Positions 1 through 64,000 of a stretch of 64,000 nucleotides of DNA are shown here, one piece after another. The stretch's first letter is position 1. Each line of letters opens with the position of its first letter. The stretch covers positions 62,001 through 126,000 of the forward strand of contig NZ_VDGT01000015.1 in the NCBI RefSeq assembly GCF_006335015.1. The letters are read 5' to 3'. The translations under genes were made by a program, and so were the position numbers. The notes under the pieces were generated by a model, which did no database searches, was not told where the DNA came from, and was given only the letters and a program-made list of their open reading frames with translations. The DNA comes from Streptomyces sedi. GTDB taxonomy: Bacteria; Actinomycetota; Actinomycetes; Streptomycetales; Streptomycetaceae.

Positions 1-351
1 AGCCGGCGGCGCCCCGGCGAGTGGGGCGGGCGGGGCGGGCGGGGCGCCGGTCGTGGGGTCGCCGGTGGCGAGGCGCGTGCGCGCGGGGTCACCGGTAAGG
101 ATGAAACCGGCGGTGGCGGTCGCCCTGCCCGCCGGGCCGGCGCACCTCGCCAACGCGCGGTGTGCCGACGGGTTCGGCGGTCCCGCGCCGCGCGGGGCGG
201 CGGCGCGCTGACGGGCGCGAGACCGCCGGCGCGCGGTTTCCCTGTGTCACCATCTGCCGCGTTCGGCACTCTCGTCGGGCGACTCATCGTCCCTGGGCCG
301 CGCGCGCCCGCTCGCGGCGGCGGCGTCTCACCGGAACTCAGGCGGACCACC
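1..351. other. Intergenic region with G-rich tract
   Basis: No open frame here has convincing protein character. Positions 23-44 hold five G-runs of 3-4 bases separated by single C residues on the + strand, a sequence able to form a G-quadruplex. The rest probably carries the promoter of the downstream glycosyltransferase, but I cannot point to -35/-10 boxes. Confidence 0.4.
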
Positions 352-2325
352 GTGAAGATCACCTTTCTGCTCCACAACGCCTATGGCATCGGGGGCACCA
401 TCCGCTCGGCGGCCAACCTCTCCGCCGCGCTCGTCGAGCGCCACGAGGTCACCGTGGCCAGCCTCTACTGCCACCGCGACACCCCGGGTCTCGACTTCGA
501 CCCGAGGGTGCGACTGCTTGGGCTGATCGACCAGCGCGAGGGGTCGAAGGACCTCGCGCTGCCGGAGGCAGGGCAGCCCAGCCAGCTCTTTCCGGCCTCG
601 GTAGGCGGGGTCTCGGCGCTCACCGACCGACGAATGTCCGACTATCTGACGCACACGGACGCCGACGTGGTGATCAGCACCCGGCCCGTCCTCAACGTCT
701 ACCTCGCCCGTTACGGCGTGCGCGGACGCTATCTGCGGATCGGGCAGGAGCACTCCACCCTCGCGGTCCGCGAGGAGGCCGGGCACCGGGAGCTGCAACT
801 GGCGGCCGTCGCCCAGCTCGACGCGTTCGCCCCCGTCTCCAGCACCGACGCCGCCGCCTACCGTGCGGCGCTGCCGGAGGCCGCCGCGCGGATCCGGCAC
901 ATTCCCAACTCCTCGCCGGCCGCCGCCGTCTCCCGGTCCACCGGCGAGCACAAGCTGGTGGTGACGGCGGGCCGGCTCGTCGCCCAGAAGCGCTACGACG
1001 TGCTGATCGACGCCTTCGCCAGGCTGCGCGAGGACTTCCCCGACTGGGAGTTGCGGATCTACGGACGGGGTCCGCTGCGGGAACCGCTGCTGGAGCAGGT
1101 GGAACGGCTGCACCTCGGCGGGCGGGTGCGGTTGATGGGGGCCGTCGCGCCGATCGACACCGAGTGGGCGAAGGGCGCGATCGGCGCGGTCTCCTCCAGC
1201 TGGGAGTCGTTCGGGCTGACCATCGTCGAGGCGATGGCCTGCGGGCTTCCGGTCGTCTCGCGCGACTGCCCCTACGGGCCGGCCGAGATCATCACTCCGG
1301 GCGAGGACGGGGTGTTGGTGCCGATGGACGAGGGCGACGAGGGGCTGGCCGAGGGGCTGCGCGGGCTGATGGCCGACCCCGCGCTGCGGGCGCGGATGGC
1401 GGAGAACGCGGTGGCCACCGCCGCCCGTTACGAACCGGCCGTGGTCGCCGAGGCGTACGAGGAACTGTTCGCCGCGCGACCGCGCGGCGGAGGACTGCGA
1501 CGGCTGCGCACCAGGTTCCGGCGCGGGCCGGACCGACGGCTGGTGGTCGCCGCCAGCGCGGACGCCCCGGCGCGGCCGGCGGCGCGGTGCGTCGCCGCTC
1601 CGGACGGCCTCTCCCTGGAGCTGACCCCGGCGGAGCCGGGCGACCTGGTGCTGCGGCTGCGCGACGACCCGGAGGGGCGGCAGGTGCGGCTGCCGTTGGA
1701 CCGGGACGGGCGCGGTCGTGTCAGCAGGTCCGAGTACCAGCTGGTGGAGGGGCGTTGGGACGCCTATGTGACCGCGTCGACGGCGGCCAAGGCGCGGCGG
1801 CTGGTCGCGCACCGGGTGGAGGGGGCGCCGCTGGTCGGCTCCGCGCCGGCGGTCGGTGAGCACGGGGTGACCTCGTGGATCCCCTACACCACCAAGGAGG
1901 GGAACCTCACCGTCCGCACCTGGCAGCGGCCGGCCCACGCCGAGGTCGCCGACGTCACCCTGGGCGAGGAGGCCGCGCTGGTGACCGTCACGCCGCACGG
2001 ACCGCCCGCCGAGGCGGGCCTCGCGGTGCGTCAACAGGAGCCCGATGTGCTGGACTTCGCCATCCCGCTGCGGGTGCTGCCCACCGGACGGGTGCTGCTG
2101 ACGATCCCCTACGCGGACGCGGTGCGGGAGCCGCACGGCCGCTGGAGCCTGGTGATCCGCTCGACGGACGGAACGCTCGTGCCGCTGGGCCGGATCGGCG
2201 GCGACACCGTCGACCGTCGACCGACCGACGTCTACTCGCTCGTCAACCGCCCGGAGGGCACCTTCCGGCTTGGCTACACCGGCGAGAACGCCCTCATCCT
2301 GACGACGACTCCCCCCGGGAGGTAG
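352..2325 (+). CDS. Glycosyltransferase family 4 with C-terminal extension
   Basis: GT-B fold glycosyltransferase of about 657 residues. Residues 1-200 form the acceptor domain and start with LLHNAYGIGGT, the GG loop typical of GT4. Residues 200-380 are the nucleotide-sugar domain, with TAGRLVAQKR and the E-x7-E motif (ESFGLTIVEAMACGLPV, near residue 284). The last roughly 250 residues are beta-rich, with no family I recognise. Similar extensions occur on actinobacterial enzymes that glycosylate cell-wall or poly-alcohol polymers, so such a role is an inference. The frame is open further upstream, but protein-like sequence begins at the GTG at 352, so I start there. Donor and acceptor cannot be read from the sequence. 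Confidence 0.85.
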   Translation: MKITFLLHNAYGIGGTIRSAANLSAALVERHEVTVASLYCHRDTPGLDFDPRVRLLGLIDQREGSKDLALPEAGQPSQLFPASVGGVSALTDRRMSDYLTHTDADVVISTRPVLNVYLARYGVRGRYLRIGQEHSTLAVREEAGHRELQLAAVAQLDAFAPVSSTDAAAYRAALPEAAARIRHIPNSSPAAAVSRSTGEHKLVVTAGRLVAQKRYDVLIDAFARLREDFPDWELRIYGRGPLREPLLEQVERLHLGGRVRLMGAVAPIDTEWAKGAIGAVSSSWESFGLTIVEAMACGLPVVSRDCPYGPAEIITPGEDGVLVPMDEGDEGLAEGLRGLMADPALRARMAENAVATAARYEPAVVAEAYEELFAARPRGGGLRRLRTRFRRGPDRRLVVAASADAPARPAARCVAAPDGLSLELTPAEPGDLVLRLRDDPEGRQVRLPLDRDGRGRVSRSEYQLVEGRWDAYVTASTAAKARRLVAHRVEGAPLVGSAPAVGEHGVTSWIPYTTKEGNLTVRTWQRPAHAEVADVTLGEEAALVTVTPHGPPAEAGLAVRQQEPDVLDFAIPLRVLPTGRVLLTIPYADAVREPHGRWSLVIRSTDGTLVPLGRIGGDTVDRRPTDVYSLVNRPEGTFRLGYTGENALILTTTPPGR

Positions 2326-2362
2326 CCGCGCCGGCGGCCCGCCGCCGACCTCGCGCCGGGAA

Positions 2363-2439
2363 CCGGGCCGGGCCGGGAGCCGGGCCGGGCCGGGAGCCGG
2401 GCCGGGCCGGGAGCCGGGCTGGACCGGGAGCCGGGCCGG
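2363..2439. repeat. 17-bp tandem repeat between convergent genes
   Basis: Three perfect copies of CCGGGCCGGGCCGGGAG (2363-2413) are followed by a fourth degenerate copy (2414-2430) and a partial one. The array lies in the short gap between the glycosyltransferase and the convergent hypothetical gene. It is likely to vary in copy number between strains and may act in termination through its strong secondary structure. Confidence 0.85.
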
Positions 2440-2441
2440 CC

Positions 2442-2858
2442 TCAGCGTTCGAGGCCGGGGGGCGTCGGTATCCCGTCGGGCAGGGCGCGACGCACGAGGT
2501 CGCTCGAGCAGCCGTCGCAGAGGGCGGTGATCCACACCTCGCCCCGGCCGCCGCGGAACCGCGGCCGGCCGGGGCCGCCGCATATCTCACAGGTGCGCTC
2601 GGAGGCGGTCTCCGTCGCGTCGGTCAGCTGGGTCGCGAGATCCGCCCACTGACCGTCGAAGTCCCCCTCCTCGTCGAAGCGGTCGGCGACGCACACCCGC
2701 AGGCCGCCGAGGCCGCGCTCGCACTTCTCGATCCGGTAGTCGGGGGCGAGGGCGAGCAGCCGCCAGTGCAGCCGGAGCAGCAGAGCCGCCCAACCGGGCC
2801 CCACCGCCCCGGTCCACGCCGGGAGCTGCCACTCATCGTGGATGACGAGGTCTGCCAT
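2442..2858 (-). CDS. Hypothetical protein with C-terminal zinc-ribbon-like cysteines
   Basis: About 138 residues from the second in-frame ATG (MADLVIHDEW); a longer start six codons upstream is possible. The N-terminal half is rich in Trp and Leu. The C-terminal half has CEICGGPG and, about 22 residues later, CDGC, so the protein has paired CxxC motifs able to bind one zinc. I know similar short proteins in Streptomyces, but no function is established. It is convergent with the glycosyltransferase. Confidence 0.65.
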   Translation of the reverse strand: MADLVIHDEWQLPAWTGAVGPGWAALLLRLHWRLLALAPDYRIEKCERGLGGLRVCVADRFDEEGDFDGQWADLATQLTDATETASERTCEICGGPGRPRFRGGRGEVWITALCDGCSSDLVRRALPDGIPTPPGLER

Positions 2859-3027
2859 GCCCCCATGCTGTCGCATGGGTCTGACAATTCCGCCGCCTCA
2901 GGGCCGCCGACTTCCCGTCAGGCGGCAACTGGCCAAACTCGGTCCTCTCGCTTACGGCTTACGCTTGCCGGTTGATCAAGTTCACGCGATTCGGGACCAC
3001 TTGCCGCACCACTTGCCGCGCGCGGCG

Positions 3028-3642
3028 TCAGGAGGCGAGGCGGTCGCGTCCCGGCCCGACCGCCCGCTCGTGGCAACCGCAGTCGCAGGCCAGATAGATC
3101 ACCGGGATGCCGGCGGGCGGCGGTGGCGCGACCGCCTTCGTACAGAGCCGGTGGGCGCCGGTGTGGCACTCCACCGTGCGGTAGGCGTCCGGCGTCCGGT
3201 GGCCGCTCGCCGTCACCACCTTCAACACGTGGTGGAGCGCCGCCGCTTCGGTCAGGCAGCGACGGCGCGGCGGGATCAACCACCGCACGCAGGGCCCCTC
3301 CGTGCGGTTCGGCGGCGGCACCGTGAGCCGTTCGCCCGTTCCCAGCACCGTGATGCCCGGCAGCCTCCAGAGGTCGGCCGACCCCACCGGGACCAGCCAG
3401 AACATCGCGTGCTCCGCCGGGTGATGGATCACGGGACCGGTCCGCTCGCCGAGCCGGGCTATCGCACGGGCCGACTCCGCCCCGCCTGCGCCGACGACGT
3501 CGAACCACCGGCCGCACGGCAACGGCCTGGGGCCCTGCTCGGCGGTCGGCAGCCACGCGGGAAAGGGAACGTCTCTCTGCACACGACACCTCCGGCGACG
3601 AGTGGCGACTACGACGGGCCACCCGCTACCGAACGTACCCAT
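3028..3642 (-). CDS. Prim-Pol-like domain protein, catalytically incomplete
   Basis: 204 residues. The middle (FDVV, then GPVI, FWLVPVGSADLWRLPG, LGTGERLTVPPP and WLIPP) resembles the C-terminal half of the bifunctional primase/polymerase N-terminal domain found in many actinobacterial proteins. The acidic metal-binding residues of an active archaeo-eukaryotic primase are not visible, so catalysis is unlikely. The C-terminus carries a small Cys cluster (CDCGC), which may bind metal. The family likeness is from memory and should be treated as moderate. The gene lies downstream of an XRE-TPR regulator on the same strand, 229 bp away, so co-transcription is possible. Confidence 0.55.
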   Translation of the reverse strand: MGTFGSGWPVVVATRRRRCRVQRDVPFPAWLPTAEQGPRPLPCGRWFDVVGAGGAESARAIARLGERTGPVIHHPAEHAMFWLVPVGSADLWRLPGITVLGTGERLTVPPPNRTEGPCVRWLIPPRRRCLTEAAALHHVLKVVTASGHRTPDAYRTVECHTGAHRLCTKAVAPPPPAGIPVIYLACDCGCHERAVGPGRDRLAS

Positions 3643-3871
3643 GCAGTCACCCTCGGCATGAGGGGGAGGAATACAAGCAGTTCAACACCCCTGACACCAT
3701 CGGAGCGCAGGGGCGGGAGCACGGGCGCTCATCCCTCGCGCACGCCGGCTCAGTCCGTCGGCCGCCCCCGAACTCCCGCCCGCGCCCCCGGACTTCCGCC
3801 GGCGCCGGGGCGCCCCGCGCCACGCGTTCGGCTCAGAGACCCGGGCTCCGGCCGCTCGGGGGGTCGGCCGC

Positions 3872-5098
3872 TCAGGCGCTCAGATGGAACCGCGCCGACA
3901 TCCGGCGCAGCTGCTCCCGCACCCCGCTCCGCTCGCCGTAGACGATCCTGCGCAACGTCGCCCTGGCGATCGGATGGTTTCTGACCAGCTGGGGAGCGAT
4001 GCGTTCGGCGGCCGACAGCTCGGCCACCGCCAGGTCCCGCTGCCCCGACCAGAGATAGGCGCGCGCCAGATCCATCCGGTAGTGGCCGCGCCGGGACGCG
4101 GGCAGGGCGGCGACGAGCGCCGGGTCGAGCCGTTCGTGACGGCGCAGCGCCTCCTCCTGCCGGCTCAGCTCCAGGGCGACGTTCACGCCGTGAATGCCGA
4201 CGTTGCCGGCGGAGAACGTCAACGAGTGGCGGTCGAAGCCAGGTTCGGGCCCCTTGCCCATCCGGCGCGCCGCCTCGGCGGCCAACTCCAGCCGGTGGTC
4301 CGCCTCCCCGGCGTTCCCCGCCCTGGCCGAGGAGACGGCGGCGCGCAGTTGCAGCGAACCCCACACCCGCAGCGCCGCCGGCTCGCCGCGTTCGTAGGCG
4401 TCGGCGACGCCGCGCAACGCCTTGTCGCCGAGCGCCAACGCGTCGCCCCAGTCGGCCGTGGCCCACATGTCCCAGGCGCGCATCCAGTCGACGACGGCGG
4501 GCAGCAGCGGATCGCCGGAACGCTCGGCGGCCCACGCGCCGCGTTCGGCGGCGAGCGTCACCAGCTCGGGATGGCCCAGGGCGTGGGCCGAGGTGTGGGC
4601 GAACTTGCAGGTCACGGCGTAGACCGCGAACGCCTCCTCGCGCTCGCCGCCGGTGGTCAGCTCCGCCAACGCCCGTGCCTCGCGCAGCAGATCGGGGAGG
4701 CGGTCGAGGATGCCGGTGTTGTCGGCGTCGTCGCGCAGCCGGTGCAGCCCGCGCATGGCCCGCCAGAGTGCCGGGGCGGATCTGGGGGAGCCGTCGAACG
4801 TCGGCGCCAGGTCGTAACGCCGCAGCTCCCGCAGGGTCATCGCCGCCGATACCCGCCACTGGTTCTCCGCGGTGCTGCCGCTGAACGGGCGCTCGATCAG
4901 CTCGTTGGGGTGGATGTGCACCACGCCGGCCAGCGCGTTGATCACGCTCGCCCGGTCCAGCTCGATGTCGCCGCTCTCCACCTTGGAAACCCAGCTCTGC
5001 GTCCGGCGCAGCCGTCCAGCGACATCGGCCTGGGTCAACCCCAGCCGCAGCCGGGCCCGTCGCAGCCGCTGCCCGATGGACTCGCTCTCCTCGGCCAT
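3872..5098 (-). CDS. XRE-family helix-turn-helix regulator with TPR-like domain
   Basis: 408 residues. Residues 8-63 are a lambda-repressor-type helix-turn-helix (RLRRARLRLGLTQADVA then QSWVSKVESG), expected to bind DNA. The remaining 340 residues are Ala/Leu/Arg-rich helical pairs of the tetratricopeptide type, as in Streptomyces regulators that sense a peptide or partner protein. The chosen start, MAEESESIG, is a few residues before the HTH. No target can be deduced. The only gene close downstream on this strand is the Prim-Pol-like protein. Confidence 0.85.
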   Translation of the reverse strand: MAEESESIGQRLRRARLRLGLTQADVAGRLRRTQSWVSKVESGDIELDRASVINALAGVVHIHPNELIERPFSGSTAENQWRVSAAMTLRELRRYDLAPTFDGSPRSAPALWRAMRGLHRLRDDADNTGILDRLPDLLREARALAELTTGGEREEAFAVYAVTCKFAHTSAHALGHPELVTLAAERGAWAAERSGDPLLPAVVDWMRAWDMWATADWGDALALGDKALRGVADAYERGEPAALRVWGSLQLRAAVSSARAGNAGEADHRLELAAEAARRMGKGPEPGFDRHSLTFSAGNVGIHGVNVALELSRQEEALRRHERLDPALVAALPASRRGHYRMDLARAYLWSGQRDLAVAELSAAERIAPQLVRNHPIARATLRRIVYGERSGVREQLRRMSARFHLSA

Positions 5099-5558
5099 CG
5101 CTCACCTCACCACCAAGGCGCCGGGCAGGGCAACGGCCTTGTGTGGAACGGGAGTTGTTAAGGACATCGGGGCTCTCCATGGGGTCGCCGGGCAGCAGCA
5201 CCTCGGACGCTACCCCCGTGCCCCACCCCGTCACCCCTTCCGTTCCCACCCGCGACACCCGTACGAGGCGCCACCCGAACGCCGCCCTCCGCCGGCCTCG
5301 GCGCAGCCCGCGCCGGGCGCGGCCGGACAAGGGGCGTGGTCCCGGCGGGAGGCGGACAGGAAGCGGGCCGCCGCGGCGGCGAAGGGGGCGTCGAAAAGGC
5401 GCGGACGGCCACCGCCGTTCCGCGCCTTTCTCCTCGCGATCGAATCCGCGCACCTTCACGCCGAGACGCTGTCGGAAGTCGTGTCCCCCCGATCTCAACC
5501 CGAAGGTGGGCCCACTCGATCCGGGCGGGAACGATCCGTAACGCGCCGACCGCGCGTG
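5099..5558. other. Gene-free stretch between regulator and small basic protein
   Basis: This stretch is about 460 bp. Open frames here are Arg/Pro-rich reading-frame shadows. The only clear structure is the hairpin at 5395-5429. The part near 5099 should contain the promoter of the XRE-TPR gene. Confidence 0.4.
5395..5429. terminator. Hairpin, probable bidirectional terminator
   Basis: The arms AAAGGCGCGGACGG and CCGTTCCGCGCCTTT pair over 14 bp with one bulge around a 6-nt loop. A-run and T-run ends on opposite sides would suit termination in both directions. It lies downstream of the small gene at 5559-5774. Confidence 0.6.
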
Positions 5559-5774
5559 TCACTCGGAGTGGGTCGCCTCCTGATCGTCGGCGTTCGTCCT
5601 CTCCTCGTCGGCGGGCGACACGACGCCCTTCTTGGCGGCCTTGGCCGCCGCCCTGCGCTGGGCTCGGTTGCCCTCGGGGTCGGGGGTGATCTCGTCCGGC
5701 TCGGTGAGCGGGCGGAAGCCCGGCCGCGCCTGGAGGGGGTTGCCGCGCTTCGGCTGCGGGGCCTTCTTCGCCAT
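5559..5774 (-). CDS. Small basic hypothetical protein, 71 aa
   Basis: Starts MAKKAPQPKRGNPLQ and is strongly charged, with an RAQRRAAAKAAKKG stretch in the middle and an acidic tail (ADEERTNADDQEATHSE). It has no membrane segment or cysteine. Low-complexity proteins of this type are widespread in Streptomyces with unknown function; the basic segment could bind nucleic acid. It lies between a terminator on each side, so it is probably monocistronic. Confidence 0.6.
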   Translation of the reverse strand: MAKKAPQPKRGNPLQARPGFRPLTEPDEITPDPEGNRAQRRAAAKAAKKGVVSPADEERTNADDQEATHSE

Positions 5775-5838
5775 GGTGTGCCTTTCGTCGGACGGTCAAC
5801 CGGCTCAGTCTGCCGCCTGTTTCCGCTGAGCGCCCGTC

Positions 5839-5861
5839 AAAAAACCGGCCCGTGGGGCCGG
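5839..5861 (-). terminator. Intrinsic terminator
   Basis: On the - strand a perfect 7-bp stem (CCGGCCC/GGGCCGG, 3-nt loop) is followed directly by six T residues, a textbook Rho-independent terminator. It acts as a second stop for transcripts of the tRNA gene upstream on this strand. Confidence 0.9.
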
Positions 5862-5871
5862 GCGCACAACG

Positions 5872-5905
5872 CGAAGGGCCCGGCACCTGAGTGCCGGGCC
5901 CTTCG
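5872..5905 (-). terminator. 15-bp perfect hairpin just downstream of tRNA
   Basis: Arms 5872-5886 and 5891-5905 pair perfectly around CTGA. It begins 4 bp beyond the tRNA 3' end on the - strand. Together with the T-tailed hairpin 11 bp further on, it makes a tandem terminator. Confidence 0.8.
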
Positions 5906-5908
5906 AAC

Positions 5909-5985
5909 TGGTAGCGGGGACAGGATTTGAACCTGCGACCTCTGGGTTATGAGCCCAGCGAGCTACCGAGCTGCTCCACCCCGCG
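5909..5985 (-). tRNA. Initiator tRNA-fMet (CAT anticodon)
   Basis: 77-nt cloverleaf with encoded CCA. The first base C faces U72, the mispair at 1:72 that marks initiators. The acceptor stem GCGGGG/CCCCGC is otherwise perfect. The anticodon stem has the three consecutive G:C pairs of initiator tRNAs (TGGG-CTCATAA-CCCA). The T arm is GCAGG-TTCAAAT-CCTGT. A TAAGGT box at 5997-6002 (on the - strand) could be the -10 element. Confidence 0.97.
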
Positions 5986-6051
5986 TCGTGGTCACTACCT
6001 TACGCCATTCCGAGGGGTGCTCGTGCCACCGTTGCCGAGTGGGGCGTCCCG

Positions 6052-7002
6052 TCAGCCGTCGGCGGGGCGCGCCCGGTACACGCCGGGCAGCGGCGGCAGC
6101 CCGGTCACGCTCATCATCAGCGAGTAGATGGTGGTGGTGCCGGCGATGAAGAGGCGGTTCCTCCGGGGGCCGCCAAAGCGGACATTGGCCACCGTCTCGG
6201 GGATCAGCAGCCGCCCCAGCAGGGTGCCGTCGGGGTGGTAGCAGTGCACCCCGCCCTCCATGGCGGCGGCCCACAGCCGACCGGCGTCGTCGAACCGGAT
6301 GTTGTCGAAGTTCCCCGTCGTGCAGCTGGCGAAGACGCCGTCCTCGCTCAGGGTGCCGTCCTCGCCGACGGTGAAGGAGCGAATGTGGTTGGCGATGCTG
6401 TCCGAGACCAGCAGCCGGGACTCGTCGGGGGAGAAGACCAGCCCGTTGGGCCCGCTGAACCCGTCGGCCACCAGCCTGACCTCTCCGCCGTCCGGGTCGA
6501 TCCGGTAGACGTTGCGCCCGCCGATCTCGCTCTCGGCCCGGTGGCCCTCGTAGTCGCTGGCGATGCCGAACTCCGGGTCGGAGAACCAGATCGAGCCGTC
6601 GGAGCGCACCGCCGCGTCGTTCGGGCTGTTGAGCCGCTTGCCCCGGTAGCGGTCGGCGAGGACCGTCACCGAGCCGTCGTGCTCGGTCCTGGTGACCCGG
6701 CGGTTCCCCTGCTCGCAGGTGACCAGCCGGCCCTGGCCGTCCAACGTGTTCCCGTTGGGGTGGCCGGCGGGGGAGCGGAAGACGCCGACCTCTCCCGTCG
6801 TCTCGTCCCACCGCAGCAGCCGGTCGTTCGGGATGTCGCTCCACACCAGGCCGCGGGCCGCCGGGAGATAGACCGGACCCTCGGCCCAACGGGAGCCCCG
6901 GTGCAGCGCCTCCCACTGCCGGTCCCCGTTCGCGCACCTGCCGCTGCGGAAACGCTCGTCCAGGACCTCGTACAGCGCGGCTCGCGCGTTCACCACGGAC
7001 AT
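6052..7002 (-). CDS. SMP-30/gluconolactonase/LRE family protein
   Basis: About 316 residues of six-bladed beta-propeller type. Signature segments are WSDIPNDRLLRWD, HPNGNTLDGQGRLV, LNSPNDAAVRSDGSIWFSDP (metal and substrate loop Asn/Asp) and SGPNGLVFSPDE. Family members are calcium- or zinc-dependent lactonases that open sugar or other lactones; the substrate is unknown. The ATG of MSVVNARAAL is preceded by an AG-rich site, and an alternative start lies 16 codons upstream. It follows an EamA exporter by 64 bp on the same strand and may be co-transcribed. Confidence 0.85.
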   Translation of the reverse strand: MSVVNARAALYEVLDERFRSGRCANGDRQWEALHRGSRWAEGPVYLPAARGLVWSDIPNDRLLRWDETTGEVGVFRSPAGHPNGNTLDGQGRLVTCEQGNRRVTRTEHDGSVTVLADRYRGKRLNSPNDAAVRSDGSIWFSDPEFGIASDYEGHRAESEIGGRNVYRIDPDGGEVRLVADGFSGPNGLVFSPDESRLLVSDSIANHIRSFTVGEDGTLSEDGVFASCTTGNFDNIRFDDAGRLWAAAMEGGVHCYHPDGTLLGRLLIPETVANVRFGGPRRNRLFIAGTTTIYSLMMSVTGLPPLPGVYRARPADG

Positions 7003-7066
7003 CTCTTCACCTGGTCCTCGGTCGTGTGATCTCGGGCTCTCCTCTCTCATCAGATCATTGGACGGC

Positions 7067-8062
7067 TCAGGGGACGACCGTGGTCCGGGCGCCAGGCGCG
7101 CCCGTCCCCTCCCGTCCGGGGGGCTGAGGTGGCGCCGACTCCCGGGCGGCGCGCGGGCGTTGACTCGCGCGCTGCCCCCAGAGGACCCCGAGGAGCACCA
7201 GCACCAGCCCGAGCAGCTGCCAGCCCGTGAGCGACTGCCCCAGCACCACCAGCCCGGCGCAGCTCGCGACCACCGGGTTGGCCAGCCCGAGGAAGGACAT
7301 CGACGAGGCCGGCAGCCGCTCTATCCCCCGGAACCACAGGGCATAGGCGAGGACCGTGCCTATCAGCCCGAGATAGACGTACCCGGCGACATGGCCGGCC
7401 GTCGGCGCCGGCGGCGCGCCCTCGACCAGCAGCGCCAGCGGCGCCAGCACCAGGCCGCCGACCGTCAGCTGCCAGCCGGTCAGGGCCAGCAGCGAGACTC
7501 CCGGTGGGCGCCCCCAGCGCTTCGCGCACACCACCGCCAGCGCCATCAGCGTCGTGGCCGCGAGCATCGCCGCCATCCCCGTGGCATCCAGCGCCGCGTC
7601 GGCGCGCAGCACCAGCAGGGCCACGCCGGAGAGCCCGAGCAGCGCCGCGAGCAGCGTCCCCGGCCCCGGCCGGGCCCGCAGCACCACCACGCCCAGCCCG
7701 GCCACCAACAGCGGGGAGAGCGCCCCGACGGTGGAGGCGACGCCGCCGGGCAGGCGGTAGGCGCCGTAGAAGAGAAGCGGGAAGAACGCCCCGAAGTTGA
7801 GCAGCCCGAGCACCGTCGCGCGCATCCACCAACTGCCCTGCGGGAGGCGGCGGGTGAACGCCAGCAGCAGCAGGCCGGCCGGCAGCGCGCGCAGGGCGGA
7901 GACCGCCAGCGGGCGGTCCGGGGGCAGCAGCTCCGTCGTCGTGACATAGGTGGTGCCCCAGGCGGCCGGGCCGACCGCGGCCAGGGCCGCCACGGCCCAG
8001 GGCCGGTCCACCAGCCGGCGCAGCCGTCCGTCGTCCCGCTCCCGACCACCGATGACACCCAT
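7067..8062 (-). CDS. EamA/DMT family transporter
   Basis: 331 residues with about ten hydrophobic segments in two homologous halves, as in drug/metabolite exporters of the EamA family. Recognisable pieces are PAAWGTTYVTTTELLPPDRPL in the first helix pair and GTVLAYALWFRGIERLPAS in the second half. Proteins of this group export amino acids, metabolites or drugs across the cytoplasmic membrane. I start at MGVIGGRERDD; the open frame runs further upstream into the divergent promoter. It is divergent from a MarR regulator, its probable controller. Confidence 0.88.
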   Translation of the reverse strand: MGVIGGRERDDGRLRRLVDRPWAVAALAAVGPAAWGTTYVTTTELLPPDRPLAVSALRALPAGLLLLAFTRRLPQGSWWMRATVLGLLNFGAFFPLLFYGAYRLPGGVASTVGALSPLLVAGLGVVVLRARPGPGTLLAALLGLSGVALLVLRADAALDATGMAAMLAATTLMALAVVCAKRWGRPPGVSLLALTGWQLTVGGLVLAPLALLVEGAPPAPTAGHVAGYVYLGLIGTVLAYALWFRGIERLPASSMSFLGLANPVVASCAGLVVLGQSLTGWQLLGLVLVLLGVLWGQRASQRPRAARESAPPQPPGREGTGAPGARTTVVP

Positions 8063-8265
8063 CCGCGCACCCCCGCTCCCGGCCCCGCGGGGCCTCGCTC
8101 GCGCTGATCTCTCAACGCCGTATCTCTCAACGCTGAAATAACTTCGAGTATTCTGACATACCCTCTTGCTCACGGCAAGTAGCTGAAGGTTAAGATAGTC
8201 GGCGTCGGGCGGAGACCACCTCCCGATCCGTCCGCCCCTCACCGCACCAGAAGGACCGGAGAGCC

Positions 8266-8811
8266 ATGAACGACAGCGCGGCGCCCCCAGGGGTCGAAGC
8301 CCCCGCCGAGACCGACGCCGTGGATCAGCTGACCGCCCAGTGGGCGCGCGAGCGTCCCGACCTCGACGACCTGACGGCCATGGCCCTGATCGGCCGGATC
8401 AACCGCGCCTCAAGTCTGCTGCTCAAGCGGATGAAGCCGGTCTTCACCGCCCACGGCCTGGAGAACGCGGAGTTCGACGTGCTGGCTACCCTGCGGCGGG
8501 CCGGCGCCCCCCACGAGCTGACGCCGAGCGAGCTGGTGCTCTCCTCGATGGTCACCTCGGGCGCCGTCACCAACCGGCTGGACCGGCTGGAGCGCAAGGG
8601 CCTGGTCGAGCGCCGGCCCGATCCCGGGGACCGCCGCGCGGTCCGGGTGCGGCTGACCTCGCCGGGCCTGGACCTGGTGGACCGCACGGTGATGGCCCAT
8701 GTGGCCAACGAGGAGCGGATACTGGCCGCGCTTCCCGCGGCCGACCAGCGGTTGCTGAGCGACGCGCTGCGCCGGCTGCTGGTCGCGCTCGGCGACACGA
8801 GGCTCGGATGA
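8266..8811 (+). CDS. MarR family transcriptional regulator
   Basis: 181 residues. The winged helix covers roughly residues 45-125: [48 protein letters not shown] is the recognition helix plus the wing with the conserved D-x-R-R motif. MarR proteins usually repress themselves and a neighbouring gene and are released by small ligands. Here the divergent EamA exporter (200 bp away) is the natural target. A flavoenzyme gene follows 115 bp downstream. Confidence 0.93.
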
Positions 8812-8926
8812 GCCCCTGCCCGCGCCGGTGCGGCTCCGGCGCGCGACGGCAAGCGGACCGGGGCCCCTCAGTCCGCCGTTCCGGTCAGTCCGCCGTTCCA
8901 GCCCACCGTTCGAAGGAGGAGAAGGC

Positions 8927-10093
8927 ATGTCGGCGACCAGCTATGACGTGATCGTGCTCGGCGTAGGGGGCATGGGCAGCGCGGCTGCCCACCGGCTGGC
9001 GGCGCGCGGCGCCCGGGTGCTCGGGCTGGAGCGCTTCGGCCCCGCACACGACAGGGGGTCCAGCCACGGCGGCTCCCGGATCGTCCGGCAGGCGTACTTC
9101 GAGGGGGAGGCGTATGTGCCGCTGCTGCTGCGTTCCTACGAGCTGTTCGACGAGTTGGCCGCCGAGACCGGGCGTGAGCTGCGGGTGCCCTGCGGCGGAC
9201 TGATGGTCGGCACGCCGGAGAGCCGGACGGTTTCCGGCTCGCTGGCCTCGGCGCGCGCCTGGGACCTGCCGCACGAGATGCTGGACGCCCGGGAGATCAG
9301 GCGCCGCTTCCCGACGCTCGCGCCGGACGGGGACGAGGTGGCGCTCTGGGAGGGGAGGGCCGGCCTGGTCCGCCCGGAGGCGACGGTCGGCGCCGCGATC
9401 GAGCGGGCCGTGGCGGCCGGCGCCGAGCTGCGGTTCGAGGAGCCGGTGACCTCCTGGGAGGAGCTGCCAGGTGGCGCCGGAGTCCGGGTGCGCACCGCCG
9501 CCGGCAGCTACACGGCGGGTCAGCTGGTGATCTGCCCCGGCGCCTGGGCTCCCGGGCTGCTGGCGGACCTGGGAGTGCCGTTCGCCGTCGAACGGCAGGT
9601 CATGTACTGGTTCGCGCCGCGCGGCGAGCGGGGCGTCGAGCCCTTCCTCCCGGACCGTCACCCGATCTATGTGTGGGAGGAGCGCGACGGCACCTCGGTC
9701 TACGGCTTCCCCGCGATCGACGGCCCGGAGGGCGGCGCGAAGGTCGCGTTCTACCGGTCGAACGACGGCACCTGCACCCCCGAGACCGTCGACCGCACGG
9801 TCCACCCCGACGAGGTGGCGACCATGGCCGAGCACGCGGGGCGCCATCTCCCCACGCTGCCGGGCGCGTTGCTGCGCGCGGTCACCTGCATGTACACCAG
9901 CACCCCCGACGACCACTTCGTGATAGCCCGCCACCCCGGGTACAGCGCCGTCACCGTGGCCGGCGGGTTCTCGGGGCACGGCTTCAAGTTCGTGCCCGTG
10001 GTCGGCGAGATCCTCGCCGAGCTGGCCCTGGATGGGGAGACCCGTCATCCGATCGAGTTGTTCGACCCGCGACGCCCGCTGCCGGAGGACTGA
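8927..10093 (+). CDS. FAD-dependent oxidoreductase, sarcosine oxidase/N-methyltryptophan oxidase type
   Basis: 388 residues. The N-terminal dinucleotide fold is [21 protein letters not shown], followed by [25 protein letters not shown], the flavin-loop signature of monomeric sarcosine oxidase (MSOX) and SolA. Near the C-terminus [17 protein letters not shown] contains the Cys that carries covalent FAD in MSOX, and [15 protein letters not shown] is the closing FAD motif. Such enzymes demethylate secondary amines, giving formaldehyde and H2O2; the exact amine is not predictable. The start is well supported by AAGGAGG 10 nt before ATG. The longer open frame upstream is not needed. Confidence 0.9.
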
Positions 10094-10122
10094 CGGGCAT
10101 CCGACCGCACCCGGGGGGAGAG

Positions 10123-10480
10123 ATGGAAGACACAGGGGGGACGTTGAGGGACACCGGACGGAGGGGAGGGACGGCGGACGCGACGCCGGCCGGGCGGCCG
10201 ACGGCCTGGCACGCCGAGCCGGCGCCGCGGCTGCTGGGGGTCGGCATCCTGATGAGCGGGCTGGCCTTCCTCGCGGGGCCCCTGGCAGGCGGTGCGCTGC
10301 TGGGCGTTTCCACCGCCCTCCACTTCGGGCTGATGGCCGTGACGGCCTTCGGCGCTTGGCTGTTGTCGCGCGCCCCGCGGCTCCAGGCCCCCGCATATCC
10401 GGTTGAGCGGACGAGGGCGCGTGGCCCCGCCGCGCGGACGGCCCCCGCGCCCCGGCGGGTACCGGCCTCGCCGCGCCCGT
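10123..10480 (+). CDS. Putative small membrane protein, 3' end unclear
   Basis: An ATG at 10123 follows GGGGGGAGAG. The reading frame encodes a hydrophilic leader and then two hydrophobic helices (RLLGVGILMSGLAFLAGPLA and LHFGLMAVTAFGAWLLSRA), typical of a small integral membrane protein. No stop occurs until 12030, deep inside the antiparallel regulator gene, where the sequence no longer looks protein-like. I therefore cut the call at the end of that gene. Either the gene truly overlaps, or a stop codon has been lost by mutation or sequencing error. Confidence 0.35.
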
Positions 10481-11901
10481 CAGTCCGGCCGCACCGGATA
10501 CGGCACGAAGGTGCTGCTGTTCTCGTCGACCGCGAGCGCGCGGCCCAGCGGGGGCACGGCGCGCTGGGGGCAGTTGAGCCGTTCGCAGGCGCGGCAGCCC
10601 ATCCCGATCGGGGTGGCCGCCGAGGCGTTGCCCAGGTCGAGGCCGTCGGAGTAGACCAGCCGCGTGGCGTGCTGGACCTCGCAGCCGAGGCCGATGGCGA
10701 AGGTCTTGGCCGGGTCTCCCCAGCCGCCGCGGTGCCGGGTCACGGTGCGCGCGATCCACAGATAGCGCTGCTCGTCGGGCATCGCCGCGATCTGCACGTG
10801 GATGCGGCCGGGAGCGGCGAACGCCTCGTAGACGTTCCACAGCGGGCAGGTGCCGCCCGCGTGGGAGAAGTGGAAGCCGCTCGCCGACTGCCGCTTGGAC
10901 ATGTTCCCGGCGCGGTCCACCCGGACGAACGAGAACGGCACGCCACGCAGCCTCGGCCGCTGGAGCGTGCTCAGCCGGTGGCAGACGGTCTCGAAGCCGA
11001 GGCCGAAGGTGCCGGTGAGCTGTTCGACGTCGTAGCGCAGTTCCTCCGCGGTGGCGTGGAAGGCGCGGTAGGGAAGTATCAGCGCGGCGGCGAAGTAGTG
11101 CGCCACGCCGATCCTGGCCAGCGACCAGGCGTCCGACCCCGGGGTGAAGTCCTCGCCGGCCAGGGCCGACAGCTCGGCGCCGTACTCCAGCAGCGCCAGC
11201 TGGGTGGCCATGCGGAACGCCCGCTGCCCCGGCCGCAGCCGCCCGGAGACGTAGAGCACCCGGGCGCCGGGGTCGTAGCGGTGCTGTTCGGGCCCGGGAT
11301 GGGTGGCGACTCGTACCCCGTGCCGGGAGAGCCGGCGGTCGAGCACGGTCAGCACCTCGCCCGGCCTGATCCCGACCTCCTCGGCGAGGTCCTCGGCGGC
11401 CAGGTCGGTCTCGTGGAGGTAGTTCCGCCTGCGGTAGAAGAACTCGCGGATCTCCTCGTGGGGCGTCCGCGGGTCGTCGGGCCGCCGGGCGCCCAGCGGC
11501 CCCGGTTCGCCCTCCCGGACGGCGGCGGCCTCGGCGAGCCGGTGGGCCAGGGACTGGTTGCGGCGGCCGAGTTCCAGCACGAGTTCGGCGACGGACGGCA
11601 GCTTCTCGGCGAGCTCGCCCAGGTCGTCCGGGCTCACCCGGCCGCCGTCGACCTCGTCGGCGAGCGCCTCGCGCAGGTCGGCGAGGAGCCGGCTGGTGTC
11701 CCGCCCCGAGAAGAACTCCGGGTCCACGCCGAAGGTCTCGGTCAGCCGCAGCAGCACCGGCACCGTCAGCGGTCGGGTGTCGTGTTCCATCTGGTTGAGA
11801 TAGCCGGGCGAGATGCCCAGCATCCTGGCGAGTTCGGCCTGGCGCAGCCCCCGTTCCGCGCGCAGTCGCCGCAACCGTGGTCCCGCGTAGACCTTGGCCA
11901 C
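10480..11901 (-). CDS. ramB: XRE/IrrE-like short-chain fatty acid regulator (RamB/ScfR type)
   Basis: 473 residues. Residues 8-62 are an XRE helix-turn-helix (RLRRLRAERGLRQAELARMLGIS, GYLNQMEHDTRPL). The middle is the catalytically dead IrrE/peptidase-like region, and the C-terminal domain ends in a Cys-rich segment (MGCRACERLNCPQRA), as in RamB of corynebacteria and mycobacteria. RamB controls glyoxylate-shunt and acetate genes through acyl-CoA status. The GTG start is 6 nt after AAGGAG. It is divergent from isocitrate lyase across 445 bp carrying two matching palindromes, which supports direct control. The symbol is by homology; Streptomyces names differ. Confidence 0.88.
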   Translation of the reverse strand: MAKVYAGPRLRRLRAERGLRQAELARMLGISPGYLNQMEHDTRPLTVPVLLRLTETFGVDPEFFSGRDTSRLLADLREALADEVDGGRVSPDDLGELAEKLPSVAELVLELGRRNQSLAHRLAEAAAVREGEPGPLGARRPDDPRTPHEEIREFFYRRRNYLHETDLAAEDLAEEVGIRPGEVLTVLDRRLSRHGVRVATHPGPEQHRYDPGARVLYVSGRLRPGQRAFRMATQLALLEYGAELSALAGEDFTPGSDAWSLARIGVAHYFAAALILPYRAFHATAEELRYDVEQLTGTFGLGFETVCHRLSTLQRPRLRGVPFSFVRVDRAGNMSKRQSASGFHFSHAGGTCPLWNVYEAFAAPGRIHVQIAAMPDEQRYLWIARTVTRHRGGWGDPAKTFAIGLGCEVQHATRLVYSDGLDLGNASAATPIGMGCRACERLNCPQRAVPPLGRALAVDENSSTFVPYPVRPD

Positions 11902-12093
11902 CGCAGTCTCCTTCGACCGTCAGCTTTGTCAACGTCCCGTCGGCTCCGTTGCCGGGACGTGCCAGGAGCCACGCGGCCCGGGCGGCCCGGCGGGCGAGGC
12001 GCCCCGGGAACCATCCGAAACCATCCGTGATTGGCACGTTCAGCAAAAAGCCGTCGGAAGTCTTCTCGAAGTTAGCACCGATCCACGGTTGAT

Positions 12094-12106
12094 GGCACCC
12101 AGTGCC
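12094..12106. promoter_or_regulatory. Palindrome GGCACCCAGTGCC, candidate operator
   Basis: A 13-bp inverted repeat (GGCAC-3-GTGCC, extended to TGGCAC/GTGCCA) lies in the ramB-like/aceA intergenic region, about 195 bp from the regulator start. The same core recurs at 12276-12288 with a single central base change. Confidence 0.5.
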
Positions 12107-12272
12107 AGCGTCACAGTGTGAGCACGGCCCGCCGGACCCCGGCGAACCGGCCCCGGCGGACCCGGGAACCGTGCCCACCCACGCCACGGTCCCCCGCCGT
12201 CGGCCGGCGAGCCCGCCGGCAGCATTGCTCACCTTTCCACCCAGCGGAGGGGAACGGCGGGCCCCCACCCTC

Positions 12273-12291
12273 CACGGCACTCAGTGCCGTG
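12273..12291. promoter_or_regulatory. Palindrome CACGGCACTCAGTGCCGTG, candidate aceA operator
   Basis: Perfect 8-bp arms around TCA, ending 55 bp before the aceA start. Its core GGCACTCAGTGCC differs from the palindrome at 12094 by one base. It sits where a repressor or activator of aceA would be expected. It has no T-run, so it is unlikely to be a terminator. Confidence 0.5.
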
Positions 12292-12346
12292 CCTCTCTCA
12301 GAGGTCACTCCGATCACATCAGGGCAGTTCCACCGCGGAGGCGATC

Positions 12347-13654
12347 ATGACTCTCAGCGTTCAGCCGACCACATCCACCCACACCCCGAGGACCGCCGAG
12401 GAGTTGGCCCACGCGTGGGCGAACGACCCCAGGTGGCGGGGCATCCAGCGCACCTACGGCCCCCAGGACGTGGTGCAGCTCGCCGGCAGCGTCCGTGAGG
12501 AGCACACCCTGGCCCGGCGCGGAGCCGAGCGGCTGTGGCGGCAGCTGCACGAGCGCGACTACATCCACGCGCTGGGCGCGCTCACCGGCGGGCAGGCCGT
12601 GCAGCAGGTCAAGGCCGGTCTCCAGGCGATCTACCTGTCCGGCTGGCAGGTCGCCGCCGACGCCAACCAGGCCGGTCAGACCTACCCCGACCAGAGCCTG
12701 TACCCGGCCAACTCCGTTCCCCAGGTGGTCCGTCGGATCAACAACGCGCTGCTGCGCGCCGACCAGATCTCCACCGCCGAGGGCGAGAGCGACCCGGTGG
12801 ACTGGCTGGCGCCGATCGTCGCCGACGCCGAGGCGGGCTTCGGCGGGCCGTTGAACGCGTTCGAGCTGACCAAGGCCATGATCGCGGCCGGTGCCGCCGG
12901 CATCCACTACGAGGACCAGCTGGCCTCCGAGAAGAAGTGCGGCCACCTGGGCGGCAAGGTGCTGGTGCCGACCGCCCAGCACGTCCGCACCCTCAACGCG
13001 GCCCGGCTGGCCGCCGACATCTCCGACGTGCCGACGGTGATCGTCGCCCGCACCGACGCCCTCGCCGCCACGCTGCTGACCAGCGACGTCGACGAGCTCG
13101 ACGCCCCCTTCGTCACCGGCGAACGCACCTCCGAGGGCTTCTACCTGGTGCGCAACGGGATGGCCTCGGCGATCGCCCGCGGACTGGCCTACGCCCCCTA
13201 CTCCGACCTGCTGTGGATGGAGACCGGCACCCCGGACCTCGACCAGGCCAGGGAGTTCGCCGAGGCGATCCACGCCCGCTACCCGGACCAGCTGCTGGCC
13301 TACAACTGCTCGCCCTCGTTCAACTGGCGGGCGGCGCTGGACGACGACCAGATCGCCAAGTTCCAGCGGGAGTTGGGCGCCATGGGGTACCGGTTCCAGT
13401 TCATCACGCTGGCCGGCTTCCACTCGCTCAACCACGGCATGTTCGACCTGGCCCACGGCTACGCCGAGCAGGGCATGACGGCCTATGTCGACCTGCAGCA
13501 GCGGGAGTTCGACGCCCAGCGGCACGGGTTCACCGCCGTGCGCCACCAGCGGGAGGTCGGCACCGGCTACTTCGACCTGGTTTCCACGGCCGTCAACCCG
13601 ACCTCCTCCACGACGGCGCTGGCCGGTTCGACGGAGGCCGAGCAGTTCCACTGA
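12347..13654 (+). CDS. aceA: Isocitrate lyase
   Basis: 435 residues, normal for bacterial isocitrate lyases. It cleaves isocitrate to glyoxylate and succinate in the cytoplasm, the first step of the glyoxylate shunt used on acetate and fatty acids. The catalytic loop KKCGHLGGK is at 196-204 with the active-site Cys198, and the metal-binding region [10 protein letters not shown] (158-167) and NCSPSFNW are intact. The ATG after GGAGGCGATC is chosen over an upstream in-frame ATG because family members start with MTL-like residues here. It is monocistronic as far as can be seen and divergent from its likely regulator. Confidence 0.97.
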
Positions 13655-13750
13655 GCAGTCCCAGGGTCGGGCGCGCACGCCGGCGCACACGGGTTCATCG
13701 GACGCGCCGGCGCACGCCCACCGACCCGCCCACCGACCTGACGGCCCGGG

Positions 13751-14803
13751 TCAGGCCACCACGGCCCGGGCCGTCAGCCCAGGGCGGTCCGCGCCGGGTG
13801 CCGGGCGGCGGAGCGCGGACCGCCCGCCCCGCCACGCACCCAGCAGGTGCTCGGCGAGGGCGTCCTCGACCAGCCCCGTCGCCTCGATCCCGAAGACCAC
13901 GTCGGCGGCCAACTCCGGTTCGTCAGCGACCAGTCCGGCCACCACCTCGCGGCGGACCAGCTGCTCGTGGACGGCGTCGGCCTCCACGTGCTCCTCATAG
14001 AAACGTATCCCCGCCGGTCCGGCGCCCGCGCGCCGCAACGCCTCGGCCAACCGCCGCGAACCGGGCGACGAGGTGATCTCCACCGCCGCGAAGTGCCCCA
14101 CCAGCGCGCCGCGCAGCGCCCGGCGCAGCCCGAACAGCGACATCAGGTTGACCACGGCCAGCGCCGGCGCCGGGGCGGCGTCCAGCTGGCGGCCGTACCC
14201 GGCGTCCAGCCCGAGGTCCTCCATCAGCTCGGCGAAGAGCCGCGCGTGCGCCCGCTCGGCGTGACCCCCGCCGAACTCGTCGAACTCGATCGCCACCATC
14301 GCCGCCTTGGCCCGCCCGGTCAGCCTCGGCAGCACCCAGGCGTGCGGGTCCGCCTCCTTCAGGTGGTACACCGAACGCACCGCGGCGTACTCGCGCAGCT
14401 GCCACCACCGCCCCTCGCGTTGCAGGAAGTGGCTGACGCTCCCGGGGGCGTCGCCCACCGGCTCGACGAGCAGGGCGTCGAGCGCGGCGGCCAGTCCGAC
14501 GGTGGTGGCGCCCCGTTCGCGCGTCCCCGCCCTGAGCGCCGCGAGGAACCGTTCCTCCATGGCGACCCGCGCCCGCAGCGCGGCCGGGTCCCACTCCCGC
14601 TCGTCGTCCACGCCGTCGAAGCCCCGGTAGTGCAGCTCGTACAGCGTGTACAGCGCCAACTGGAGGTCGTCGCCGAACGGCTCCGCGCCGTCCACCGCCG
14701 CCGCGTCCGGCCACGTCCCCGCGTGCGCGCCGGCGCGCAGCGCGTCGAGCACGCCGGCCGACACCTCGCCGCGCGCCTCCGGCAGCCGAGGTCCCCGGCT
14801 CAC
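13751..14803 (-). CDS. Iron-containing redox enzyme family protein (haem-oxygenase fold)
   Basis: About 350 residues, helical. Features include LYTLYELHYRGF, the ERFLAALRAG helix, FLQREGRWWQLREYAAVRSVYHLKEADPHAW, IEFDEFGGG and FYEEHVEADAVHEQ; the last holds the E-x2-H and D-x2-H residues that bind a di-iron or haem-like centre in this fold. The reaction is unknown. The GTG start overlaps the CDGSH stop codon as GTGA, so translation is coupled and it is the third gene of the operon. An open frame continues upstream but is Arg-rich shadow. Confidence 0.85.
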   Translation of the reverse strand: MSRGPRLPEARGEVSAGVLDALRAGAHAGTWPDAAAVDGAEPFGDDLQLALYTLYELHYRGFDGVDDEREWDPAALRARVAMEERFLAALRAGTRERGATTVGLAAALDALLVEPVGDAPGSVSHFLQREGRWWQLREYAAVRSVYHLKEADPHAWVLPRLTGRAKAAMVAIEFDEFGGGHAERAHARLFAELMEDLGLDAGYGRQLDAAPAPALAVVNLMSLFGLRRALRGALVGHFAAVEITSSPGSRRLAEALRRAGAGPAGIRFYEEHVEADAVHEQLVRREVVAGLVADEPELAADVVFGIEATGLVEDALAEHLLGAWRGGRSALRRPAPGADRPGLTARAVVA

Positions 14804-15141
14804 CGGTCGCCCTCCGCGTCGTCGCGTGCGGCGCTGTCTGCCGCGTCGTTCGCCGCGCTGCTCGCCGCGCTGCTCGCCGCGTTGTCGCTCGTGGCGCCGC
14901 CGGCCGCGTCGCCGGGCGCCACATCGCCCGAGCCGTCGCGCCTCTCGCCGCGCGCACGGCGGCGGTGGCTGGTGTCGCACCACGGGTAACGCCGACTGCG
15001 GCGGCAGGTGCACAGCGCCACCAGGAACCGGTCGCCCCGCACCACGCGCCCGTCGTCGAGCACCACCTCGACCGGCCCCTCCACCAGCAGCGGCCCCTCC
15101 CGTTCCGCGACCACCCGGCGCGGTCGCTCCCCGCCGGTCAC
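14800..15141 (-). CDS. CDGSH-type iron-sulfur domain protein
   Basis: 113 residues. Residues 44-59 (CTCRRSRRYPWCDTSH) give the C-x-C-x8-C-x3-H ligand set of CDGSH/mitoNEET proteins, which hold a labile 2Fe-2S cluster by three Cys and one His. The usual Gly of CDG is Thr here. The C-terminal 45 residues are Ala/Asp-rich low complexity and probably disordered. GTG start and stop both overlap the neighbouring genes by GTGA, placing it as the middle gene of a coupled three-gene operon. The role is likely electron or cluster transfer to the adjacent redox protein (inference). Confidence 0.88.
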   Translation of the reverse strand: MTGGERPRRVVAEREGPLLVEGPVEVVLDDGRVVRGDRFLVALCTCRRSRRYPWCDTSHRRRARGERRDGSGDVAPGDAAGGATSDNAASSAASSAANDAADSAARDDAEGDR

Positions 15142-15827
15142 CGCTTCTCCCCCCGGATCACCACCAACTCCTCGGTCTCCTCGTCGGGCCGCACCAACCC
15201 GCGCCGCCGCAGCCAGGGCAGCCGGGAACGCAGCACGGGACCGAACGGGACCCGCGCCCGATCCGTCACCTCCGCGCGCAGCCCCGCCTCCTCCAGCCGC
15301 AGCAGCGTCTCCTCGGCGGCGCACAAGCCGGAGTGCACCATCAGCAGCACGCCGTGCGGACGCAACCGGGGCGCGACCCCGGCGCACACGCGGTCCACCA
15401 GCGCCCGCCCGTCCCGCCCCGCGTCCCAGGCGCGCGCCACGCCCCGGTCCGGCGGGGACTCGCCGGGCGCCGGCACATAGGGCGGGTTGCAGAACACCAG
15501 GTCGAACGAGCGGTCCGGCACCGCGGCGAACAGGTCCCCGCGCCGCACGGTGACCCGCCGCCGCGCCAGCAACGCGTTGATCCGGGCGCTCAGCACGGCG
15601 CGCCGCCCGACATCGACGGCGGTCACCCCGGCCCCGGTGCGCGCCGCGAGCACCGCGAGCGCCCCGCTGCCCGAGCACACCTCCAGTACGTCCATGCCCG
15701 GCACCAGTCCCTCGCGCCGCAGCGCTGCCGCCAGCATCAGGGTGTCGGACTGGGGCGCGTACACGCCGGGCATCACCACCACCCGTCCCAGCGAGGCCGC
15801 CCCGGGCGACGTCAACGAAGCAGTCAA
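15138..15827 (-). CDS. HemK2/MTQ2-type SAM-dependent methyltransferase
   Basis: About 229 residues. The SAM-binding motif is VLEVCSGSGALAVLAA, and the catalytic FCNPPYVP is the NPPY signature of enzymes that N-methylate glutamine or other planar amides. PGVYAPQSDTLML just before the fold is typical of the HemK2 subgroup. Substrate is unknown here; eukaryotic relatives modify release factor. I choose a TTG at 15827, nine bases after GGAGG; GTG at 15845 or ATG at 15773 are possible. It is first of three genes joined by GTGA overlaps. Confidence 0.85.
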   Translation of the reverse strand: MTASLTSPGAASLGRVVVMPGVYAPQSDTLMLAAALRREGLVPGMDVLEVCSGSGALAVLAARTGAGVTAVDVGRRAVLSARINALLARRRVTVRRGDLFAAVPDRSFDLVFCNPPYVPAPGESPPDRGVARAWDAGRDGRALVDRVCAGVAPRLRPHGVLLMVHSGLCAAEETLLRLEEAGLRAEVTDRARVPFGPVLRSRLPWLRRRGLVRPDEETEELVVIRGEKR

Positions 15828-15971
15828 CCGACCACACCTCCACACCCCCCACCGCACAGGCCCCGAGACCGCGCGGCCGAGTACCCGGGGCCCCCGGCGC
15901 CACACCCCGCCCACCGGCGTTCACCCGAACGGGGCAGCGGCGCCCGGCGCGTCGTGAGAGGCTCCCACCCG

Positions 15972-16808
15972 ATGGCACCCCACTCGACGCCGCCGCCTCC
16001 TCCCGAGCCCACCGCGCTCCCCGAGATCCCGCTGACCGGCGGGCGGCTGACCCCGGGCGTCGTGCGCGTCGGCGACACCGTGCGCCGACCGGCGAGCGAG
16101 GCGGCGCCGTTCGTCGCCGCGCTGCTGACCGAGCTGCGCCGACGCGGCTTCACCGGCGCGCCCCGCCACCTCGGCCGGGACGACCGAGGCAGGGACGTGC
16201 TGGAGTATCTGCCGGGGCGGCTACCGGCCCGGTTCCGGCGCTGGGCGGACGACCAGGTCGCGACCGCCGCCGCCCTGCTCCGCGCGCTCCACGAAGCCAC
16301 TCGCGGCGGACGCCTCGCCGGCGGTCATCCGGTCGTCTGCCACCACGACCCCGGGCCGAACAACACCGTCTTCCGCGACGGCCGGCCCGTCGCCTTCCTC
16401 GACTTCGACCTGGCCGCGCCCGGCGAACCCCTCTCCGACCTGGGCTATCTGGGGTGGACCTGGTGCCTTAGCGGCAAGCCCGGCGCCGCGCCGCCGCCCG
16501 CCCAGGCGGCCCAACTCCGGCTCGCCGCCGACGCCTACGGCCTCGCCCCCGCGGAACGCGGCGCGCTCGTCGACGCCGTCCTCGCCCGCCAACTGGCCAA
16601 CGCGGCCTTCTGGCGCGCCCGCGCCCGTGCCCGCGTCCGCGCCCGCGTCCGCGCCCGGGATGTTGATCCGCACGCTGAGGCGGAACGGTGCGCCGAGGCG
16701 GAACGGTGCGCCCAGGCGGAACGGTGCGCCGAGCGCGTCGACTGGTCGCTTCGCGAGCACGCCCATGTGACCGCGCACCGTGCCGCGTTCGAGGCGGCCC
16801 TACGCTGA
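15972..16808 (+). CDS. Aminoglycoside-phosphotransferase-fold (APH) family protein
   Basis: 278 residues. The kinase core is seen in VVCHHDPGPNNTVF (catalytic H-x-D-x4-N loop) and FLDFDLAAPGEPLSDLGY (metal-binding D and following segment). Such proteins phosphorylate small molecules; many are not resistance enzymes and the substrate here is unknown. The C-terminal part has an Arg/Ala/Val run followed by three 6-residue repeats (EAERCA), an in-frame expansion. The ATG follows GAGAGGC. The last 9 bp overlap the convergent DUF2255 gene. Confidence 0.85.
   Translation: MAPHSTPPPPPEPTALPEIPLTGGRLTPGVVRVGDTVRRPASEAAPFVAALLTELRRRGFTGAPRHLGRDDRGRDVLEYLPGRLPARFRRWADDQVATAAALLRALHEATRGGRLAGGHPVVCHHDPGPNNTVFRDGRPVAFLDFDLAAPGEPLSDLGYLGWTWCLSGKPGAAPPPAQAAQLRLAADAYGLAPAERGALVDAVLARQLANAAFWRARARARVRARVRARDVDPHAEAERCAEAERCAQAERCAERVDWSLREHAHVTAHRAAFEAALR
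16677..16730. repeat. In-frame 18-bp minisatellite in phosphotransferase gene
   Basis: Three tandem copies of GAGGCGGAACGGTGCGCC, the third starting with C instead of G, encode EAERCA-EAERCA-QAERCA. The unit is a multiple of three, so copy changes keep the frame. Just upstream (about 16613-16660), a CCCGCGTCCG-like array encodes alternating Arg with Ala or Val. Confidence 0.9.
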
Positions 16809-17183
16809 GCGCGGCACCAGGCTCAGGGTCGCCGCCCGCGCGTCCGCGCCGACGATCGGATCGACATACCGCGCGCCGTAGCCTCGGTACTTGTCGCGGT
16901 ACGCCGCGTCGATCGCCTCGTTCGTCGGGGCGTCCTCCTGCTCGACGAAGTCGACCCTCCGCTCCAGCCCGCCGGCGAGCACCCGCCCCTCGTGCCGCTC
17001 CCTCGCGGCGTTGAACCAGTGGCCCCGGCGCCCGCCCGCGGAACGCACGTACAGCCCGTCGCCGTGGCGCACCACCCAGATGGTCACCGGCCCGTGCTCG
17101 GTGCCGTCGTCGTGCAACGGCGCGATCTCCAGCTCCTCGGCGCCGCCGATGGTGTCGAGTTCGTCGCTGGTCCAGTGCGCCAT
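16800..17183 (-). CDS. DUF2255 family protein
   Basis: 127 residues. It matches the DUF2255 pattern: WTSDELDTIGGAEELEIAP at the N-terminus, PVTIWVVRHGDGLYVRSA, GHWFNAA and a C-terminal DAAYRDKYRGYG. These proteins resemble the split-barrel flavin/deazaflavin-dependent nitroreductase fold, but the biochemical role is not established. It follows the TVP38 gene by 30 bp, probably in one operon, and its 3' end overlaps the convergent phosphotransferase by 9 bp. Confidence 0.85.
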   Translation of the reverse strand: MAHWTSDELDTIGGAEELEIAPLHDDGTEHGPVTIWVVRHGDGLYVRSAGGRRGHWFNAARERHEGRVLAGGLERRVDFVEQEDAPTNEAIDAAYRDKYRGYGARYVDPIVGADARAATLSLVPRSA

Positions 17184-17213
17184 GGTGGCCTCTCCCTCGG
17201 TCTCAACTCGGTC

Positions 17214-17933
17214 TCAGCCGCGGGCCGTGCTCAGCCCCGCTCCCGGGCCATCGGCCGTTTCCGAGGCTCCCTGGAGAGCCGGTCGGAGCATTTCCCCTGA
17301 CGCTTCCCTTCGCGCGAGCGCACGCCTCCGCCGTGCCAGCGCGCCCCCCGCAAGCAGCAGCGCGACGCCCCCGGCCGGCAGCCAGAGCCACCCCGTCGAG
17401 GGCGTCGCCGCCCACGCGCCGGCCAGCACCCACACCGCGTTCCCCGGGCCGGTACCCAATGCGGTGGCGCCGGCGAACGGCCCCCACCCCATCCGGGAGA
17501 ACGCCGCCCCGAAATTCACCACGGCGAACGGCAGTACCGGAATCAGCCGCGCCGCCAGCACGCTCACGAACGCCCGCTCCGTCAGCCGCCGTTCCCACTC
17601 CGCCACCCGGCGGCCACGCAGCAGCGGACCCAACGCGTCCCGCCCCAGCAGGCGCCCCGCCCAGAACCCGAGCAACGCGCCGGCCACCGTCCCCAGCACC
17701 GTCAACGGCAGCCCGTACCCGACACCGAAGAGCGCGCCGGCCGCCGCGCTGAGCGCCGGTTTGGGCACGAACGCCAACGTCCCCCACGCGTACAGCACCA
17801 GAAACACCGGCCCCGCCGCCGGCCCCGACGCCCGCGCCGCCAACCCCTCGGGCCCGACCGCCACCCCCGCCGCCCCGACCCCGCCGAGCAGCACGACCAG
17901 CAGCGCCACCCGCGCCACCCTCCACACCGTCAC
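17214..17933 (-). CDS. TVP38/TMEM64 (DedA-like, SNARE-associated) membrane protein
   Basis: 239 residues. The VTT/DedA domain signature is clear: TLAFVPKPALSAAAGALFGVG, then GTVAGALLGFWAGRLLGRD, and later RLIPVLPFAVVNFGAAFSRM. About six membrane segments are visible, plus a basic cytoplasmic tail. DedA-like proteins act in lipid scrambling or membrane homeostasis; the precise role is unknown. The GTG start at 17933 is 48 bp from the divergent gene, so the two probably share a promoter region. Confidence 0.88.
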   Translation of the reverse strand: MTVWRVARVALLVVLLGGVGAAGVAVGPEGLAARASGPAAGPVFLVLYAWGTLAFVPKPALSAAAGALFGVGYGLPLTVLGTVAGALLGFWAGRLLGRDALGPLLRGRRVAEWERRLTERAFVSVLAARLIPVLPFAVVNFGAAFSRMGWGPFAGATALGTGPGNAVWVLAGAWAATPSTGWLWLPAGGVALLLAGGALARRRRALARREASGEMLRPALQGASETADGPGAGLSTARG

Positions 17934-17981
17934 CCGCCCATGATGCCGCCGCGCGGTACGGTCGGGGCACGGGGAGGCGCG

Positions 17982-18467
17982 ATGGAGATCACGGTGCAGT
18001 GGGTCAGGACGTCCTGGACCAAACGCTCCCGCGGCGGCCCGGCCGCCACCCGCAGAAACGCCGCGCCCCTCGGCTTCCCGCTGCCGGAGCCGTCCGACCT
18101 GCCCGACGGCTTCGCGCACGTCGTGCGCATGTCCGAGGACACCGACTTCGCCCCGCGCCCGGGCCACCAACCACCCCACGCGCTGCCCCTGGACCTTCGC
18201 GCCGACGGCTCCCGGCTGCGCGTCCACGCCCATGTCGTTCCCCGCGCCTCCCTGCCGCCCCGCTCCCGCCGCCCCCCGGCCGTCCGTCTCGCGCCCGGCC
18301 AGTGGGTCCGCTGGCACCTCAACTACCGCTACTCCAGCGCCCTCGGCATCCGCGACTGGTCCTACTGGCTCGACACCTTCAACATCGCCCACGGCCCCGT
18401 CGCCCGCGACCTCTTCGTCGCCCACCCGCCGACCTTCACGGTGGACGAACGGGGCCCGACGCGCTGA
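17982..18467 (+). CDS. Hypothetical protein, 161 aa
   Basis: I do not recognise a family. The sequence begins MEITVQWVRTSWTKRS and has a Trp/Tyr-rich C-terminal half (GQWVRWHLNYRYSS, IRDWSYWLDTFNIAHG). It lacks a signal peptide or membrane segment and is Arg/Pro-rich in the middle. ATG follows GGGGAGG at good distance, which supports translation. It is divergent from the TVP38 gene and convergent with the histidine kinase, ending 13 bp from it. Confidence 0.6.
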   Translation: MEITVQWVRTSWTKRSRGGPAATRRNAAPLGFPLPEPSDLPDGFAHVVRMSEDTDFAPRPGHQPPHALPLDLRADGSRLRVHAHVVPRASLPPRSRRPPAVRLAPGQWVRWHLNYRYSSALGIRDWSYWLDTFNIAHGPVARDLFVAHPPTFTVDERGPTR

Positions 18468-18479
18468 GGGGCGCACGGC

Positions 18480-19694
18480 CTAAGCCCCCGCAACGGCCCC
18501 GTCCCCGCCCGTTCCCCCGCCCCCGGTCAGGGGGAGGCGGGCGTGGACGCGGAAGCCGCCGTCGGGGAGGGGGCCCGAGGTCAGGGTGCCGGTGATGGCG
18601 TTGGCGCGTTCGCGCATTCCGACCAGGCCGAGGCCGGTGTCGGCGCCGGTGTGCTCGGCGGCGGCCGGGCCGTCGTCGACCACCTCCACGACCAGTGACT
18701 GGTCGTCCGCGTCCAGCGAGAGCGCGACCGTCGCGTGGTCGGCGCGGGAGTGGCGGACGACGTTGGTGAGCGCCTCCTGAACGATCCGGTACGCCGTCAG
18801 TTCGACGACGGGCGGCAACGCGCGTCCGCCCGTGAGGAGTGCGGCGCCGCGCAGCGTGATCCGGGGGCGATCGCCGGGGAACCGGGCGATCAGTTCCGGC
18901 AGTTGTGTCAACCGGGGCGCGGGTGCCACCGGCGTCGACTCGTCGTCGCGCAGCACGCTGAGCGTGGTGCGCAGCTCCCGGATCGCCTCCCGGCCCGAGT
19001 CCCGCACCTGCCGCAGCGCCGATCGGCTCAGCTCGGGGCGGCGGTCCAGCGCGTCCAGCGCCACGCCGGCCTGCACGGTCATCGCCGAGACGGTGTGCGC
19101 GACGATGTCGTGCAACTCCCGCGCGATCCGCATCCGTTCCTCGTGCACCCGGCGCTCGGCCTCCCGCTCGCGCTCCTGTTCCGCGCGGCGCGCCCGTTCC
19201 GCGTAGGAGGCGGTCAACTCGCGCCGCCCGCGCACCACCTCGCCCAGCAGCAGCGGCACCAGCGGGATCGCCATCTCCAGCACAGGCGACGGCATGGGCC
19301 GCCCCTCCTCCTGGCCGGCCAGCACGGAGACGATCCCGGAGGCCGCGGCGGCCAGCAGGCCGATCGCCACGGTGCGCCGTCGGTCGCTGGAGCAGGCCAG
19401 GAAGTACAGCGCCACCATCCAGGGAAGGTTCAGCAACTCGCCCAGATGGCCGAGCAGTGTCCAGCCCAACGAGCCGACGCCCGTCACCACCACGGCGAGC
19501 AGCGGGCGTCGCCGCTGCCAGCAGAGGCCGAGCACCGCCACGCCGAGCAGCAGCCAGCTCAGCGCGTCGTCCTCGCGGGAGCCCGGCACATTGGAGGCCA
19601 GGTCGGCGGCGGTCAGGCAGCCGATCGCCGCGCTCAACGCCAGGTCCCTGGCCAGCCCTCCGGAAGCCGCCCCGCGCACCACCTTGGCCATCAC
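18480..19694 (-). CDS. Sensor histidine kinase, NarL/DesK class
   Basis: 404 residues. Four to five hydrophobic segments lie in the first 150 residues. Then a linker helix leads to the HisKA_3 box ERMRIARELHDIVAHTVSAM with the phosphorylated His, followed by the HATPase domain (RIVQEALTNVVRHS N-box, EVVDDGPA and TGLGLVGMRERA). It would sense a membrane or extracellular signal. The LuxR-type response regulator that normally follows is absent: the downstream neighbour is the convergent hypothetical gene. Tandem start codons GTGATG make the exact N-terminus uncertain by one residue. Confidence 0.9.
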   Translation of the reverse strand: MMAKVVRGAASGGLARDLALSAAIGCLTAADLASNVPGSREDDALSWLLLGVAVLGLCWQRRRPLLAVVVTGVGSLGWTLLGHLGELLNLPWMVALYFLACSSDRRRTVAIGLLAAAASGIVSVLAGQEEGRPMPSPVLEMAIPLVPLLLGEVVRGRRELTASYAERARRAEQEREREAERRVHEERMRIARELHDIVAHTVSAMTVQAGVALDALDRRPELSRSALRQVRDSGREAIRELRTTLSVLRDDESTPVAPAPRLTQLPELIARFPGDRPRITLRGAALLTGGRALPPVVELTAYRIVQEALTNVVRHSRADHATVALSLDADDQSLVVEVVDDGPAAAEHTGADTGLGLVGMRERANAITGTLTSGPLPDGGFRVHARLPLTGGGGTGGDGAVAGA

Positions 19695-19825
19695 CCGACC
19701 ACGGTAGGCCGCGCCCCGCCGCCGCGCGTACGACGACGGGAGTAGAGAGGGAGTAGGGGGGAGGGGTGAGGGGAGGGAAGCGGCACCCCGCCCCGGGGCG
19801 CGGCGCCGACGTCACCCCCCGGCCG

Positions 19826-20581
19826 TCACCCCCCGGCGTTCGGCCCGGTCCTGAACCGGTCGCGGAACCGCGGAAGCCGCTGCGCCTTCGGGTCGAGCAG
19901 CTCGATCAACTCGACCAGGGCGTGCTGGATCGCCGTCAGCCGTTCCACGGCGGGCCCCGTTCCCCCGACGAGCCCGTCCACGTCGGCCAGCAGCCCGTCG
20001 AACCAGCGCCGGAACTCCGCATCGTCGTCCAGCCGTGCGCTGAACTCGGCGTAGCCGAGGCATCTGCGCTCCCCCGGACCGCCCTCCGGATGGATCATCA
20101 GCTCGCCGATCGCCCGCTGGTGGCCGCGGAAGAGCCGGAACGCGTCACTGTCCTTCGTGCGGTTGAACGCCTTGTCGACGGCGAAGATCCGGGTCATCAC
20201 CTCCCGGTTGGTGCGCGAAGGGCCGAGGTCGAGAAACCGCACGTCCCGGCGCAGGATCTCGACCCACCCCAGATACTCGGCGATCACGAACACCGTGCTC
20301 CGCCGCACATAGGCGCGTTCCCGCTCGCTGCCCCGCCGCAGGAACGCCTCCACGAACCCGTTGCTGGTGCCCGGCTCCTGATCGATCTGGTGGCCTCGCA
20401 GGATGTTGAAGAACCTGCTCTGCAGGTCGTACGCCGCCCAGGCCAGGGACATGCCGTAGGTGGCCATCAGCGACCGTTCCTCCGCGCCGCGCAGCCGCCG
20501 TTGGGCCCAGTAACCGAGCACCCCCGTCAGCGCCGCGCTCCCCAACGCCACGCCCGCCGACACCCATGTCACCAGACTCAC
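19826..20581 (-). CDS. Hypothetical membrane-anchored protein, 251 aa
   Basis: The N-terminus VSLVTWVSAGVALGSAALTGVLGYW is a single membrane helix. The rest is a charged, mostly helical cytoplasmic domain of about 220 residues with an aromatic-rich segment (SRFFNILRGHQI). No enzyme motif is seen and I do not recognise a family. GTG at 20581 follows GGGGGGAG by 7 nt, better than the upstream in-frame ATG. It is co-oriented with the histidine kinase, 131 bp upstream of it. Confidence 0.65.
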   Translation of the reverse strand: MSLVTWVSAGVALGSAALTGVLGYWAQRRLRGAEERSLMATYGMSLAWAAYDLQSRFFNILRGHQIDQEPGTSNGFVEAFLRRGSERERAYVRRSTVFVIAEYLGWVEILRRDVRFLDLGPSRTNREVMTRIFAVDKAFNRTKDSDAFRLFRGHQRAIGELMIHPEGGPGERRCLGYAEFSARLDDDAEFRRWFDGLLADVDGLVGGTGPAVERLTAIQHALVELIELLDPKAQRLPRFRDRFRTGPNAGG

Positions 20582-20670
20582 CGAGCAACTCCCCCCGGCC
20601 GCACCGCCGTTCACCACCCATCGTAGAGACGGGCGGCCCGCCCCCCACCAGGGCGGGGAGCGGGCCGTCA

Positions 20671-20709
20671 CCAGGCGCCGTCACCGGGCGCCGTCGCCGG
20701 GCGCCGTCG
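20671..20709. repeat. 13-bp tandem repeat
   Basis: Three copies of CCGGGCGCCGTCG (the first CCAGGCGCCGTCA) are followed by a degenerate fourth in the gap between lpdA and the hypothetical membrane protein. Each unit contains GGCGCC, so the array can fold strongly and may act as a terminator. Confidence 0.75.
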
Positions 20710-20731
20710 CCGGACGCCCGTCGGCGCGGAC

Positions 20732-22144
<1,413 letters not shown>

Positions 22145-22335
22145 GTGACCCTCACGCCTTCTCTCACGCTCTCGGGATGGTGGTCTGGCTCCTGCCCACC
22201 TCCATCACACCACGACGCGGATCGTCCCCCGGCGGCCACCCGGCGCCGTCGAGGGGCGCTCGACGGCGGGGCGCGGGTGGCCACGGGACGGGGCCGGCCG
22301 GGGGCCGACGGCGCGGGCGGTGGGCGGGGGCGCGG

Positions 22336-23364
22336 TCAGGCAGGGATGGCCTCGGGCGCCGGGACCTGGGAGGTGATCCGGCCCTCCAGCAGCGCGCCGA
22401 GCCCGAGCACCGTGCACAGCCCCGGCTCGTCGGCGACCGTCACCGAGACGCCCGTGTGCTGCCGGATCGCCTCGTCCAGGCCGGGGAGCCGGGCCGCGCC
22501 GCCGGTGAGCACGATGCCGCGCTCGGCGAGGTCGGCGACCAGGTCGGGCGGGCAGCGGTGGAGCACCGAACGGAGCGCGTCGAGCAGTCCGGTCAACGGG
22601 GCGCGCAGCGCGGCCCGCAGCGACTCCGGGTCCACCATGACGGTGCGCCCGAGGCCGGTGGCCACGTCCCTGCCGTGCACCTCGGTGACGGCGTCGGCCG
22701 CGCTGGCCAGCGCGGTGTGCAGGGGGCGCACCGCCTGGCTGGGGAGCATCACCTCGTGCTGGTTGCGCAGGTGTTGCAGCAGCGCGCGGTCGATGGTCTC
22801 GCCGCCCATCGGCACCTTCTCGGCCGCCACGATGGAGCCCAGCGCCAGCACCGCGATCTGGGTGGTGGAGGCGCCGCACTGCACGATCATGGTCGCCTCC
22901 GGCTCCTCCACCGGCAGCCCGGCGCCGACGCCGGCGGTGACCAGCCCGTCGACCAGCTCCACCCGCCGGGCGCCGAGCCCCACCAGCGTCTCGTGCATGG
23001 CACGCCGGGTCAGCGGGTCGGCGTCGTGCGGGATGCAGACGGCGGCGCGCAGCATCGGCTTGCGCCGCCACGCGCGCCGGTGCTTGGCGCCGACCATGGC
23101 GCGCAACATGCGCTGGGCCATCTGGATGTCGACGACGGTGCCGCCGGAGATGGGGCGTACCACCCGGATGTTGGCGGGGGTGCGCCCGGCCATCCGTTCG
23201 GCGGGGGTGCCGACGGCGATCAGCGAGCCCGTTCTGGTGTTGACGGCGACGACGGACGGTTCGTCGACGATCAGTCCTGTCTGTCTGAGGTAGACGCGGG
23301 TGCGGGCCGCCCCGAGGTCGGCGGCCACCGTGCAGCGGCGCAGGTGTTCAAGCGTGAGGGTCAT
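22336..23364 (-). CDS. MreB/actin-like rod-shape-family protein
   Basis: 342 residues of the actin/HSP70 ATPase fold closest to MreB/Mbl. Phosphate-1 is ADLGAARTRVYLRQTGLIVDEPSVVAV; MGGETID and GIVLTGGAARLPGLDEAI correspond to later MreB motifs. Phosphate-2 is altered (QCGASTTQIAVL instead of DIGGGTT-like), so nucleotide hydrolysis may be weak. It lies alone between lpdA and an ABC exporter, away from any mreCD genes, as with the extra MreB-like paralogues of Streptomyces connected with spore-wall integrity. Confidence 0.85.
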   Translation of the reverse strand: MTLTLEHLRRCTVAADLGAARTRVYLRQTGLIVDEPSVVAVNTRTGSLIAVGTPAERMAGRTPANIRVVRPISGGTVVDIQMAQRMLRAMVGAKHRRAWRRKPMLRAAVCIPHDADPLTRRAMHETLVGLGARRVELVDGLVTAGVGAGLPVEEPEATMIVQCGASTTQIAVLALGSIVAAEKVPMGGETIDRALLQHLRNQHEVMLPSQAVRPLHTALASAADAVTEVHGRDVATGLGRTVMVDPESLRAALRAPLTGLLDALRSVLHRCPPDLVADLAERGIVLTGGAARLPGLDEAIRQHTGVSVTVADEPGLCTVLGLGALLEGRITSQVPAPEAIPA

Positions 23365-23482
23365 GGTTCCAGGCTCGGGCGGCGGGTCGCGCGCCGCGCG
23401 TTGAGCGCCGCCGACCGGGCGACGCTCCCGGGCGGGCGCCCGACGCGCCGTCAGCCGGACGGCGCGTCAGGCGAACGGTGCG

Positions 23483-25405
23483 TCAGCTCACCGGCTCGGC
23501 CTCGGCCGGCGCCGCCGCCCCCTCCGTGGCGGTGTCACCCTCACCGTCCCCGCCGAACTGGGTGCGGTGCAGCTCCAGGTAGCGCCCGCCCGCCGCCAAC
23601 AGCTCGTCGTGCGTGCCGCGTTCGACGATGCGGCCGGCCTCGACGACCAGGATCTGGTCGGCCGCCCTGACCGTGGAGAGCCGGTGCGCGATGACCACCG
23701 AGGTGCGCCCCGCCAGCGCTTCGGCCAGCGCCTCCTGGACGGCGGCCTCCGAGGTGGCGTCCAGATGGGCGGTCGCCTCGTCGAGGATCACCACCCGGGG
23801 CTGGGCGAGCAGCAGCCTGGCGATGGTCAGCCGCTGGCGTTCCCCGCCGGAGAGCCGGTAGCCGCGTTCGCCCACCACCGTGTCGAGGCCGTCGGGGAGC
23901 GCGGCGACCAGGTCGTCGAGCCTGGCCCTGCGCAGCGCGTCCCAGAGCGCCGACTCGTCGGCCTCGGGCGCGGCCAGCAGCAGGTTGGCACGGATCGTGT
24001 CGTGGAAGAGGTGCCCGTCCTGGGTGACCATCCCCACGGTCCGCCGCAGCGAGGCCGCCGTCAGGTCGCGGACGTCGACGCCGCCGACGCTGACGCTGCC
24101 CGCGTCGACGTCGTAGAGCCGGGTGGCGAGCTGCGCGATGGTGGACTTGCCGGCGCCCGAGGAGCCGACGAGCGCGACGAGTTGACCGGCGCCGGCGGTG
24201 AACGAGACCCCGTGCAGCACCTGTTCGCCGCCCCTGGTGTCGAGCGTGGCGACCTCCTCCAGCGAGGCGAGCGAGACCTTCTCGGCCGACGGGTAGCCGA
24301 AGTCGACCCCGTCGAAGCGGACGGAGGCCGGCCCCTCGGGCACCGGGCGTGCGTCGGCGCGCTCCTCGATCAGCGGCTTCAGGTCCAGCACCTCGAAGAC
24401 CCGCTGGAAGCTGACCAGCGCGCTCATCACCTCGACCCGCGCGCTCGCCAGCGAGGTCAGCGGCGCGTAGAGCCGGGTCAGCAGCATCGCCAACGACACC
24501 ACGGCGCCCGCCTCCAGCTCGCCGCGCAGCGCGTGGAAGCCGCCCACGCCGTACACCAGCGCCAACGCCAGCGCGGAGACCAGGGTCAGCGCGGTGATGA
24601 AGACCATCTGGACCATCGCCGACCTGACCCCGATGTCCCGCACCCGCCGGGCGCGCGTCGCGAACTCCTCGGACTCCTCGTTCGGCCGCCCGTACAGCTT
24701 GACCAGGGTGGCGCCGGGCGCGGAGAAGCGCTCGGTCATCTGCGTGGACATCACCGCGTTGTGGTTGGCCGCCTCCCGGGAGAGCCGCGCCAGCCGGCCG
24801 CCCATGCGCCGCGCCGGCAGCACGAAGACGGGGAGCAGCAGCAGGGCGAGCGCGGTGATCCGCCAGGAGATGGTGACCATCACGCCGAGGGCGAGCAGCA
24901 GCATGACCAGGTTGCTGAGCACCCCGGAGAGCGTGTTGCTGAACGCGCGCTGGGCGCCGATGACGTCCGAGTTGAGGCGGCTGACCAGGGCGCCGGTGCG
25001 GGTCCTGGTGAAGAACGCGATCGGCATCCGCTGCACGTGGTCGAAGACCGCGGTGCGCAGGTCGAGGATCAGTCCCTCGCCTATCCGCGCGGAGAGCCAG
25101 CGCGCCACCAGCCCGATCGCCGCCTCGGCGACGGCGATGCCGGCGATCAGCAGGGCGAGGGTGATCACCACGCGCTCCGCCTCGCCGTCGGTGATCGCGT
25201 TCACCACCCGGCCGGCGAGCACGGGCGTCGCCACGGCCAGCAGCGCGGTCACCACGCTGAGCAGCAGGAACCAGATCAGCGGCGTGCGGTGGGGACGAGC
25301 GAAACGGCCGATGCGGCGCAGCGTCGCGCGGGAGAAGGGGCGCTCGTCGTCCTTGGCGTAACGCGCGTTGTAGAGCGCGTTCCAGGCGGTCATCTCCATG
25401 CTCAT
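23483..25405 (-). CDS. ABC transporter, fused permease and ATPase (exporter type)
   Basis: 640 residues. Residues 45-330 are a six-helix exporter membrane domain (GLVARWLSARIGEGLILDLRTAVFDHVQRMP). The nucleotide-binding domain has Walker A GSSGAGKST, Q-loop VTQDGHLFHD, signature LSGGERQRL, Walker B VVILDEATAHLD and the switch His (VIAHRLS). It would export a lipid, peptide or drug as a homodimer, since no partner gene is adjacent. The first ATG has no clear ribosome site and sits 17 bp from a near-perfect 18-bp palindrome. Confidence 0.93.
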   Translation of the reverse strand: MSMEMTAWNALYNARYAKDDERPFSRATLRRIGRFARPHRTPLIWFLLLSVVTALLAVATPVLAGRVVNAITDGEAERVVITLALLIAGIAVAEAAIGLVARWLSARIGEGLILDLRTAVFDHVQRMPIAFFTRTRTGALVSRLNSDVIGAQRAFSNTLSGVLSNLVMLLLALGVMVTISWRITALALLLLPVFVLPARRMGGRLARLSREAANHNAVMSTQMTERFSAPGATLVKLYGRPNEESEEFATRARRVRDIGVRSAMVQMVFITALTLVSALALALVYGVGGFHALRGELEAGAVVSLAMLLTRLYAPLTSLASARVEVMSALVSFQRVFEVLDLKPLIEERADARPVPEGPASVRFDGVDFGYPSAEKVSLASLEEVATLDTRGGEQVLHGVSFTAGAGQLVALVGSSGAGKSTIAQLATRLYDVDAGSVSVGGVDVRDLTAASLRRTVGMVTQDGHLFHDTIRANLLLAAPEADESALWDALRRARLDDLVAALPDGLDTVVGERGYRLSGGERQRLTIARLLLAQPRVVILDEATAHLDATSEAAVQEALAEALAGRTSVVIAHRLSTVRAADQILVVEAGRIVERGTHDELLAAGGRYLELHRTQFGGDGEGDTATEGAAAPAEAEPVS

Positions 25406-25421
25406 GAGGACGAAGGTAGTT

Positions 25422-25439
25422 CTTCAAGTTAAGTTGAAG
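25422..25439. promoter_or_regulatory. 18-bp palindrome, candidate operator of ABC exporter
   Basis: CTTCAAGTTAAGTTGAAG is symmetrical at 16 of 18 positions, AT-rich within a very GC-rich background, and lies 17 bp upstream of the exporter start. Size and composition fit a MarR- or TetR-class site. No such regulator is adjacent. Confidence 0.6.
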
Positions 25440-25447
25440 TCAAGCCG

Positions 25448-26428
25448 TTATCCCTCGTTCTCCCGTTCGGTCCCCGGCTGCTCGGGGAGGAGCACGATCC
25501 AGAGCTGGCCGGGCGCGAGGGGGAACGGCTCGCCGTCGGTCGTCTCGAACTCGGTGCCGCGCCGTGCGCTCGGCCGCCGCCACTCGGCCGGCCACTCCCG
25601 GCCGTCGCGGAGCACCGTCGCGGTGCCGGAGCCCACGGTCTCCGTGTAGGGGGTGACCGCGCCGCCGCCGTCGCCGAACTCGGAGGGGCGCACCGTCACC
25701 CGCTGCAACACCACGGTGGCGGCGGCGAGTTCGGTCTCCTGGCCGTCCATGGCCACCGCCCACTCGTCCGCTTCCCCGTCCCAGCGGAACGTGAACGACG
25801 CGCTGCCGTAGCCGGCCTCCCGCTCCTCGACCGGGGTGCCGCCCTCCGGCGCCTCGCCGAAGGTGTGGCCGATGTCGGGGACCTCGTCGACCTCGGTCGC
25901 CTCGGGCGCGGTGGCCAGCAGCGCGGCCGGGTCGAGATAGAGGTTGTGCGGGGCGGCGCGGTCGGGGTCGCGGCTGTAGGCGTCGGGCGCCGCCTCCGGC
26001 GGGCGGGCGTGCACCGGCGCCTCGTCGATCAGCGGCAGCAGGGCGCCCTGGGCGCCGGAGAACGCCAGCGCCGGCTCGTCGAACTGCCGCAGCAGCTCCA
26101 GGTCCGACTCCCGCGCGCTGCGTACCGGCCCGACGCGGTCGGGGAGTTGGCCGGCGTAGAGGGCGACGAGCCGGCTCAGGCCGGCCTCGACCTCCTCGAC
26201 ATAGACGATCCGGGCGGCGTCGACTCCGGTGTGGGGGCGGGCGGGTGCCGCGTTGTCGATCTTCACGGCGAGCAACTGGCCCGGCTCGCCCGGCAGGCCG
26301 TCGAGCGGCGAGACCCGGGCGCCGTCGGCGTCGCGGTCCTCGCGGTGCTCCACCTGGCAGCCGACGAGTGGCAACACCCCTGCGGCCAGGGCGGCGACGG
26401 CCGCCCGCCGGACCCGCTTCGTCGTCAC
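25448..26428 (-). CDS. DUF3048 domain lipoprotein
   Basis: 326 residues. Signal peptide with twin basic start (VTTKRVRRA) and lipobox LVGC, Cys24 being the lipidation site, so it is exported and membrane-anchored. The mature part matches DUF3048 (YerB-like): AVKIDNAAPARPHTGVDAARIVYVEEVEAGLSR, GPVRSARESDLELL, FSGAQ, and a C-terminal QLWIVLLPE. Function unknown. I start at GTG 26428 because it gives a proper signal peptide. The gene ends 42 bp before the ABC exporter start and may be transcribed through it. Confidence 0.88.
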   Translation of the reverse strand: MTTKRVRRAAVAALAAGVLPLVGCQVEHREDRDADGARVSPLDGLPGEPGQLLAVKIDNAAPARPHTGVDAARIVYVEEVEAGLSRLVALYAGQLPDRVGPVRSARESDLELLRQFDEPALAFSGAQGALLPLIDEAPVHARPPEAAPDAYSRDPDRAAPHNLYLDPAALLATAPEATEVDEVPDIGHTFGEAPEGGTPVEEREAGYGSASFTFRWDGEADEWAVAMDGQETELAAATVVLQRVTVRPSEFGDGGGAVTPYTETVGSGTATVLRDGREWPAEWRRPSARRGTEFETTDGEPFPLAPGQLWIVLLPEQPGTERENEG

Positions 26429-26567
26429 CCGACCACGATAGCGGCGCGGCGGGGGAACGCGGGGGTGGCGGAACGGCCTTCGTCCGGGGGGCGCACCCGA
26501 GCGGCTCCCGGGCGCACGGGAAATTCGCACGGGAGTCCAGTGCCCCTCTCACGGGGGAGCGCGCCGG

Positions 26568-26588
26568 TGAAAACGGTTCCCGTTCCGT
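26568..26588. promoter_or_regulatory. Candidate Zur box
   Basis: TGAAAACGGTTCCCGTTCCGT carries the inverted AACGG/CCGTT core and the TGAAAA half seen in actinobacterial Zur sites. The right half is imperfect. Placement upstream of a C-minus L31 and a CobW gene, both classic Zur targets, supports it. Confidence 0.5.
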
Positions 26589-26608
26589 GAGAGTGTGACC
26601 AGTGGCAT

Positions 26609-26648
26609 GGTTGCCCGGTCCTCTCGCCGGTTGCCCGGTCCTTTCCCC
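26609..26648. repeat. 20-bp direct repeat in rpmE2 leader
   Basis: GGTTGCCCGGTCCTCTCGCC is followed directly by GGTTGCCCGGTCCTTTCCCC. The tandem pair lies between the putative Zur box and the gene. It may be a recent duplication within the leader. Confidence 0.7.
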
Positions 26649-26755
26649 GATCCGTGTCCTGGTCGAGGGGACCCTCGGCCCGGCCTGGGTACTCGGACGG
26701 CGGTCCGCGTGGGCGGACCCGCGTGGGCACCCGAGCGACGCGAAGGAGAGCCGTG

Positions 26756-27010
26756 ATGAGAGCCGACACCCACCCCACCTACCGGCCGGTCGTCTTCCGG
26801 GACCGCGCGGCCGGCTACGCCTTCCTCACCCGGTCCACGGCGACCAGTGACCAGACCATCGAGTGGGAGGACGGGAACACCTACCCGGTGGTCGACGTGG
26901 AGACCTCGTCCGCCAGCCACCCCTTCTACACCGGCACCGCCAGGGTGCTGGACACCGCCGGACGCGTGCAGCGCTTCGAGCGGCGTTACGGCCGGCATGG
27001 GGAGCGTTGA
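26756..27010 (+). CDS. rpmE2: Type B 50S ribosomal protein L31 (zinc-free)
   Basis: 84 residues. Matches L31 type [24 protein letters not shown], then [17 protein letters not shown] and a basic end. The CxxC pairs of zinc-binding L31 are absent, so this is the form that replaces zinc L31 on the ribosome when zinc is scarce. AAGGAGAG precedes the ATG; a GTG one codon earlier is possible. The stop overlaps the next start (TGATG), coupling it to the CobW gene. Confidence 0.95.
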
Positions 27011-28191
27011 TGCCCCTTCCCGCCCTTCCCGTCGTACTGGTCGCCGGCTTGCACGCTGAGGCGCGCGGCGCGGCGGTTCGCGCCCTGCTGGGCGCGACGC
27101 CCGGTGCCCTGGCCCTGCACCACGATCTGACGCGGGCCCGCCGTTCCCTGGTCACCCGGGTGATCTCGGACGCGGAGGGCCCGTTGGGCAGCGGCGAGGT
27201 GTCGCTGCCCAACGACTGCGCCTGCTGCGCGCTCGCCGACGACCTCGTCCCCGCGCTGCGCCGGCTCTCCGAGGCCGGCACCTGCCAGCTGGCCGTGGTG
27301 GAGCTGTGGGACTCGGTCGAGCCGCAGGCCATGGCCGAGGCGCTGGTCACCCACGGCGGTGAACGGCTGCGGCTGACCGGGGTGGTCACCGCCGTCGACC
27401 CGGCGCGGGTGCGTTCCAGCCTGACCTCGCCGGACGATCTGGCCGCCGCGCACCTGGCCACCGGCGAGGACGACACCCGCACGGTCGCCGAGACCTGGGC
27501 GCGCCAGGTCGAGTACGCGCCCCTGCTCGCGCTGGGCGCGCCCTCGCGTCGGGTCACCGAGGCCGACCTCGCGCTGCTGCGGCAGTTGCACCCGACCGCC
27601 CGTCGGGTCGACGTACGCGACCCGGCCTTCCCGGCCGCGGCCATCCGCGACCAGGTGCCGGCGGACGGGCGGTCGAGCGTCGACGTGGTGGCGCTGGCCG
27701 CGCGGCAGCACCCGGGCAGCGCGCAACTGCCCCAACTCGCCGAGGAACACGGCGTGCGCACCATGGTCTGGCGCCAGCGCCGGCCGTTCCACCCGGAGCG
27801 GCTGTACGCGGCGCTGCCCCGGCTGACGTCGCTCGCGCCGCGCAGCCGCGGTCGCTTCTGGCTCGCGGACCGGCCGGACTCGCTGCTGGGCTGGGACGCC
27901 GCCGGCGGCTCCCTGGTGGTGGACAACGTTGGTCCCTGGCTGGCGGCGCTCCCCTGGCCGGACTGGGACGAACTCCCCCTGGAATGGCGGATCGCCGCGA
28001 CCCTGGACTGGGACCCCGAGGTGGGGGACCGTGGACAGCACCTGGTCTTCACCGGGCCCGGGCTGCGGGCGGACCGCGTCCGCTGGCTGTTGGGCTCCTG
28101 TCTCCTCAACGACGCGGAGTACGCGGCCGGCAGGTCCGCGTGGCTCCGGCTGGGCTCGGCCTTCGACGAACTGCTCGATCCGGTCTTCTGA
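27010..28191 (+). CDS. CobW/ZNG-family GTPase-like protein with degenerate P-loop
   Basis: 393 residues. The overall pattern is CobW: an N-terminal G-domain with the metal-binding CxCC motif (NDCACCAL, Cys70, 72, 73), an AVVELWDSVEPQAMAE segment, TGVVTAVDP and a C-terminal CobW_C domain with WLADRPDSLLGWDAAGG. Zinc-starvation CobW proteins deliver zinc to client enzymes. The Walker A position reads AGLHAEARGAAV, lacking the GK[ST], so GTP hydrolysis is doubtful. Related Streptomyces proteins next to rpmE2 show the same change, as I recall. Translation is coupled to rpmE2 by TGATG. Confidence 0.88.
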   Translation: MPLPALPVVLVAGLHAEARGAAVRALLGATPGALALHHDLTRARRSLVTRVISDAEGPLGSGEVSLPNDCACCALADDLVPALRRLSEAGTCQLAVVELWDSVEPQAMAEALVTHGGERLRLTGVVTAVDPARVRSSLTSPDDLAAAHLATGEDDTRTVAETWARQVEYAPLLALGAPSRRVTEADLALLRQLHPTARRVDVRDPAFPAAAIRDQVPADGRSSVDVVALAARQHPGSAQLPQLAEEHGVRTMVWRQRRPFHPERLYAALPRLTSLAPRSRGRFWLADRPDSLLGWDAAGGSLVVDNVGPWLAALPWPDWDELPLEWRIAATLDWDPEVGDRGQHLVFTGPGLRADRVRWLLGSCLLNDAEYAAGRSAWLRLGSAFDELLDPVF

Positions 28192-28213
28192 CCCGGCCCC
28201 CTCGGGGGGACCG

Positions 28214-28229
28214 GGCCCCGTTCGGGGCC
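28214..28229 (+). terminator. GC hairpin after CobW gene
   Basis: A GGCCCC-GTTC-GGGGCC hairpin lies 23 bp past the stop codon, next to a further C-run/G-run pair (28196-28209). There is no T-tail, which is usual for Streptomyces terminators. Confidence 0.5.
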
Positions 28230-28383
28230 GACCGACGGGTCGGCCGGGAACGGCGGACGAGGGAAAAGCGGAACCCGTGGCAACCATGTTCGCTCCGGCT
28301 GCGTCGAACCACCGACCGGAGGGAGCAAGAGTGCTCACGGATCGCGACCGGACCATCCGTGACCGCCCGGCGACCCCGGGTCG

Positions 28384-28411
28384 TGCACGTGCATTGTCCC
28401 GTGCATATGCA
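28384..28411. promoter_or_regulatory. Paired palindromes upstream of DUF397 gene
   Basis: TGCACGTGCA (28384-28393) and TGCATATGCA (28402-28411) have centres 18 bp apart. They are followed after GTGAACG by TTATGAT (28423-28429), a possible -10 box. The same arrangement recurs in front of the ATPase gene. They are probable operators or a shared activator site for the WhiJ-type module. Confidence 0.6.
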
Positions 28412-28513
28412 AGTGAACGGCGTTATGATCCGGAGTGGTTGGCTCTCCGGGGGGCCCTCAGGGGGACGGGGAGGCGGCGACCGAGTTCCACTCGCACGAT
28501 CCGGGGAGAGACC

Positions 28514-28750
28514 ATGCCCAACGCCTACAACGGCATGACGGCCAGCCTGTTGCGGGGGGTGCAGTGGATGAAGAGCAGCCACAGCAACTCGCAGGGAACC
28601 TGCGCCGAGTTCGCGAGGCTGCCCAGCGGGGACGTGGCGGTGCGCAACTCCCGCTTCCCCGAGGGGCCGGCGCTCGTCTACACGCCGGCCGAGATGGAGG
28701 CGCTGCTGCGCGGCGTCAAGGACGGCGAGTTCGACCATCTGATCGGCTGA
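28514..28750 (+). CDS. DUF397 domain protein (BldB/AbaA-associated type)
   Basis: 78 residues. The DUF397 signature is complete: VQWMKSSHSNSQGTCAEFARL, DVAVRNSRFPEGPALVYTPAEM and a C-terminal KDGEFDHL. DUF397 proteins are paired with XRE regulators of the WhiJ type and are thought to modulate them in control of development and antibiotic production. The ATG follows GGGGAGAG. It is one member of the trio with the anti-sigma-like ATPase and the XRE regulator nearby. Confidence 0.92.
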   Translation: MPNAYNGMTASLLRGVQWMKSSHSNSQGTCAEFARLPSGDVAVRNSRFPEGPALVYTPAEMEALLRGVKDGEFDHLIG

Positions 28751-28831
28751 GCCACCGCCGAGCCGGGGTCCTCTCCGCGACGGGTGCCGAACGGAACGCG
28801 GGGCGCGTGGCGGGAAACGCGCGGGAGTTGT

Positions 28832-29001
28832 CTAGGTCGTCTCGTTTGGATCTTCGTGGATCAGGGCGCGGCGTCAGATGCGGTGCATCGCAAGGCGCCG
28901 GATCGCAGCTCATACTTGGCCGTATTCGCGCGATTCGGTAACGCAGCGAGGTGCCGTAGCTGGCGTCGCGCCCCCGCGAAGATCCAAACGAGACGGCCTA
29001 G
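28832..29001. mobile_element. 170-bp palindromic MITE-like element
   Basis: Terminal inverted repeats of 25 bp (28832-28856 and 28977-29001) differ at one position and both end in CTAG. Homology between arms continues inward for about 60 bp (GGGCGCGGCGTCAG against GGGCGCGACGCCAG, and beyond), so nearly the whole element can fold into one hairpin. It is too short to encode a transposase. The right CTAG supplies the TAG stop of the ATPase gene. The ends resemble those of IS5-type elements I recall in Streptomyces, so it is probably mobilised in trans. Confidence 0.75.
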
Positions 29002-29492
29002 CTGTCGGTCAGGAAGATCGCCCACACGATCTTCCCTCGGGCCTTCCCGTGCAGCGGGCGCCATCCCCAGTCATCGCTGAAACTCTCCACCAGATGCAGT
29101 CCACGCCCCGACTCCGCCGCGCTGTCCGCGTGCGCCGGCCTCGGAGCGCGTTCACTCGGGTCGCGCACCGCGCAGACCAACCGCGCGGTGCAGCGGACGA
29201 GTTCCAACTCCAGCCGCGGACGCGCCTGCGCCGGGACCCACTCGGGCGTGCGGGGGGCGACCCCGTGCCGCAGCGCGTTGGTGACCAGTTCGGAGACGAC
29301 GAGGGCGACGCAGTCGAACTGCTCGTCCAGCTGCCAGGAGTGCAGCGTCACCCGGGCGAAGTCCCTTGCCTGCCGCACCGATTCGGGACGCGGTGCCAGC
29401 TCGATCGCCGCCGCGTCCGACACGCTCCGCGGGTCGACGGGCAGCAACGGATGCCCTAAGGCGTCGAGCAAGGGCGTTGCCTCGGTCCCCAT
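28998..29492 (-). CDS. Anti-sigma-factor-like ATP-binding protein (HATPase, SpoIIAB/RsbW type)
   Basis: 164 residues. GHKL ATPase fold: the N-box is VSELVTNALRHG and the G-box region is ESGRGLHLVESFSDDWGW. A variable loop lies between them (VAPRTPEWVPAQARPRLELELV). Such stand-alone domains bind and inhibit sigma factors or act as serine kinases on antagonists; here it belongs to the XRE/DUF397 trio. I start at MGTEATPLL; the upstream frame is not protein-like. Its stop codon TAG lies inside the CTAG end of the MITE-like element. Confidence 0.88.
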   Translation of the reverse strand: MGTEATPLLDALGHPLLPVDPRSVSDAAAIELAPRPESVRQARDFARVTLHSWQLDEQFDCVALVVSELVTNALRHGVAPRTPEWVPAQARPRLELELVRCTARLVCAVRDPSERAPRPAHADSAAESGRGLHLVESFSDDWGWRPLHGKARGKIVWAIFLTDS

Positions 29493-29660
29493 GGGTCGGC
29501 ACTCCTGGCATAGCGGTGGCGGCACTGCGTTCAGCCGGGGGATGGCAGGCGAGGGCAGGCGTGACAACCCCCGTCCCACCAGCACCACGGGAGGGCGGGC
29601 AGGCCGTTATGCGCGTGCTGTGTGTCTCAGCTCGCAGGACTCATGCTTCCCAACGCTCAC

Positions 29661-29688
29661 GGCAAATGCAAGGGCGGATGCACGTGCA
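29661..29688. promoter_or_regulatory. Paired palindromes between ATPase and XRE genes
   Basis: TGCACGTGCA (29679-29688) is identical to the site before the DUF397 gene. A degenerate partner GGCAAATGCA (29661-29670) has its centre 18 bp away, the same spacing. Read on the - strand, towards the ATPase gene, the order and the following GTGAGCG match the DUF397 promoter. Confidence 0.6.
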
Positions 29689-29780
29689 CGGACATTTTTG
29701 ATGGACCGTAACCGGACAGGCACTAAAAGGCATCTGGAGATGGCAGACTGCATCGGTGGCGAAAGTGGAGGGCGCAGCGC

Positions 29781-30683
29781 ATGAGTATGCAACGGATGGC
29801 GGGGCCGACGAGTAAGCCCAGCAATCCCGAGGCTGGCGGTTCGATGGTGCGCCGCATCCTGCTGGGGTCCCAGCTCAGGCGGCTGCGGGAGTCCTGCGGG
29901 GTCACCAGGGAGCAGGCCGGATACTCGATCCGCGCCTCCGAGTCCAAGATCAGTCGCATGGAGTTGGGCCGGGTCAGCTTCAAGCCCCGCGACGTGGCTG
30001 ACCTGCTGACTCTCTACGGCGTCACCGAGGACGGGGAGCGCGAGCCCCTGCTCTCGCTGGCCCGCACCTCCAACCGCGCGGGCTGGTGGCACAGTTACAG
30101 CGACGTGCTGCCGAGCTGGTTCCAGACCTATGTCGGCCTCGAAGCGGCGGCCGAGCGGATCGGTACCTACGAACTCCAGTTCGTGCATGGTTTGTTGCAG
30201 ACCGAGGCATATTCGCACGCCGTGATGGTCAGCGGTCACCGGGGCGAGCTGCCGCGCGGCGAGGTGGACCGCAGGGTGGCGCTGCGGCTGGGCCGGCAGA
30301 AGCTGCTGGTCTCCGAGAACGCCCCCCACCTGCACTGCGTGCTGGACGAGGCCGCGCTGCGCCGTCCCTACGGCGGGCGCCGGGCGATGGCCGAACAGCT
30401 GGGCGCGCTCCTGGAGTTCAGTGAGTATTCCAACATCACCCTCCAGGTTGTCCCCTTCGATCACGGGGGTCATGTGGCCGAATCTGGCGCGTTCACGCTC
30501 TTGCGCTTCGCCGAGCAGGAGCTGTCGGACCTGATCTATCTGGAGCAGTTGACGGGCGCGCTCTATCTGGACAAGCGGGAGGAGGTCGCCGCCTACCAGG
30601 TGGTCCTCGACCGGCTCGCCGACGCCGCGCTCGACGAGAAGGCCAGCCGCGACCTGCTCGCCGGGCTCCGCGGCCGGCTCTGA
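29781..30683 (+). CDS. XRE-family regulator with DUF5753 domain (WhiJ type)
   Basis: 300 residues. The helix-turn-helix occupies about residues 28-83 (LGSQLRRLRESCGVTREQAG, ASESKISRMELGRV). The rest is DUF5753 (WFQTYVGLEAAAERIGTYELQFVHGLLQTEAY, LHCVLDEAALRRPYGG, ITLQVVPFDHGGH). WhiJ-type proteins repress developmental or secondary-metabolic genes and are modulated by their DUF397 partner. GGAGGG lies 9 nt before the first ATG. It is divergent from the ATPase gene, with the paired palindromes in between. Confidence 0.93.
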   Translation: MSMQRMAGPTSKPSNPEAGGSMVRRILLGSQLRRLRESCGVTREQAGYSIRASESKISRMELGRVSFKPRDVADLLTLYGVTEDGEREPLLSLARTSNRAGWWHSYSDVLPSWFQTYVGLEAAAERIGTYELQFVHGLLQTEAYSHAVMVSGHRGELPRGEVDRRVALRLGRQKLLVSENAPHLHCVLDEAALRRPYGGRRAMAEQLGALLEFSEYSNITLQVVPFDHGGHVAESGAFTLLRFAEQELSDLIYLEQLTGALYLDKREEVAAYQVVLDRLADAALDEKASRDLLAGLRGRL

Positions 30684-30726
30684 GCGGGCCCGGGGGGCCG
30701 GCCCCGGCGGGCGGGCGCCGGGACGG

Positions 30727-31338
30727 TCAGCCGTACGGGTTGGCCATGCCCTCGGGCAGCACCGTGACCTCGCGCTCGCCCTCGCCCGCCATCACGTAGG
30801 CGCCGTTCTCCAGGCGCTCGATCAGCCCACGCGTCCAGCCGGCGTCGCTCTCCGCCTGGTGCGTCCACAGCCGCATGATCTCCCCGATGTGCCCGAACTC
30901 GGCCGGCGGGCTGTCCGGGGTCCAGTGCGTCCGCACCTCGCCGGCCCACGCCTCCAGGGCGGCGACCCGCTCCCTCAGCAGCGCGATCGCCTCGGCCCTG
31001 GGTAGGTCGACGAGGAAGCCGACCGCGCTGGTGAGCACGTCGAAGCGCTCGTCGTGGGCGCGCAGCCCGGCCCGCAGCAGCGCGAGGAACGCCTCCTCGC
31101 CCGCCTCGGTCACCTCGTACTCGACCCGCGGCGGCCCCCCGGCCGTGCTGGGCGCCACCTCGTGCGGCAGCAGCAGACCGTCCTTGGCGAGCTGCTTCAG
31201 CGCGTGGTAGATCGACCCCGGCTTGGCGGTCGACCACTCGTGGGCGCCCCAGAACTCCAGGTCGTTGCGGACCTGGTAGCCGTGCGCCCGCCCGTGTTGA
31301 CGGACCGCGCCCAGGACCAGCAGCCGCATCACCGACAT
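30727..31338 (-). CDS. PadR family transcriptional regulator
   Basis: 203 residues. The winged helix is at the N-terminus (MSVMRLLVLGAVRQHGRAHGYQVRNDLEFWG, KPGSIYHALKQLAKDGLL, then YEVTEAGEEAFLALL), typical of PadR, followed by a helical C-terminal dimerisation domain. It is divergent from the DrrAB-type ABC exporter, and two palindromes containing GTCAA/TTGAC lie in between, so it very likely represses that exporter. I use the MSVM start; the open frame extends 24 codons upstream. Confidence 0.92.
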   Translation of the reverse strand: MSVMRLLVLGAVRQHGRAHGYQVRNDLEFWGAHEWSTAKPGSIYHALKQLAKDGLLLPHEVAPSTAGGPPRVEYEVTEAGEEAFLALLRAGLRAHDERFDVLTSAVGFLVDLPRAEAIALLRERVAALEAWAGEVRTHWTPDSPPAEFGHIGEIMRLWTHQAESDAGWTRGLIERLENGAYVMAGEGEREVTVLPEGMANPYG

Positions 31339-31415
31339 CCCGGTGCCCTTCCCTCTTCCGAAAAGCCTTGACAGGGCGCTCAGTCTGCCATCCGGGCCTC
31401 GGCGGGCCACGGAGA

Positions 31416-31441
31416 GCGATTAGTCAAACTTGACTAATCGC
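31416..31441. promoter_or_regulatory. 26-bp palindrome, candidate PadR operator 1
   Basis: GCGATTAGTCAA and TTGACTAATCGC are perfect 12-bp arms around AC. The core AGTCAA/TTGACT recurs at 31460-31471. It lies between the PadR gene and the ABC operon. Confidence 0.8.
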
Positions 31442-31459
31442 GCTACCCTCGGGCCGGTC

Positions 31460-31471
31460 GTCAAATTTGAC
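31460..31471. promoter_or_regulatory. 12-bp palindrome, candidate PadR operator 2
   Basis: GTCAAATTTGAC is perfectly symmetrical and ends 21 bp before the GTG of the ATPase gene. It shares GTCAA/TTGAC with the larger palindrome 30 bp upstream. It would overlap the promoter or leader of the exporter operon. Confidence 0.75.
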
Positions 31472-31492
31472 TACTCGATTCAGGGAGGCGAG

Positions 31493-32569
31493 GTGCCGGT
31501 GTCCCCACGGGACGAAGACGCCGTGATCCGGGCGCGGGAGCTGCGCAGGACGTTCGGCCGGGGAAGTGAGACGAGGAACGCCCTCGACGGGCTCGACCTG
31601 ACCGTGGCCAGGGGCGGCGTGCACGCCGTGCTGGGGCCCAACGGCGCGGGCAAGAGCACGGCGGTGCGCGTCCTGACCACCCTGCTGAAGCCGACCTCGG
31701 GGCTGGCCGAGGTCGCCGGCTTCGACGTGGCCCGGCAGCCGGACGAGGTCCGGTACCGGATCGGACTGCTCGGTCAACACGCGGCGGTCGACGAGGAGTT
31801 GAGCGGCCGACAGAACCTGGAGATGTTCGGCAGGCTCTACCACCTGGGCGGCCGGGCCGCCGCCGCGCGCGCCGGCGAGCTGCTGGCCCGCTTCGAGCTG
31901 GCCGACACCGGACGGCGCCCCGTCGGCCTCTACAGCGGCGGGATGCGCCGCCGGCTCGACCTGGCGGCGAGCCTGATCACCCGGCCCGAGGTGCTCTTCC
32001 TCGACGAGCCGACCACCGGTCTCGACCCGCGCGGCCGAGCCGAGGTGTGGGGCGCGGTCCGCTCCCTCGCGGGCGGCGGCGCGACCGTGCTGCTGACCAC
32101 CCAGTACCTGGAGGAGGCCGACCAGCTGGCCGACCTGATCACCGTCGTCGACGGCGGCCGGCGGATCGCCGAGGGCACCGCCGATCAGCTGAAGAGCCAG
32201 GTCGGCGGCGACCGCGTCGACGTGGTGCTCAGGGACGCCGGCGCGCTCCCCCGCGCCCGCGCGGCGCTCGCCCGGCTGGCGCCGGCCGGCGCGCGCGGGG
32301 CGGGCGGCGAGGGCGTCGTCGTCGACGAGGACCGCCGGCTGCTGAGCGTCGGCGTCGAGGACCGGATGGCGGCGCTGACCGCGGTGGTGGCCGGGTTCGC
32401 CGAGGCCGGGATAGAGGCCGAGGACATCGCGCTGCGCCGCCCCACGCTGGACGAGGTCTTCCTGACCCTCACCGGCCGGCCGGCGGAGCGCGACCCCGGG
32501 GAGGGGGCCGCGGAAACGGCGGGGAAGCACGAGGGTGGCCGCCAGGCCGCCGAGGAGGTGTCGGCATGA
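31493..32569 (+). CDS. DrrA-type ABC transporter ATPase
   Basis: 358 residues. Walker [11 protein letters not shown]-loop [12 protein letters not shown], signature [13 protein letters not shown], Walker [13 protein letters not shown], and the C-terminal DUF4162-like extension ending in [15 protein letters not shown], all as in daunorubicin-resistance DrrA. It powers efflux of a drug or lipid through the permease encoded next. I start at GTG 31493, just after GGGAGG; GTG 31499 is an alternative. The stop overlaps the permease start as ATGA. Confidence 0.93.
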
Positions 32570-33414
32570 CCGTGACCACCACGCCCGCCCCGCCCGCGCC
32601 CGGCGCGCACGCGCCGCACCGCCCCGGGCGGGCGCGCCGGCTCGTCGGTGACTCCGTCACCATGACCAGGCGCGGGCTGGCGCACTGGGCGCGTCAGCCG
32701 GGCCAGTTCGTGGCCAACCAGGCGTTCTCGGTGATGATGCTGGTGATGTTCGCCTACTTCCTCGGCGGCGGGATGGCCGTCGAGGGCGGTGGGGAGTACG
32801 TCGACTTCCTGGTGCCCGGGATGCTCGCGCTGACCATGGCGTTCGGCCTGGAGACCACCATGGTGGCGCTGACCACCGACATCAACCGGGGCATCCTCGA
32901 CCGGTTCCGTTCGATGCCGATCGCTCCGAGCGCGGTCCTGATCGGGCGGAGCCTGCTCGACATGCTGAACTCGACCGTCGGGCTGCTGGTGCTGGTCGGC
33001 GCCGGCTGGGCGATCGGCTGGCGGTGGCACGCGTCGGCCGCCGAGGTGCTGGCGGCGCTGGGGCTGCTGCTCCTGCTGCGGTTCGCGGTGCTCTGGGCCG
33101 GCATCTGGCTCGCGCTGGTCGCCGGCAAGCCCGAGCTGGTGCAGACGGTGCAGATCCTGGTGTGGCCGCTGGGATTCCTCTCCAGCGCGTTCGTCTCGCC
33201 CGAGACCATGCCGGGCTGGGTCGGCGTCCTCGCCGACTGGAACCCGATGTCGGCCACCGCCGGCGCCGTGCGGGAGCTCTTCGGCAACCCCGCCTGGGTC
33301 GGCGACTCCTGGGCCGCCCAGCACCCCGTGCCGCTCGCGCTGCTGTGGCCGCTGGTCATGCTGCTGGTCTTCGTCCCGCTCGCCGTGCGCCGCTTCGGCC
33401 GCCTCGGCGGCTGA
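32566..33414 (+). CDS. DrrB-type ABC transporter permease
   Basis: 282 residues with six hydrophobic segments of the ABC-2 type. Conserved pieces are [59 protein letters not shown] and [23 protein letters not shown]. It partners the DrrA ATPase to form an exporter. The start overlaps the ATPase stop by ATGA, and GAGGAGG lies upstream. The pair is controlled by the divergent PadR gene in all likelihood. Confidence 0.93.
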
Positions 33415-33758
33415 CCCGTCGCGCGCCCCGGCCGCGCGCGACGCGGCACGCGCCTCGTGCGCCTCACACAGCACGTGCGGCACCCGCGGCACGCGGCCAA
33501 CGCGGCGGTTGGCGACCGTTTCTGACGCGCCCGCAGGGCCCCGACCGGCGGCTGTGGGGGAAATCACCGGGTGATCCACCCCGCTCGCCGCCGGGGCGGG
33601 GCGCGGTCGCCGGGTATCGCCGCAGGTCACAGCCGCGCGCCGGCGTCCACTCCGGCGGACGTCGGCGCGCGGTCGGCCACGAGATCCACTTATGCTGCGC
33701 GGGAGGGCCCCGTTTGGCGGGTCCATGTCCGGACGGAGTGAGGGAGCGGGAGCGAGAC
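33415..33758. other. Gene-free stretch before ThrE-type exporter
   Basis: No convincing frame in 344 bp. A short palindrome ATCACC-G-GGTGAT is at 33566-33578. CACTTATGCT near 33688 could be a -10 region of the downstream gene. The first 100 bp are rich in GCACGCG-like runs. Confidence 0.4.
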
Positions 33759-35363
33759 GTGGCCGGGGAGAGCACCTGGGCGGCGGGGGAGGAGCCGTCG
33801 GAGCAGGAGACCACCTCCGGGTTCGCCGTTCCCGAGGGCCTCGAACTGCCGGTGGCCGAGAGCGACCACCCCAGCTCCGAGTTCGCGATGCCCGAGGGGC
33901 TCGAACTGCCGCCGAGGCCGCAGACCCAGAACGAGTTCACGCCCGCCGAGGGCGTCCCGGTCTTCGGGCGCGGCACCCCCTGGCAGGACCGGATGCGGAG
34001 TATGGTGCGGCTGCCCGTCGCCGAGCGCCCGGCGCCCGAGCGCGTTCCCGCGGCCGACGAGGGCGAGACGGCGCCCGCCGTGCCCAGGGTGCTGGACCTG
34101 ACGCTGCGCATCGGCGAGTTGCTGCTCGCCGGCGGCGAGGGGGCCGAGGACGTCGAGGCCGCGATGTTCGGCGTCGCCCACGCCTACGGCCTCGACCGCT
34201 GCGACGCCACCGTCACCTTCACCCTGATCTCCATCACCCACCAGCCCTCGCTGGTCGACCCCTCCGTCTCGCTGACCCGCACGGTGCGCCGCCGGGGCAC
34301 CGACTACACCCGGCTGGCCGCCGTCTTCCAGCTGGTGGACGACATCACCTCGGGCGAGGTCAGCCTGGAGGAGGCGTACCGCCGACTGGCCCAGATGCGG
34401 CGCAACCGGCACCCGTTCACCAAGTGGCAACTCACCATGGCCGCAGGGCTGTTGGCGGGCGCGGCGAGCGTGCTGGTGGGCGGCGGCTGGCAGGTGTTCC
34501 TGCTGGCCGTCATAGGGGCGATGGTCGGCGACCGGCTGGCCTGGCTGGCGGCGGGGCGCGGGCTGCCCGAGTTCTACCAGTTCGTGGCCGCCGCGATGGC
34601 GCCCGCGCTGGTGGGCGTGGCCTGGGCGGCCAGCCACTCCTCGGACCACGGTGAGGCGCAGGCCGCCGCGATGATCACCGGCGGGCTCTTCGCCCTGATC
34701 CCGGGGCGGGCGCTGGTCGCCGGCGTGCAGGACGGCCTGACCGGCTACTACCTCACGGCCTCCGCCCGTCTGCTGGAGGTGATCTACCTCAGCGTGGGCA
34801 TCGTCTGCGGCGTGCTGGCGGTGCTCTACATCGGGGAGACCTCCGGTGTGCGGCTCGACCCCGAGGTGATGACGAGGGCGGTCCGACCGGTGGTGCAACT
34901 CTGCGCCGCTCTGCTGCTCTCCCTGGCCTTCTGCGTGCTGCTCCAGCAGGAACGTTCCACGGTGCTGCCGGCCACCGTCAACGGCGGGATCGCCTGGCTG
35001 GTCTACGGCTCGATGCACGACGTCGCCGGGCTGTCGCCGTTCGCCGCCACCGCCGTCGCCGCCGGGATGGTGGGGCTCTTCGGACAGCTCCAGTCGCGGT
35101 ACCAGTTCACCTCCTCGCTGCCGTACGTCACGGCGGCCATCGGCCCGCTGCTGCCGGGCAGCGCGTTCTACCTGGGGTTGCTCGGCTTCGCGCAGGGCGA
35201 GGTGGACTTCGGTCTGGAGAACCTGCTGCGCGCCGTCACCCTGGCGCTGGCCATCGCGGTCGGCGTGAACCTGGGCAGCGAGATGGCCAGGCTCTTCATC
35301 AAGACGCCGGGACTCACCACCCCGATCGGCCGCCGTGGCGTCAAGCGCACCAGGGGCTTCTGA
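33759..35363 (+). CDS. Threonine/serine exporter family protein (ThrE type)
   Basis: 534 residues. A disordered N-terminal region of about 110 residues holds two near repeats (FAVPEGLELP and FAMPEGLELP). Then comes the ThrE cytoplasmic domain (LDLTLRIGELLLAGGEGAEDVEAAM, GLDRCDATVTFT) and about ten membrane helices in two modules (GAMVGDRLAWLAAGRGLPEF; ITGGLFALIPGRALVAGVQDGLTGYYLT; FTSSLPYVTAAIGPLLPGSAFYLG). Family members export Thr and Ser by proton antiport. The GTG at 33759 is placed after GGGAGCGAGAC. Confidence 0.92.
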   Translation: MAGESTWAAGEEPSEQETTSGFAVPEGLELPVAESDHPSSEFAMPEGLELPPRPQTQNEFTPAEGVPVFGRGTPWQDRMRSMVRLPVAERPAPERVPAADEGETAPAVPRVLDLTLRIGELLLAGGEGAEDVEAAMFGVAHAYGLDRCDATVTFTLISITHQPSLVDPSVSLTRTVRRRGTDYTRLAAVFQLVDDITSGEVSLEEAYRRLAQMRRNRHPFTKWQLTMAAGLLAGAASVLVGGGWQVFLLAVIGAMVGDRLAWLAAGRGLPEFYQFVAAAMAPALVGVAWAASHSSDHGEAQAAAMITGGLFALIPGRALVAGVQDGLTGYYLTASARLLEVIYLSVGIVCGVLAVLYIGETSGVRLDPEVMTRAVRPVVQLCAALLLSLAFCVLLQQERSTVLPATVNGGIAWLVYGSMHDVAGLSPFAATAVAAGMVGLFGQLQSRYQFTSSLPYVTAAIGPLLPGSAFYLGLLGFAQGEVDFGLENLLRAVTLALAIAVGVNLGSEMARLFIKTPGLTTPIGRRGVKRTRGF

Positions 35364-35579
35364 CCCGTACGAGGGGCGCCCCGGTGTCGCGCGAACGTAT
35401 GGCCGACGAGTCGCTCGTTGGGGTGCGTCCGGGGCATAACGTCAACGCGCCCCCGTGTGACCCGTGATGCTGAAGGGGTGCTCAGGGAGGGGACCGCGGC
35501 CCTTCCCCGCACGCGCGGCCCGGCGGTCCCACGTCCGGTCGTCGCTGTCCCTCAGATTCCACACACAGAAGGAACCACC

Positions 35580-35639
35580 ATGGACCTCCTCACCAACGTG
35601 CTCGCCGGCCTCGTCCACTTCGTGGGCTGGCTGGTCTGA
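35580..35639 (+). CDS. 19-residue hydrophobic microprotein
   Basis: An ATG 8 nt after AAGGA opens a 19-codon frame ending in TGA: MDLLTNVLAGLVHFVGWLV. It is one amphipathic or membrane-inserting helix with an acidic first residue and no basic residue except one His. A 20-bp hairpin terminator follows 17 bp after the stop, so the frame is framed by normal gene signals. I recognise no named family; a membrane microprotein or small regulator of a membrane partner is possible. Confidence 0.6.
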   Translation: MDLLTNVLAGLVHFVGWLV

Positions 35640-35656
35640 CCCACGGGTCCCCGCAC

Positions 35657-35703
35657 AGGGGTCGGCCCCCGCCCGGAGTCCCACCGGGCGGGGGCCGACC
35701 CCT
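35657..35703. terminator. 20-bp stem terminator
   Basis: Arms 35657-35676 and 35684-35703 pair without mismatch around a 7-nt loop, one of the strongest hairpins in the window. It follows the microprotein and lies just beyond the 3' end of the convergent SMR gene, so it can serve both directions. Confidence 0.9.
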
Positions 35704-35737
35704 TCTCCGCTCTTTCCGCGCTCGCTCCCCGCCCGCC

Positions 35738-36055
35738 TCAGTGGCTGGTGAGCTTCAGGCCGACGACGCAGCCGACGAGGCCGAGCAGCAGCAGCACCCG
35801 CAACGGGGAGACGGCCTCGTCCCCCGAGGCCATCGCGTAGGCCGCGGTCAGGGAAGCCCCGATCGCCACCCACACCGCGTAGCCGGTGCCGACGGGCACG
35901 GTGCGCAGCGCGAACGCCAACCCGGCCATGCTGGCGGCCAGCGCGACGGCGAAGACCGCCGTCGGCCAGGGCCGGCTGAACCCCTGCGACCTGCCCAGCG
36001 CCGTTGCCCACACGGCCTCAAGAAACCCGGAGACCACAAGAACGATCCACGCCAT
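35738..36055 (-). CDS. gdx: Guanidinium exporter, SMR family (Gdx/SugE)
   Basis: 105 residues with four membrane helices. The SugE/Gdx signature is seen in SGFLEAVWATALGRSQGF (with the essential Glu13), SMAGLAFALRTVPVGTGYAVWVAIG and a short C-terminal helix. Gdx dimers exchange guanidinium for protons. A guanidine-III riboswitch lies in its 5' leader, which strongly supports this substrate over quaternary-ammonium drugs. The ATG follows GGGAG. Confidence 0.95.
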   Translation of the reverse strand: MAWIVLVVSGFLEAVWATALGRSQGFSRPWPTAVFAVALAASMAGLAFALRTVPVGTGYAVWVAIGASLTAAYAMASGDEAVSPLRVLLLLGLVGCVVGLKLTSH

Positions 36056-36072
36056 GACGACGACAACTCCCT

Positions 36073-36113
36073 GTGCCGTCTTGTCATGGCTGGGTACGGC
36101 ACCCTCGTCCAGG
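36073..36113 (-). promoter_or_regulatory. Guanidine-III (ykkC-III) riboswitch
   Basis: The - strand leader of gdx reads CCTGGACGAGGGTGCCGT, ACCCAGCC, ATGACAAGACGGCAC in order. It keeps the GGACGAGG, CCGTACCC and GACAAGACGG blocks of the class-III aptamer. Helices CTGG/CCAG and GTGCCGT/ACGGCAC pair with changes that preserve pairing compared with the Thermobifida version I remember. The aptamer 3' end is 2-3 nt from the GGGAG ribosome site, so guanidine binding probably controls access to it. Confidence 0.93.
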
Positions 36114-36220
36114 AGCCGGTCGGGCTCTGCCGCGAGTTTCGCACAGCGACGCGCCCGGGGCGATGCCGACCGGGCGCGTCGGGGCCGCCGTGACGGGGGC
36201 GGCCCGGGTGGGGCGGGGCG

Positions 36221-36715
36221 TCAGTGGCTCTCACCGGCGTCCGCCGCGCGCTTCAGGGACGCCTCGATCTCGGCCTCGGCCTCGGTGCGGCCCACCCAGT
36301 TGGCGCCCTCGACGGACTTGCCGGGCTCCAGGTCCTTGTACACCTCGAAGAAGTGCTGGATCTCCAGCCGGTCGAACTCGCTCACGTGGTGGATGTCCCG
36401 CAGGTGCTCCATGCGCGGGTCGGACGCCGGCACGCACAGCAGCTTGTCGTCGCCGCCGGCCTCGTCCCGCATCCGGAACATGCCGATCGCGCGGCACAGG
36501 ATCAGACAGCCGGGGAACGTCGGCTCGTCCAGCAGCACCAGCGCGTCCAACGGGTCGCCGTCCTCGCCGAGGGTGCCGTCGACATAGCCGTAGTCGGCCG
36601 GGTAGACGGTCGAGGTGAACAGGTGGCGGTCCAGCCGGATGCGACCCGTTTTGTGGTCCACCTCGTACTTGTTCCGCGATCCCTTCGGAATCTCGATGGT
36701 GACGTCGAACTCCAC
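36221..36715 (-). CDS. ppa: Inorganic pyrophosphatase
   Basis: 164 residues, family I. Hydrolyses pyrophosphate in the cytoplasm and pulls biosynthetic reactions forward. The active-site signature [18 protein letters not shown] has the three catalytic Asp, and [24 protein letters not shown] and [12 protein letters not shown] are further conserved segments. It is divergent from dacB, 67 bp apart. Confidence 0.97.
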
Positions 36716-36782
36716 TGGGTGGTCTCCTTAACCGATCTACACACGCGACAGGTGGTTAAGTGTCTCTCACGCCGCCATCGGT

Positions 36783-38222
36783 ATGCGAAAGGGGCTGGTC
36801 GGTACCGTGCGATGGGCAGCTCAGATGGTACGTCGCCACCGTTCCGTGGGCCGGCTCGCGGTCGGGGCCGGCGCAGCGGGCCTCGCGCTGGCCGCCGGGC
36901 TCGTCGCGCTGGCCGGGCCCTGGGACGGAGGGCAGCGCGCCTCCGAACGCGACCAGGCCGAGGCGGCCGAGCTGGAACGCGGGCAGCTGACGGCCGAACG
37001 GCTGGCCGGCGGCACACCGGCCGCCCCCGCCGTGCTCAGCCCCCTCGACGGCAGCGCCGCCGCGCCCTCGGCCGAGGTGCTCACCCGCACCCTCACCCCG
37101 CTGCTGGAGGCCGACGAACTGGGCGAGGAGGCCACCGGCGCCGTGATCGACGTGACCTCGGGGACCGTGCTCTTCGAACGCGGCGTCACCGCCGCCCGCG
37201 CCCCCGCCTCGACCGTCAAGGTCGTCACCGCGGCGGTCGCGCTCGACACCCTCGGCCCGCACCACCAGCTGACCACCCGCACCGTCGTCGACGCCGAAGC
37301 CGGCCGCGTCTTCCTGGTCGGCGGCGGCGACACCACGCTGACCGCGAGCGACCTCCAGGGGCTGGCCGACCGCACCGCACGCGCGCTCGCCGGACTCGAC
37401 CTGGACAGGGTCGGCGTCGCCTACGACGTCTCCGCCTACGCCGCCGAGACTCACCCGATCGGCGTCAACCCCAACATCGCGCCCATCACCCCGCTCCAGG
37501 TCAACGCGGGCCGCCTCGACGACAGCACCCACGGCCCCGCCGAGCGTTCCACCGACCCGGCGAAGGACGCGGCGCGGGCGTTCGCCGAACGGCTGGCCAC
37601 CGCCGGCATCACCGTGAAGGGCGGGGTCCGCGAGGCCACCGCGCCCGAGGGCGCCGCGCACCTGGCCGAGCACCGCTCGGCGCCGGTCGCCTCCCTGGTC
37701 GAGCGGATGCTGACCGACAGCGACAACGACCTGGCGGAGGCGCTGGCCCGGGTGACGGCCGTCGCCGGCGACCAGCCGGGAACCGCGGGCGGCGTCGCCA
37801 GGGCCCTGACCGAAGGCGCGGAGGCGCTGGGCGCGCCGCTGGACTCCGTGCGGTTCGTCGACGCGAGCGGGCTCGACCGGGACGGCCGCGTCACGGCCGG
37901 GCTGCTCACGGCCGTGCTCGCCGCGGCGGCCGACCAGGAACGGCCCGAGCTGCGGCCCGCGCTGACCGGGCTGCCGGTCGCTGGCTTCACCGGCACCTTG
38001 ACCAACCGCTACGACGACGGGGACGGCGCGGGCGGCGCCGGCGTGGTCCGCGCCAAGACGGGCACGCTGACGGGCGTCAACACGCTGGCCGGCACGGCGA
38101 CGACGGCCGACGGCCGGGTGCTCGCGTTCGCCTTCATGGCGGCGGACACGCGCGACGCCGAGGCCGCCCAGGAAGCGCTCGACACGGCGGCCAGCGCGCT
38201 GGCCGCCCTCTCGGTGACCTGA
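36783..38222 (+). CDS. dacB: D-alanyl-D-alanine carboxypeptidase/endopeptidase (PBP4, class C)
   Basis: 479 residues. A membrane signal-anchor lies at 22-46. Penicillin-binding motifs are S-T-V-K at 143-146 (catalytic Ser143), SDN in LTDSDNDLAEAL, and KTG in VRAKTGTLTGVNTLAG near 420. It trims D-Ala or cross-links of peptidoglycan outside the membrane. The ATG at 36783 is used; no strong ribosome site is visible. It is the first of a co-directional housekeeping run that continues to folE. Confidence 0.95.
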   Translation: MRKGLVGTVRWAAQMVRRHRSVGRLAVGAGAAGLALAAGLVALAGPWDGGQRASERDQAEAAELERGQLTAERLAGGTPAAPAVLSPLDGSAAAPSAEVLTRTLTPLLEADELGEEATGAVIDVTSGTVLFERGVTAARAPASTVKVVTAAVALDTLGPHHQLTTRTVVDAEAGRVFLVGGGDTTLTASDLQGLADRTARALAGLDLDRVGVAYDVSAYAAETHPIGVNPNIAPITPLQVNAGRLDDSTHGPAERSTDPAKDAARAFAERLATAGITVKGGVREATAPEGAAHLAEHRSAPVASLVERMLTDSDNDLAEALARVTAVAGDQPGTAGGVARALTEGAEALGAPLDSVRFVDASGLDRDGRVTAGLLTAVLAAAADQERPELRPALTGLPVAGFTGTLTNRYDDGDGAGGAGVVRAKTGTLTGVNTLAGTATTADGRVLAFAFMAADTRDAEAAQEALDTAASALAALSVT

Positions 38223-38269
38223 GCCCACCCGGCGCGGACCTCGACCACGCACCCGGGTGGCCCGGCGCG

Positions 38270-38430
38270 GTTGTCGTCCGCGGCCCGCCACGGATGCACC
38301 GCGCAGTTCCCCGCGCCCCTGATCTGGCCGGCGCCCGCGGTCAGGTGCGGGTCCGCCTCCGCCGGTGACGGCCCCCAAAGGGGCGCGGGGAACTGCGCGG
38401 GTGACCCGCTGCCGGGGCGAGGACGACAAC
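38270..38430. repeat. Inverted pair of dispersed repeat modules
   Basis: Module 38270-38320 runs from GTTGTCGTCC to GCGCAGTTCCCCGCGCCCCT. Module 38379-38430 is the same in reverse, ending GGACGACAAC. Together they form a large potential hairpin filling the dacB-protease gap. The 20-bp core recurs five more times between 44.7 and 51.3 kb. Confidence 0.85.
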
Positions 38431-38513
38431 GCACCCCGGCCACCCCGTGCCCCCGAGCCGCCCCCGGCCGGAGGCCTATCCGGTTTTCGGGCGCGCACCG
38501 TACCGTGGGAAGC

Positions 38514-39701
38514 ATGACGAGCCTCGGCGGTACCGACCTGGTGGACTGGAATCTCGCGGTGTCCACGGCGACCCGCTTCGCGCGGCCGGGCCCCGAGGTG
38601 GGCCGGGACGAGGCGCGGGCCGTGGTCGCCGAGTTGCGCGCCCACGCGACCGCGGCGGAGGGGCACGTCCGCGGCTACACGCGGCTGGACTCGGGAACGG
38701 TGGACACCCCGGTGCTGGTCGTGGACCGGCCCGGCTGGGTGCGGGCCAACGTCGCCGGGTTCCGCGAGGTGCTCCAGCCGTTGATGACCCGGATGCGGGA
38801 ACGCCGCTCCGCCTCTCCCGGCGGCGGGATGCTGACGGCCGTCGGCGGGAAGGTCACCGGCGTCGAGGTCGGGATGCTGCTGGCGTTCCTCTCCTCCCGC
38901 GTGCTGGGCCAGTACGAGACCTTCGCGCCCGCCACCTCCGCGCTGCCGGCCGGCGGCCCGGGCGCCCGGGCCGGGCGGCTGCTGCTGGTGGCGCCGAACA
39001 TCGTGCAGGTGGAGCGCGAACTCGACGTGGACCCGCACGACTTCAGGCTCTGGGTTTGCCTCCACGAGGAGACCCACCGCACCCAGTTCACGGCGGTGCC
39101 GTGGCTGCGCGACCACCTGGAGAGCGAGATCCAGGCGTTTCTCGCCGAGGCCGACGTGGACCCGGCGACGCTGGTCGAACGGATCAGGCAGGCGTTCTCC
39201 TCGCTGACCGGGCGCGGCGGTCAGGAGGCAGGGCGCGAGGCGGCGCCCGTCGAGCCCGCTGAGGAGGGGACCTCCGGCGACCTCGGCATCGTGGACCTGG
39301 TGCAGACGCCGGCGCAGCGGGAGATCCTGGAGCGGCTGACGGCCGTGATGTCGCTGCTCGAAGGGCACGCGGACCATGTGATGGACGCGGTGGGGCCCGA
39401 GGTGGTGCCGTCCGTCGGGGAGATCAGGGAGAAGTTCACCCGCAGGCGGGAGGCGGGCGCCGGCCGGCTGGACCGGGCGCTGCGCCGGCTGCTGGGGCTG
39501 GACGCCAAGCTGCGGCAGTACAAGGACGGCGAACGTTTCGTCCGCACCGTCGTGGAGCGCGGCGGGATGGACGGGTTCAACAAGGTCTGGACCTCGCCCA
39601 ACACCCTTCCGACCAGGGACGAGATCGCCGACCCCGAGCGCTGGCTGACGCGGGTGCGGCCGGAGGGGTACGAGGGGATCCCCGGGGACGGCGCGGCCTG
39701 A
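38514..39701 (+). CDS. Zinc-dependent metalloprotease family protein (DUF2342)
   Basis: 395 residues. The motif HEETHRTQF gives the HExxH zinc site; downstream GHADHVMDAVG holds further candidate ligands. N-terminal DLVDWNLAVSTATRFARPGP and C-terminal RFVRTVVERGGMDGFNKVWTSP are hallmark segments of this actinobacterial family, structurally like a stand-alone metallopeptidase with unknown substrate. It sits between dacB and tilS, its conserved position in actinobacteria. Confidence 0.93.
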   Translation: MTSLGGTDLVDWNLAVSTATRFARPGPEVGRDEARAVVAELRAHATAAEGHVRGYTRLDSGTVDTPVLVVDRPGWVRANVAGFREVLQPLMTRMRERRSASPGGGMLTAVGGKVTGVEVGMLLAFLSSRVLGQYETFAPATSALPAGGPGARAGRLLLVAPNIVQVERELDVDPHDFRLWVCLHEETHRTQFTAVPWLRDHLESEIQAFLAEADVDPATLVERIRQAFSSLTGRGGQEAGREAAPVEPAEEGTSGDLGIVDLVQTPAQREILERLTAVMSLLEGHADHVMDAVGPEVVPSVGEIREKFTRRREAGAGRLDRALRRLLGLDAKLRQYKDGERFVRTVVERGGMDGFNKVWTSPNTLPTRDEIADPERWLTRVRPEGYEGIPGDGAA

Positions 39702-39882
39702 GGGGAGCGCGGCCCGGACGGTTCCCGCGGTGCCGCTGAATCACTCTTATGAGGGACCGTGGGCCGTGGGATGGCGTGCGATGCTCGGGTAACAGCCCTT
39801 CTCTGTCACCATTTACGCACCCTGCGTGACAGCCTCGCGTGAGGGTCCCCCTCAGCCACTCTGCGGAAAGAAGTGATTCGGA

Positions 39883-40965
39883 ATGGGTCCCCATCCCGCG
39901 GTCGCCGCGATACGCCTGGCGGTCCGCCGCGTGTTGCACGACATCCGTCACGACGTCGGCTCGCCCACCCCCCCGGGCCCCCCGCCCCTGGTGCTGGTGG
40001 CCTGCTCCGGAGGCGCCGACTCGATGGCCCTCGCCTCGGCGCTCGCCTTCGAGGCCCCGCGCCGCGGCCTGCGCGCCGGGGGCGTCACCGTCGACCACGG
40101 CCTCCAGCCGGGCTCCGACGTCAGGGCCCGCGAAGTCGCCGACCGCCTCAGCGAGTTGGGGCTCGACCCGGTGGAGGCGACCGCCGTCTCCGTGGGGCAC
40201 GACGGAGGCCCCGAGGCCGCCGCCCGCACCGCTCGCTACGCCGCGCTGGACGCCGCCGCCGAGCGTCACGGCGCCGCCGCCGTTCTCCTCGGACACACCA
40301 GGGACGACCAGGCCGAGACGGTGCTGCTCGGCCTCGCCCGCGGCTCCGGCACCCGCTCGCTCGCCGGGATGGCCGCCGTCTTCGCCGGCATCGGCGCCGT
40401 CCCCGACGCCGTCGCCCCGCGCTACCGCCGCCCGTTCCTCGCCGTCGACCGGCAGACCACCCGCAGGGCCTGCCTGGTCCAGTCGATCCCCGTCTGGGAC
40501 GACCCGCACAACTCCGACCCCGGCTTCACCAGGTCCCGCGTGCGTCACGAGGCGCTGCCCGTGCTGGAGAAGGCGCTCGGCCGGGGCGTCGTCGAGGCGC
40601 TGGCGCGCACGGCGCAGCTCTCCCGGGACGACGCGGACGCGTTGGACGCCTGGGCCGGCCAGGCGCAGCGCGCCGCGACCGGCCCGGACGGCGCGCTGGA
40701 GATCGCCGCGCTCCGCGACCTGCCGGCGGCCGTGCGCCGGCGCGTGCTGCGCCGCGCGGCGATCGCCGCCGGCGCTCCGGCGGGCTCGCTCTTCGCCCGG
40801 CACATCGAGGAGACCGACCGGCTGATCACCGCCTGGCACGGGCAGAGTCCGCTGAATCTGCCGGGCCGCGTCGAGGCGAGCAGGCAGGGTGGCAGACTTG
40901 TCCTCCAGCAGGCGAACAGGTGGGCCGACGATTCGGCCGTCGCGCCGGGGCGCCCTGCGGAGTAG
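39883..40965 (+). CDS. tilS: tRNA(Ile)-lysidine synthase
   Basis: 360 residues. The PP-loop is SGGADSMAL, followed by VDHGLQPGS and [29 protein letters not shown], all typical of TilS. It converts C34 of the minor Ile tRNA to lysidine, so that it reads AUA. The C-terminal extension is short compared with the E. coli enzyme, as usual for actinobacteria. A 37-bp gap leads to hpt; the two are probably co-transcribed. Confidence 0.96.
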
Positions 40966-41002
40966 AGCGAGTAGCCGACGGCAGTTAGGCCAGTAGAGAG
41001 CA

Positions 41003-41566
41003 GTGGCACGGGTGCGAGAGTCAGATCTGGGGGCCGACCTGGAGTCGGTGCTCATCACCAGGGAACAGATCGACGCCAGGCTCGGGGAGTTGGCCGCCGA
41101 GATCGACGCCAGATACGCGGGCCAGGAGGTGCTCCTGGTCGGGGTGCTGAAGGGCGCGGTGATGGTCATGGCCGACCTCGCCCGCGCCCTTTCCTCGCCG
41201 GTCACCATGGACTGGATGGCGGTGTCCTCCTACGGCGCCGGCACCCAGTCCTCCGGGGTGGTCCGCATCCTCAAGGACCTCGACGAGGACATCGCCGGAC
41301 GGCACGTCCTGATCGTCGAGGACATCATCGACTCCGGTCTCACGCTCTCCTGGCTGCTGACCAACCTGGGCTCCAGGGAACCGGCCTCGCTGCGGATCTG
41401 TTCGCTGCTGCGCAAGCCGGACGCGGCGAAGGTCGACATCGACGTGGAATGGGTGGGTTTCGACATCCCGAACGAGTTCGTCGTCGGCTACGGTCTCGAC
41501 TACGCCGAGAAGTACCGGAATCTCCCCTTCGTCGGCACGCTCGCCCCGCACGTGTACGGCGAGTGA
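41003..41566 (+). CDS. hpt: Hypoxanthine phosphoribosyltransferase
   Basis: 187 residues. The PRPP-binding loop is [32 protein letters not shown] and DWMAVSSYG are the other family motifs. It salvages hypoxanthine and guanine to IMP and GMP. The GTG start has only a weak GAGAG ribosome site. The order tilS-hpt-ftsH-folE is conserved widely in bacteria. Confidence 0.97.
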
Positions 41567-41761
41567 ACGGGAACCCGGACCGCCCCCTCTCCGTTGAGTG
41601 GGGGGAGGCGATCCGTGCCCGGTGCCCGGCAGCGCCGAGCGGTGATGCTGGGGTACCGTCGCGTTGTACAGCTCAGCTGAGTCAAGGCCGGGCGCAGATC
41701 GGCCGACACTAGGACACCCGCGCGCACAGCAGAGCCCGTCCGGGAGCGGCTGTGCCTCTAC

Positions 41762-43831
41762 GTGGCAGGAGGGACGGGGCCGCGCCGCCCCGTATGGATA
41801 GACGTGAAGCGCTATTTCCGTGGGCCAGTGATGTGGATCGTTCTGGCCGTCCTCGCCGTGATTCTGCTGATGCAGGTGTTCAGCTCTTCCGAGGGCTACA
41901 AGAAGGTGGACACCGGCGAGGTCGTCCAGGCGATCAACCAGAACCAGGTCAGGTCGGCCGAGCTGACCACCGGTGACGAGCAGACGATCAAGATCGAGCT
42001 GGCCGAGGGCCAGGAGATCGAGGGCAGCGACAAGGTCAAGGCCGACTACATCGACGGCCAGGGCGAGGACCTCGCGAGGAACCTCCAGTCGAAGTTCCAG
42101 GACGACGAGCTGGCCGACGGGTACACCGTTTCGCCCAAGTCGCAGAACCCGTTCGTCGGGATGCTGCTGACCATCCTCCCCTTCCTGCTGATCATCGTGG
42201 TCTTCCTGTTCCTGATGAACCAGATGCAGGGCGGCGGCTCCCGGGTGATGAACTTCGGGAAGTCCAAGGCCAAGCTCATCACCAAGGACACCCCCAAGAC
42301 CACGTTCGACGACGTCGCCGGCTCGGACGAGGCGGTGGAGGAGCTGCACGAGATCAAGGAGTTCCTCCAGGAGCCCGCGAAGTTCCAGGCGGTCGGCGCC
42401 AAGATCCCCAAGGGCGTGCTGCTCTACGGCCCGCCCGGCACCGGCAAGACGCTGCTGGCCCGCGCGGTGGCGGGCGAGGCCGGGGTGCCGTTCTACTCCA
42501 TCTCCGGCTCGGACTTCGTCGAGATGTTCGTGGGCGTCGGCGCCTCCCGGGTCCGCGACCTGTTCGAGCAGGCCAAGGCCAACGCCCCGGCGATCGTCTT
42601 CGTCGACGAGATCGACGCCGTCGGCCGCCACCGCGGCGCCGGCATGGGCGGCGGTCACGACGAGCGGGAGCAGACCCTCAACCAGCTGCTGGTCGAGATG
42701 GACGGCTTCGACGTCAAGGGCGGCGTGATCCTGATCGCCGCCACCAACCGCCCGGACATCCTCGACCCGGCGCTGCTGCGCCCCGGCCGCTTCGACCGGC
42801 AGATCGCCGTGGACCGGCCGGACATGCAGGGCCGGCTTGAGATCCTCAAGGTCCACCAGAAGGGCAAGCCGGTCGCCCCCGACGTCGACCTGTCGGCCGT
42901 CGCCCGGCGCACCCCCGGCTTCACCGGTGCCGACCTGAACAACGTGCTCAACGAGGCGGCGCTGCTGGCCGCCCGCGGTGACGCCAAGCTGATCGACAAC
43001 AAGTTCCTCGACGAGGCGATCGACCGGGTCGTGGCCGGACCGCAGAAGCGCACCCGGATCATGAGCCAGAAGGAGAAGATGATCACCGCGTACCACGAGG
43101 GCGGACACGCCCTGGTGGCCGCCGCGTCGCCCAACAGCGACCCCGTGCACAAGGTGACCATCCTCTCCAGGGGCCGCGCCCTCGGCTACACCATGGTGCT
43201 GCCGGAGGAGGACAAGTACTCCACCACGCGGAACGAGATGCTGGACCGCCTGGCGTACATGATGGGTGGCCGCGCCGCCGAGGAGCTGGTCTTCCACGAC
43301 CCGACCACCGGCGCCGGCGACGACATCGAGAAGGCCACCTCCACGGCCCGCTCCATGGTCACCCAGTACGGCATGACCGAGCGGCTGGGCGCGATCAAGT
43401 TCGGCAGCGACAACTCCGAGCCGTTCCTCGGCAAGGAGATGAGCCACCAGCGCGACTACTCCGAGGAGGTCGCCGGGCTGGTGGACGAGGAGGTCAAGAA
43501 GCTCATCGAGTCCGCGCACAACGAGGCGTGGGAGATCCTCGTGGAGAACCGGGACGTCCTCGACAACCTGGTGCTCGCGCTGCTGGAGCGGGAGACGCTG
43601 AACAAGGAGGACCTGGCCGAGGTCTTCCGCCCGGTGGTCAAGCGCCCGCCGCGGCCCGCGTGGACGGGTTCCACCCGTCGCGCCCCCTCGACCAGGCCGC
43701 CGGTCAGCTTCCCCACCAAGGAGATCAGCATGGCCAACGGCTCGGCCCCCGGCATCGCGGACGGCGCGGGGGTGGAGAGCGGCGGCCAGCCCTCGCTGGA
43801 GAAGTCCCCCGAGCCCCGGCCGGAGGACTGA
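41762..43831 (+). CDS. ftsH: ATP-dependent zinc metalloprotease FtsH
   Basis: 689 residues. Two membrane helices ([38 protein letters not shown]) flank an extracytoplasmic domain. The AAA module has Walker A GPPGTGKT at 223-230, Walker [16 protein letters not shown] and the SRH ([18 protein letters not shown]). The zinc site HEGGH starts at residue 445. It degrades unfolded and regulatory membrane proteins. GTG 41762 gives the full frame; GTG 41804 ([11 protein letters not shown]) is a plausible shorter start. The acidic, Pro-rich C-terminal tail is disordered. Confidence 0.97.
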
Positions 43832-43865
43832 GCGCCCGCTTTCACCTTTCGACCCGGAATGCTCC

Positions 43866-43899
43866 CCGCGCCCCTCACGTTCTAAGGTGAGGGGCGCGG
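43866..43899. terminator. 13-bp hairpin between ftsH and folE
   Basis: CCGCGCCCCTCAC and GTGAGGGGCGCGG pair perfectly around GTTCTAAG. It lies 35 bp after the ftsH stop and about 58 bp before folE. It may end the ftsH transcript partly, letting folE be read through or from its own promoter. Confidence 0.7.
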
Positions 43900-43956
43900 T
43901 CCCGTCTCTGTGGGCCCCGCAGCGAGGGCATCCCGTCGTGAGGAACGAGGAGCGGT

Positions 43957-44574
43957 ATGACTGACCCGGTGTCGTGGACGGGTGGGGAGCGGGCACCGGG
44001 GCGGATCGGCGCCTTCGACGAGAAGCGCGCCGAGAACGCGGTCAGGGAGCTGCTGCTCGCCGTGGGCGAGGACCCGGACCGCGAGGGGCTGCGGGACACC
44101 CCGGCCCGCGTGGCCAGGGCCTACCGGGAGATCTTCGCCGGGCTGTGGCAGCGCCCCGAGGACGTGCTGACCACGACGTTCGATCTGGGCCACGACGAGA
44201 TGGTGCTGGTCAAGGACATCGAGGTGATGTCGACCTGCGAGCACCACCTGGTGCCGTTCGTGGGGGTGGCGCACATCGGCTACATCCCGTCCGGCTCCGG
44301 AAAGATCACCGGGCTCTCCAAGCTGGCCCGGCTGGTGGACGTCTTCGCCCGCCGGCCCCAGGTGCAGGAACGGCTGACCACCCAGGTCGCGGACTCGATG
44401 ATGCGCATCCTCGAACCACGCGGGGTCATCGTGGTGATGGAGTGCGAGCACATGTGCATGACCATGCGCGGGGTGCGCAAGCCGGGCGCGAAGACGACGA
44501 CCTCGGCGGTCCGCGGGCAGCTGCGCACCCCGGCGACGCGGGCCGAGGCGATGAGCCTGATCCTCGCGCGGTGA
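43957..44574 (+). CDS. folE: GTP cyclohydrolase I
   Basis: 205 residues. First enzyme of folate/pterin synthesis, turning GTP to dihydroneopterin triphosphate. Zinc ligands are in [11 protein letters not shown] and [20 protein letters not shown] and [17 protein letters not shown] are active-site segments. GAGGAGCGGT precedes the ATG. It follows ftsH in the same direction. The remaining fol genes are 7-9 kb away, beyond a repeat-bounded stretch. Confidence 0.97.
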
Positions 44575-44700
44575 CGCTGGCCGCTGGGGTCAGGCGACAG
44601 CGGCGCTGCGCTGGCTTGGTGGGTGGTCGTCCTCGGCCCGGTGTGTGGTTGCTCGCGCCCTTCCGCGCTGGTGGCGGTCTTGGACGCGTGGTGCATTTGT

Positions 44701-44793
44701 GGCGGGGGTTGGTCGACTACTGACCTTGCCGGTCTGGGTGGGTGGTCGTCCTCGGCCCGGTGTGTGGTTGCTCGCGCAGTTCCCCGCGCCCCT
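44701..44793 (+). repeat. Dispersed repeat module, copy B
   Basis: Reads GGCGGGGGTTGGTCGACTAC, then TGACCTTGCCGGTCTGGGTG, and ends in the 20-bp core GCGCAGTTCCCCGCGCCCCT (44774-44793). It is almost identical to copy D at 46443-46536. A shorter, decayed copy (CTTGGTGGGTGGTCGTCC to TTCCGCGC) lies at 44614-44667. Confidence 0.85.
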
Positions 44794-44845
44794 TCTCGGC
44801 CGGTGGGCGGCTTGGGGGCGCGGGGAACGGCGCGAATGCTGGGTG

Positions 44846-44936
44846 ACGGGGGTTGGTCGACTGCGGAGCTTCGTGGCTGGGTGGGGTGTCGTCCTTGGCC
44901 CGGTGCGTGGTTGCTCGCGCAGTTCCCCGCGCCCGT
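44846..44936 (+). repeat. Dispersed repeat module, copy C
   Basis: Same architecture as copy B: GACGGGGGTTGGTCGACTGC at the start, TCGTCCTTGGCCCGGTG in the middle, core at 44917-44936 with one mismatch. A tail CTCGGCCGGTGGGCGG after the core is also shared with copy B. Confidence 0.85.
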
Positions 44937-44959
44937 TCTCGGCCGGTGGGCGGTGCGGT

Positions 44960-45742
44960 CTACCGGGTGAGGTCCAGCCAGTCGCCGACCGCGAGCACGT
45001 GGGCGCGGTGCCCGGCGTGGGCGCGGAACTCCTTCTCCGGGTCGCCGACCTCCACATAGCCCGGGATCTTGTCCGGCTGCTCCGTCTCGTAGTGCATCGG
45101 CACCGCGTGCCGGGCGCCGAGTATCTCCGCCGCGGCGGCGGCCTGACGCGGGTCCAGCGCGGCGGGCAGCGGGCTCGGCGGTCGCAGGTGCGGTGCGTCG
45201 ACCACCGCGCCGTTGGCCGGTAGGAACACCGCGTCGAACGGGCTGAACCTGCGCGCGACCAGCCACCAGTAGCCGTGGAACATCGTGTCGCCGCCGTGGA
45301 AGACCCGCCGCCCCTCCGCCTCCACCACCCAGTTCAGCTGCGGGTCGCCCAGCCCGTCGACGGCGGGCACCGCGGTGACGCGGAACGGTCCGATCTCGCG
45401 GGTGGCCCAGGCGTCCACGATCTCGACGGCCAGCCGTCGCTCGGTCAGTTCGCGTTCGGCCAGCAGCGTGGTCACGTTGTCCACGTCGTCGCCGTGGCCC
45501 GGCGCCGGTCGCAGCACCGGTGCCCCCGGGGTGAGCGCCTCGGCGAGCGCGGAGGCGTCGGTGTGGTCCCGGTGCAGGTGGGTGACCAGCGCGGCGATGG
45601 CCGTTCCGCTCGGCGCCGCGAGCCCCGTGCCGGGCTTCCAGCCCGTGAACAGCGGGGTCAGGTCCCGCACATGGTCGATCAGCAGCCGTTCGCCGCCCGC
45701 CTCGATCTCCACTCCGGCCCAGCCCAGTCGTCGCACCCGCAT
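44960..45742 (-). CDS. MBL-fold metallo-hydrolase (UlaG-like)
   Basis: 260 residues. The metal motif is THLHRDHTD (HxHxDH), with VFHGGDTMFHGYW and AVPMHYET as later ligands. It is close to UlaG-type lactonase/phosphodiesterase-like hydrolases; the substrate is unknown. The ATG at 45742 follows AAGGAG by 6 nt and is better than the frame's first ATG. It is divergent from a TetR regulator across a long inverted repeat, its likely operator. The gene pair lies between direct repeat copies B/C and D. Confidence 0.9.
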   Translation of the reverse strand: MRVRRLGWAGVEIEAGGERLLIDHVRDLTPLFTGWKPGTGLAAPSGTAIAALVTHLHRDHTDASALAEALTPGAPVLRPAPGHGDDVDNVTTLLAERELTERRLAVEIVDAWATREIGPFRVTAVPAVDGLGDPQLNWVVEAEGRRVFHGGDTMFHGYWWLVARRFSPFDAVFLPANGAVVDAPHLRPPSPLPAALDPRQAAAAAEILGARHAVPMHYETEQPDKIPGYVEVGDPEKEFRAHAGHRAHVLAVGDWLDLTR

Positions 45743-45785
45743 CGCGCGCTCCTTCACTCGTGACGAACATTCGTTGCGGTGAAGT

Positions 45786-45831
45786 TAGCGTACGAGCGTT
45801 CGCTAAATCAATAGCGAACGCTCGTACGCTA
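45786..45831. promoter_or_regulatory. 46-bp inverted repeat, TetR operator
   Basis: TAGCGTACGAGCGTTCGCTA and its exact reverse complement are separated by AATCAA. Each 20-bp arm is itself nearly palindromic (AGCGTACG...CGTTCGCT), so the site can hold two TetR dimers. It covers almost the whole gap between the MBL gene and the TetR gene and must overlap both promoters. Confidence 0.88.
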
Positions 45832-45841
45832 TCCTCGGGGC

Positions 45842-46438
45842 ATGTCACCACGACGCTCGGCGGCCGAAGCGCTCGCCACCAGAGGACGGATCCTCGGCCG
45901 CGCCGCCGAGATCGCCTCCGAGGAAGGGCTGGACGGCATCACGATCGGCCGGCTCGCGGAGGAGCTGGGCATGAGCAAGTCCGGGGTGCACAAGCACTTC
46001 GGCACCAAGGAGACGTTGCAGATCTCCACGCTGGACAAGGCGTTCGTCGACTTCTGGCACCGGGTGGTCGAGCCGGCGCTCCCGGAGCCGGCCGGGCTGC
46101 GGCGGCTGCGCGCGGTGTGCGCCAACTCCGTGAGCTATCTGGAGGCGCCGCTGCTGCCCGGCGGCTGCCTGATGACTGCGGCGCTCAGCGAGTACGACGG
46201 CCGGCCGGGCCTGGTGCGCGACGCGGTGGCCGAGGTGTGGTCGCGGTGGCGTGGCCGGCTGCGCGCGGACCTGACCGTGGCGGTGGAGAACGGGGAGCTG
46301 CCGGACGACTTCGATGTCGACCAGGCGCTGTTCGAGATCATCGCGGCGGGGTTGGCGCTGAACGCGGCGATGCAGCTGCACCACGACGCAGCGGCGGCGG
46401 AGCGCGCCCGCCGCGCGATCGCGAGGGCGCTGCGGTAG
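45842..46438 (+). CDS. TetR family transcriptional regulator
   Basis: 198 residues. The N-terminal helix-turn-helix reads ITIGRLAEELGMSKSGVHKHFGTKETLQ. The ligand domain (residues 80-195) has PGGCLMTAALSEYDGRPG, typical of the TetR_C group of YxaF/AcrR relatives. It probably represses itself and the divergent MBL hydrolase through the 46-bp inverted repeat. The start is only 10 bp from that repeat, so the transcript may be leaderless or very short-leadered. Confidence 0.94.
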   Translation: MSPRRSAAEALATRGRILGRAAEIASEEGLDGITIGRLAEELGMSKSGVHKHFGTKETLQISTLDKAFVDFWHRVVEPALPEPAGLRRLRAVCANSVSYLEAPLLPGGCLMTAALSEYDGRPGLVRDAVAEVWSRWRGRLRADLTVAVENGELPDDFDVDQALFEIIAAGLALNAAMQLHHDAAAAERARRAIARALR

Positions 46439-46442
46439 GGGG

Positions 46443-46536
46443 TGGCGGGGGTTGGTCGACTACTGACCTTGCCGGTCTGGGTGGGTTGTCGTCCTCGGCC
46501 CGGTGGTGGGTTGCTCGCGCAGTTCCCCGCGCCCCT
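46443..46536 (+). repeat. Dispersed repeat module, copy D
   Basis: Starts 5 bp after the TetR stop: TGGCGGGGGTTGGTCGACTA, TGACCTTGCCGGTCTGGGTG, TTGTCGTCCTCGGCCCGGTG, core at 46517-46536. It is in direct orientation with copy B, 1.74 kb away, and nearly identical to it over about 90 bp. Confidence 0.88.
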
Positions 46537-46567
46537 GGGGTGGGTGGGCGTTCCCGGTCAGGCGCGG

Positions 46568-47248
46568 CTAGCGCTTCGCGTGGCCGAAGAAGTCGAACTG
46601 GGAGGCCGCGCGTTGGCGCGGGGGCGTCTCGGGGCTGTCCGGCGCCGCCGGCCTCGGCGGCGCCGGCTCGCGGTCGCCGCGCTGGCGGGCCACGTGGCGG
46701 GAGAGGTGGCGCAGCGACTCCAGCGCCTGCTGGTAGGTGAGCGCCGTCGGCGCGCCGTCCGCCGTGCGGTGGTCGGTGGCCCGCGCCGGCAGTGCCTTGG
46801 CCGGCTCGGCAGCCTCCAGCGCCAGCTGCCGGCGGCCCTCCAGGGCCTTGGCCCGCTCGCTCTCCGCCGTGGCGTAGCGGCGCAGCAGCGCCGCGTGCTC
46901 CGTGCGGAGCTTGCCCAACTCGGCGCGTTTGTCGGCGACCTTGGTCTCCAGCGCGGTGACCTGCTCCTGCGCCTCTTCCAGCTCGGCCTGCCGCTCCTCG
47001 GCCTTCCAGCTGAGCCCGGCGCGGCCGGCGCGTTCGCGCGCCACCTGCCGGCCGGCCGCCAGGTCCCAGCGGCGGAGCTGGACGGCGGCGATCACGGCCG
47101 CCAGCGCGGCGACGGCGGTCAACGCACGCAGCAGCGCCGCGTCACCGACCAGCCAGGCCGCCGCGGCGCTGGCGAGGGCGAGCGCGGCCAACGAGGCCGG
47201 CAGCAGCACCTTGTGCAGCGCTGAGCTACGGTGACGTCCACGTGCCAT
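46568..47248 (-). CDS. Membrane-anchored coiled-coil hypothetical protein
   Basis: 226 residues. Two hydrophobic helices lie at about 15-57. They are followed by a long heptad-rich coiled coil (EERQAELEEAQEQVTALETK, ADKRAELGKLRTEHAALLRR) to about residue 145 and a Pro-rich disordered tail ending FDFFGHAKR. No enzymatic motif. I know similar Streptomyces proteins near folE but no function. A structural or scaffold role at the membrane is plausible (inference). Confidence 0.75.
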   Translation of the reverse strand: MARGRHRSSALHKVLLPASLAALALASAAAAWLVGDAALLRALTAVAALAAVIAAVQLRRWDLAAGRQVARERAGRAGLSWKAEERQAELEEAQEQVTALETKVADKRAELGKLRTEHAALLRRYATAESERAKALEGRRQLALEAAEPAKALPARATDHRTADGAPTALTYQQALESLRHLSRHVARQRGDREPAPPRPAAPDSPETPPRQRAASQFDFFGHAKR

Positions 47249-47356
47249 GGTCGAAACCTACCGTGACGACACGGGCGCGCGGGAGGGTGACCGAAGGGTT
47301 GTGCCCGGTCGGTTATCCGGCGCGGGCGGCGCCCCCCGGCCCCCGTTCCCCGGGCT

Positions 47357-48340
47357 CTACTCGACGAGTCCCTGTTCGACCAGGTAGTCGTGGGCGGCGT
47401 CCTCCGCCTTGCGGCGTTCGGAGTCCACCTGACGGTTGAGTTCCTTCAGGTCCTCGGTGGTCAGGGTGGCCGTCAGCTCGTTGAGGGCGTCGAGCGCGTC
47501 CCGCTGTTCGCCGAGGCTGTCGGCGTTGACGACGGGCAGCAGGTTGTCGGCCTGCTGGAGCTTCTGGTCGTCCTCCAGCGTCACCAGTCCGAAGTCCTCC
47601 AGCACGGCGTCCGTGGTGGAGACCAGGGCCAGTTCGGCCTCGCCGCGCTGCACCGCCTGCTTGCCCTGGACGGTGCCGACGCCCAGCGGAACGATCTCCG
47701 TGACGTCGATCCCGTAGGTGTTCTCCAGGCCCGGTTCGCAGAACGGCCGCTGCGGGCAGTCCTCGCCGGCCGCCAGCCGGACCGGCTCGCCGAGTTCACC
47801 CAGATCGGTGAGGGTCGAGAGGTCGTTCTCGGTCGCGAACTCGTCCGTGACGGCGAACGCGTTCTGGTTGACGGCGTCCCCCGCGTCCAGCACGGTCAGG
47901 CCCCTGGGCTCGGCCAGCTCGCGCAGCGCGGTCACGGTCTCCGTCACGTCGGAGGAGGCGACGGGCTCGGCCTCGGGGCCGTTCTCGTCGGTGTTGAGGA
48001 ACTCGGCGAGCGTCGCGGCGTACTCGGGAACGACGTCGATCCCGCCGCTCTCCAGCTCCGGCTCGTACAGTTCGCGGCTGTCGACGTTGGTGATGGAGAC
48101 GGAGTAGCCGGCCTCCTCCAGCACGCCCCGGTACAGCTCGGCCATCAGCGTCGCCTCGGTGAAGTTGGCGCCGCCGACGGTCACCGAGCCCTTGCCGTCG
48201 CCGCCGTCGGACGAGCCGCCCGAATCGCTCTCCTCCAGGCTCTCCCCGCCGCAGGCGGTGAGCGTGAGGGCGAGTGCGGCGAGGCCGGCCAGGGGCAGCC
48301 GGGCGCGGCGGGCGGCGCCGGTGCGGAAGTTCGCGGTCAC
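47357..48340 (-). CDS. Osmoprotectant ABC transporter substrate-binding lipoprotein (OpuCC/ProX-like)
   Basis: 327 residues. Signal peptide with lipobox LTAC; GGES and a Ser/Gly/Asp linker follow. The binding domain has VTVGGANFTEATLMAELY, YEPELESGGIDVVPEYAATLAEF and GEAELALVSTTDAVLEDFGLVTLEDD, matching the OpuAC family for glycine betaine, choline or carnitine. It captures the solute outside the cell. GTG overlaps the upstream permease stop as GTGA. Confidence 0.92.
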   Translation of the reverse strand: MTANFRTGAARRARLPLAGLAALALTLTACGGESLEESDSGGSSDGGDGKGSVTVGGANFTEATLMAELYRGVLEEAGYSVSITNVDSRELYEPELESGGIDVVPEYAATLAEFLNTDENGPEAEPVASSDVTETVTALRELAEPRGLTVLDAGDAVNQNAFAVTDEFATENDLSTLTDLGELGEPVRLAAGEDCPQRPFCEPGLENTYGIDVTEIVPLGVGTVQGKQAVQRGEAELALVSTTDAVLEDFGLVTLEDDQKLQQADNLLPVVNADSLGEQRDALDALNELTATLTTEDLKELNRQVDSERRKAEDAAHDYLVEQGLVE

Positions 48341-49095
48341 GTGGTCTCCATCTCGGGTGTGGTCGTGGCCCGGCGTCGGGGGGCCGCCGGCCGTTCGTCG
48401 TCGGGGGGACGGGGCGCGTCGCGGGGACGGCGACGCGGGTCGGCCAACCGTTGGAGGAGCGCGAGCGCGCCCTCCACCAGCAGGGCGAGGCCGGCGACCA
48501 GGACGGCGCCGGCGAAGACCTGCGGGGTGTTGTTGGTGTCGAAGCCGGCGGTGATGATCCGGCCGAGGCCGCCGCCGCCGGCCAGCGCGGCCAGCGAGGC
48601 GGTGGCCACCAGCTGCACGGCGGCGGTACGCAGCCCCGTCATCAACAGGGGGTAGGCGAGGGGGAGTTCCACCCGTGACATCAGCTGGAACGGCGACATG
48701 CCCATGCCCCTCGCGGCCCCCACCACGTCGCGGTCGGCCTCCGCCACCCCCACGTAGGCGTTGGTCAGCAGCGGCGGCACCCCGAAGAGCACCAGGGCGA
48801 TGATGGTCGGGGCCTCCCCGTGCTCCCCGACCGGGCTGATGGTGAGCAGTACCAGCACGGCGAACGTGGGGACGGCGCGGCCGGCGTTGGAGATGTTGAT
48901 GGCCAGCGCGCCGCCGAAGCGCCGCCCGCCGCCGTGGCCGAGCCAGAAGGCCAGCGGCAGCGCGATGGCCGCCGAGAGCAGCAGGCAGAGGCCGGTCAGC
49001 TCCAGGTGTTCGGAAAGCCGTTGCCAGATGCCGCCCCTGCCCGACCAGTGGTCGGCGGTGGTCAGCCAGGCCCAGGCGTCGATGATCGCGTTCAT
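48337..49095 (-). CDS. Osmoprotectant ABC transporter permease (OpuCD-like)
   Basis: 252 residues with five or six helices. ProW/OpuC features: LSAAIALPLAFWLGHGG, NAGRAVPTFAVLVLL, and the EAA loop VGVAEADRDVVGAARGMGMSP. The C-terminal 40 residues are Pro/Arg-rich. It forms the membrane channel with the permease 12 bp upstream. The C-terminal stop overlaps the binding-protein start. Confidence 0.92.
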   Translation of the reverse strand: MNAIIDAWAWLTTADHWSGRGGIWQRLSEHLELTGLCLLLSAAIALPLAFWLGHGGGRRFGGALAINISNAGRAVPTFAVLVLLTISPVGEHGEAPTIIALVLFGVPPLLTNAYVGVAEADRDVVGAARGMGMSPFQLMSRVELPLAYPLLMTGLRTAAVQLVATASLAALAGGGGLGRIITAGFDTNNTPQVFAGAVLVAGLALLVEGALALLQRLADPRRRPRDAPRPPDDERPAAPRRRATTTPEMETT

Positions 49096-49107
49096 CTCGG
49101 GCTCCCG

Positions 49108-49881
49108 TCAGGCCGTGGCCCGGTTGTCCAGCACGGCGTCGCGGTCGTCCAGCACGGCGTCGCGTCCCTCGGCGCCCGCGGCCCGGCGGACGCGCCGCCC
49201 GCCCCCGGCGGCCCTGGTCCAGGGCGTGAGCAGGCGCTGCAACCCGAGCAGCAGCAGGTCGGCGGTGACGGCGAGCAGCACGCAGAGCACCGAGGCGGTC
49301 AGCACCTGGGCCTTGAAGTAGCTGTCCATCGCCGCGTAGATCAGGTTCCCCAGGCCGCCGTTGTCGACGATCGCGCCGACCGTGGTCAGCGAGACGGCGG
49401 AGACGGTGGCGATCCGCAGCCCCGCCATCAGCGCCGGGAGGGCCAGGGGCAGCTCGACGGCGAAGAGCAGCCGGGTCCTGCCGTAGCCGAGGCCGATCGC
49501 CGCCTCGCGGGCCTCGGCGGGGACGGAGTCGAGCCCGGTGAGGATGTTCCGCACCAGGATGGTCAGCGAATACAGCACCAGTCCGCAGATCACCAGCGAG
49601 ACCGAGATGCCGAACATCGGCAGCAGCAGCGCGTACATGGCGAGCGTGGGGATGGTGTACAGCACCGTGGTGGCGCTCAGGATGCCCGCCGACGCGAGCC
49701 GCCAGCGGCGGGCCAGCAGCGCAAGGGGGAACGCGATGAGCACCGCGATGCCGATCGCCGTGGCGGTGATCACCACGTGGTCGACCGTGGCCTCGGTCAG
49801 TTCCTCGCTGCGACTGCGCAGGTACTCCCCGCAGATCCACTCGTTGGCCGCCAGACAGCTCTGGGCGGTTGCCGCACTCAT
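49108..49881 (-). CDS. Osmoprotectant ABC transporter permease (OpuCB-like)
   Basis: 257 residues. Starts with a short periplasmic segment (CLAANEWICGEYLRSR) and then six helices; TVLYTIPTLAMYALLLPMFG and the EAA loop TGLDSVPAEAREAAIGLGYG are diagnostic. A 21-bp repeat near the 3' end doubles RDAVLD (GRDAVLDDRDAVLDN). It is the first gene of the three-gene unit and is divergent from the ATPase gene by 35 bp. Confidence 0.92.
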   Translation of the reverse strand: MSAATAQSCLAANEWICGEYLRSRSEELTEATVDHVVITATAIGIAVLIAFPLALLARRWRLASAGILSATTVLYTIPTLAMYALLLPMFGISVSLVICGLVLYSLTILVRNILTGLDSVPAEAREAAIGLGYGRTRLLFAVELPLALPALMAGLRIATVSAVSLTTVGAIVDNGGLGNLIYAAMDSYFKAQVLTASVLCVLLAVTADLLLLGLQRLLTPWTRAAGGGRRVRRAAGAEGRDAVLDDRDAVLDNRATA

Positions 49882-49916
49882 GTTCCAGCAGCCTAGACGG
49901 TTAACCTGACAGAATC
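49882..49916. promoter_or_regulatory. 35-bp divergent control region of opuC genes
   Basis: Only 35 bp separate the two start codons. The palindrome GGTTAACC (49899-49906) sits near the centre. Two promoters cannot fit without overlap, so the transcripts are probably leaderless or start inside this gap, and a regulator at the palindrome would affect both. Confidence 0.5.
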
Positions 49917-51107
49917 ATGAACATGTTGCGGTTCGAGCACGTCTCCAAGCGCTACCCCAACGGGACCGTGGCCGTCGACGGCCTCGACTTCGAGGTGAAC
50001 GAGGGCGAGCTGGTCACCCTCGTCGGGCCGTCCGGCTGCGGCAAGACCACCACGATGAAGCTGGTCAACAGGCTGGAGGAGCCGACCTCCGGCCGCATCC
50101 TGCTCGACGGCGAGGACGTCTCCCGCGTCGACCCGGTGAAGTTGCGCCGCCGCATCGGCTACGTCATCCAGCAGGTCGGGCTCTTTCCGCACCGCACCGT
50201 GCTCGACAACACGGCGACCGTGCCGGTGCTGCTCGGCCGGGGCCGGAAGGCCGCGCGGCAGCGGGCCGCCGAGCTGCTGGAACTGGTCGGCCTCGACCCG
50301 GCCGTCTACGGCGGTCGCTACCCCGACCAGCTCTCGGGCGGGCAGCGGCAGCGCGTCGGCGTCGCGCGGGCGCTGGCCGCCGACCCGCCGGTGCTGCTGA
50401 TGGACGAGCCGTTCGGCGCGGTCGACCCGGTGGTGCGGGAACGGCTCCAGAACGAGTTCCTCCGGCTCCAGCAGGAGGTCCGCAAGACGGTGCTCTTCGT
50501 CACCCACGACATCGAGGAGGCCGTGCGGCTCGGCGACCGCATCGCGGTCTTCGGCGAGGGGCGGATCGAGCAGTACGACTCCCCGGCGGCGGTGCTGGGC
50601 GCGCCGGCCACGGACTACGTCGCCTCGTTCGTCGGCAGCGACCGCGGGCTGAAACGGCTCTCGGTGACGCCGGTGGAACGCGGCGACCTGGAGCAGCCGC
50701 CGGTCGTGCACCTCGCGGACTCGATGGCGACCGCGCGGGAACGGATGCGGGCCGACGGGGTGCGGTGGGCGGTGGTGCTCGACGAGGACGACGTGCTGCA
50801 CGGCTGGGTCTCGGCGGGCGACAGCGGCGCCTCCGGCGAGGAGCGGGAGCGGGAGAGCGTCGGCACGGTGGCCGGGCACGCGCGGCGGATGGAGGCGTGG
50901 CTGCGGCTCGGGTCCTCGCTGAAGACGGCGTTCAGCACGATGCTCCAGTACGACGCGGGGTGGATAGCCGTGCTCGACGAGGAGGACCGACTGCTCGGGG
51001 TGCTGACCCCCAGCACCCTCCACGAGGCGCTGCGCCGCTCCATCGACGCGGACACCCGTTCGGTGGAACGGTCCGACGTGGAACTGGAGACGGTGAACGG
51101 GGCGTAG
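49917..51107 (+). CDS. Osmoprotectant ABC transporter ATPase with CBS region (OpuCA-like)
   Basis: 396 residues. Walker A GPSGCGKTT, signature LSGGQRQRVGVARAL, Walker B VLLMDEPFGAVDP and FVTHDIEEAV identify a ProV/OpuCA ATPase. Residues 255-390 form a tandem CBS-like region (TARERMRADGVRWAVVLDED, GWIAVLDEEDRLLGVLTP), which in OpuA-type systems senses ionic strength or cyclic di-AMP. It energises the divergently encoded permeases. ATG 49917 or ATG 49923 could be the start. Confidence 0.94.
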   Translation: MNMLRFEHVSKRYPNGTVAVDGLDFEVNEGELVTLVGPSGCGKTTTMKLVNRLEEPTSGRILLDGEDVSRVDPVKLRRRIGYVIQQVGLFPHRTVLDNTATVPVLLGRGRKAARQRAAELLELVGLDPAVYGGRYPDQLSGGQRQRVGVARALAADPPVLLMDEPFGAVDPVVRERLQNEFLRLQQEVRKTVLFVTHDIEEAVRLGDRIAVFGEGRIEQYDSPAAVLGAPATDYVASFVGSDRGLKRLSVTPVERGDLEQPPVVHLADSMATARERMRADGVRWAVVLDEDDVLHGWVSAGDSGASGEERERESVGTVAGHARRMEAWLRLGSSLKTAFSTMLQYDAGWIAVLDEEDRLLGVLTPSTLHEALRRSIDADTRSVERSDVELETVNGA

Positions 51108-51135
51108 CCGCCTCCGGCGGTGGGGCGGGGGCGTC

Positions 51136-51259
51136 AGGGGCGCGGGGAACTGCGCGGTGCATGGGTGGCGGGGGTTGGTCGACTACGGTGCCGCGCCGGC
51201 TAGGTGGGTTGTCGTCCTCGCGCCGGTGTGTGGTTGCTCGCGCAGTTCCCCGCGCCCCT
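51136..51259. repeat. Dispersed repeat modules, inverted core plus copy E
   Basis: An inverted core (AGGGGCGCGGGGAACTGCGC, 51136-51155) is followed by a full forward module (51166-51259) with GGTGGCGGGGGTTGGTCGAC, TGGGTTGTCGTCCTCG and a perfect core at 51240-51259. Opposed cores can pair into a hairpin. This fills the gap between the OpuCA and DUF3180 genes. Confidence 0.85.
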
Positions 51260-51281
51260 TCGACGCCGCCGCCGCGGGGGG

Positions 51282-51779
51282 CTATGCGCGGGAGCCCATG
51301 GGGCCGGTGGGGTTGTCCTCGTCGCCTTCGGGGAGGCGGCACACCCGTTCCAGATACAGCGCCGCCGCCACCACCGCGATGCCCGCCGCGACGGCGAGTC
51401 CGGCGTACAGGGCCTGGTCCCTGCGGTTGGGCACCTCCATCCGCTCCAGCAGCAGGAAGAGCCCGAAGCCGCCGTACGCCCCGGCCACCAACGCCGAGAC
51501 CAGCGCGCTCGCCTGGCCGAAGACCACCGCGCGCGCCGCGCTCATCCGGTCCACCGGCCTCGCGTCCGGGCGCCGTTCGCGCTGCGCCCGCAGCCGCGCG
51601 CGCAGCGACAGCGCGGTGCCCAGCAGCACCGCGGCGATCAGCGCCAGCACGACCGGCGCGAGGAGGGGAACCGCGGGCAGCGTGTTGCCCATCGAGTCCC
51701 AGAGTCCGGCCCCCGCCCAGCACAGGCCGAACGCTGCCGCGAACAGCCCGGCCAGCGTGCCGATCCGCAGTTGGTTCAC
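51282..51779 (-). CDS. DUF3180 family membrane protein
   Basis: 165 residues with four membrane helices (LRIGTLAGLFAAAFGLCWAG; LLAPVVLALIAAVLLGTAL; SALVSALVAGAYGGFGLFLL; GLAVAAGIAVVAAALYLER). It matches the DUF3180 family found next to folK throughout actinobacteria; function unknown. GTG at 51779 gives the usual N-terminus. It is 32 bp downstream of folK and co-transcribed in all likelihood. Confidence 0.9.
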   Translation of the reverse strand: MNQLRIGTLAGLFAAAFGLCWAGAGLWDSMGNTLPAVPLLAPVVLALIAAVLLGTALSLRARLRAQRERRPDARPVDRMSAARAVVFGQASALVSALVAGAYGGFGLFLLLERMEVPNRRDQALYAGLAVAAGIAVVAAALYLERVCRLPEGDEDNPTGPMGSRA

Positions 51780-51811
51780 CGCTCCGCGCGCCCCTCGTCC
51801 GTCTCGTTCGT

Positions 51812-52423
51812 TCAGTCGGGCAGCACCAGCGACAGGTCCTCCCGCAGCACGACGCCCTGGCCGTCGACCGAGGGCAGCAGCTCGCGCAGCGGCCCGCGGC
51901 CGGGTACCTCGGCGCCCGGGTCGACATCGTGCCACGGCACCAGCACGAACGCCCGCTCGTGGGCCCGGGGATGGGGCAGCGTGAGGTTCGGGTCGGTGGA
52001 GAGGACACCCTGGTAGGAGACGATGTCCACGTCCAGGGTGCGGGGGCCCCAACGCTCGTCGCGGACCCGTTCGAACGCCTCCTCGATGGCCTGGGCGCGC
52101 TCCAGCAGCGAGGAGGGCGGGAGGGTCGTCTTCACCAGGACGACCGCGTTGAAGTAGTCGGACTGCTCGCCCTCGGTGACTCCGAAGGGGCTGGTCTCGT
52201 AGACGCGGGAGACCGCTTTGACCCGGACGCCCGGGGTGTCCTCCAGCGCGTCGACGGCGCCCTGGAGGTTCTCCAGCCGGTTGCCCATGTTGGCGCCGAG
52301 GGAGATCACGGCGCGCATCGGGTTGTGGAGGGTCGAGTCGGCCGCGTCGACCTGCCGCACCACGGAGGCCGGTACCGGCTGCACGGTGGGGTCGGGGGAG
52401 GAGGCGGCGTTGCTGGGGGTCAT
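51812..52423 (-). CDS. folK: 2-amino-4-hydroxy-6-hydroxymethyldihydropteridine pyrophosphokinase
   Basis: 203 residues. HPPK transfers pyrophosphate from ATP to hydroxymethyl-dihydropterin. Signature segments are AVISLGANMGNRLENLQ, VYETSPFGVTEGEQSDYFNAVV and the RWGPRTLDVDIV loop with catalytic Arg and Asp. About 35 extra residues precede the domain. Start ATG overlaps the folB stop (ATGA). Confidence 0.96.
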   Translation of the reverse strand: MTPSNAASSPDPTVQPVPASVVRQVDAADSTLHNPMRAVISLGANMGNRLENLQGAVDALEDTPGVRVKAVSRVYETSPFGVTEGEQSDYFNAVVLVKTTLPPSSLLERAQAIEEAFERVRDERWGPRTLDVDIVSYQGVLSTDPNLTLPHPRAHERAFVLVPWHDVDPGAEVPGRGPLRELLPSVDGQGVVLREDLSLVLPD

Positions 52424-52788
52424 GCTCGGCTCCGTTCGATGCTGATGGTCACGTCCTCGAAGGGCACGGTGATCGGGGCGTGCGGCTTGTGCACGGTCAC
52501 GGTGACCTCGCGCACCGCCGGGTGGGTCAGGCACTGGTCGGCGAGCCGCTGGGCCAACGTCTCCAGCAGGTCGCAGGGTTCGCCGGCGACGACGGCGGCG
52601 ATCTGCTCGGCGAGGACCCCGTAGTCGACGGTCAGTTCCAACGCGTCGGCCTCGGCGGCCGGCCTGGTGTCCACGCCGAGGTCCACGTCCACCACGAAGG
52701 GCTGGCCCTCGGCGCGTTCGCGGGGGAGGACCCCGTGAAAGCCCTGTGCGCGTACTCCGCGCAGCGTGATGCGGTCCACGGCGTTCAC
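52420..52788 (-). CDS. folB: Dihydroneopterin aldolase
   Basis: 122 residues, normal length. Cleaves dihydroneopterin to hydroxymethyl-dihydropterin. Conserved parts: ITLRGVRAQGFHGVLPRERAEGQPFVVDV, VDYGVLAEQI and the C-terminal VTVTVHKPHAPI with the catalytic Lys. It is coupled to folK by a 4-bp overlap and divergent from folP across 247 bp. Confidence 0.96.
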   Translation of the reverse strand: MNAVDRITLRGVRAQGFHGVLPRERAEGQPFVVDVDLGVDTRPAAEADALELTVDYGVLAEQIAAVVAGEPCDLLETLAQRLADQCLTHPAVREVTVTVHKPHAPITVPFEDVTISIERSRA

Positions 52789-53035
52789 TCCCTCGTCCGT
52801 CTCTGGTCTTGTCCGACCGGTGCGCGCGCTCCGGTGCCCCGTGCGCCGCCGGTCCCGTTCGGGTGCTCACCGCCCGGGGGTTCGAATCTACCCGCGCCCG
52901 CCGGAGGCTCCGCCGGGGCATGGGGAACAGCGCCGGTCCCGGCGGACCTGTTCCCCGCGAAGGGGTGGAGAACGCGGGGCGCGGGCCCGGTGAAGGGTCG
53001 GTCGGACGTCGATCACCTGCGCCTACCCTGGGGCC

Positions 53036-53926
53036 ATGAGCATCGCGCATGGTCAGGTGACAGGTCTGCCCCGCTGGGACCGCTGTGCGGTGATGGGGGT
53101 GGTCAATGTCACACCCGACTCCTTTTCCGACGGCGGGCGTTGGTTCGACCCGGAGTCCGCGGTCAAACGGGGGCTCGATCTGGTGGCCGAGGGCGCGGAC
53201 CTGGTGGACGTCGGTGGCGAGTCGACCCGCCCGGGGGCCACCCGGGTGGACGAGGCGGAGGAACTGCGCCGGGTGCTGCCCGTGGTGCGGGAGCTGGTCG
53301 ACCGGGGGGTGCTGGTCAGCGTGGACACCACCCGCGCCTCGGTGGCCGGGCGCGCGCTGGACGCCGGCGCGCGGATGGTGAACGACGTGAGCGGCGGCAG
53401 GGCCGACCCCGCGATGGTGCCGCTGGTGGCCGAACGCGCCGTGCCGTTCGTGGTGATGCACTGGCGCGGGCAGAGCGTGGACATGAACGACCGGGCGGTC
53501 TACGCCGACGTGGTCGGCGAGGTGGTCGGCGAGCTGAGGGAGAGCCTGGCCGGCGCGGTGGCCGGCGGGATCGCGCCCGAGCTGCTGGTGGTCGACCCGG
53601 GGTTGGGCTTCGCCAAGCGCGCCGAGCACGACCTGGCGCTGCTCGCGGCGCTCGGCAGAATCCGCGCCGACCTGCCGTTTCCGCTGCTGGTCGCGGCCTC
53701 GCGGAAGCGGTTCCTCGGCCGGGTGCTCGCCGGCCCCGACGGCGCCCCGCCGCCCGCGCGGGAGCGCGACGCGGCGACCGCGGCCGTCTCCGCGCTCGCC
53801 GCCGCGGCTGGCGCGTGGGCTGTGCGGGTACACGAGGCACGGGCCAGTGCGGACGCGGTCCGGGTGGCCCGGGCCATCGACGAGGCGGACCGCCGGGTGG
53901 GCGACGGCGGGGAGGGAGCGGCATGA
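53036..53926 (+). CDS. folP: Dihydropteroate synthase
   Basis: 296 residues. Joins hydroxymethyl-dihydropterin pyrophosphate to p-aminobenzoate, the sulfonamide target. Motifs VMGVVNVTPDSFSDGG, DVGGESTRPGATRVD, SVDTTRASV, DPGLGFAKRAEHDLALL and AASRKRFLG are intact. Its stop overlaps the start of the NTF2-like gene (ATGA). Confidence 0.97.
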   Translation: MSIAHGQVTGLPRWDRCAVMGVVNVTPDSFSDGGRWFDPESAVKRGLDLVAEGADLVDVGGESTRPGATRVDEAEELRRVLPVVRELVDRGVLVSVDTTRASVAGRALDAGARMVNDVSGGRADPAMVPLVAERAVPFVVMHWRGQSVDMNDRAVYADVVGEVVGELRESLAGAVAGGIAPELLVVDPGLGFAKRAEHDLALLAALGRIRADLPFPLLVAASRKRFLGRVLAGPDGAPPPARERDAATAAVSALAAAAGAWAVRVHEARASADAVRVARAIDEADRRVGDGGEGAA

Positions 53927-54429
53927 CCGGAGCGAGCACCGACATCGAGGCGGTCGCGGCGGCCAACACGGCGCTCTACGACGCGATCGAGCACGGCGAC
54001 CTGGACGCACTGACGGAGTGTTGGCTGACCGACGACATCAGCGTGGTGCACCCCGGCTGGCCGGTGATCAGCGGGCGGGCCGAGGTGCTGCGCTCCTACG
54101 CGCTGATCATGGCCAACACCGACTACATCCAGTTCTTCCTCACGGATGTCGAGGTCTCGGTGCTGGGCGACACGGCGCTGGTGACCTGCACGGAGAACAT
54201 CCTCAGCGGCGGGCCCTCTGAGGAGGAGGGCGAAGTGGGGCCGCTGGTCGGCGGGTTGGTGGTGGCCACCAACGTCTTCCGCAGGGCGGAGGACGGCGAG
54301 TGGCGCGTCTGGGCGCACCACGGCTCGCCCGTCCTGATCGACCGGGAGGACGAGGACTCCGACGGGGAGGGAGAGGGCGGCGGCTCCGACGACCGCGACG
54401 AGGGCGGCGGGTTGACCGAGATCGGCTGA
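53923..54429 (+). CDS. Nuclear transport factor 2/SnoaL-like protein
   Basis: 168 residues. Residues 5-130 are the cone-shaped NTF2 fold (VAAANTALYDAIEHGDLDAL, ISVVHPGWPVISGRAEVLRS, WRVWAHHGSPVL). The C-terminal 30 residues are acidic low complexity. The role is unknown. Tight coupling to folP (ATGA overlap) suggests a link with folate metabolism or simply shared expression. Confidence 0.88.
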   Translation: MTGASTDIEAVAAANTALYDAIEHGDLDALTECWLTDDISVVHPGWPVISGRAEVLRSYALIMANTDYIQFFLTDVEVSVLGDTALVTCTENILSGGPSEEEGEVGPLVGGLVVATNVFRRAEDGEWRVWAHHGSPVLIDREDEDSDGEGEGGGSDDRDEGGGLTEIG

Positions 54430-54515
54430 GGGGAACCGCGCTTCCCTTCCTCGCGTCCGGCTGATTGGATGCGAAGAGTGGTAAGCGAGAGTTTCATCTG
54501 ACGGGAGAGTTCCGC

Positions 54516-55220
54516 GTGGCACGGGCGGAAGAACGCGTGGCGTTCGACAACGGGGGCGGCGGCGCTGCGACGCCTGAACAGTCGGCGAAAATCTCCCCAA
54601 CGGAGGGCGAAAAGGGCCAGGATGGCCCTCCGAAGCGTTACCGCATGATCACTCCGACGGACTGGTTCCGCATTCCGCTCCGTTCGGAGAAAAAGCGGAC
54701 GCGGGCCGTCCAGATCCTGGTCGACATGGCCTATCCGAATCGTGACGAGTTCGCTGTGAAGCGTCACGAGTTGCGGGAGCTGCTGACGGAGGTCACCCAG
54801 AACGCCTCGCAGCGCGAGGCGATTGAGATATATCTCGCGACCGAGGCCGTGATGGGCATTCCCATCCCCGCCAGCCTCATGGTGACCGCGGAGCCGGAGA
54901 ACCCGTCGCTGCCGCGGCAGATGCCGGTGTCGCTGCTGGCCGACGGCATCCGGGACCGGTACGGCGACGCCGCCTCGGTCTCCGTCGTGACCCTTCCCGC
55001 CGGCGAGGCGGTGCGCAGCCGCCGGGAGGAACTCAGCGAGGATTCGGTGGAACTGGGACAGGACAAGGAACGTCCCAACACCTTGCTGGAGTTCTTCCTG
55101 CCGGTTCCCCACTCCACCGCGTGGCTGGTCCTCACTTTCAGTGCACCGCTGAAGGAGTTGGCGGATGCGCAGGTCCAGATGTTCGATGCCATCGCGGCTT
55201 CTTTCCGGTGGTCCGAGTAA
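54516..55220 (+). CDS. Uncharacterised T7SS-cluster protein, paralogue of the 58.4-kb gene
   Basis: 234 residues. Not a family I can name. The charged disordered N-terminus is followed by a domain beginning MITPTDWFRIPL and ending with VVTLPAGEAV, then LEFFLPVPHSTAWLVLTFSAPLKE. The last pattern (VV-x-LPAG, F-x-x-P, L-x-F/T-x-S/W-P) recurs in the protein at 58443-59078, so I take the two as distant paralogues. GTG follows GGGAGAG. It is first gene of a six-gene run with WXG100-like and T7SS-signal proteins. Base composition around the start is less GC-rich than neighbours. Confidence 0.65.
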   Translation: MARAEERVAFDNGGGGAATPEQSAKISPTEGEKGQDGPPKRYRMITPTDWFRIPLRSEKKRTRAVQILVDMAYPNRDEFAVKRHELRELLTEVTQNASQREAIEIYLATEAVMGIPIPASLMVTAEPENPSLPRQMPVSLLADGIRDRYGDAASVSVVTLPAGEAVRSRREELSEDSVELGQDKERPNTLLEFFLPVPHSTAWLVLTFSAPLKELADAQVQMFDAIAASFRWSE

Positions 55221-55253
55221 CGATCTGCCGGGCCCGCAGCAGAAGGAGGGGGA

Positions 55254-55541
55254 ATGTCCGACCTCGATATCACAGTCAGCGAAGTCCAGGAACTCGGGGA
55301 GAAACTGCGCCTGATAGCCACCGAGTTCGAGAACGCCGAGGACGCCGCGTCCGACTACGCCGAGCAGGTGAGTCACAGCGGTCTCGCACACGAACTTGAA
55401 GAATTCGCGGAGAACTGGGGAGTGCACCGCGACAAGCTCATGGACGGCCTGCGCACACTCGCGGAGAAGGCCATCAAGGCCGCCGAGGGGTACGACGGCA
55501 TCGAGTCCGAGCTGGCCGAGGCACTGCAGGGTGGTAACTGA
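55254..55541 (+). CDS. WXG100-like small helical protein
   Basis: 95 residues, the usual size of ESAT-6/WXG100 proteins, and entirely helical. A helix pair is broken around NWGV in the middle, where the classic motif would be W-x-G. Heptad-like residues (VQELGEKLRLIATEFENAED and LMDGLRTLAEKAIKAAEGYD) suit a four-helix dimer. AAGGAGGGGG precedes the ATG. It is expected to be a type VII secretion substrate or a partner of the next protein, whose start overlaps its stop (TGATG). Confidence 0.75.
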   Translation: MSDLDITVSEVQELGEKLRLIATEFENAEDAASDYAEQVSHSGLAHELEEFAENWGVHRDKLMDGLRTLAEKAIKAAEGYDGIESELAEALQGGN

Positions 55542-57064
55542 TGGGCACGCGTCCCGCCGACTGGCAGCCGCTGACCGAGGACGGCCGCGACCCGGTCCCC
55601 GGTGACTGGGAGATGGTCCAGGAGGCTGCGGCCCGCTACCGGCGCACGGCCGACGCGATCCGGCGCGCCAAGGAGCTGCTGGAGGACGTCACCGACAGCG
55701 AGGACGGCTGGCAGTCCGACGCCGGCACCGCGTTCCGCGAGAAGTCCACCGAGGTCTCCGACGACGTGTGGAAGGCGTACGGCCGCTACGACGCCGCCGC
55801 CGAGGCGCTGGCCGGCTACTGGCCCGAGCTGGAGGACGCGCAGTCCGAGAGCCTGCGGCTGCGCACGGAGGCCCAGGAGGTCCAGGCCGAGATCGACAGC
55901 CTCGGCGGGCGCATCGACGGCGCCGAGGCCGACGCGGAACGGGCCGGCGACTCGGACGCCGACGACGCCGAGGACCGCGAGGAGGAGGCGAACCGCGAGG
56001 TCGAGAACCTCCAGGGCCAACTCGACTACCAGCAGGGCCGGTTGACCCAGCTGCGCACTCAGCTCGCGGGGATCGTCGAGGCCAAGGACCAGGCCGCCCA
56101 GCGGGCCGCGGACGCCATCGGCGACTTCATCGGCGGCGACGGCCTCAAGGACGGCTTCTGGGACCACGTGGGCGCGTTCTTCGACGGGCTCAAGGACTTC
56201 CTGATCATGATCGGCGAGTGGGCGGGGAGAATCGCCGCCATCTGCGGGGTCCTCGCGCTGCTGGTGAGTTGGATACCCGTCGTCGGCCAGGCGCTGGCCG
56301 GCATCCTGGGCGCCATCGCGCTGGTGGCCACCGTCTTCTCCTTGGTCGGCAACGCCCTCTCGGGCAACTGGGTCGGCTTCGCCCTCGACGTGGTCGGCAT
56401 CGTCACCTTCGGCATCGGCCGCGCGGTGACCCCGATGCTGCGCGCCGCCGGCGGCACTGCCCGCTTCGGCGCGTTCCGCAGCGTCATGCAGGGGGCTCCC
56501 GGTGCCAACCGGGCGGCCCGCAACGCTTACGCGGCCGGTATCGTCGGCGACGGCGCGACGCTGGCCGGCCGCGCAGGCACCACGTTCACCCGTCCTTCCG
56601 GGCTGCTCGGCTGGGGCCGCTCCGCCTTCGGCGGACTCGGCGCCGACATGGCCGGCAACCTGCGGGTGCTGGGCAGCGGCTCCAACTGGGGCCAGGGCTT
56701 CTCGCAGGGCCTGGCCGGCCTGCGGAACATCCCGAGCACCTTCGCCGAGGCCGGCCTCGGGCGCGGACTCCAGGCGGGGGCGCACCAGTTCTTCGGCCAG
56801 GCGGACGCCGCCGGGGACGCGCTGGCGCTGGGCCGGGCGGCCGGGGAGGGAGCCGCCGTCGGTGGGCTCGGCGTCTCCAGCGGGCTGGGCGCAGGCGCCG
56901 CCGGCGCGGGTGCCATCTCTGGCAACATCGGACTCTTCGCGGTCACCGGAGTCGACTCCCTCTGGAACTGGCCGGGGCTCGGTGACGGCGACCACCCGCT
57001 GGTCGGCGACTTCACCGACACCGGTGACCTCACCTACGACGAGAGCGAGGCCATGGCCCGATGA
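55541..57064 (+). CDS. Putative type VII secretion-associated protein with T7SS signal domain
   Basis: 507 residues. The N-terminus (DWQPLTEDGRDPVPGDWEMV, then RYRRTADAIRRAKELLEDV and GWQSDAGTAFREKS) matches the actinobacterial T7SS-signal domain placed before secreted effectors. Residues 95-190 are a coiled coil. About 200-290 contain hydrophobic helices (IAAICGVLALLVSWIPVVGQ, ILGAIALVATVFSLVGNAL), and the rest is Gly/Ala-rich. No toxin fold is recognised at the C-terminus. It overlaps both neighbours (TGATG, ATGA). Confidence 0.78.
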   Translation: MGTRPADWQPLTEDGRDPVPGDWEMVQEAAARYRRTADAIRRAKELLEDVTDSEDGWQSDAGTAFREKSTEVSDDVWKAYGRYDAAAEALAGYWPELEDAQSESLRLRTEAQEVQAEIDSLGGRIDGAEADAERAGDSDADDAEDREEEANREVENLQGQLDYQQGRLTQLRTQLAGIVEAKDQAAQRAADAIGDFIGGDGLKDGFWDHVGAFFDGLKDFLIMIGEWAGRIAAICGVLALLVSWIPVVGQALAGILGAIALVATVFSLVGNALSGNWVGFALDVVGIVTFGIGRAVTPMLRAAGGTARFGAFRSVMQGAPGANRAARNAYAAGIVGDGATLAGRAGTTFTRPSGLLGWGRSAFGGLGADMAGNLRVLGSGSNWGQGFSQGLAGLRNIPSTFAEAGLGRGLQAGAHQFFGQADAAGDALALGRAAGEGAAVGGLGVSSGLGAGAAGAGAISGNIGLFAVTGVDSLWNWPGLGDGDHPLVGDFTDTGDLTYDESEAMAR

Positions 57065-58446
57065 ACCCGGTGGAGCCGGCCGTCTTCCCGGCGCAACGCC
57101 CCCTGGTTCGTTGGGGGGTGCTGCGCCGGGCCCGGATCACGGTCGAGGGCGACCGGCTGGTGGTGCGGCAGCGCCGGCGTTCCCGCTCCTGGCCGTTGGG
57201 CCCGGAGGGGGTCGCCTCGGCGACGCATCTGACGGGGAGGCTCTGTCCCTCCGCGTTCCGGGTGCGTCGGAAGGGCAAGATCAACCCTGCCGGTGGCTGC
57301 CTCCATCTGTTGGACGGCTCGGGGCGGGCGCTCGCCTGCCTCGCGGTCAGCGACTGGCTGCCGGCCGGGGGCTGGCCGCTCACCCTTGAGGCGCCCGACG
57401 CCAACACCCGGGCGTACTCGGTCGACTCCCCGTCGCCCGGGATCGACAGCGCCGGGTTTCTGGAGCGCTCCGGCTTCGCCCCCTTCCTGCGCCATCACGG
57501 CATCCCCGTCCACGTGGCGGCGGAGGACGAGGAGGAGCCGCCCCGGGCGGCGGGGTTCGCGGGCCCGCTGCGGCCGGGGCCGGAGTTGGCGAGGACGGCG
57601 GGGGCCGCTCCGGCCTTCGCCTCGCTGCTGTTGTTCTTCTTCTCCTGGGCCCCTCCCGGCGCGGAGTGGCGCAACGCCATGGCCTCGGTGCCCTTCCTGC
57701 TCATCGCCCTCGTCACCGTCGTTCCCGCGGCCGTGCTGGGCCTGGCCGGGACGCGTGCCGGGCGCACCGTCGCCACGGCGGAGCTGAGGCCCAGGCCCGG
57801 CGTCCCCGTCACCCGGTCGTTCCTGGACCGCAGCGCGCTGCGGCTCACCGCCGAGGCCGTCGAACTGCGCACCGCGCAGCGGATGATGCGGCTCATGCCG
57901 CCGCCGGCTGACCCGGTGCTCGGGCTGCGGGAGGCCGTGGTGCTGGAGGACAAAGGGCAGCCCTGGGGCGTGGCGTTGGTGGACGACAGGGAGACGGTGC
58001 ACGCGTTCCTGCACTGGGACACCTGGTTCGCCGGAGATCCGCGGCTCGTCGCGCTCGGCGACTTCTGCCGGCAGGCCGGACTCGGCATCCGGAAGAAGCA
58101 GTTGAGGGCGTTCCCCGGCAGGCAGCGGGAGGACAGGACGGCCGGCGTCTGGCGTGCGAAGCACTACGCGCGGCAGGAGCGCCTCGTCGCCTACTCCGCC
58201 GAGACCCCCGGGGCGATGACCTTCGGGATCTTCTCGCTCGTCTACGGCCTGTTCGTGTGGGATCTCGCGTGGGCCCCCTTCTACCCCGTGCTGGCCGGCG
58301 CGTTCCTGATCGCCGTCCCCGCCTACGCGGTGCGGGGCGCCTACCGCAAGTGGAAGCTCAACATTCTGGTGCCGCCGGAGGGGGTGGGCGCCACGGGGGG
58401 CGCTCACGGCGCGCGCCTCGACAAGCACGGAGAGGAGAGGTCGTGA
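57061..58446 (+). CDS. Uncharacterised membrane protein of T7SS-associated cluster
   Basis: 461 residues. A soluble beta-rich N-terminal region (RRARITVEGDRLVVRQRRRS) looks like a PH-type domain. Two membrane helices lie near 185-225 (FASLLLFFFSW; VPFLLIALVTVVPAAVLGLAG). A second soluble domain follows, then two more helices near 390-430. No catalytic motif. Start and stop overlap neighbours as ATGA and GTGA, so it is made in step with the T7SS-signal protein. It could be an immunity or anchoring protein (inference only). Confidence 0.65.
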   Translation: MNPVEPAVFPAQRPLVRWGVLRRARITVEGDRLVVRQRRRSRSWPLGPEGVASATHLTGRLCPSAFRVRRKGKINPAGGCLHLLDGSGRALACLAVSDWLPAGGWPLTLEAPDANTRAYSVDSPSPGIDSAGFLERSGFAPFLRHHGIPVHVAAEDEEEPPRAAGFAGPLRPGPELARTAGAAPAFASLLLFFFSWAPPGAEWRNAMASVPFLLIALVTVVPAAVLGLAGTRAGRTVATAELRPRPGVPVTRSFLDRSALRLTAEAVELRTAQRMMRLMPPPADPVLGLREAVVLEDKGQPWGVALVDDRETVHAFLHWDTWFAGDPRLVALGDFCRQAGLGIRKKQLRAFPGRQREDRTAGVWRAKHYARQERLVAYSAETPGAMTFGIFSLVYGLFVWDLAWAPFYPVLAGAFLIAVPAYAVRGAYRKWKLNILVPPEGVGATGGAHGARLDKHGEERS

Positions 58447-59078
58447 CCGACGCGGCCGGCATAGCGGTGACGAAGGCGGGGGCGACCCGTTGGGTGGCCT
58501 CCTTCGAGCACCCGGAGGAGTTCTGGCACCCGCTGGAGATGGCGGAGGACGACGCGGCCGAACGGGTCGCGCAGGCCGTCGCCGACCGGGGTGGCGAGTA
58601 CAGCCAGGACTACGCGGAGGCCGTCTACCCGGAGTTGCGGGCGATCTGGGAGGGCGCGAGGGCGCGCGAGGCGTCGCCCGTCGCCGTGTACGTGCCCCCG
58701 GAGCCGTTGCAGTCCCGGCCGTTGGTGCCGGTCACCGCGTTCTGCGCGCCGGTGCCCACGCCGCCGGAGGTCCGCACCGTGGAGGCGATGGCCCGACTGG
58801 CGGCCCAGCCGCAGCCGTACCGGTTCCGGGACCCGCTGGTCAGCGTCGTGGAGCTGCCGGCGGGGCCGACGTGCCGGGTGCACGAGCTGATCCTGGAGGA
58901 ACCGGCGGAGGACGGGCGACGTTCGATGATCGAGTACGTCTCCTACTACGTGGTGCCCCCGGGGTACGACCGGGGTTTCGTGGAACTGACCGTCACCTGG
59001 CCGAGCCCCACCCTCGGGGAAACGATGGCGGAGACGGCCGACGACATCGCCCAGACGCTGACCATCAGCCCTCAGTGA
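58443..59078 (+). CDS. Uncharacterised T7SS-cluster protein, paralogue of the 54.5-kb gene
   Basis: 211 residues, soluble. The C-terminal part reads VVELPAGPTCRVHEL, YVVPPGYDRGFVELTVTWPSP, ETADDIAQTL, which lines up with the first gene of the cluster (VVTLPAG, LPVPHSTAWLVLTFSAP, MFDAIAAS). A chaperone-like role comparable to EspG is conceivable but unproven. GTG overlaps the preceding stop (GTGA). Confidence 0.65.
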   Translation: MTDAAGIAVTKAGATRWVASFEHPEEFWHPLEMAEDDAAERVAQAVADRGGEYSQDYAEAVYPELRAIWEGARAREASPVAVYVPPEPLQSRPLVPVTAFCAPVPTPPEVRTVEAMARLAAQPQPYRFRDPLVSVVELPAGPTCRVHELILEEPAEDGRRSMIEYVSYYVVPPGYDRGFVELTVTWPSPTLGETMAETADDIAQTLTISPQ

Positions 59079-59094
59079 AGCCGGAGAACCCCCC

Positions 59095-59439
59095 ATGACG
59101 ACCGATCCCGAGTTCGTCTTCGAGCAGGTCCAGATCGGCAAGGGGCTGCGGCCCCTCGCGCAGCACGGCTTTCTCGTCGTCGACCGGGGCACGTTGACCC
59201 TGCTCGACTCCGAGCGGCAGCCCATCGACAGCGGCCCGTTGCACCAGGTCGTCGCCAAGAAGATCCGGTTCACCGGCGGCAAGAGCGTCTCGCTCACGGT
59301 CAACGGGACCAAGTACAACGCGGCGCCCGGCTGGGGCGCCCGCGGCGTGTTCGTCCTGCCGGGCGACTCGGCCCACGTGAAGTCGGCGGCCGAGGCCCTC
59401 CTCCACCTCGTCGCCACCGGCGGGGGACAGGTCGGCTGA
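59095..59439 (+). CDS. Small PH-like hypothetical protein
   Basis: 114 residues. All-beta pattern with a C-terminal helix: FLVVDRGTLTLLDSERQPID, VVAKKIRFTGGKSVSLTVNG, GVFVLPGDSAHVKSAAEALL. This resembles bacterial PH-like barrels. It is the last gene of the run, 16 bp after the preceding stop, and is convergent with two genuine bacterial PH-domain membrane proteins. Confidence 0.65.
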   Translation: MTTDPEFVFEQVQIGKGLRPLAQHGFLVVDRGTLTLLDSERQPIDSGPLHQVVAKKIRFTGGKSVSLTVNGTKYNAAPGWGARGVFVLPGDSAHVKSAAEALLHLVATGGGQVG

Positions 59440-59463
59440 CGCGGCTGCCCAGGTCGACGGGGC

Positions 59464-60816
59464 CTACGTCAGCCAGCGGTCCGGGGTCGCCGTGCGGCGG
59501 CCCAGGCGGGAGCGGTCGGCCTGGCGGGCCACCTCGTCGGAGGCGCGGGTCGCGTCCAGCAGCCGCGCCGTCGCCGTCCCGTTGGCGCCCTGGTCCACAT
59601 GGATCGAGGCCAGGTCCAGCCGCCGTTCCCAGGGCCCCTGCGCCAGCCGCACGCTCTGCACCTTGGCGTGCGGCACCAGCGTGTGGGTGCGGCGCAGGCG
59701 GCCGTGGCGGGCGACGAAGACCGCCTCGGTCGCGCCGTACCCGTAGCCGACGCGCCACACCGGCACCGCCCAACGCGCGCGGGTGGGCGCCGCGTCGACC
59801 GTCGCCAGCGTCTCGTCCAGGTCGACGTCCGGCAGGATGCGGCCCAGCAGCGCGCGGGCGGTCTCGCGGGTGCCGACGGGCAGCAGCATGCCGCCCTCGT
59901 TGCCCTCGCCGGCGACCGCCAACTCCACGCGCAGCCAGCCGCGCCGGCGCCACAGCACCGGTTCCACGATCCGCACGGCCTGCACCCGCCCCGGCGGCAC
60001 CGTGGCGTGGTCGCGTTGCAGCAGCCCGTGGTCCAGCCGCAGCCCGTCGGGCGACTCGCTGACCGTCCAGCCGTACTGCGTCAGGAACGCGCCCAGGCTG
60101 CCGCGCCAGATCGCGGCCAGCAGCGGCAGCAGCACCGCGAGCGCCGGCAGCACGCTGCCGGTCGCCAGCCAGATCAACGGCGTGGCCACCGCGGCGGCGA
60201 GCAGCGAACCCCAGGCGCTGCCGAGCAGCGCCAGCGACCAGCCCAGCATCCGCGAGTCCACCTGGTGCAGCTCCCGCGCCGGCGCCTCGCCCGCGCTGGA
60301 CGCGGCCTCGGGCGCGATCCCGGCGGCGCGGGCGAGGAGTTCGGCGCGCAGCTCGGTCGCCTCGCGCTCGGCGAGGAACGCCAGCTCGTCGTGGGAGCCC
60401 GAGCCGACCACGTCCATCTTGAGCTTGGCCACGCCGAACGCCCTGGCCAGCAGCGGGCGCGAGATGTCGATCGCCTGGATGCGGTCCAGCCGCAGATGCG
60501 CGGTGCGACGGAACAACAGCCCGGTGCGGATGCGCAGTTCGGTGTCGGTGACCAGATAGCGGGTGACGCGCCAGGAGAGATAGCCGTAGGCGGTGGCGCC
60601 CAGGACCAGCACGGCGACGCCGAGCAGCAGCCAGCCGAGCCCGGCGCCCTCCGCCTGGTCGCGGACCTCCCCGGCGTTCTGGAGCGCGACCGCGAAGAGG
60701 CCGGCCAGCGGCGCCCAGGCGCGGCGCCACGGGGTGAGCGGGTGCAGCCGCTTGCCCTGGCCGCTGGGGATCTCGACGGCGGCCCTTTCGCCCGGGGCCT
60801 CGTCCGGCGGGTTCAC
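59464..60816 (-). CDS. PH domain-containing membrane protein (YdbT type)
   Basis: 450 residues. Three bacterial PH (bPH2) units are visible, each with the pattern RYLVTDTELRIRTGLLFRRTAHLRLDRIQAIDIS, separated by paired membrane helices (LGWLLLGVAVLVLGATAYGYL; LAVLLPLLAAIWRG). Family members such as B. subtilis YdbT act with YdbS and are tied to envelope stress or bacteriocin tolerance. The GTG start overlaps the stop of the partner gene as GTGA. Confidence 0.9.
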   Translation of the reverse strand: MNPPDEAPGERAAVEIPSGQGKRLHPLTPWRRAWAPLAGLFAVALQNAGEVRDQAEGAGLGWLLLGVAVLVLGATAYGYLSWRVTRYLVTDTELRIRTGLLFRRTAHLRLDRIQAIDISRPLLARAFGVAKLKMDVVGSGSHDELAFLAEREATELRAELLARAAGIAPEAASSAGEAPARELHQVDSRMLGWSLALLGSAWGSLLAAAVATPLIWLATGSVLPALAVLLPLLAAIWRGSLGAFLTQYGWTVSESPDGLRLDHGLLQRDHATVPPGRVQAVRIVEPVLWRRRGWLRVELAVAGEGNEGGMLLPVGTRETARALLGRILPDVDLDETLATVDAAPTRARWAVPVWRVGYGYGATEAVFVARHGRLRRTHTLVPHAKVQSVRLAQGPWERRLDLASIHVDQGANGTATARLLDATRASDEVARQADRSRLGRRTATPDRWLT

Positions 60817-61325
60817 AGGCCGGCCGATCGGGCCTCGCCCAGCTCGGTCAGGCGGTCCCGCAGCCGTTCCGCCTCGGCGGGTGCCAGCCCGGGGATGGTG
60901 GCGTCGGTCGCGGCGGCGGCCGTGTGGAGCTGGAGCCTGGCCAGCCCGAAGCGGCGCTCCAACGGCCCCGAGGTGACCTCGACCAACTGCATTCGGCCGT
61001 AGGGCACCACGGTCAGCTGGCGCCAGAGCACCCCGCGGTTGATCAGCAGGTCGTCGTCGCGTTCCAGATAGCCCCAGGACAGCCAGTTGCGCGCCAGCGC
61101 CCACCAGCCCCAGCCGCCGCCCGCCAGCACCGGCAGCACCAGCAGCGCCCACAGGGGCGCGCCGAGCAGCGGGGGCAGCACGGCGGCGGCGAGCGCCAAC
61201 GGCCCCAGCCAGCACGCCAGCAGCAGCCGGCGCAGCCGCAGCACCCCCGCCTCGATCGGCCGCCAGCCCTCGTCCGCCGGCCCGGGGCCGCCGTCGCCGC
61301 CTGGCCCCCGCGCAACCGTGTCCAT
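60813..61325 (-). CDS. PH domain-containing protein (YdbS type)
   Basis: 170 residues. Two membrane helices ([40 protein letters not shown]) precede one bPH2 unit ([47 protein letters not shown]). It partners the 450-residue YdbT-type protein, to which it is translationally coupled. The ATG at 61325 has a short leader before the divergent nuoD-like gene. Confidence 0.9.
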
Positions 61326-61462
61326 GTCGGAAGCTTAGGTCGTTCCCGGCGGATCCCCCGGCCGTTCGCGCCCGGGCGCCGGCCGTCGGGGCGGCCCGCC
61401 GGGGCCGGCGGCGCGCGCGACGCCGCAGACGTCGGGGGCGACCTGGTGACAGACTGACCGGC

Positions 61463-62674
61463 ATGGCGGAGACCGGCAGCGCGGACACGGAGACGGCGGG
61501 CACGTTCGGCACGGCGGCGGGGGCCGGCACGGCCACCCACACCACGGTCGGCGTCGGCGGCGCGGCCGAGAGCACCGACATGGTGCTCAACATCGGTCCC
61601 CAACACCCGTCGACCCACGGGGTGTTGCGGCTGCGGCTGGTGCTCGACGGGGAGCGGATCTCGCAGGCCGAGCCGGTCGTCGGCTACATGCACCGAGGTG
61701 CCGAGAAGCTCTTCGAGGTGCGGGACTACCGGCAGATCGTGGTGCTCGCCAACCGGCACGACTGGCTCTCCGCCTTCGCCAACGAGCTGGGCGTGGTGCT
61801 CGCCGTCGAGCGGATGCTCGGCATGGAGGTGCCCGAACGCGCGGTCTGGCTGCGCACGCTGCTCGCCGAGTTGAACCGGGTGCTCAACCACCTGATGTTC
61901 CTCGGCTCCTACCCGCTCGAACTGGGCGGGCTGACGCCCATCTTCTATGCCTTCACCGAACGCGAGGGCCTCCAGAGGGTGTTGGAGGAGGTCTCGGGCG
62001 GCCGGATGCACTACATGTTCAACCGCGTCGGCGGCCTCAAGGAGGACCTGCCGGCCGGCTGGACCGGGCGGGCCAGGGCCGCCGTCGCCGAGGCACGCGC
62101 CGGGCTGCCGCGCCTGTCGGAACTGGTGCTGGGCAACGAGGTGTTCCAGGCCCGCACCCGGGGCGTCGGCGTGCTGCGCCCCGAGACGGCGCGCGCCTAC
62201 GGCGTGAGCGGGCCGATCGCCCGCGCCAGCGGCGTCGACTTCGACCTGCGCCGCGACGAGCCCTACCTCGCCTACGGCGAACTGGCCGACACGCTGCGCG
62301 TGGTGACCAGGACGGAGGGCGACTGCCTGGCCCGCTTCGAGGTGCTGCTGGACCAGACGGCGAACGCGCTCAACCTCGCCGACGCCTGCCTCGACCGCCT
62401 CGCCGAGCTGCCGCCCGGGCCGGTCAACCAGCGGCTGCCGAAGGTGCTCAAGGCCCCCGAGGGCGCCACCTATGCCTGGACGGAGAACCCGCTGGGCGTC
62501 AACGGCTACTACCTCGTCTCCAAGGGGGAGAAGACCCCCCACCGGTTGAAGCTGCGCTCCGCCTCGTTCAACAACATCCAGGCGCTGCGCGAGCTGCTGC
62601 CCGGCACGCTGGTCGCCGACATGGTGGCGATCCTCGGCTCGTTCTTCTTCGTGGTCGGCGACATCGACAAGTAG
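61463..62674 (+). CDS. nuoD2: Stand-alone NADH-quinone oxidoreductase subunit D-like protein
   Basis: 403 residues. About 38 Ala/Thr-rich residues precede the 49-kDa Complex I fold: [71 protein letters not shown], and the C-terminal [23 protein letters not shown]. No other nuo gene is near, as with the second NuoD of Streptomyces. Arg78 in MHRG aligns with the arginine of mitochondrial NDUFS2 that is dimethylated. It may serve an alternative Complex I or a hydrogenase-like module. Confidence 0.92.
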
Positions 62675-62686
62675 CGGAGCGCCCCC

Positions 62687-63706
62687 TCAGAACAGGCCGT
62701 CCGCCGCCACGCCCACCGGGTGCAGCAGCCAGCGGAAGCCGCCCAGCCCCGCCGGGTCGGTCAGCTCGGCGGCCTCACCCGCCTCGTTCAACGCCCGCAG
62801 ATAGCCGACCGGATCGCCGCTCGCCAGCGCCAACGGCGGACGCGCCCCGCGCACGCCCAGCGCGCGCAACGCCTCGCGCTGCACGAGCAACCGCCCGCCG
62901 GGGCGCACGGAGGCGCAGGAGTCCAGCGCCACATGGGCGGTCAGGTCGCACCGCCCGTCCGGCACGGGCGCCACCGCCCGCCCGCCGCGGTAACCGGTCA
63001 ACGTGCCGCCGTAGGGCCGGTCGTCCGCCGTGTGCCCGTAGTCGACCGCGACGGCCAGCCCGCGCGCCAGCGTGGCCACCGCGCCCGCCCAGGCCGCGTC
63101 CCTGGCCAGCCCGATCTCGAACCGTTCGCCCGGCCGCCCCGACGGCGGCCACCAGCGGCGCAGCCACGTCGCCTCCGCCGGGTCCGGCTCGGGCCCGGCC
63201 CGTTCCGTCCCGTCCCCGGCGACCAGCACCCGCCTGACCACGCCGGCCGCGTCCGTCTCGGCGACCTCAAGCGGCACGTTGTCCAGCCACTCGTTGGCGA
63301 AGAGCAGCCCGACGCTTCCCTCCGGCGGCTCCGCGCACCAGACCACCCGCGGATCGAGCCCCGCCGGCCGGTCCGCCTTCTCGACGGCGAACGGCCGCAG
63401 CCGCGACGCCAGTTCGGGCGGCGCCTGGGCGAGCACCCCGGCGAGCAGCTCGCCCCGGCCCGCGCCGAGGTCGACCAACGCCAGTTCGGGGGGCCGTCCC
63501 AGGGCGGCGTCCACCCTGCGCAGCAGTTCGAGCACGGCGCCGGCGAAGCGCGGCGAGGCGTGCACCGAGGTCCTGAAGTGCGCCGAGGGCGGCTGCTCGC
63601 GGTAGAAGCCACGCGGCCCGTAGAGGGCGCGTTCCATCGCCGCACGCCACCCCTCGACGGCCGTCCGGTCGGACACGGGGCCGGGCATGTGAGGGTCTCC
63701 GTCCAC
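62687..63706 (-). CDS. SAM-dependent methyltransferase, MidA/NDUFAF7 type
   Basis: 339 residues. N-terminal [25 protein letters not shown] is the hallmark of MidA/NDUFAF7, followed by the SAM motif [17 protein letters not shown], the catalytic-region [17 protein letters not shown] and [21 protein letters not shown]. The mitochondrial homologue dimethylates an arginine of the Complex I 49-kDa subunit. Here it is convergent with a nuoD-like gene, 12 bp apart. Start uncertain: GTG 63706 or ATG 63688. Confidence 0.85.
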
Positions 63707-63785
63707 CTTGAGGAGTAGTTGAACGCTTCCTGTATCGGTCGCCGGGCTGACTCCCCGGCCGTTCCCAGTGCATACGCTGGGTGAA

Positions 63786-64000
63786 GTGAACCGGCTCTAT
63801 GACTTTCTCCGCCGTCACCCGACCTGGGTCGACGGCTGCTGGGCGTTCGTGCTCGTGTTCACCTCCTTCTTCGTGATGGCCCTGCCCTTCGAGGGAGGAG
63901 AGTACGACGGGTCCGAGGCCGGCGCCGTGGTGACGCTGGCGGGCCTGGGCGCGGTGGTGATGCTCCGCCGCCGCTGGCCCGGCCAGATGCTCGGCCTCGC
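63786..64000 (+). CDS. N-terminal fragment of probable sensor histidine kinase
   Basis: The frame is cut by the window edge after 71 residues. It starts [21 protein letters not shown] and has a hydrophobic helix ([15 protein letters not shown]), then a second one ([19 protein letters not shown]). This is the N-terminal layout of Streptomyces NarL-class histidine kinases (short cytoplasmic helix with HP-x-x-D, then four helices). The kinase domain is not in the window, so the call is by resemblance only. Confidence 0.55.

Follow-up and report, generated by a model that had tools for sequence, protein, structure and literature searches.

The 170-bp palindrome at 28832–29001 of the window, by which we mean the whole 64-kb stretch of Streptomyces sedi DNA analysed here, belongs to a multi-copy family whose members insert at C^TA^G, carry ends in the style of IS5-type insertion sequences (ISs), sit largely on stop codons and covary along their stems with a preference for one strand. 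We consider it probable that the element is an IS5-family MITE, moved in trans to its targets and seated on stop codons, whose core is selected to fold as one strand. An IS5-type MITE is a known kind of element; the seat on stop codons and the apparent structural selection on one strand set this one apart.

Anatomy and distribution of the element

With both CTAG edges, the element occupies 28832–29001 (+), and throughout the family the + strand is the one with the favoured single-stranded fold. On the reading that TA is the duplicated target, to which the edge types among 123 copies point, the element proper is 164 bp long (28835–28998, +) and is flanked by putative TA duplications at 28833–28834 and 28999–29000. 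The left terminal inverted repeat, an IS5-type end, lies at 28835–28859 (+) and the right repeat at 28974–28998 (−), while the conserved core hairpin, described by covariance model R1, spans 28858–28975 (+) and contains near-invariant G-U pairs and invariant unpaired bases. The original prediction of an imperfect palindrome with CTAG ends, 25-bp repeats one base apart and homology continuing inward is borne out: the palindrome is nearly full length, the single difference holds for the outer 25 bases of the arms, the 28-nt arms (28832–28859 and 28974–29001) are 93% complementary, and pairing runs inward almost to the apex. RNA folding of both strands agrees with the proposed single hairpin, at −125.1 kcal/mol with 71 pairs for the + strand (z −14.2 against dinucleotide shuffles, none of 200 equalling it) and −96.5 kcal/mol for the − strand (z −9.2). 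As single-stranded DNA (ssDNA), the + strand folds at −67.5 (z −11.0). For the suggested terminator of both convergent genes, a pattern scan of 28600–29200 shows no stem followed by a T-run, and it shows no sigma-70-like promoter either. Against Rfam the window copy had hits to miRNA families only, far below gathering scores, and seven loci of the element had no gathering-level match to any curated family.

The genome of S. sedi contains 41 matches. Eight are copies of approximately 170 bp at 95–100% identity, the window copy included; among the remainder are two copies of 203 bp, a single 232-bp copy and longer copies that are broken. A DNA search that scored the top three candidates per genome found a match in 164 of 246 sampled Streptomyces genomes, and the R1 core model matched 123 of 197 genomes of the order, S. 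sedi itself being counted in both; five of the 123 lie outside Streptomyces, in two other families. Copy numbers by R1 in seven genomes were 49, 10, 20, 52, 10, 49 and 11, with a maximum of 52. Plasmids also carry the element, with matches in 42 records (40 from Streptomyces and two from Streptantibioticus), and there were no matches in 50,697 phage records.

S. zhaozhouensis (G037), a relative, lacks the element at all five S. sedi insertion sites tested, which there read CTAG in three cases, GTAG in one (in the same gene, whose TAG end is kept) and CTCG in one. These copies are therefore young, and the family has moved since the split from this relative. The anticipated abundance of copies and empty sites in relatives were thus both found, and the element is not a single sequence tied to one locus. 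It is short (170 bp), multi-copy and without a transposase gene, and has terminal inverted repeats, a target-site duplication and empty sites, all of which are characters of a MITE.

Target site and seat on stop codons

Among 123 non-redundant copies, the edges are CTAG..CTAG in 67 and CTAA..TTAG in 14, the remainder being mixed or decayed. The CTAA..TTAG edges place the base next to TA in the element itself and leave TA alone as the duplication, which makes the target C^TA^G. CTAG is scarce, with six occurrences in the window, two of them the element's own.

In the window the element occupies the stop of an anti-sigma-like ATPase gene (HATPase_c_2, PF13581; 28998–29588, −). The open reading frame terminates in the right-hand CTAG, as had been predicted, with a TAG codon at 28998–29000 (−) whose third base is the terminal base of the element. 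Its convergent neighbour, 81 bp upstream of the element, could be assigned to DUF397 (PF04149; 28514–28750, +), so the predicted gene pair stands. The element is missing from all 19 loci of relatives examined for this DUF397-gene pair, and 18 of these loci have a convergent next gene at a distance of 54–327 bp. Further out lie genes for a CobW-type GTPase (27007–28191) and an HTH/DUF5753 regulator (29844–30683); regulator, DUF397 and ATPase genes form a trio that is common in Streptomyces.

Supply of a stop codon by CTAG is no accident of the window copy but a recurrent trait of the family. Genes were called with a home-made codon-bias finder, which missed some annotated plasmid genes. In our first set, comprising 111 of the 123 non-redundant copies (those left out had short flanks or poor end pairing), TA lies within the stop codon of a flanking gene in 79 copies and one copy is inside a gene; 52 of the 111 lie between convergent genes. 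The seat was weaker in a second set of 30 of 32 rows, with 15 of the 30 on a stop. After pooling, for which L300 was dropped as the same copy as L060, 94 of 140 copies were on a stop, compared with 14 of the 68 further CTAG sites that these flanks contain (odds ratio 7.9, p 2.1e-10).

The far flanks indicate what the sites were before insertion. Of 75 copies seated on a single stop, 59 have TAG in the far flank, two have TAA and one has TAC, and in the other 13 the TA there is altered; a far flank of TAG or TAA means that the empty site was a stop already. At occupied stops the third base of the codon is provided by the element, and 14 genes now terminate in a TAA supplied by an element that begins with A. 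We conclude that insertion was mostly at existing stops, completed by the first base of the element. Because the element begins with a purine (G or A) and ends with its complement, insertion into a stop rebuilds TAG or TAA, so that the full gene product is kept and the seat is a safe one. Not every seat was an ancestral stop: at the S. sedi copy L002 (G000:C49:113152-113321) a gene ends on the element's TAG where G037 reads GAG, and the insertion may have followed or caused truncation of the gene.

Relative to the gene on the occupied stop, the element lies one way in 39 and the other way in 36 cases of the first set, with four on both, and in 44 and 46 cases after pooling, again with four on both. 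Sense to the stop-codon gene was accordingly ruled out as the cause of the strand preference described below; with orientation so even, a role in the mRNA of that gene does not explain it. One copy, L074 (G151:C1:6601385-6601552), has gtcccgga flanking both CTAGs on the outside, perhaps by chance.

Candidate autonomous partners and proposed exchange of ends

The contigs of GTDB species were scanned for CTAGGNCGTYTCGTTTGGATC, a pattern that let only two positions vary and thereby held one IS end to at most two differences. This gave 54 stretches, of which nine have a partner end 904–905 bp away, five lie at hairpin-core copies and 40 are without IS or MITE assignment. The ends of the nine 904–905 bp ISs differ from the MITE ends at approximately 1–3 of 21 bases; at the scanned end the pattern itself imposes this similarity, but the partner ends are free of the constraint and have 0–3 mismatches in 18. 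In the IS of Wenjunlia tyrosinilytica both ends match the pattern, one base in 21 off the right end of the MITE. The IS of S. griseofuscus has two overlapping frames that encode PF13340, PF01609 and the NCBIfam family transpos_IS5_3 (NF033580), which scored above its cut-off in one such IS.

The proposal that the element is a non-autonomous IS5-type derivative is supported by these very similar ends. A full-length IS with the same ends, which the prediction also called for, was found in part: it occurs in other species, and its ends are very similar but not identical, and not for every subfamily. These DUF4096 transposons of the IS5 family, which come from Streptomyces and Wenjunlia (L310, L320, L325, L337), resemble the element in having CTAG followed by GGCCGTTTCGTTTGGATCA-type ends and in the position of some copies at stop codons. 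They differ in being 904–905 bp long, encoding a transposase and having no core hairpin at their ends. Closer to individual copies, a MITE and a DUF4096 locus in genome G145 have GGGCCTGTCCGGCGGATCTT, the first 20 element bases, in common; the ends of this locus are 1528 bp apart and its frame contains a stop. At two contig ends of S. sedi itself there is an IS terminus, with GTAG or CTAG followed by GGCGTTTCGTTTGGATC and a DUF4096 frame. In genome G198, a search with the ends of one of two subfamilies (AGGGCTGTCCCGTAAT), allowing two mismatches, found no pair spaced as in an IS. In genome G064 (C1:600050-600489, L119), a MITE copy lies directly against the end of an IS5-type IS and apparently shares its CTAG with it.

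The core does not appear to come from the ISs. An nhmmer search for the core hairpin inside 40 DUF4096 loci (stretches of 3 kb or shorter, some with truncated ISs) did not find it; the single hit is a separate decayed element copy that adjoins an IS. The suggestion that the palindrome arose by inverted duplication of one IS end is not upheld by this search. The element is also conserved in an unusual way. MITEs usually have ends better conserved than their interior, whereas here the mean top-residue fraction over paired columns is 0.90 in the core and 0.69 in the ends, and the terminal ~20 bp differ between copies, the two arms changing in step, while the core stays conserved. Two copies in genome G120 have cores identical at 116 of 118 positions but ends identical at 14 of 23 and 14 of 22, and within each copy the arms remain largely complementary. 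Copies from another family of the order likewise have the same core, yet other ends. From these patterns, the variable ends may reflect a turnover that tracks different IS5-type transposases.

Ends and target point to IS5 rather than to REP/BIME elements with RAYT. We therefore favour a non-autonomous IS5-family (DUF4096 + DDE_Tnp_1) element that would be mobilised in trans. The IS5-type transposases would recognise the terminal ~20 bp, insert at C^TA^G and duplicate TA; CTAG is rare, and a fair share of its occurrences are at TAG stop codons. ISs with near-identical ends are on stops in two of nine cases, and a stop is also touched by three ISs whose ends are of another type. Given this lower rate, the high rate of the MITE may reflect selection after insertion, and target choice alone may be insufficient to account for it.

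Probable selection on one strand and rival explanations

Conservation of the arms as pairs, on which the hairpin interpretation depended, is evident across the family. In an alignment of 28 diverse members, 34 of 67 stem pairs have changed on both sides and 97.8% of cells pair; cells with change on both sides number 261, compared with 84 in shuffles. None of 500 shuffles reaches any of five measures of covariation, and slid registers collapse. The alignment has a fold energy of −128.9 kcal/mol for + and −81.4 for −, and the + fold is better in all 73 rows of one set, at least 13 of which duplicate a copy already in it, and in all 32 of another; the independent figure is 100 unique sequences.

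In all 100 unique copies, G-U oppositions outnumber A-C oppositions. Parsimony counts 92 events from Watson-Crick to G-U and 37 to A-C (p 1.4e-6), using a single midpoint-rooted tree of these 100 copies, between which recombination may have occurred. The terminal repeats, with every opposed column used, gave 46 events to G-U and 15 to A-C, and the asymmetry persists over the columns of the minus-strand fold (62 vs 27). It holds for both kinds of starting pair (A-T, 44 vs 21; G-C, 48 vs 16), so that no single mutation bias explains it. Near-invariant G-U pairs occur at columns 49-127 (27 of 28), 53-123 (28 of 28) and 40-136 (25 of 28), and core columns 32, 43, 61, 63, 107, 110, 111 and 120 are invariant and unpaired. 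Covariation with strand-specific G-U pairs is a hallmark of structured RNA, and together with the G-U bias it points to selection on one strand in a single-stranded form. The asymmetry fits RNA and ssDNA alike, which cannot be told apart by it.

Fork direction was scored in seven genomes for 150 of 201 copies, and among these listed matches 59 run with the fork and 91 against it (p 0.011). The imbalance comes from G151 (9 with, 30 against); three genomes have over 30 listed copies, and the other two are balanced (G198, 24/24; G012, 18/19). Eight further genomes gave 25/26 among their 51 listed copies, and all listed matches together gave 84 vs 117 (p 0.024). Replication polarity as a rule of the family was rejected on this evidence, the imbalance being confined to G151.

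The plainest alternative is a selfish MITE whose hairpin is a by-product of long terminal repeats and gene conversion between the arms, neither strand being selected. A MITE needs nothing beyond such ends, a target duplication and this pattern of copies, and both strands fold well. Conversion at the DNA level, however, predicts strand-symmetric mismatches, and conversion between arms should erase a G-U/A-C asymmetry; the 92 vs 37 events, the same direction in 100 of 100 copies, the persistence of pairs 49-127, 53-123 and 40-136 and the eight invariant unpaired columns make this reading distinctly unlikely. Inverted duplication of one IS end would explain why the outer ~20 bp are similar to IS ends, but with the core absent from the 40 DUF4096 loci examined and better conserved than the ends (0.90 vs 0.69) we hold it to be very improbable.

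Two further readings accept a selected structure. A hairpin useful to the host, which protects or terminates the mRNA of the occupied stop and is kept for that reason, is possible though doubtful. It would fit the 94 of 140 copies on stops and the 52 of 111 between convergent genes, and bacterial stem-loops cluster near stop codons with a suggested mRNA role, according to the cited part of PMC1590033. The hairpin has no T-run, however, its even orientation leaves the strand preference unexplained, and the five S. sedi sites that are empty in the relative mark those copies as young. Alternatively, the strand under selection could be ssDNA rather than RNA, exposed as the replication fork passes or in an intermediate of transposition. 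G-T is likewise a better wobble in DNA than A-C, the + strand folds well as ssDNA (z −11.0), and among the matches listed the fork counts for G151 and for the seven pooled genomes are uneven; but G198, G012 and the eight further genomes show no fork bias among the matches listed, and the transposases of the IS5 family, as DDE enzymes, would be expected to work on double-stranded ends. We regard this as unlikely.

We thus return to an IS5-family MITE whose conserved core is probably selected to fold on one strand only. The favoured strand would be transcribed, and its RNA hairpin could aid persistence or mobility, with ssDNA as the alternative. The core looks selected for a one-strand fold, which an ordinary DNA-only mobile element would not need. 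We speculate, with rather less than even confidence, that the mobile element has two parts: a conserved hairpin core selected on one strand as RNA or ssDNA, with a role in trans or in moving the element itself, and exchangeable ends that allow it to ride on any IS5-type transposase at hand, with stop codons as a harmless seat. If so, it would in effect be a mobile non-coding RNA gene of Streptomyces. Bacterial MITEs are mostly seen as DNA parasites with incidental hairpins; family-wide covariation combined with a one-strand wobble preference makes selection on a single-stranded form measurable, and this family makes the role of a bacterial MITE transcript directly testable. Its target habit suggests gene ends as safe harbours, where the stop codon can even change, and since the element is common in Streptomyces, it bears on the 3′ ends of many genes and on how these genes are annotated and engineered.

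ERIC, BOX and Correia-type elements are also structured, multi-copy, intergenic and carried in mRNAs, in different hosts. Their sequences were compared with the element through Rfam only, with no match at gathering score. ERIC and BOX are named in a review of prokaryotic MITEs (PMC10969869), whose main text contains neither 'Streptomyces' nor 'stop codon'. In the open-licence literature, judged by titles and the starts of abstracts, we recognised no description of this family, which may be published elsewhere. The closest described element found, going by the cited part of its report, is MITEPsy1 of Pseudomonas syringae (PMC3189936), which was trapped while moving; it is likewise IS5-like ('IS5?'), with a repeat that starts GG and a CTAG or YTAA target. 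Unlike our element, it is 100 nt long, with 18-nt repeats, a reported 4-nt duplication and a restricted distribution, and the cited part of that report mentions neither selection on a hairpin of full length nor a conserved core or a seat on stop codons. QMITE2 of Coxiella burnetii is similarly predicted to give a stable transcript folded as a hairpin over its full length, mainly in 3′ untranslated regions and a suggested RNase III substrate, as described in the cited parts of PMC5896051 and PMC10969869. It differs in its 7–11 nt duplications, whose sequence varies, and the same parts of these sources report neither IS5 ends nor strand-asymmetric covariation.

Some copies depart from the simple arrangement. 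G198:C1 has pairs of copies within 250 bp of each other (8062289/8062521 and 8238369/8238534), the first pair being of different subfamilies. A mini-element of approximately 65 bp (G000:C11:74273-74340, L087) consists of two ends back to back without the core and forms a small hairpin. Short hairpins of approximately 30–40 bp (TGGGGGCACCTCCCAG..CTGGGGGA) are nested in copies from G000 (L009, L010, L011, L084, L085) and G198 (L222, L225, L231, L232, L233, L236), each substituting a few bases, at up to four positions per copy and at a different position in the second of these two species. The 16-mer CTGGGAGGTGCCCCCA occurs exactly in 28 of 308 loci and lies within copies wherever it was looked at.
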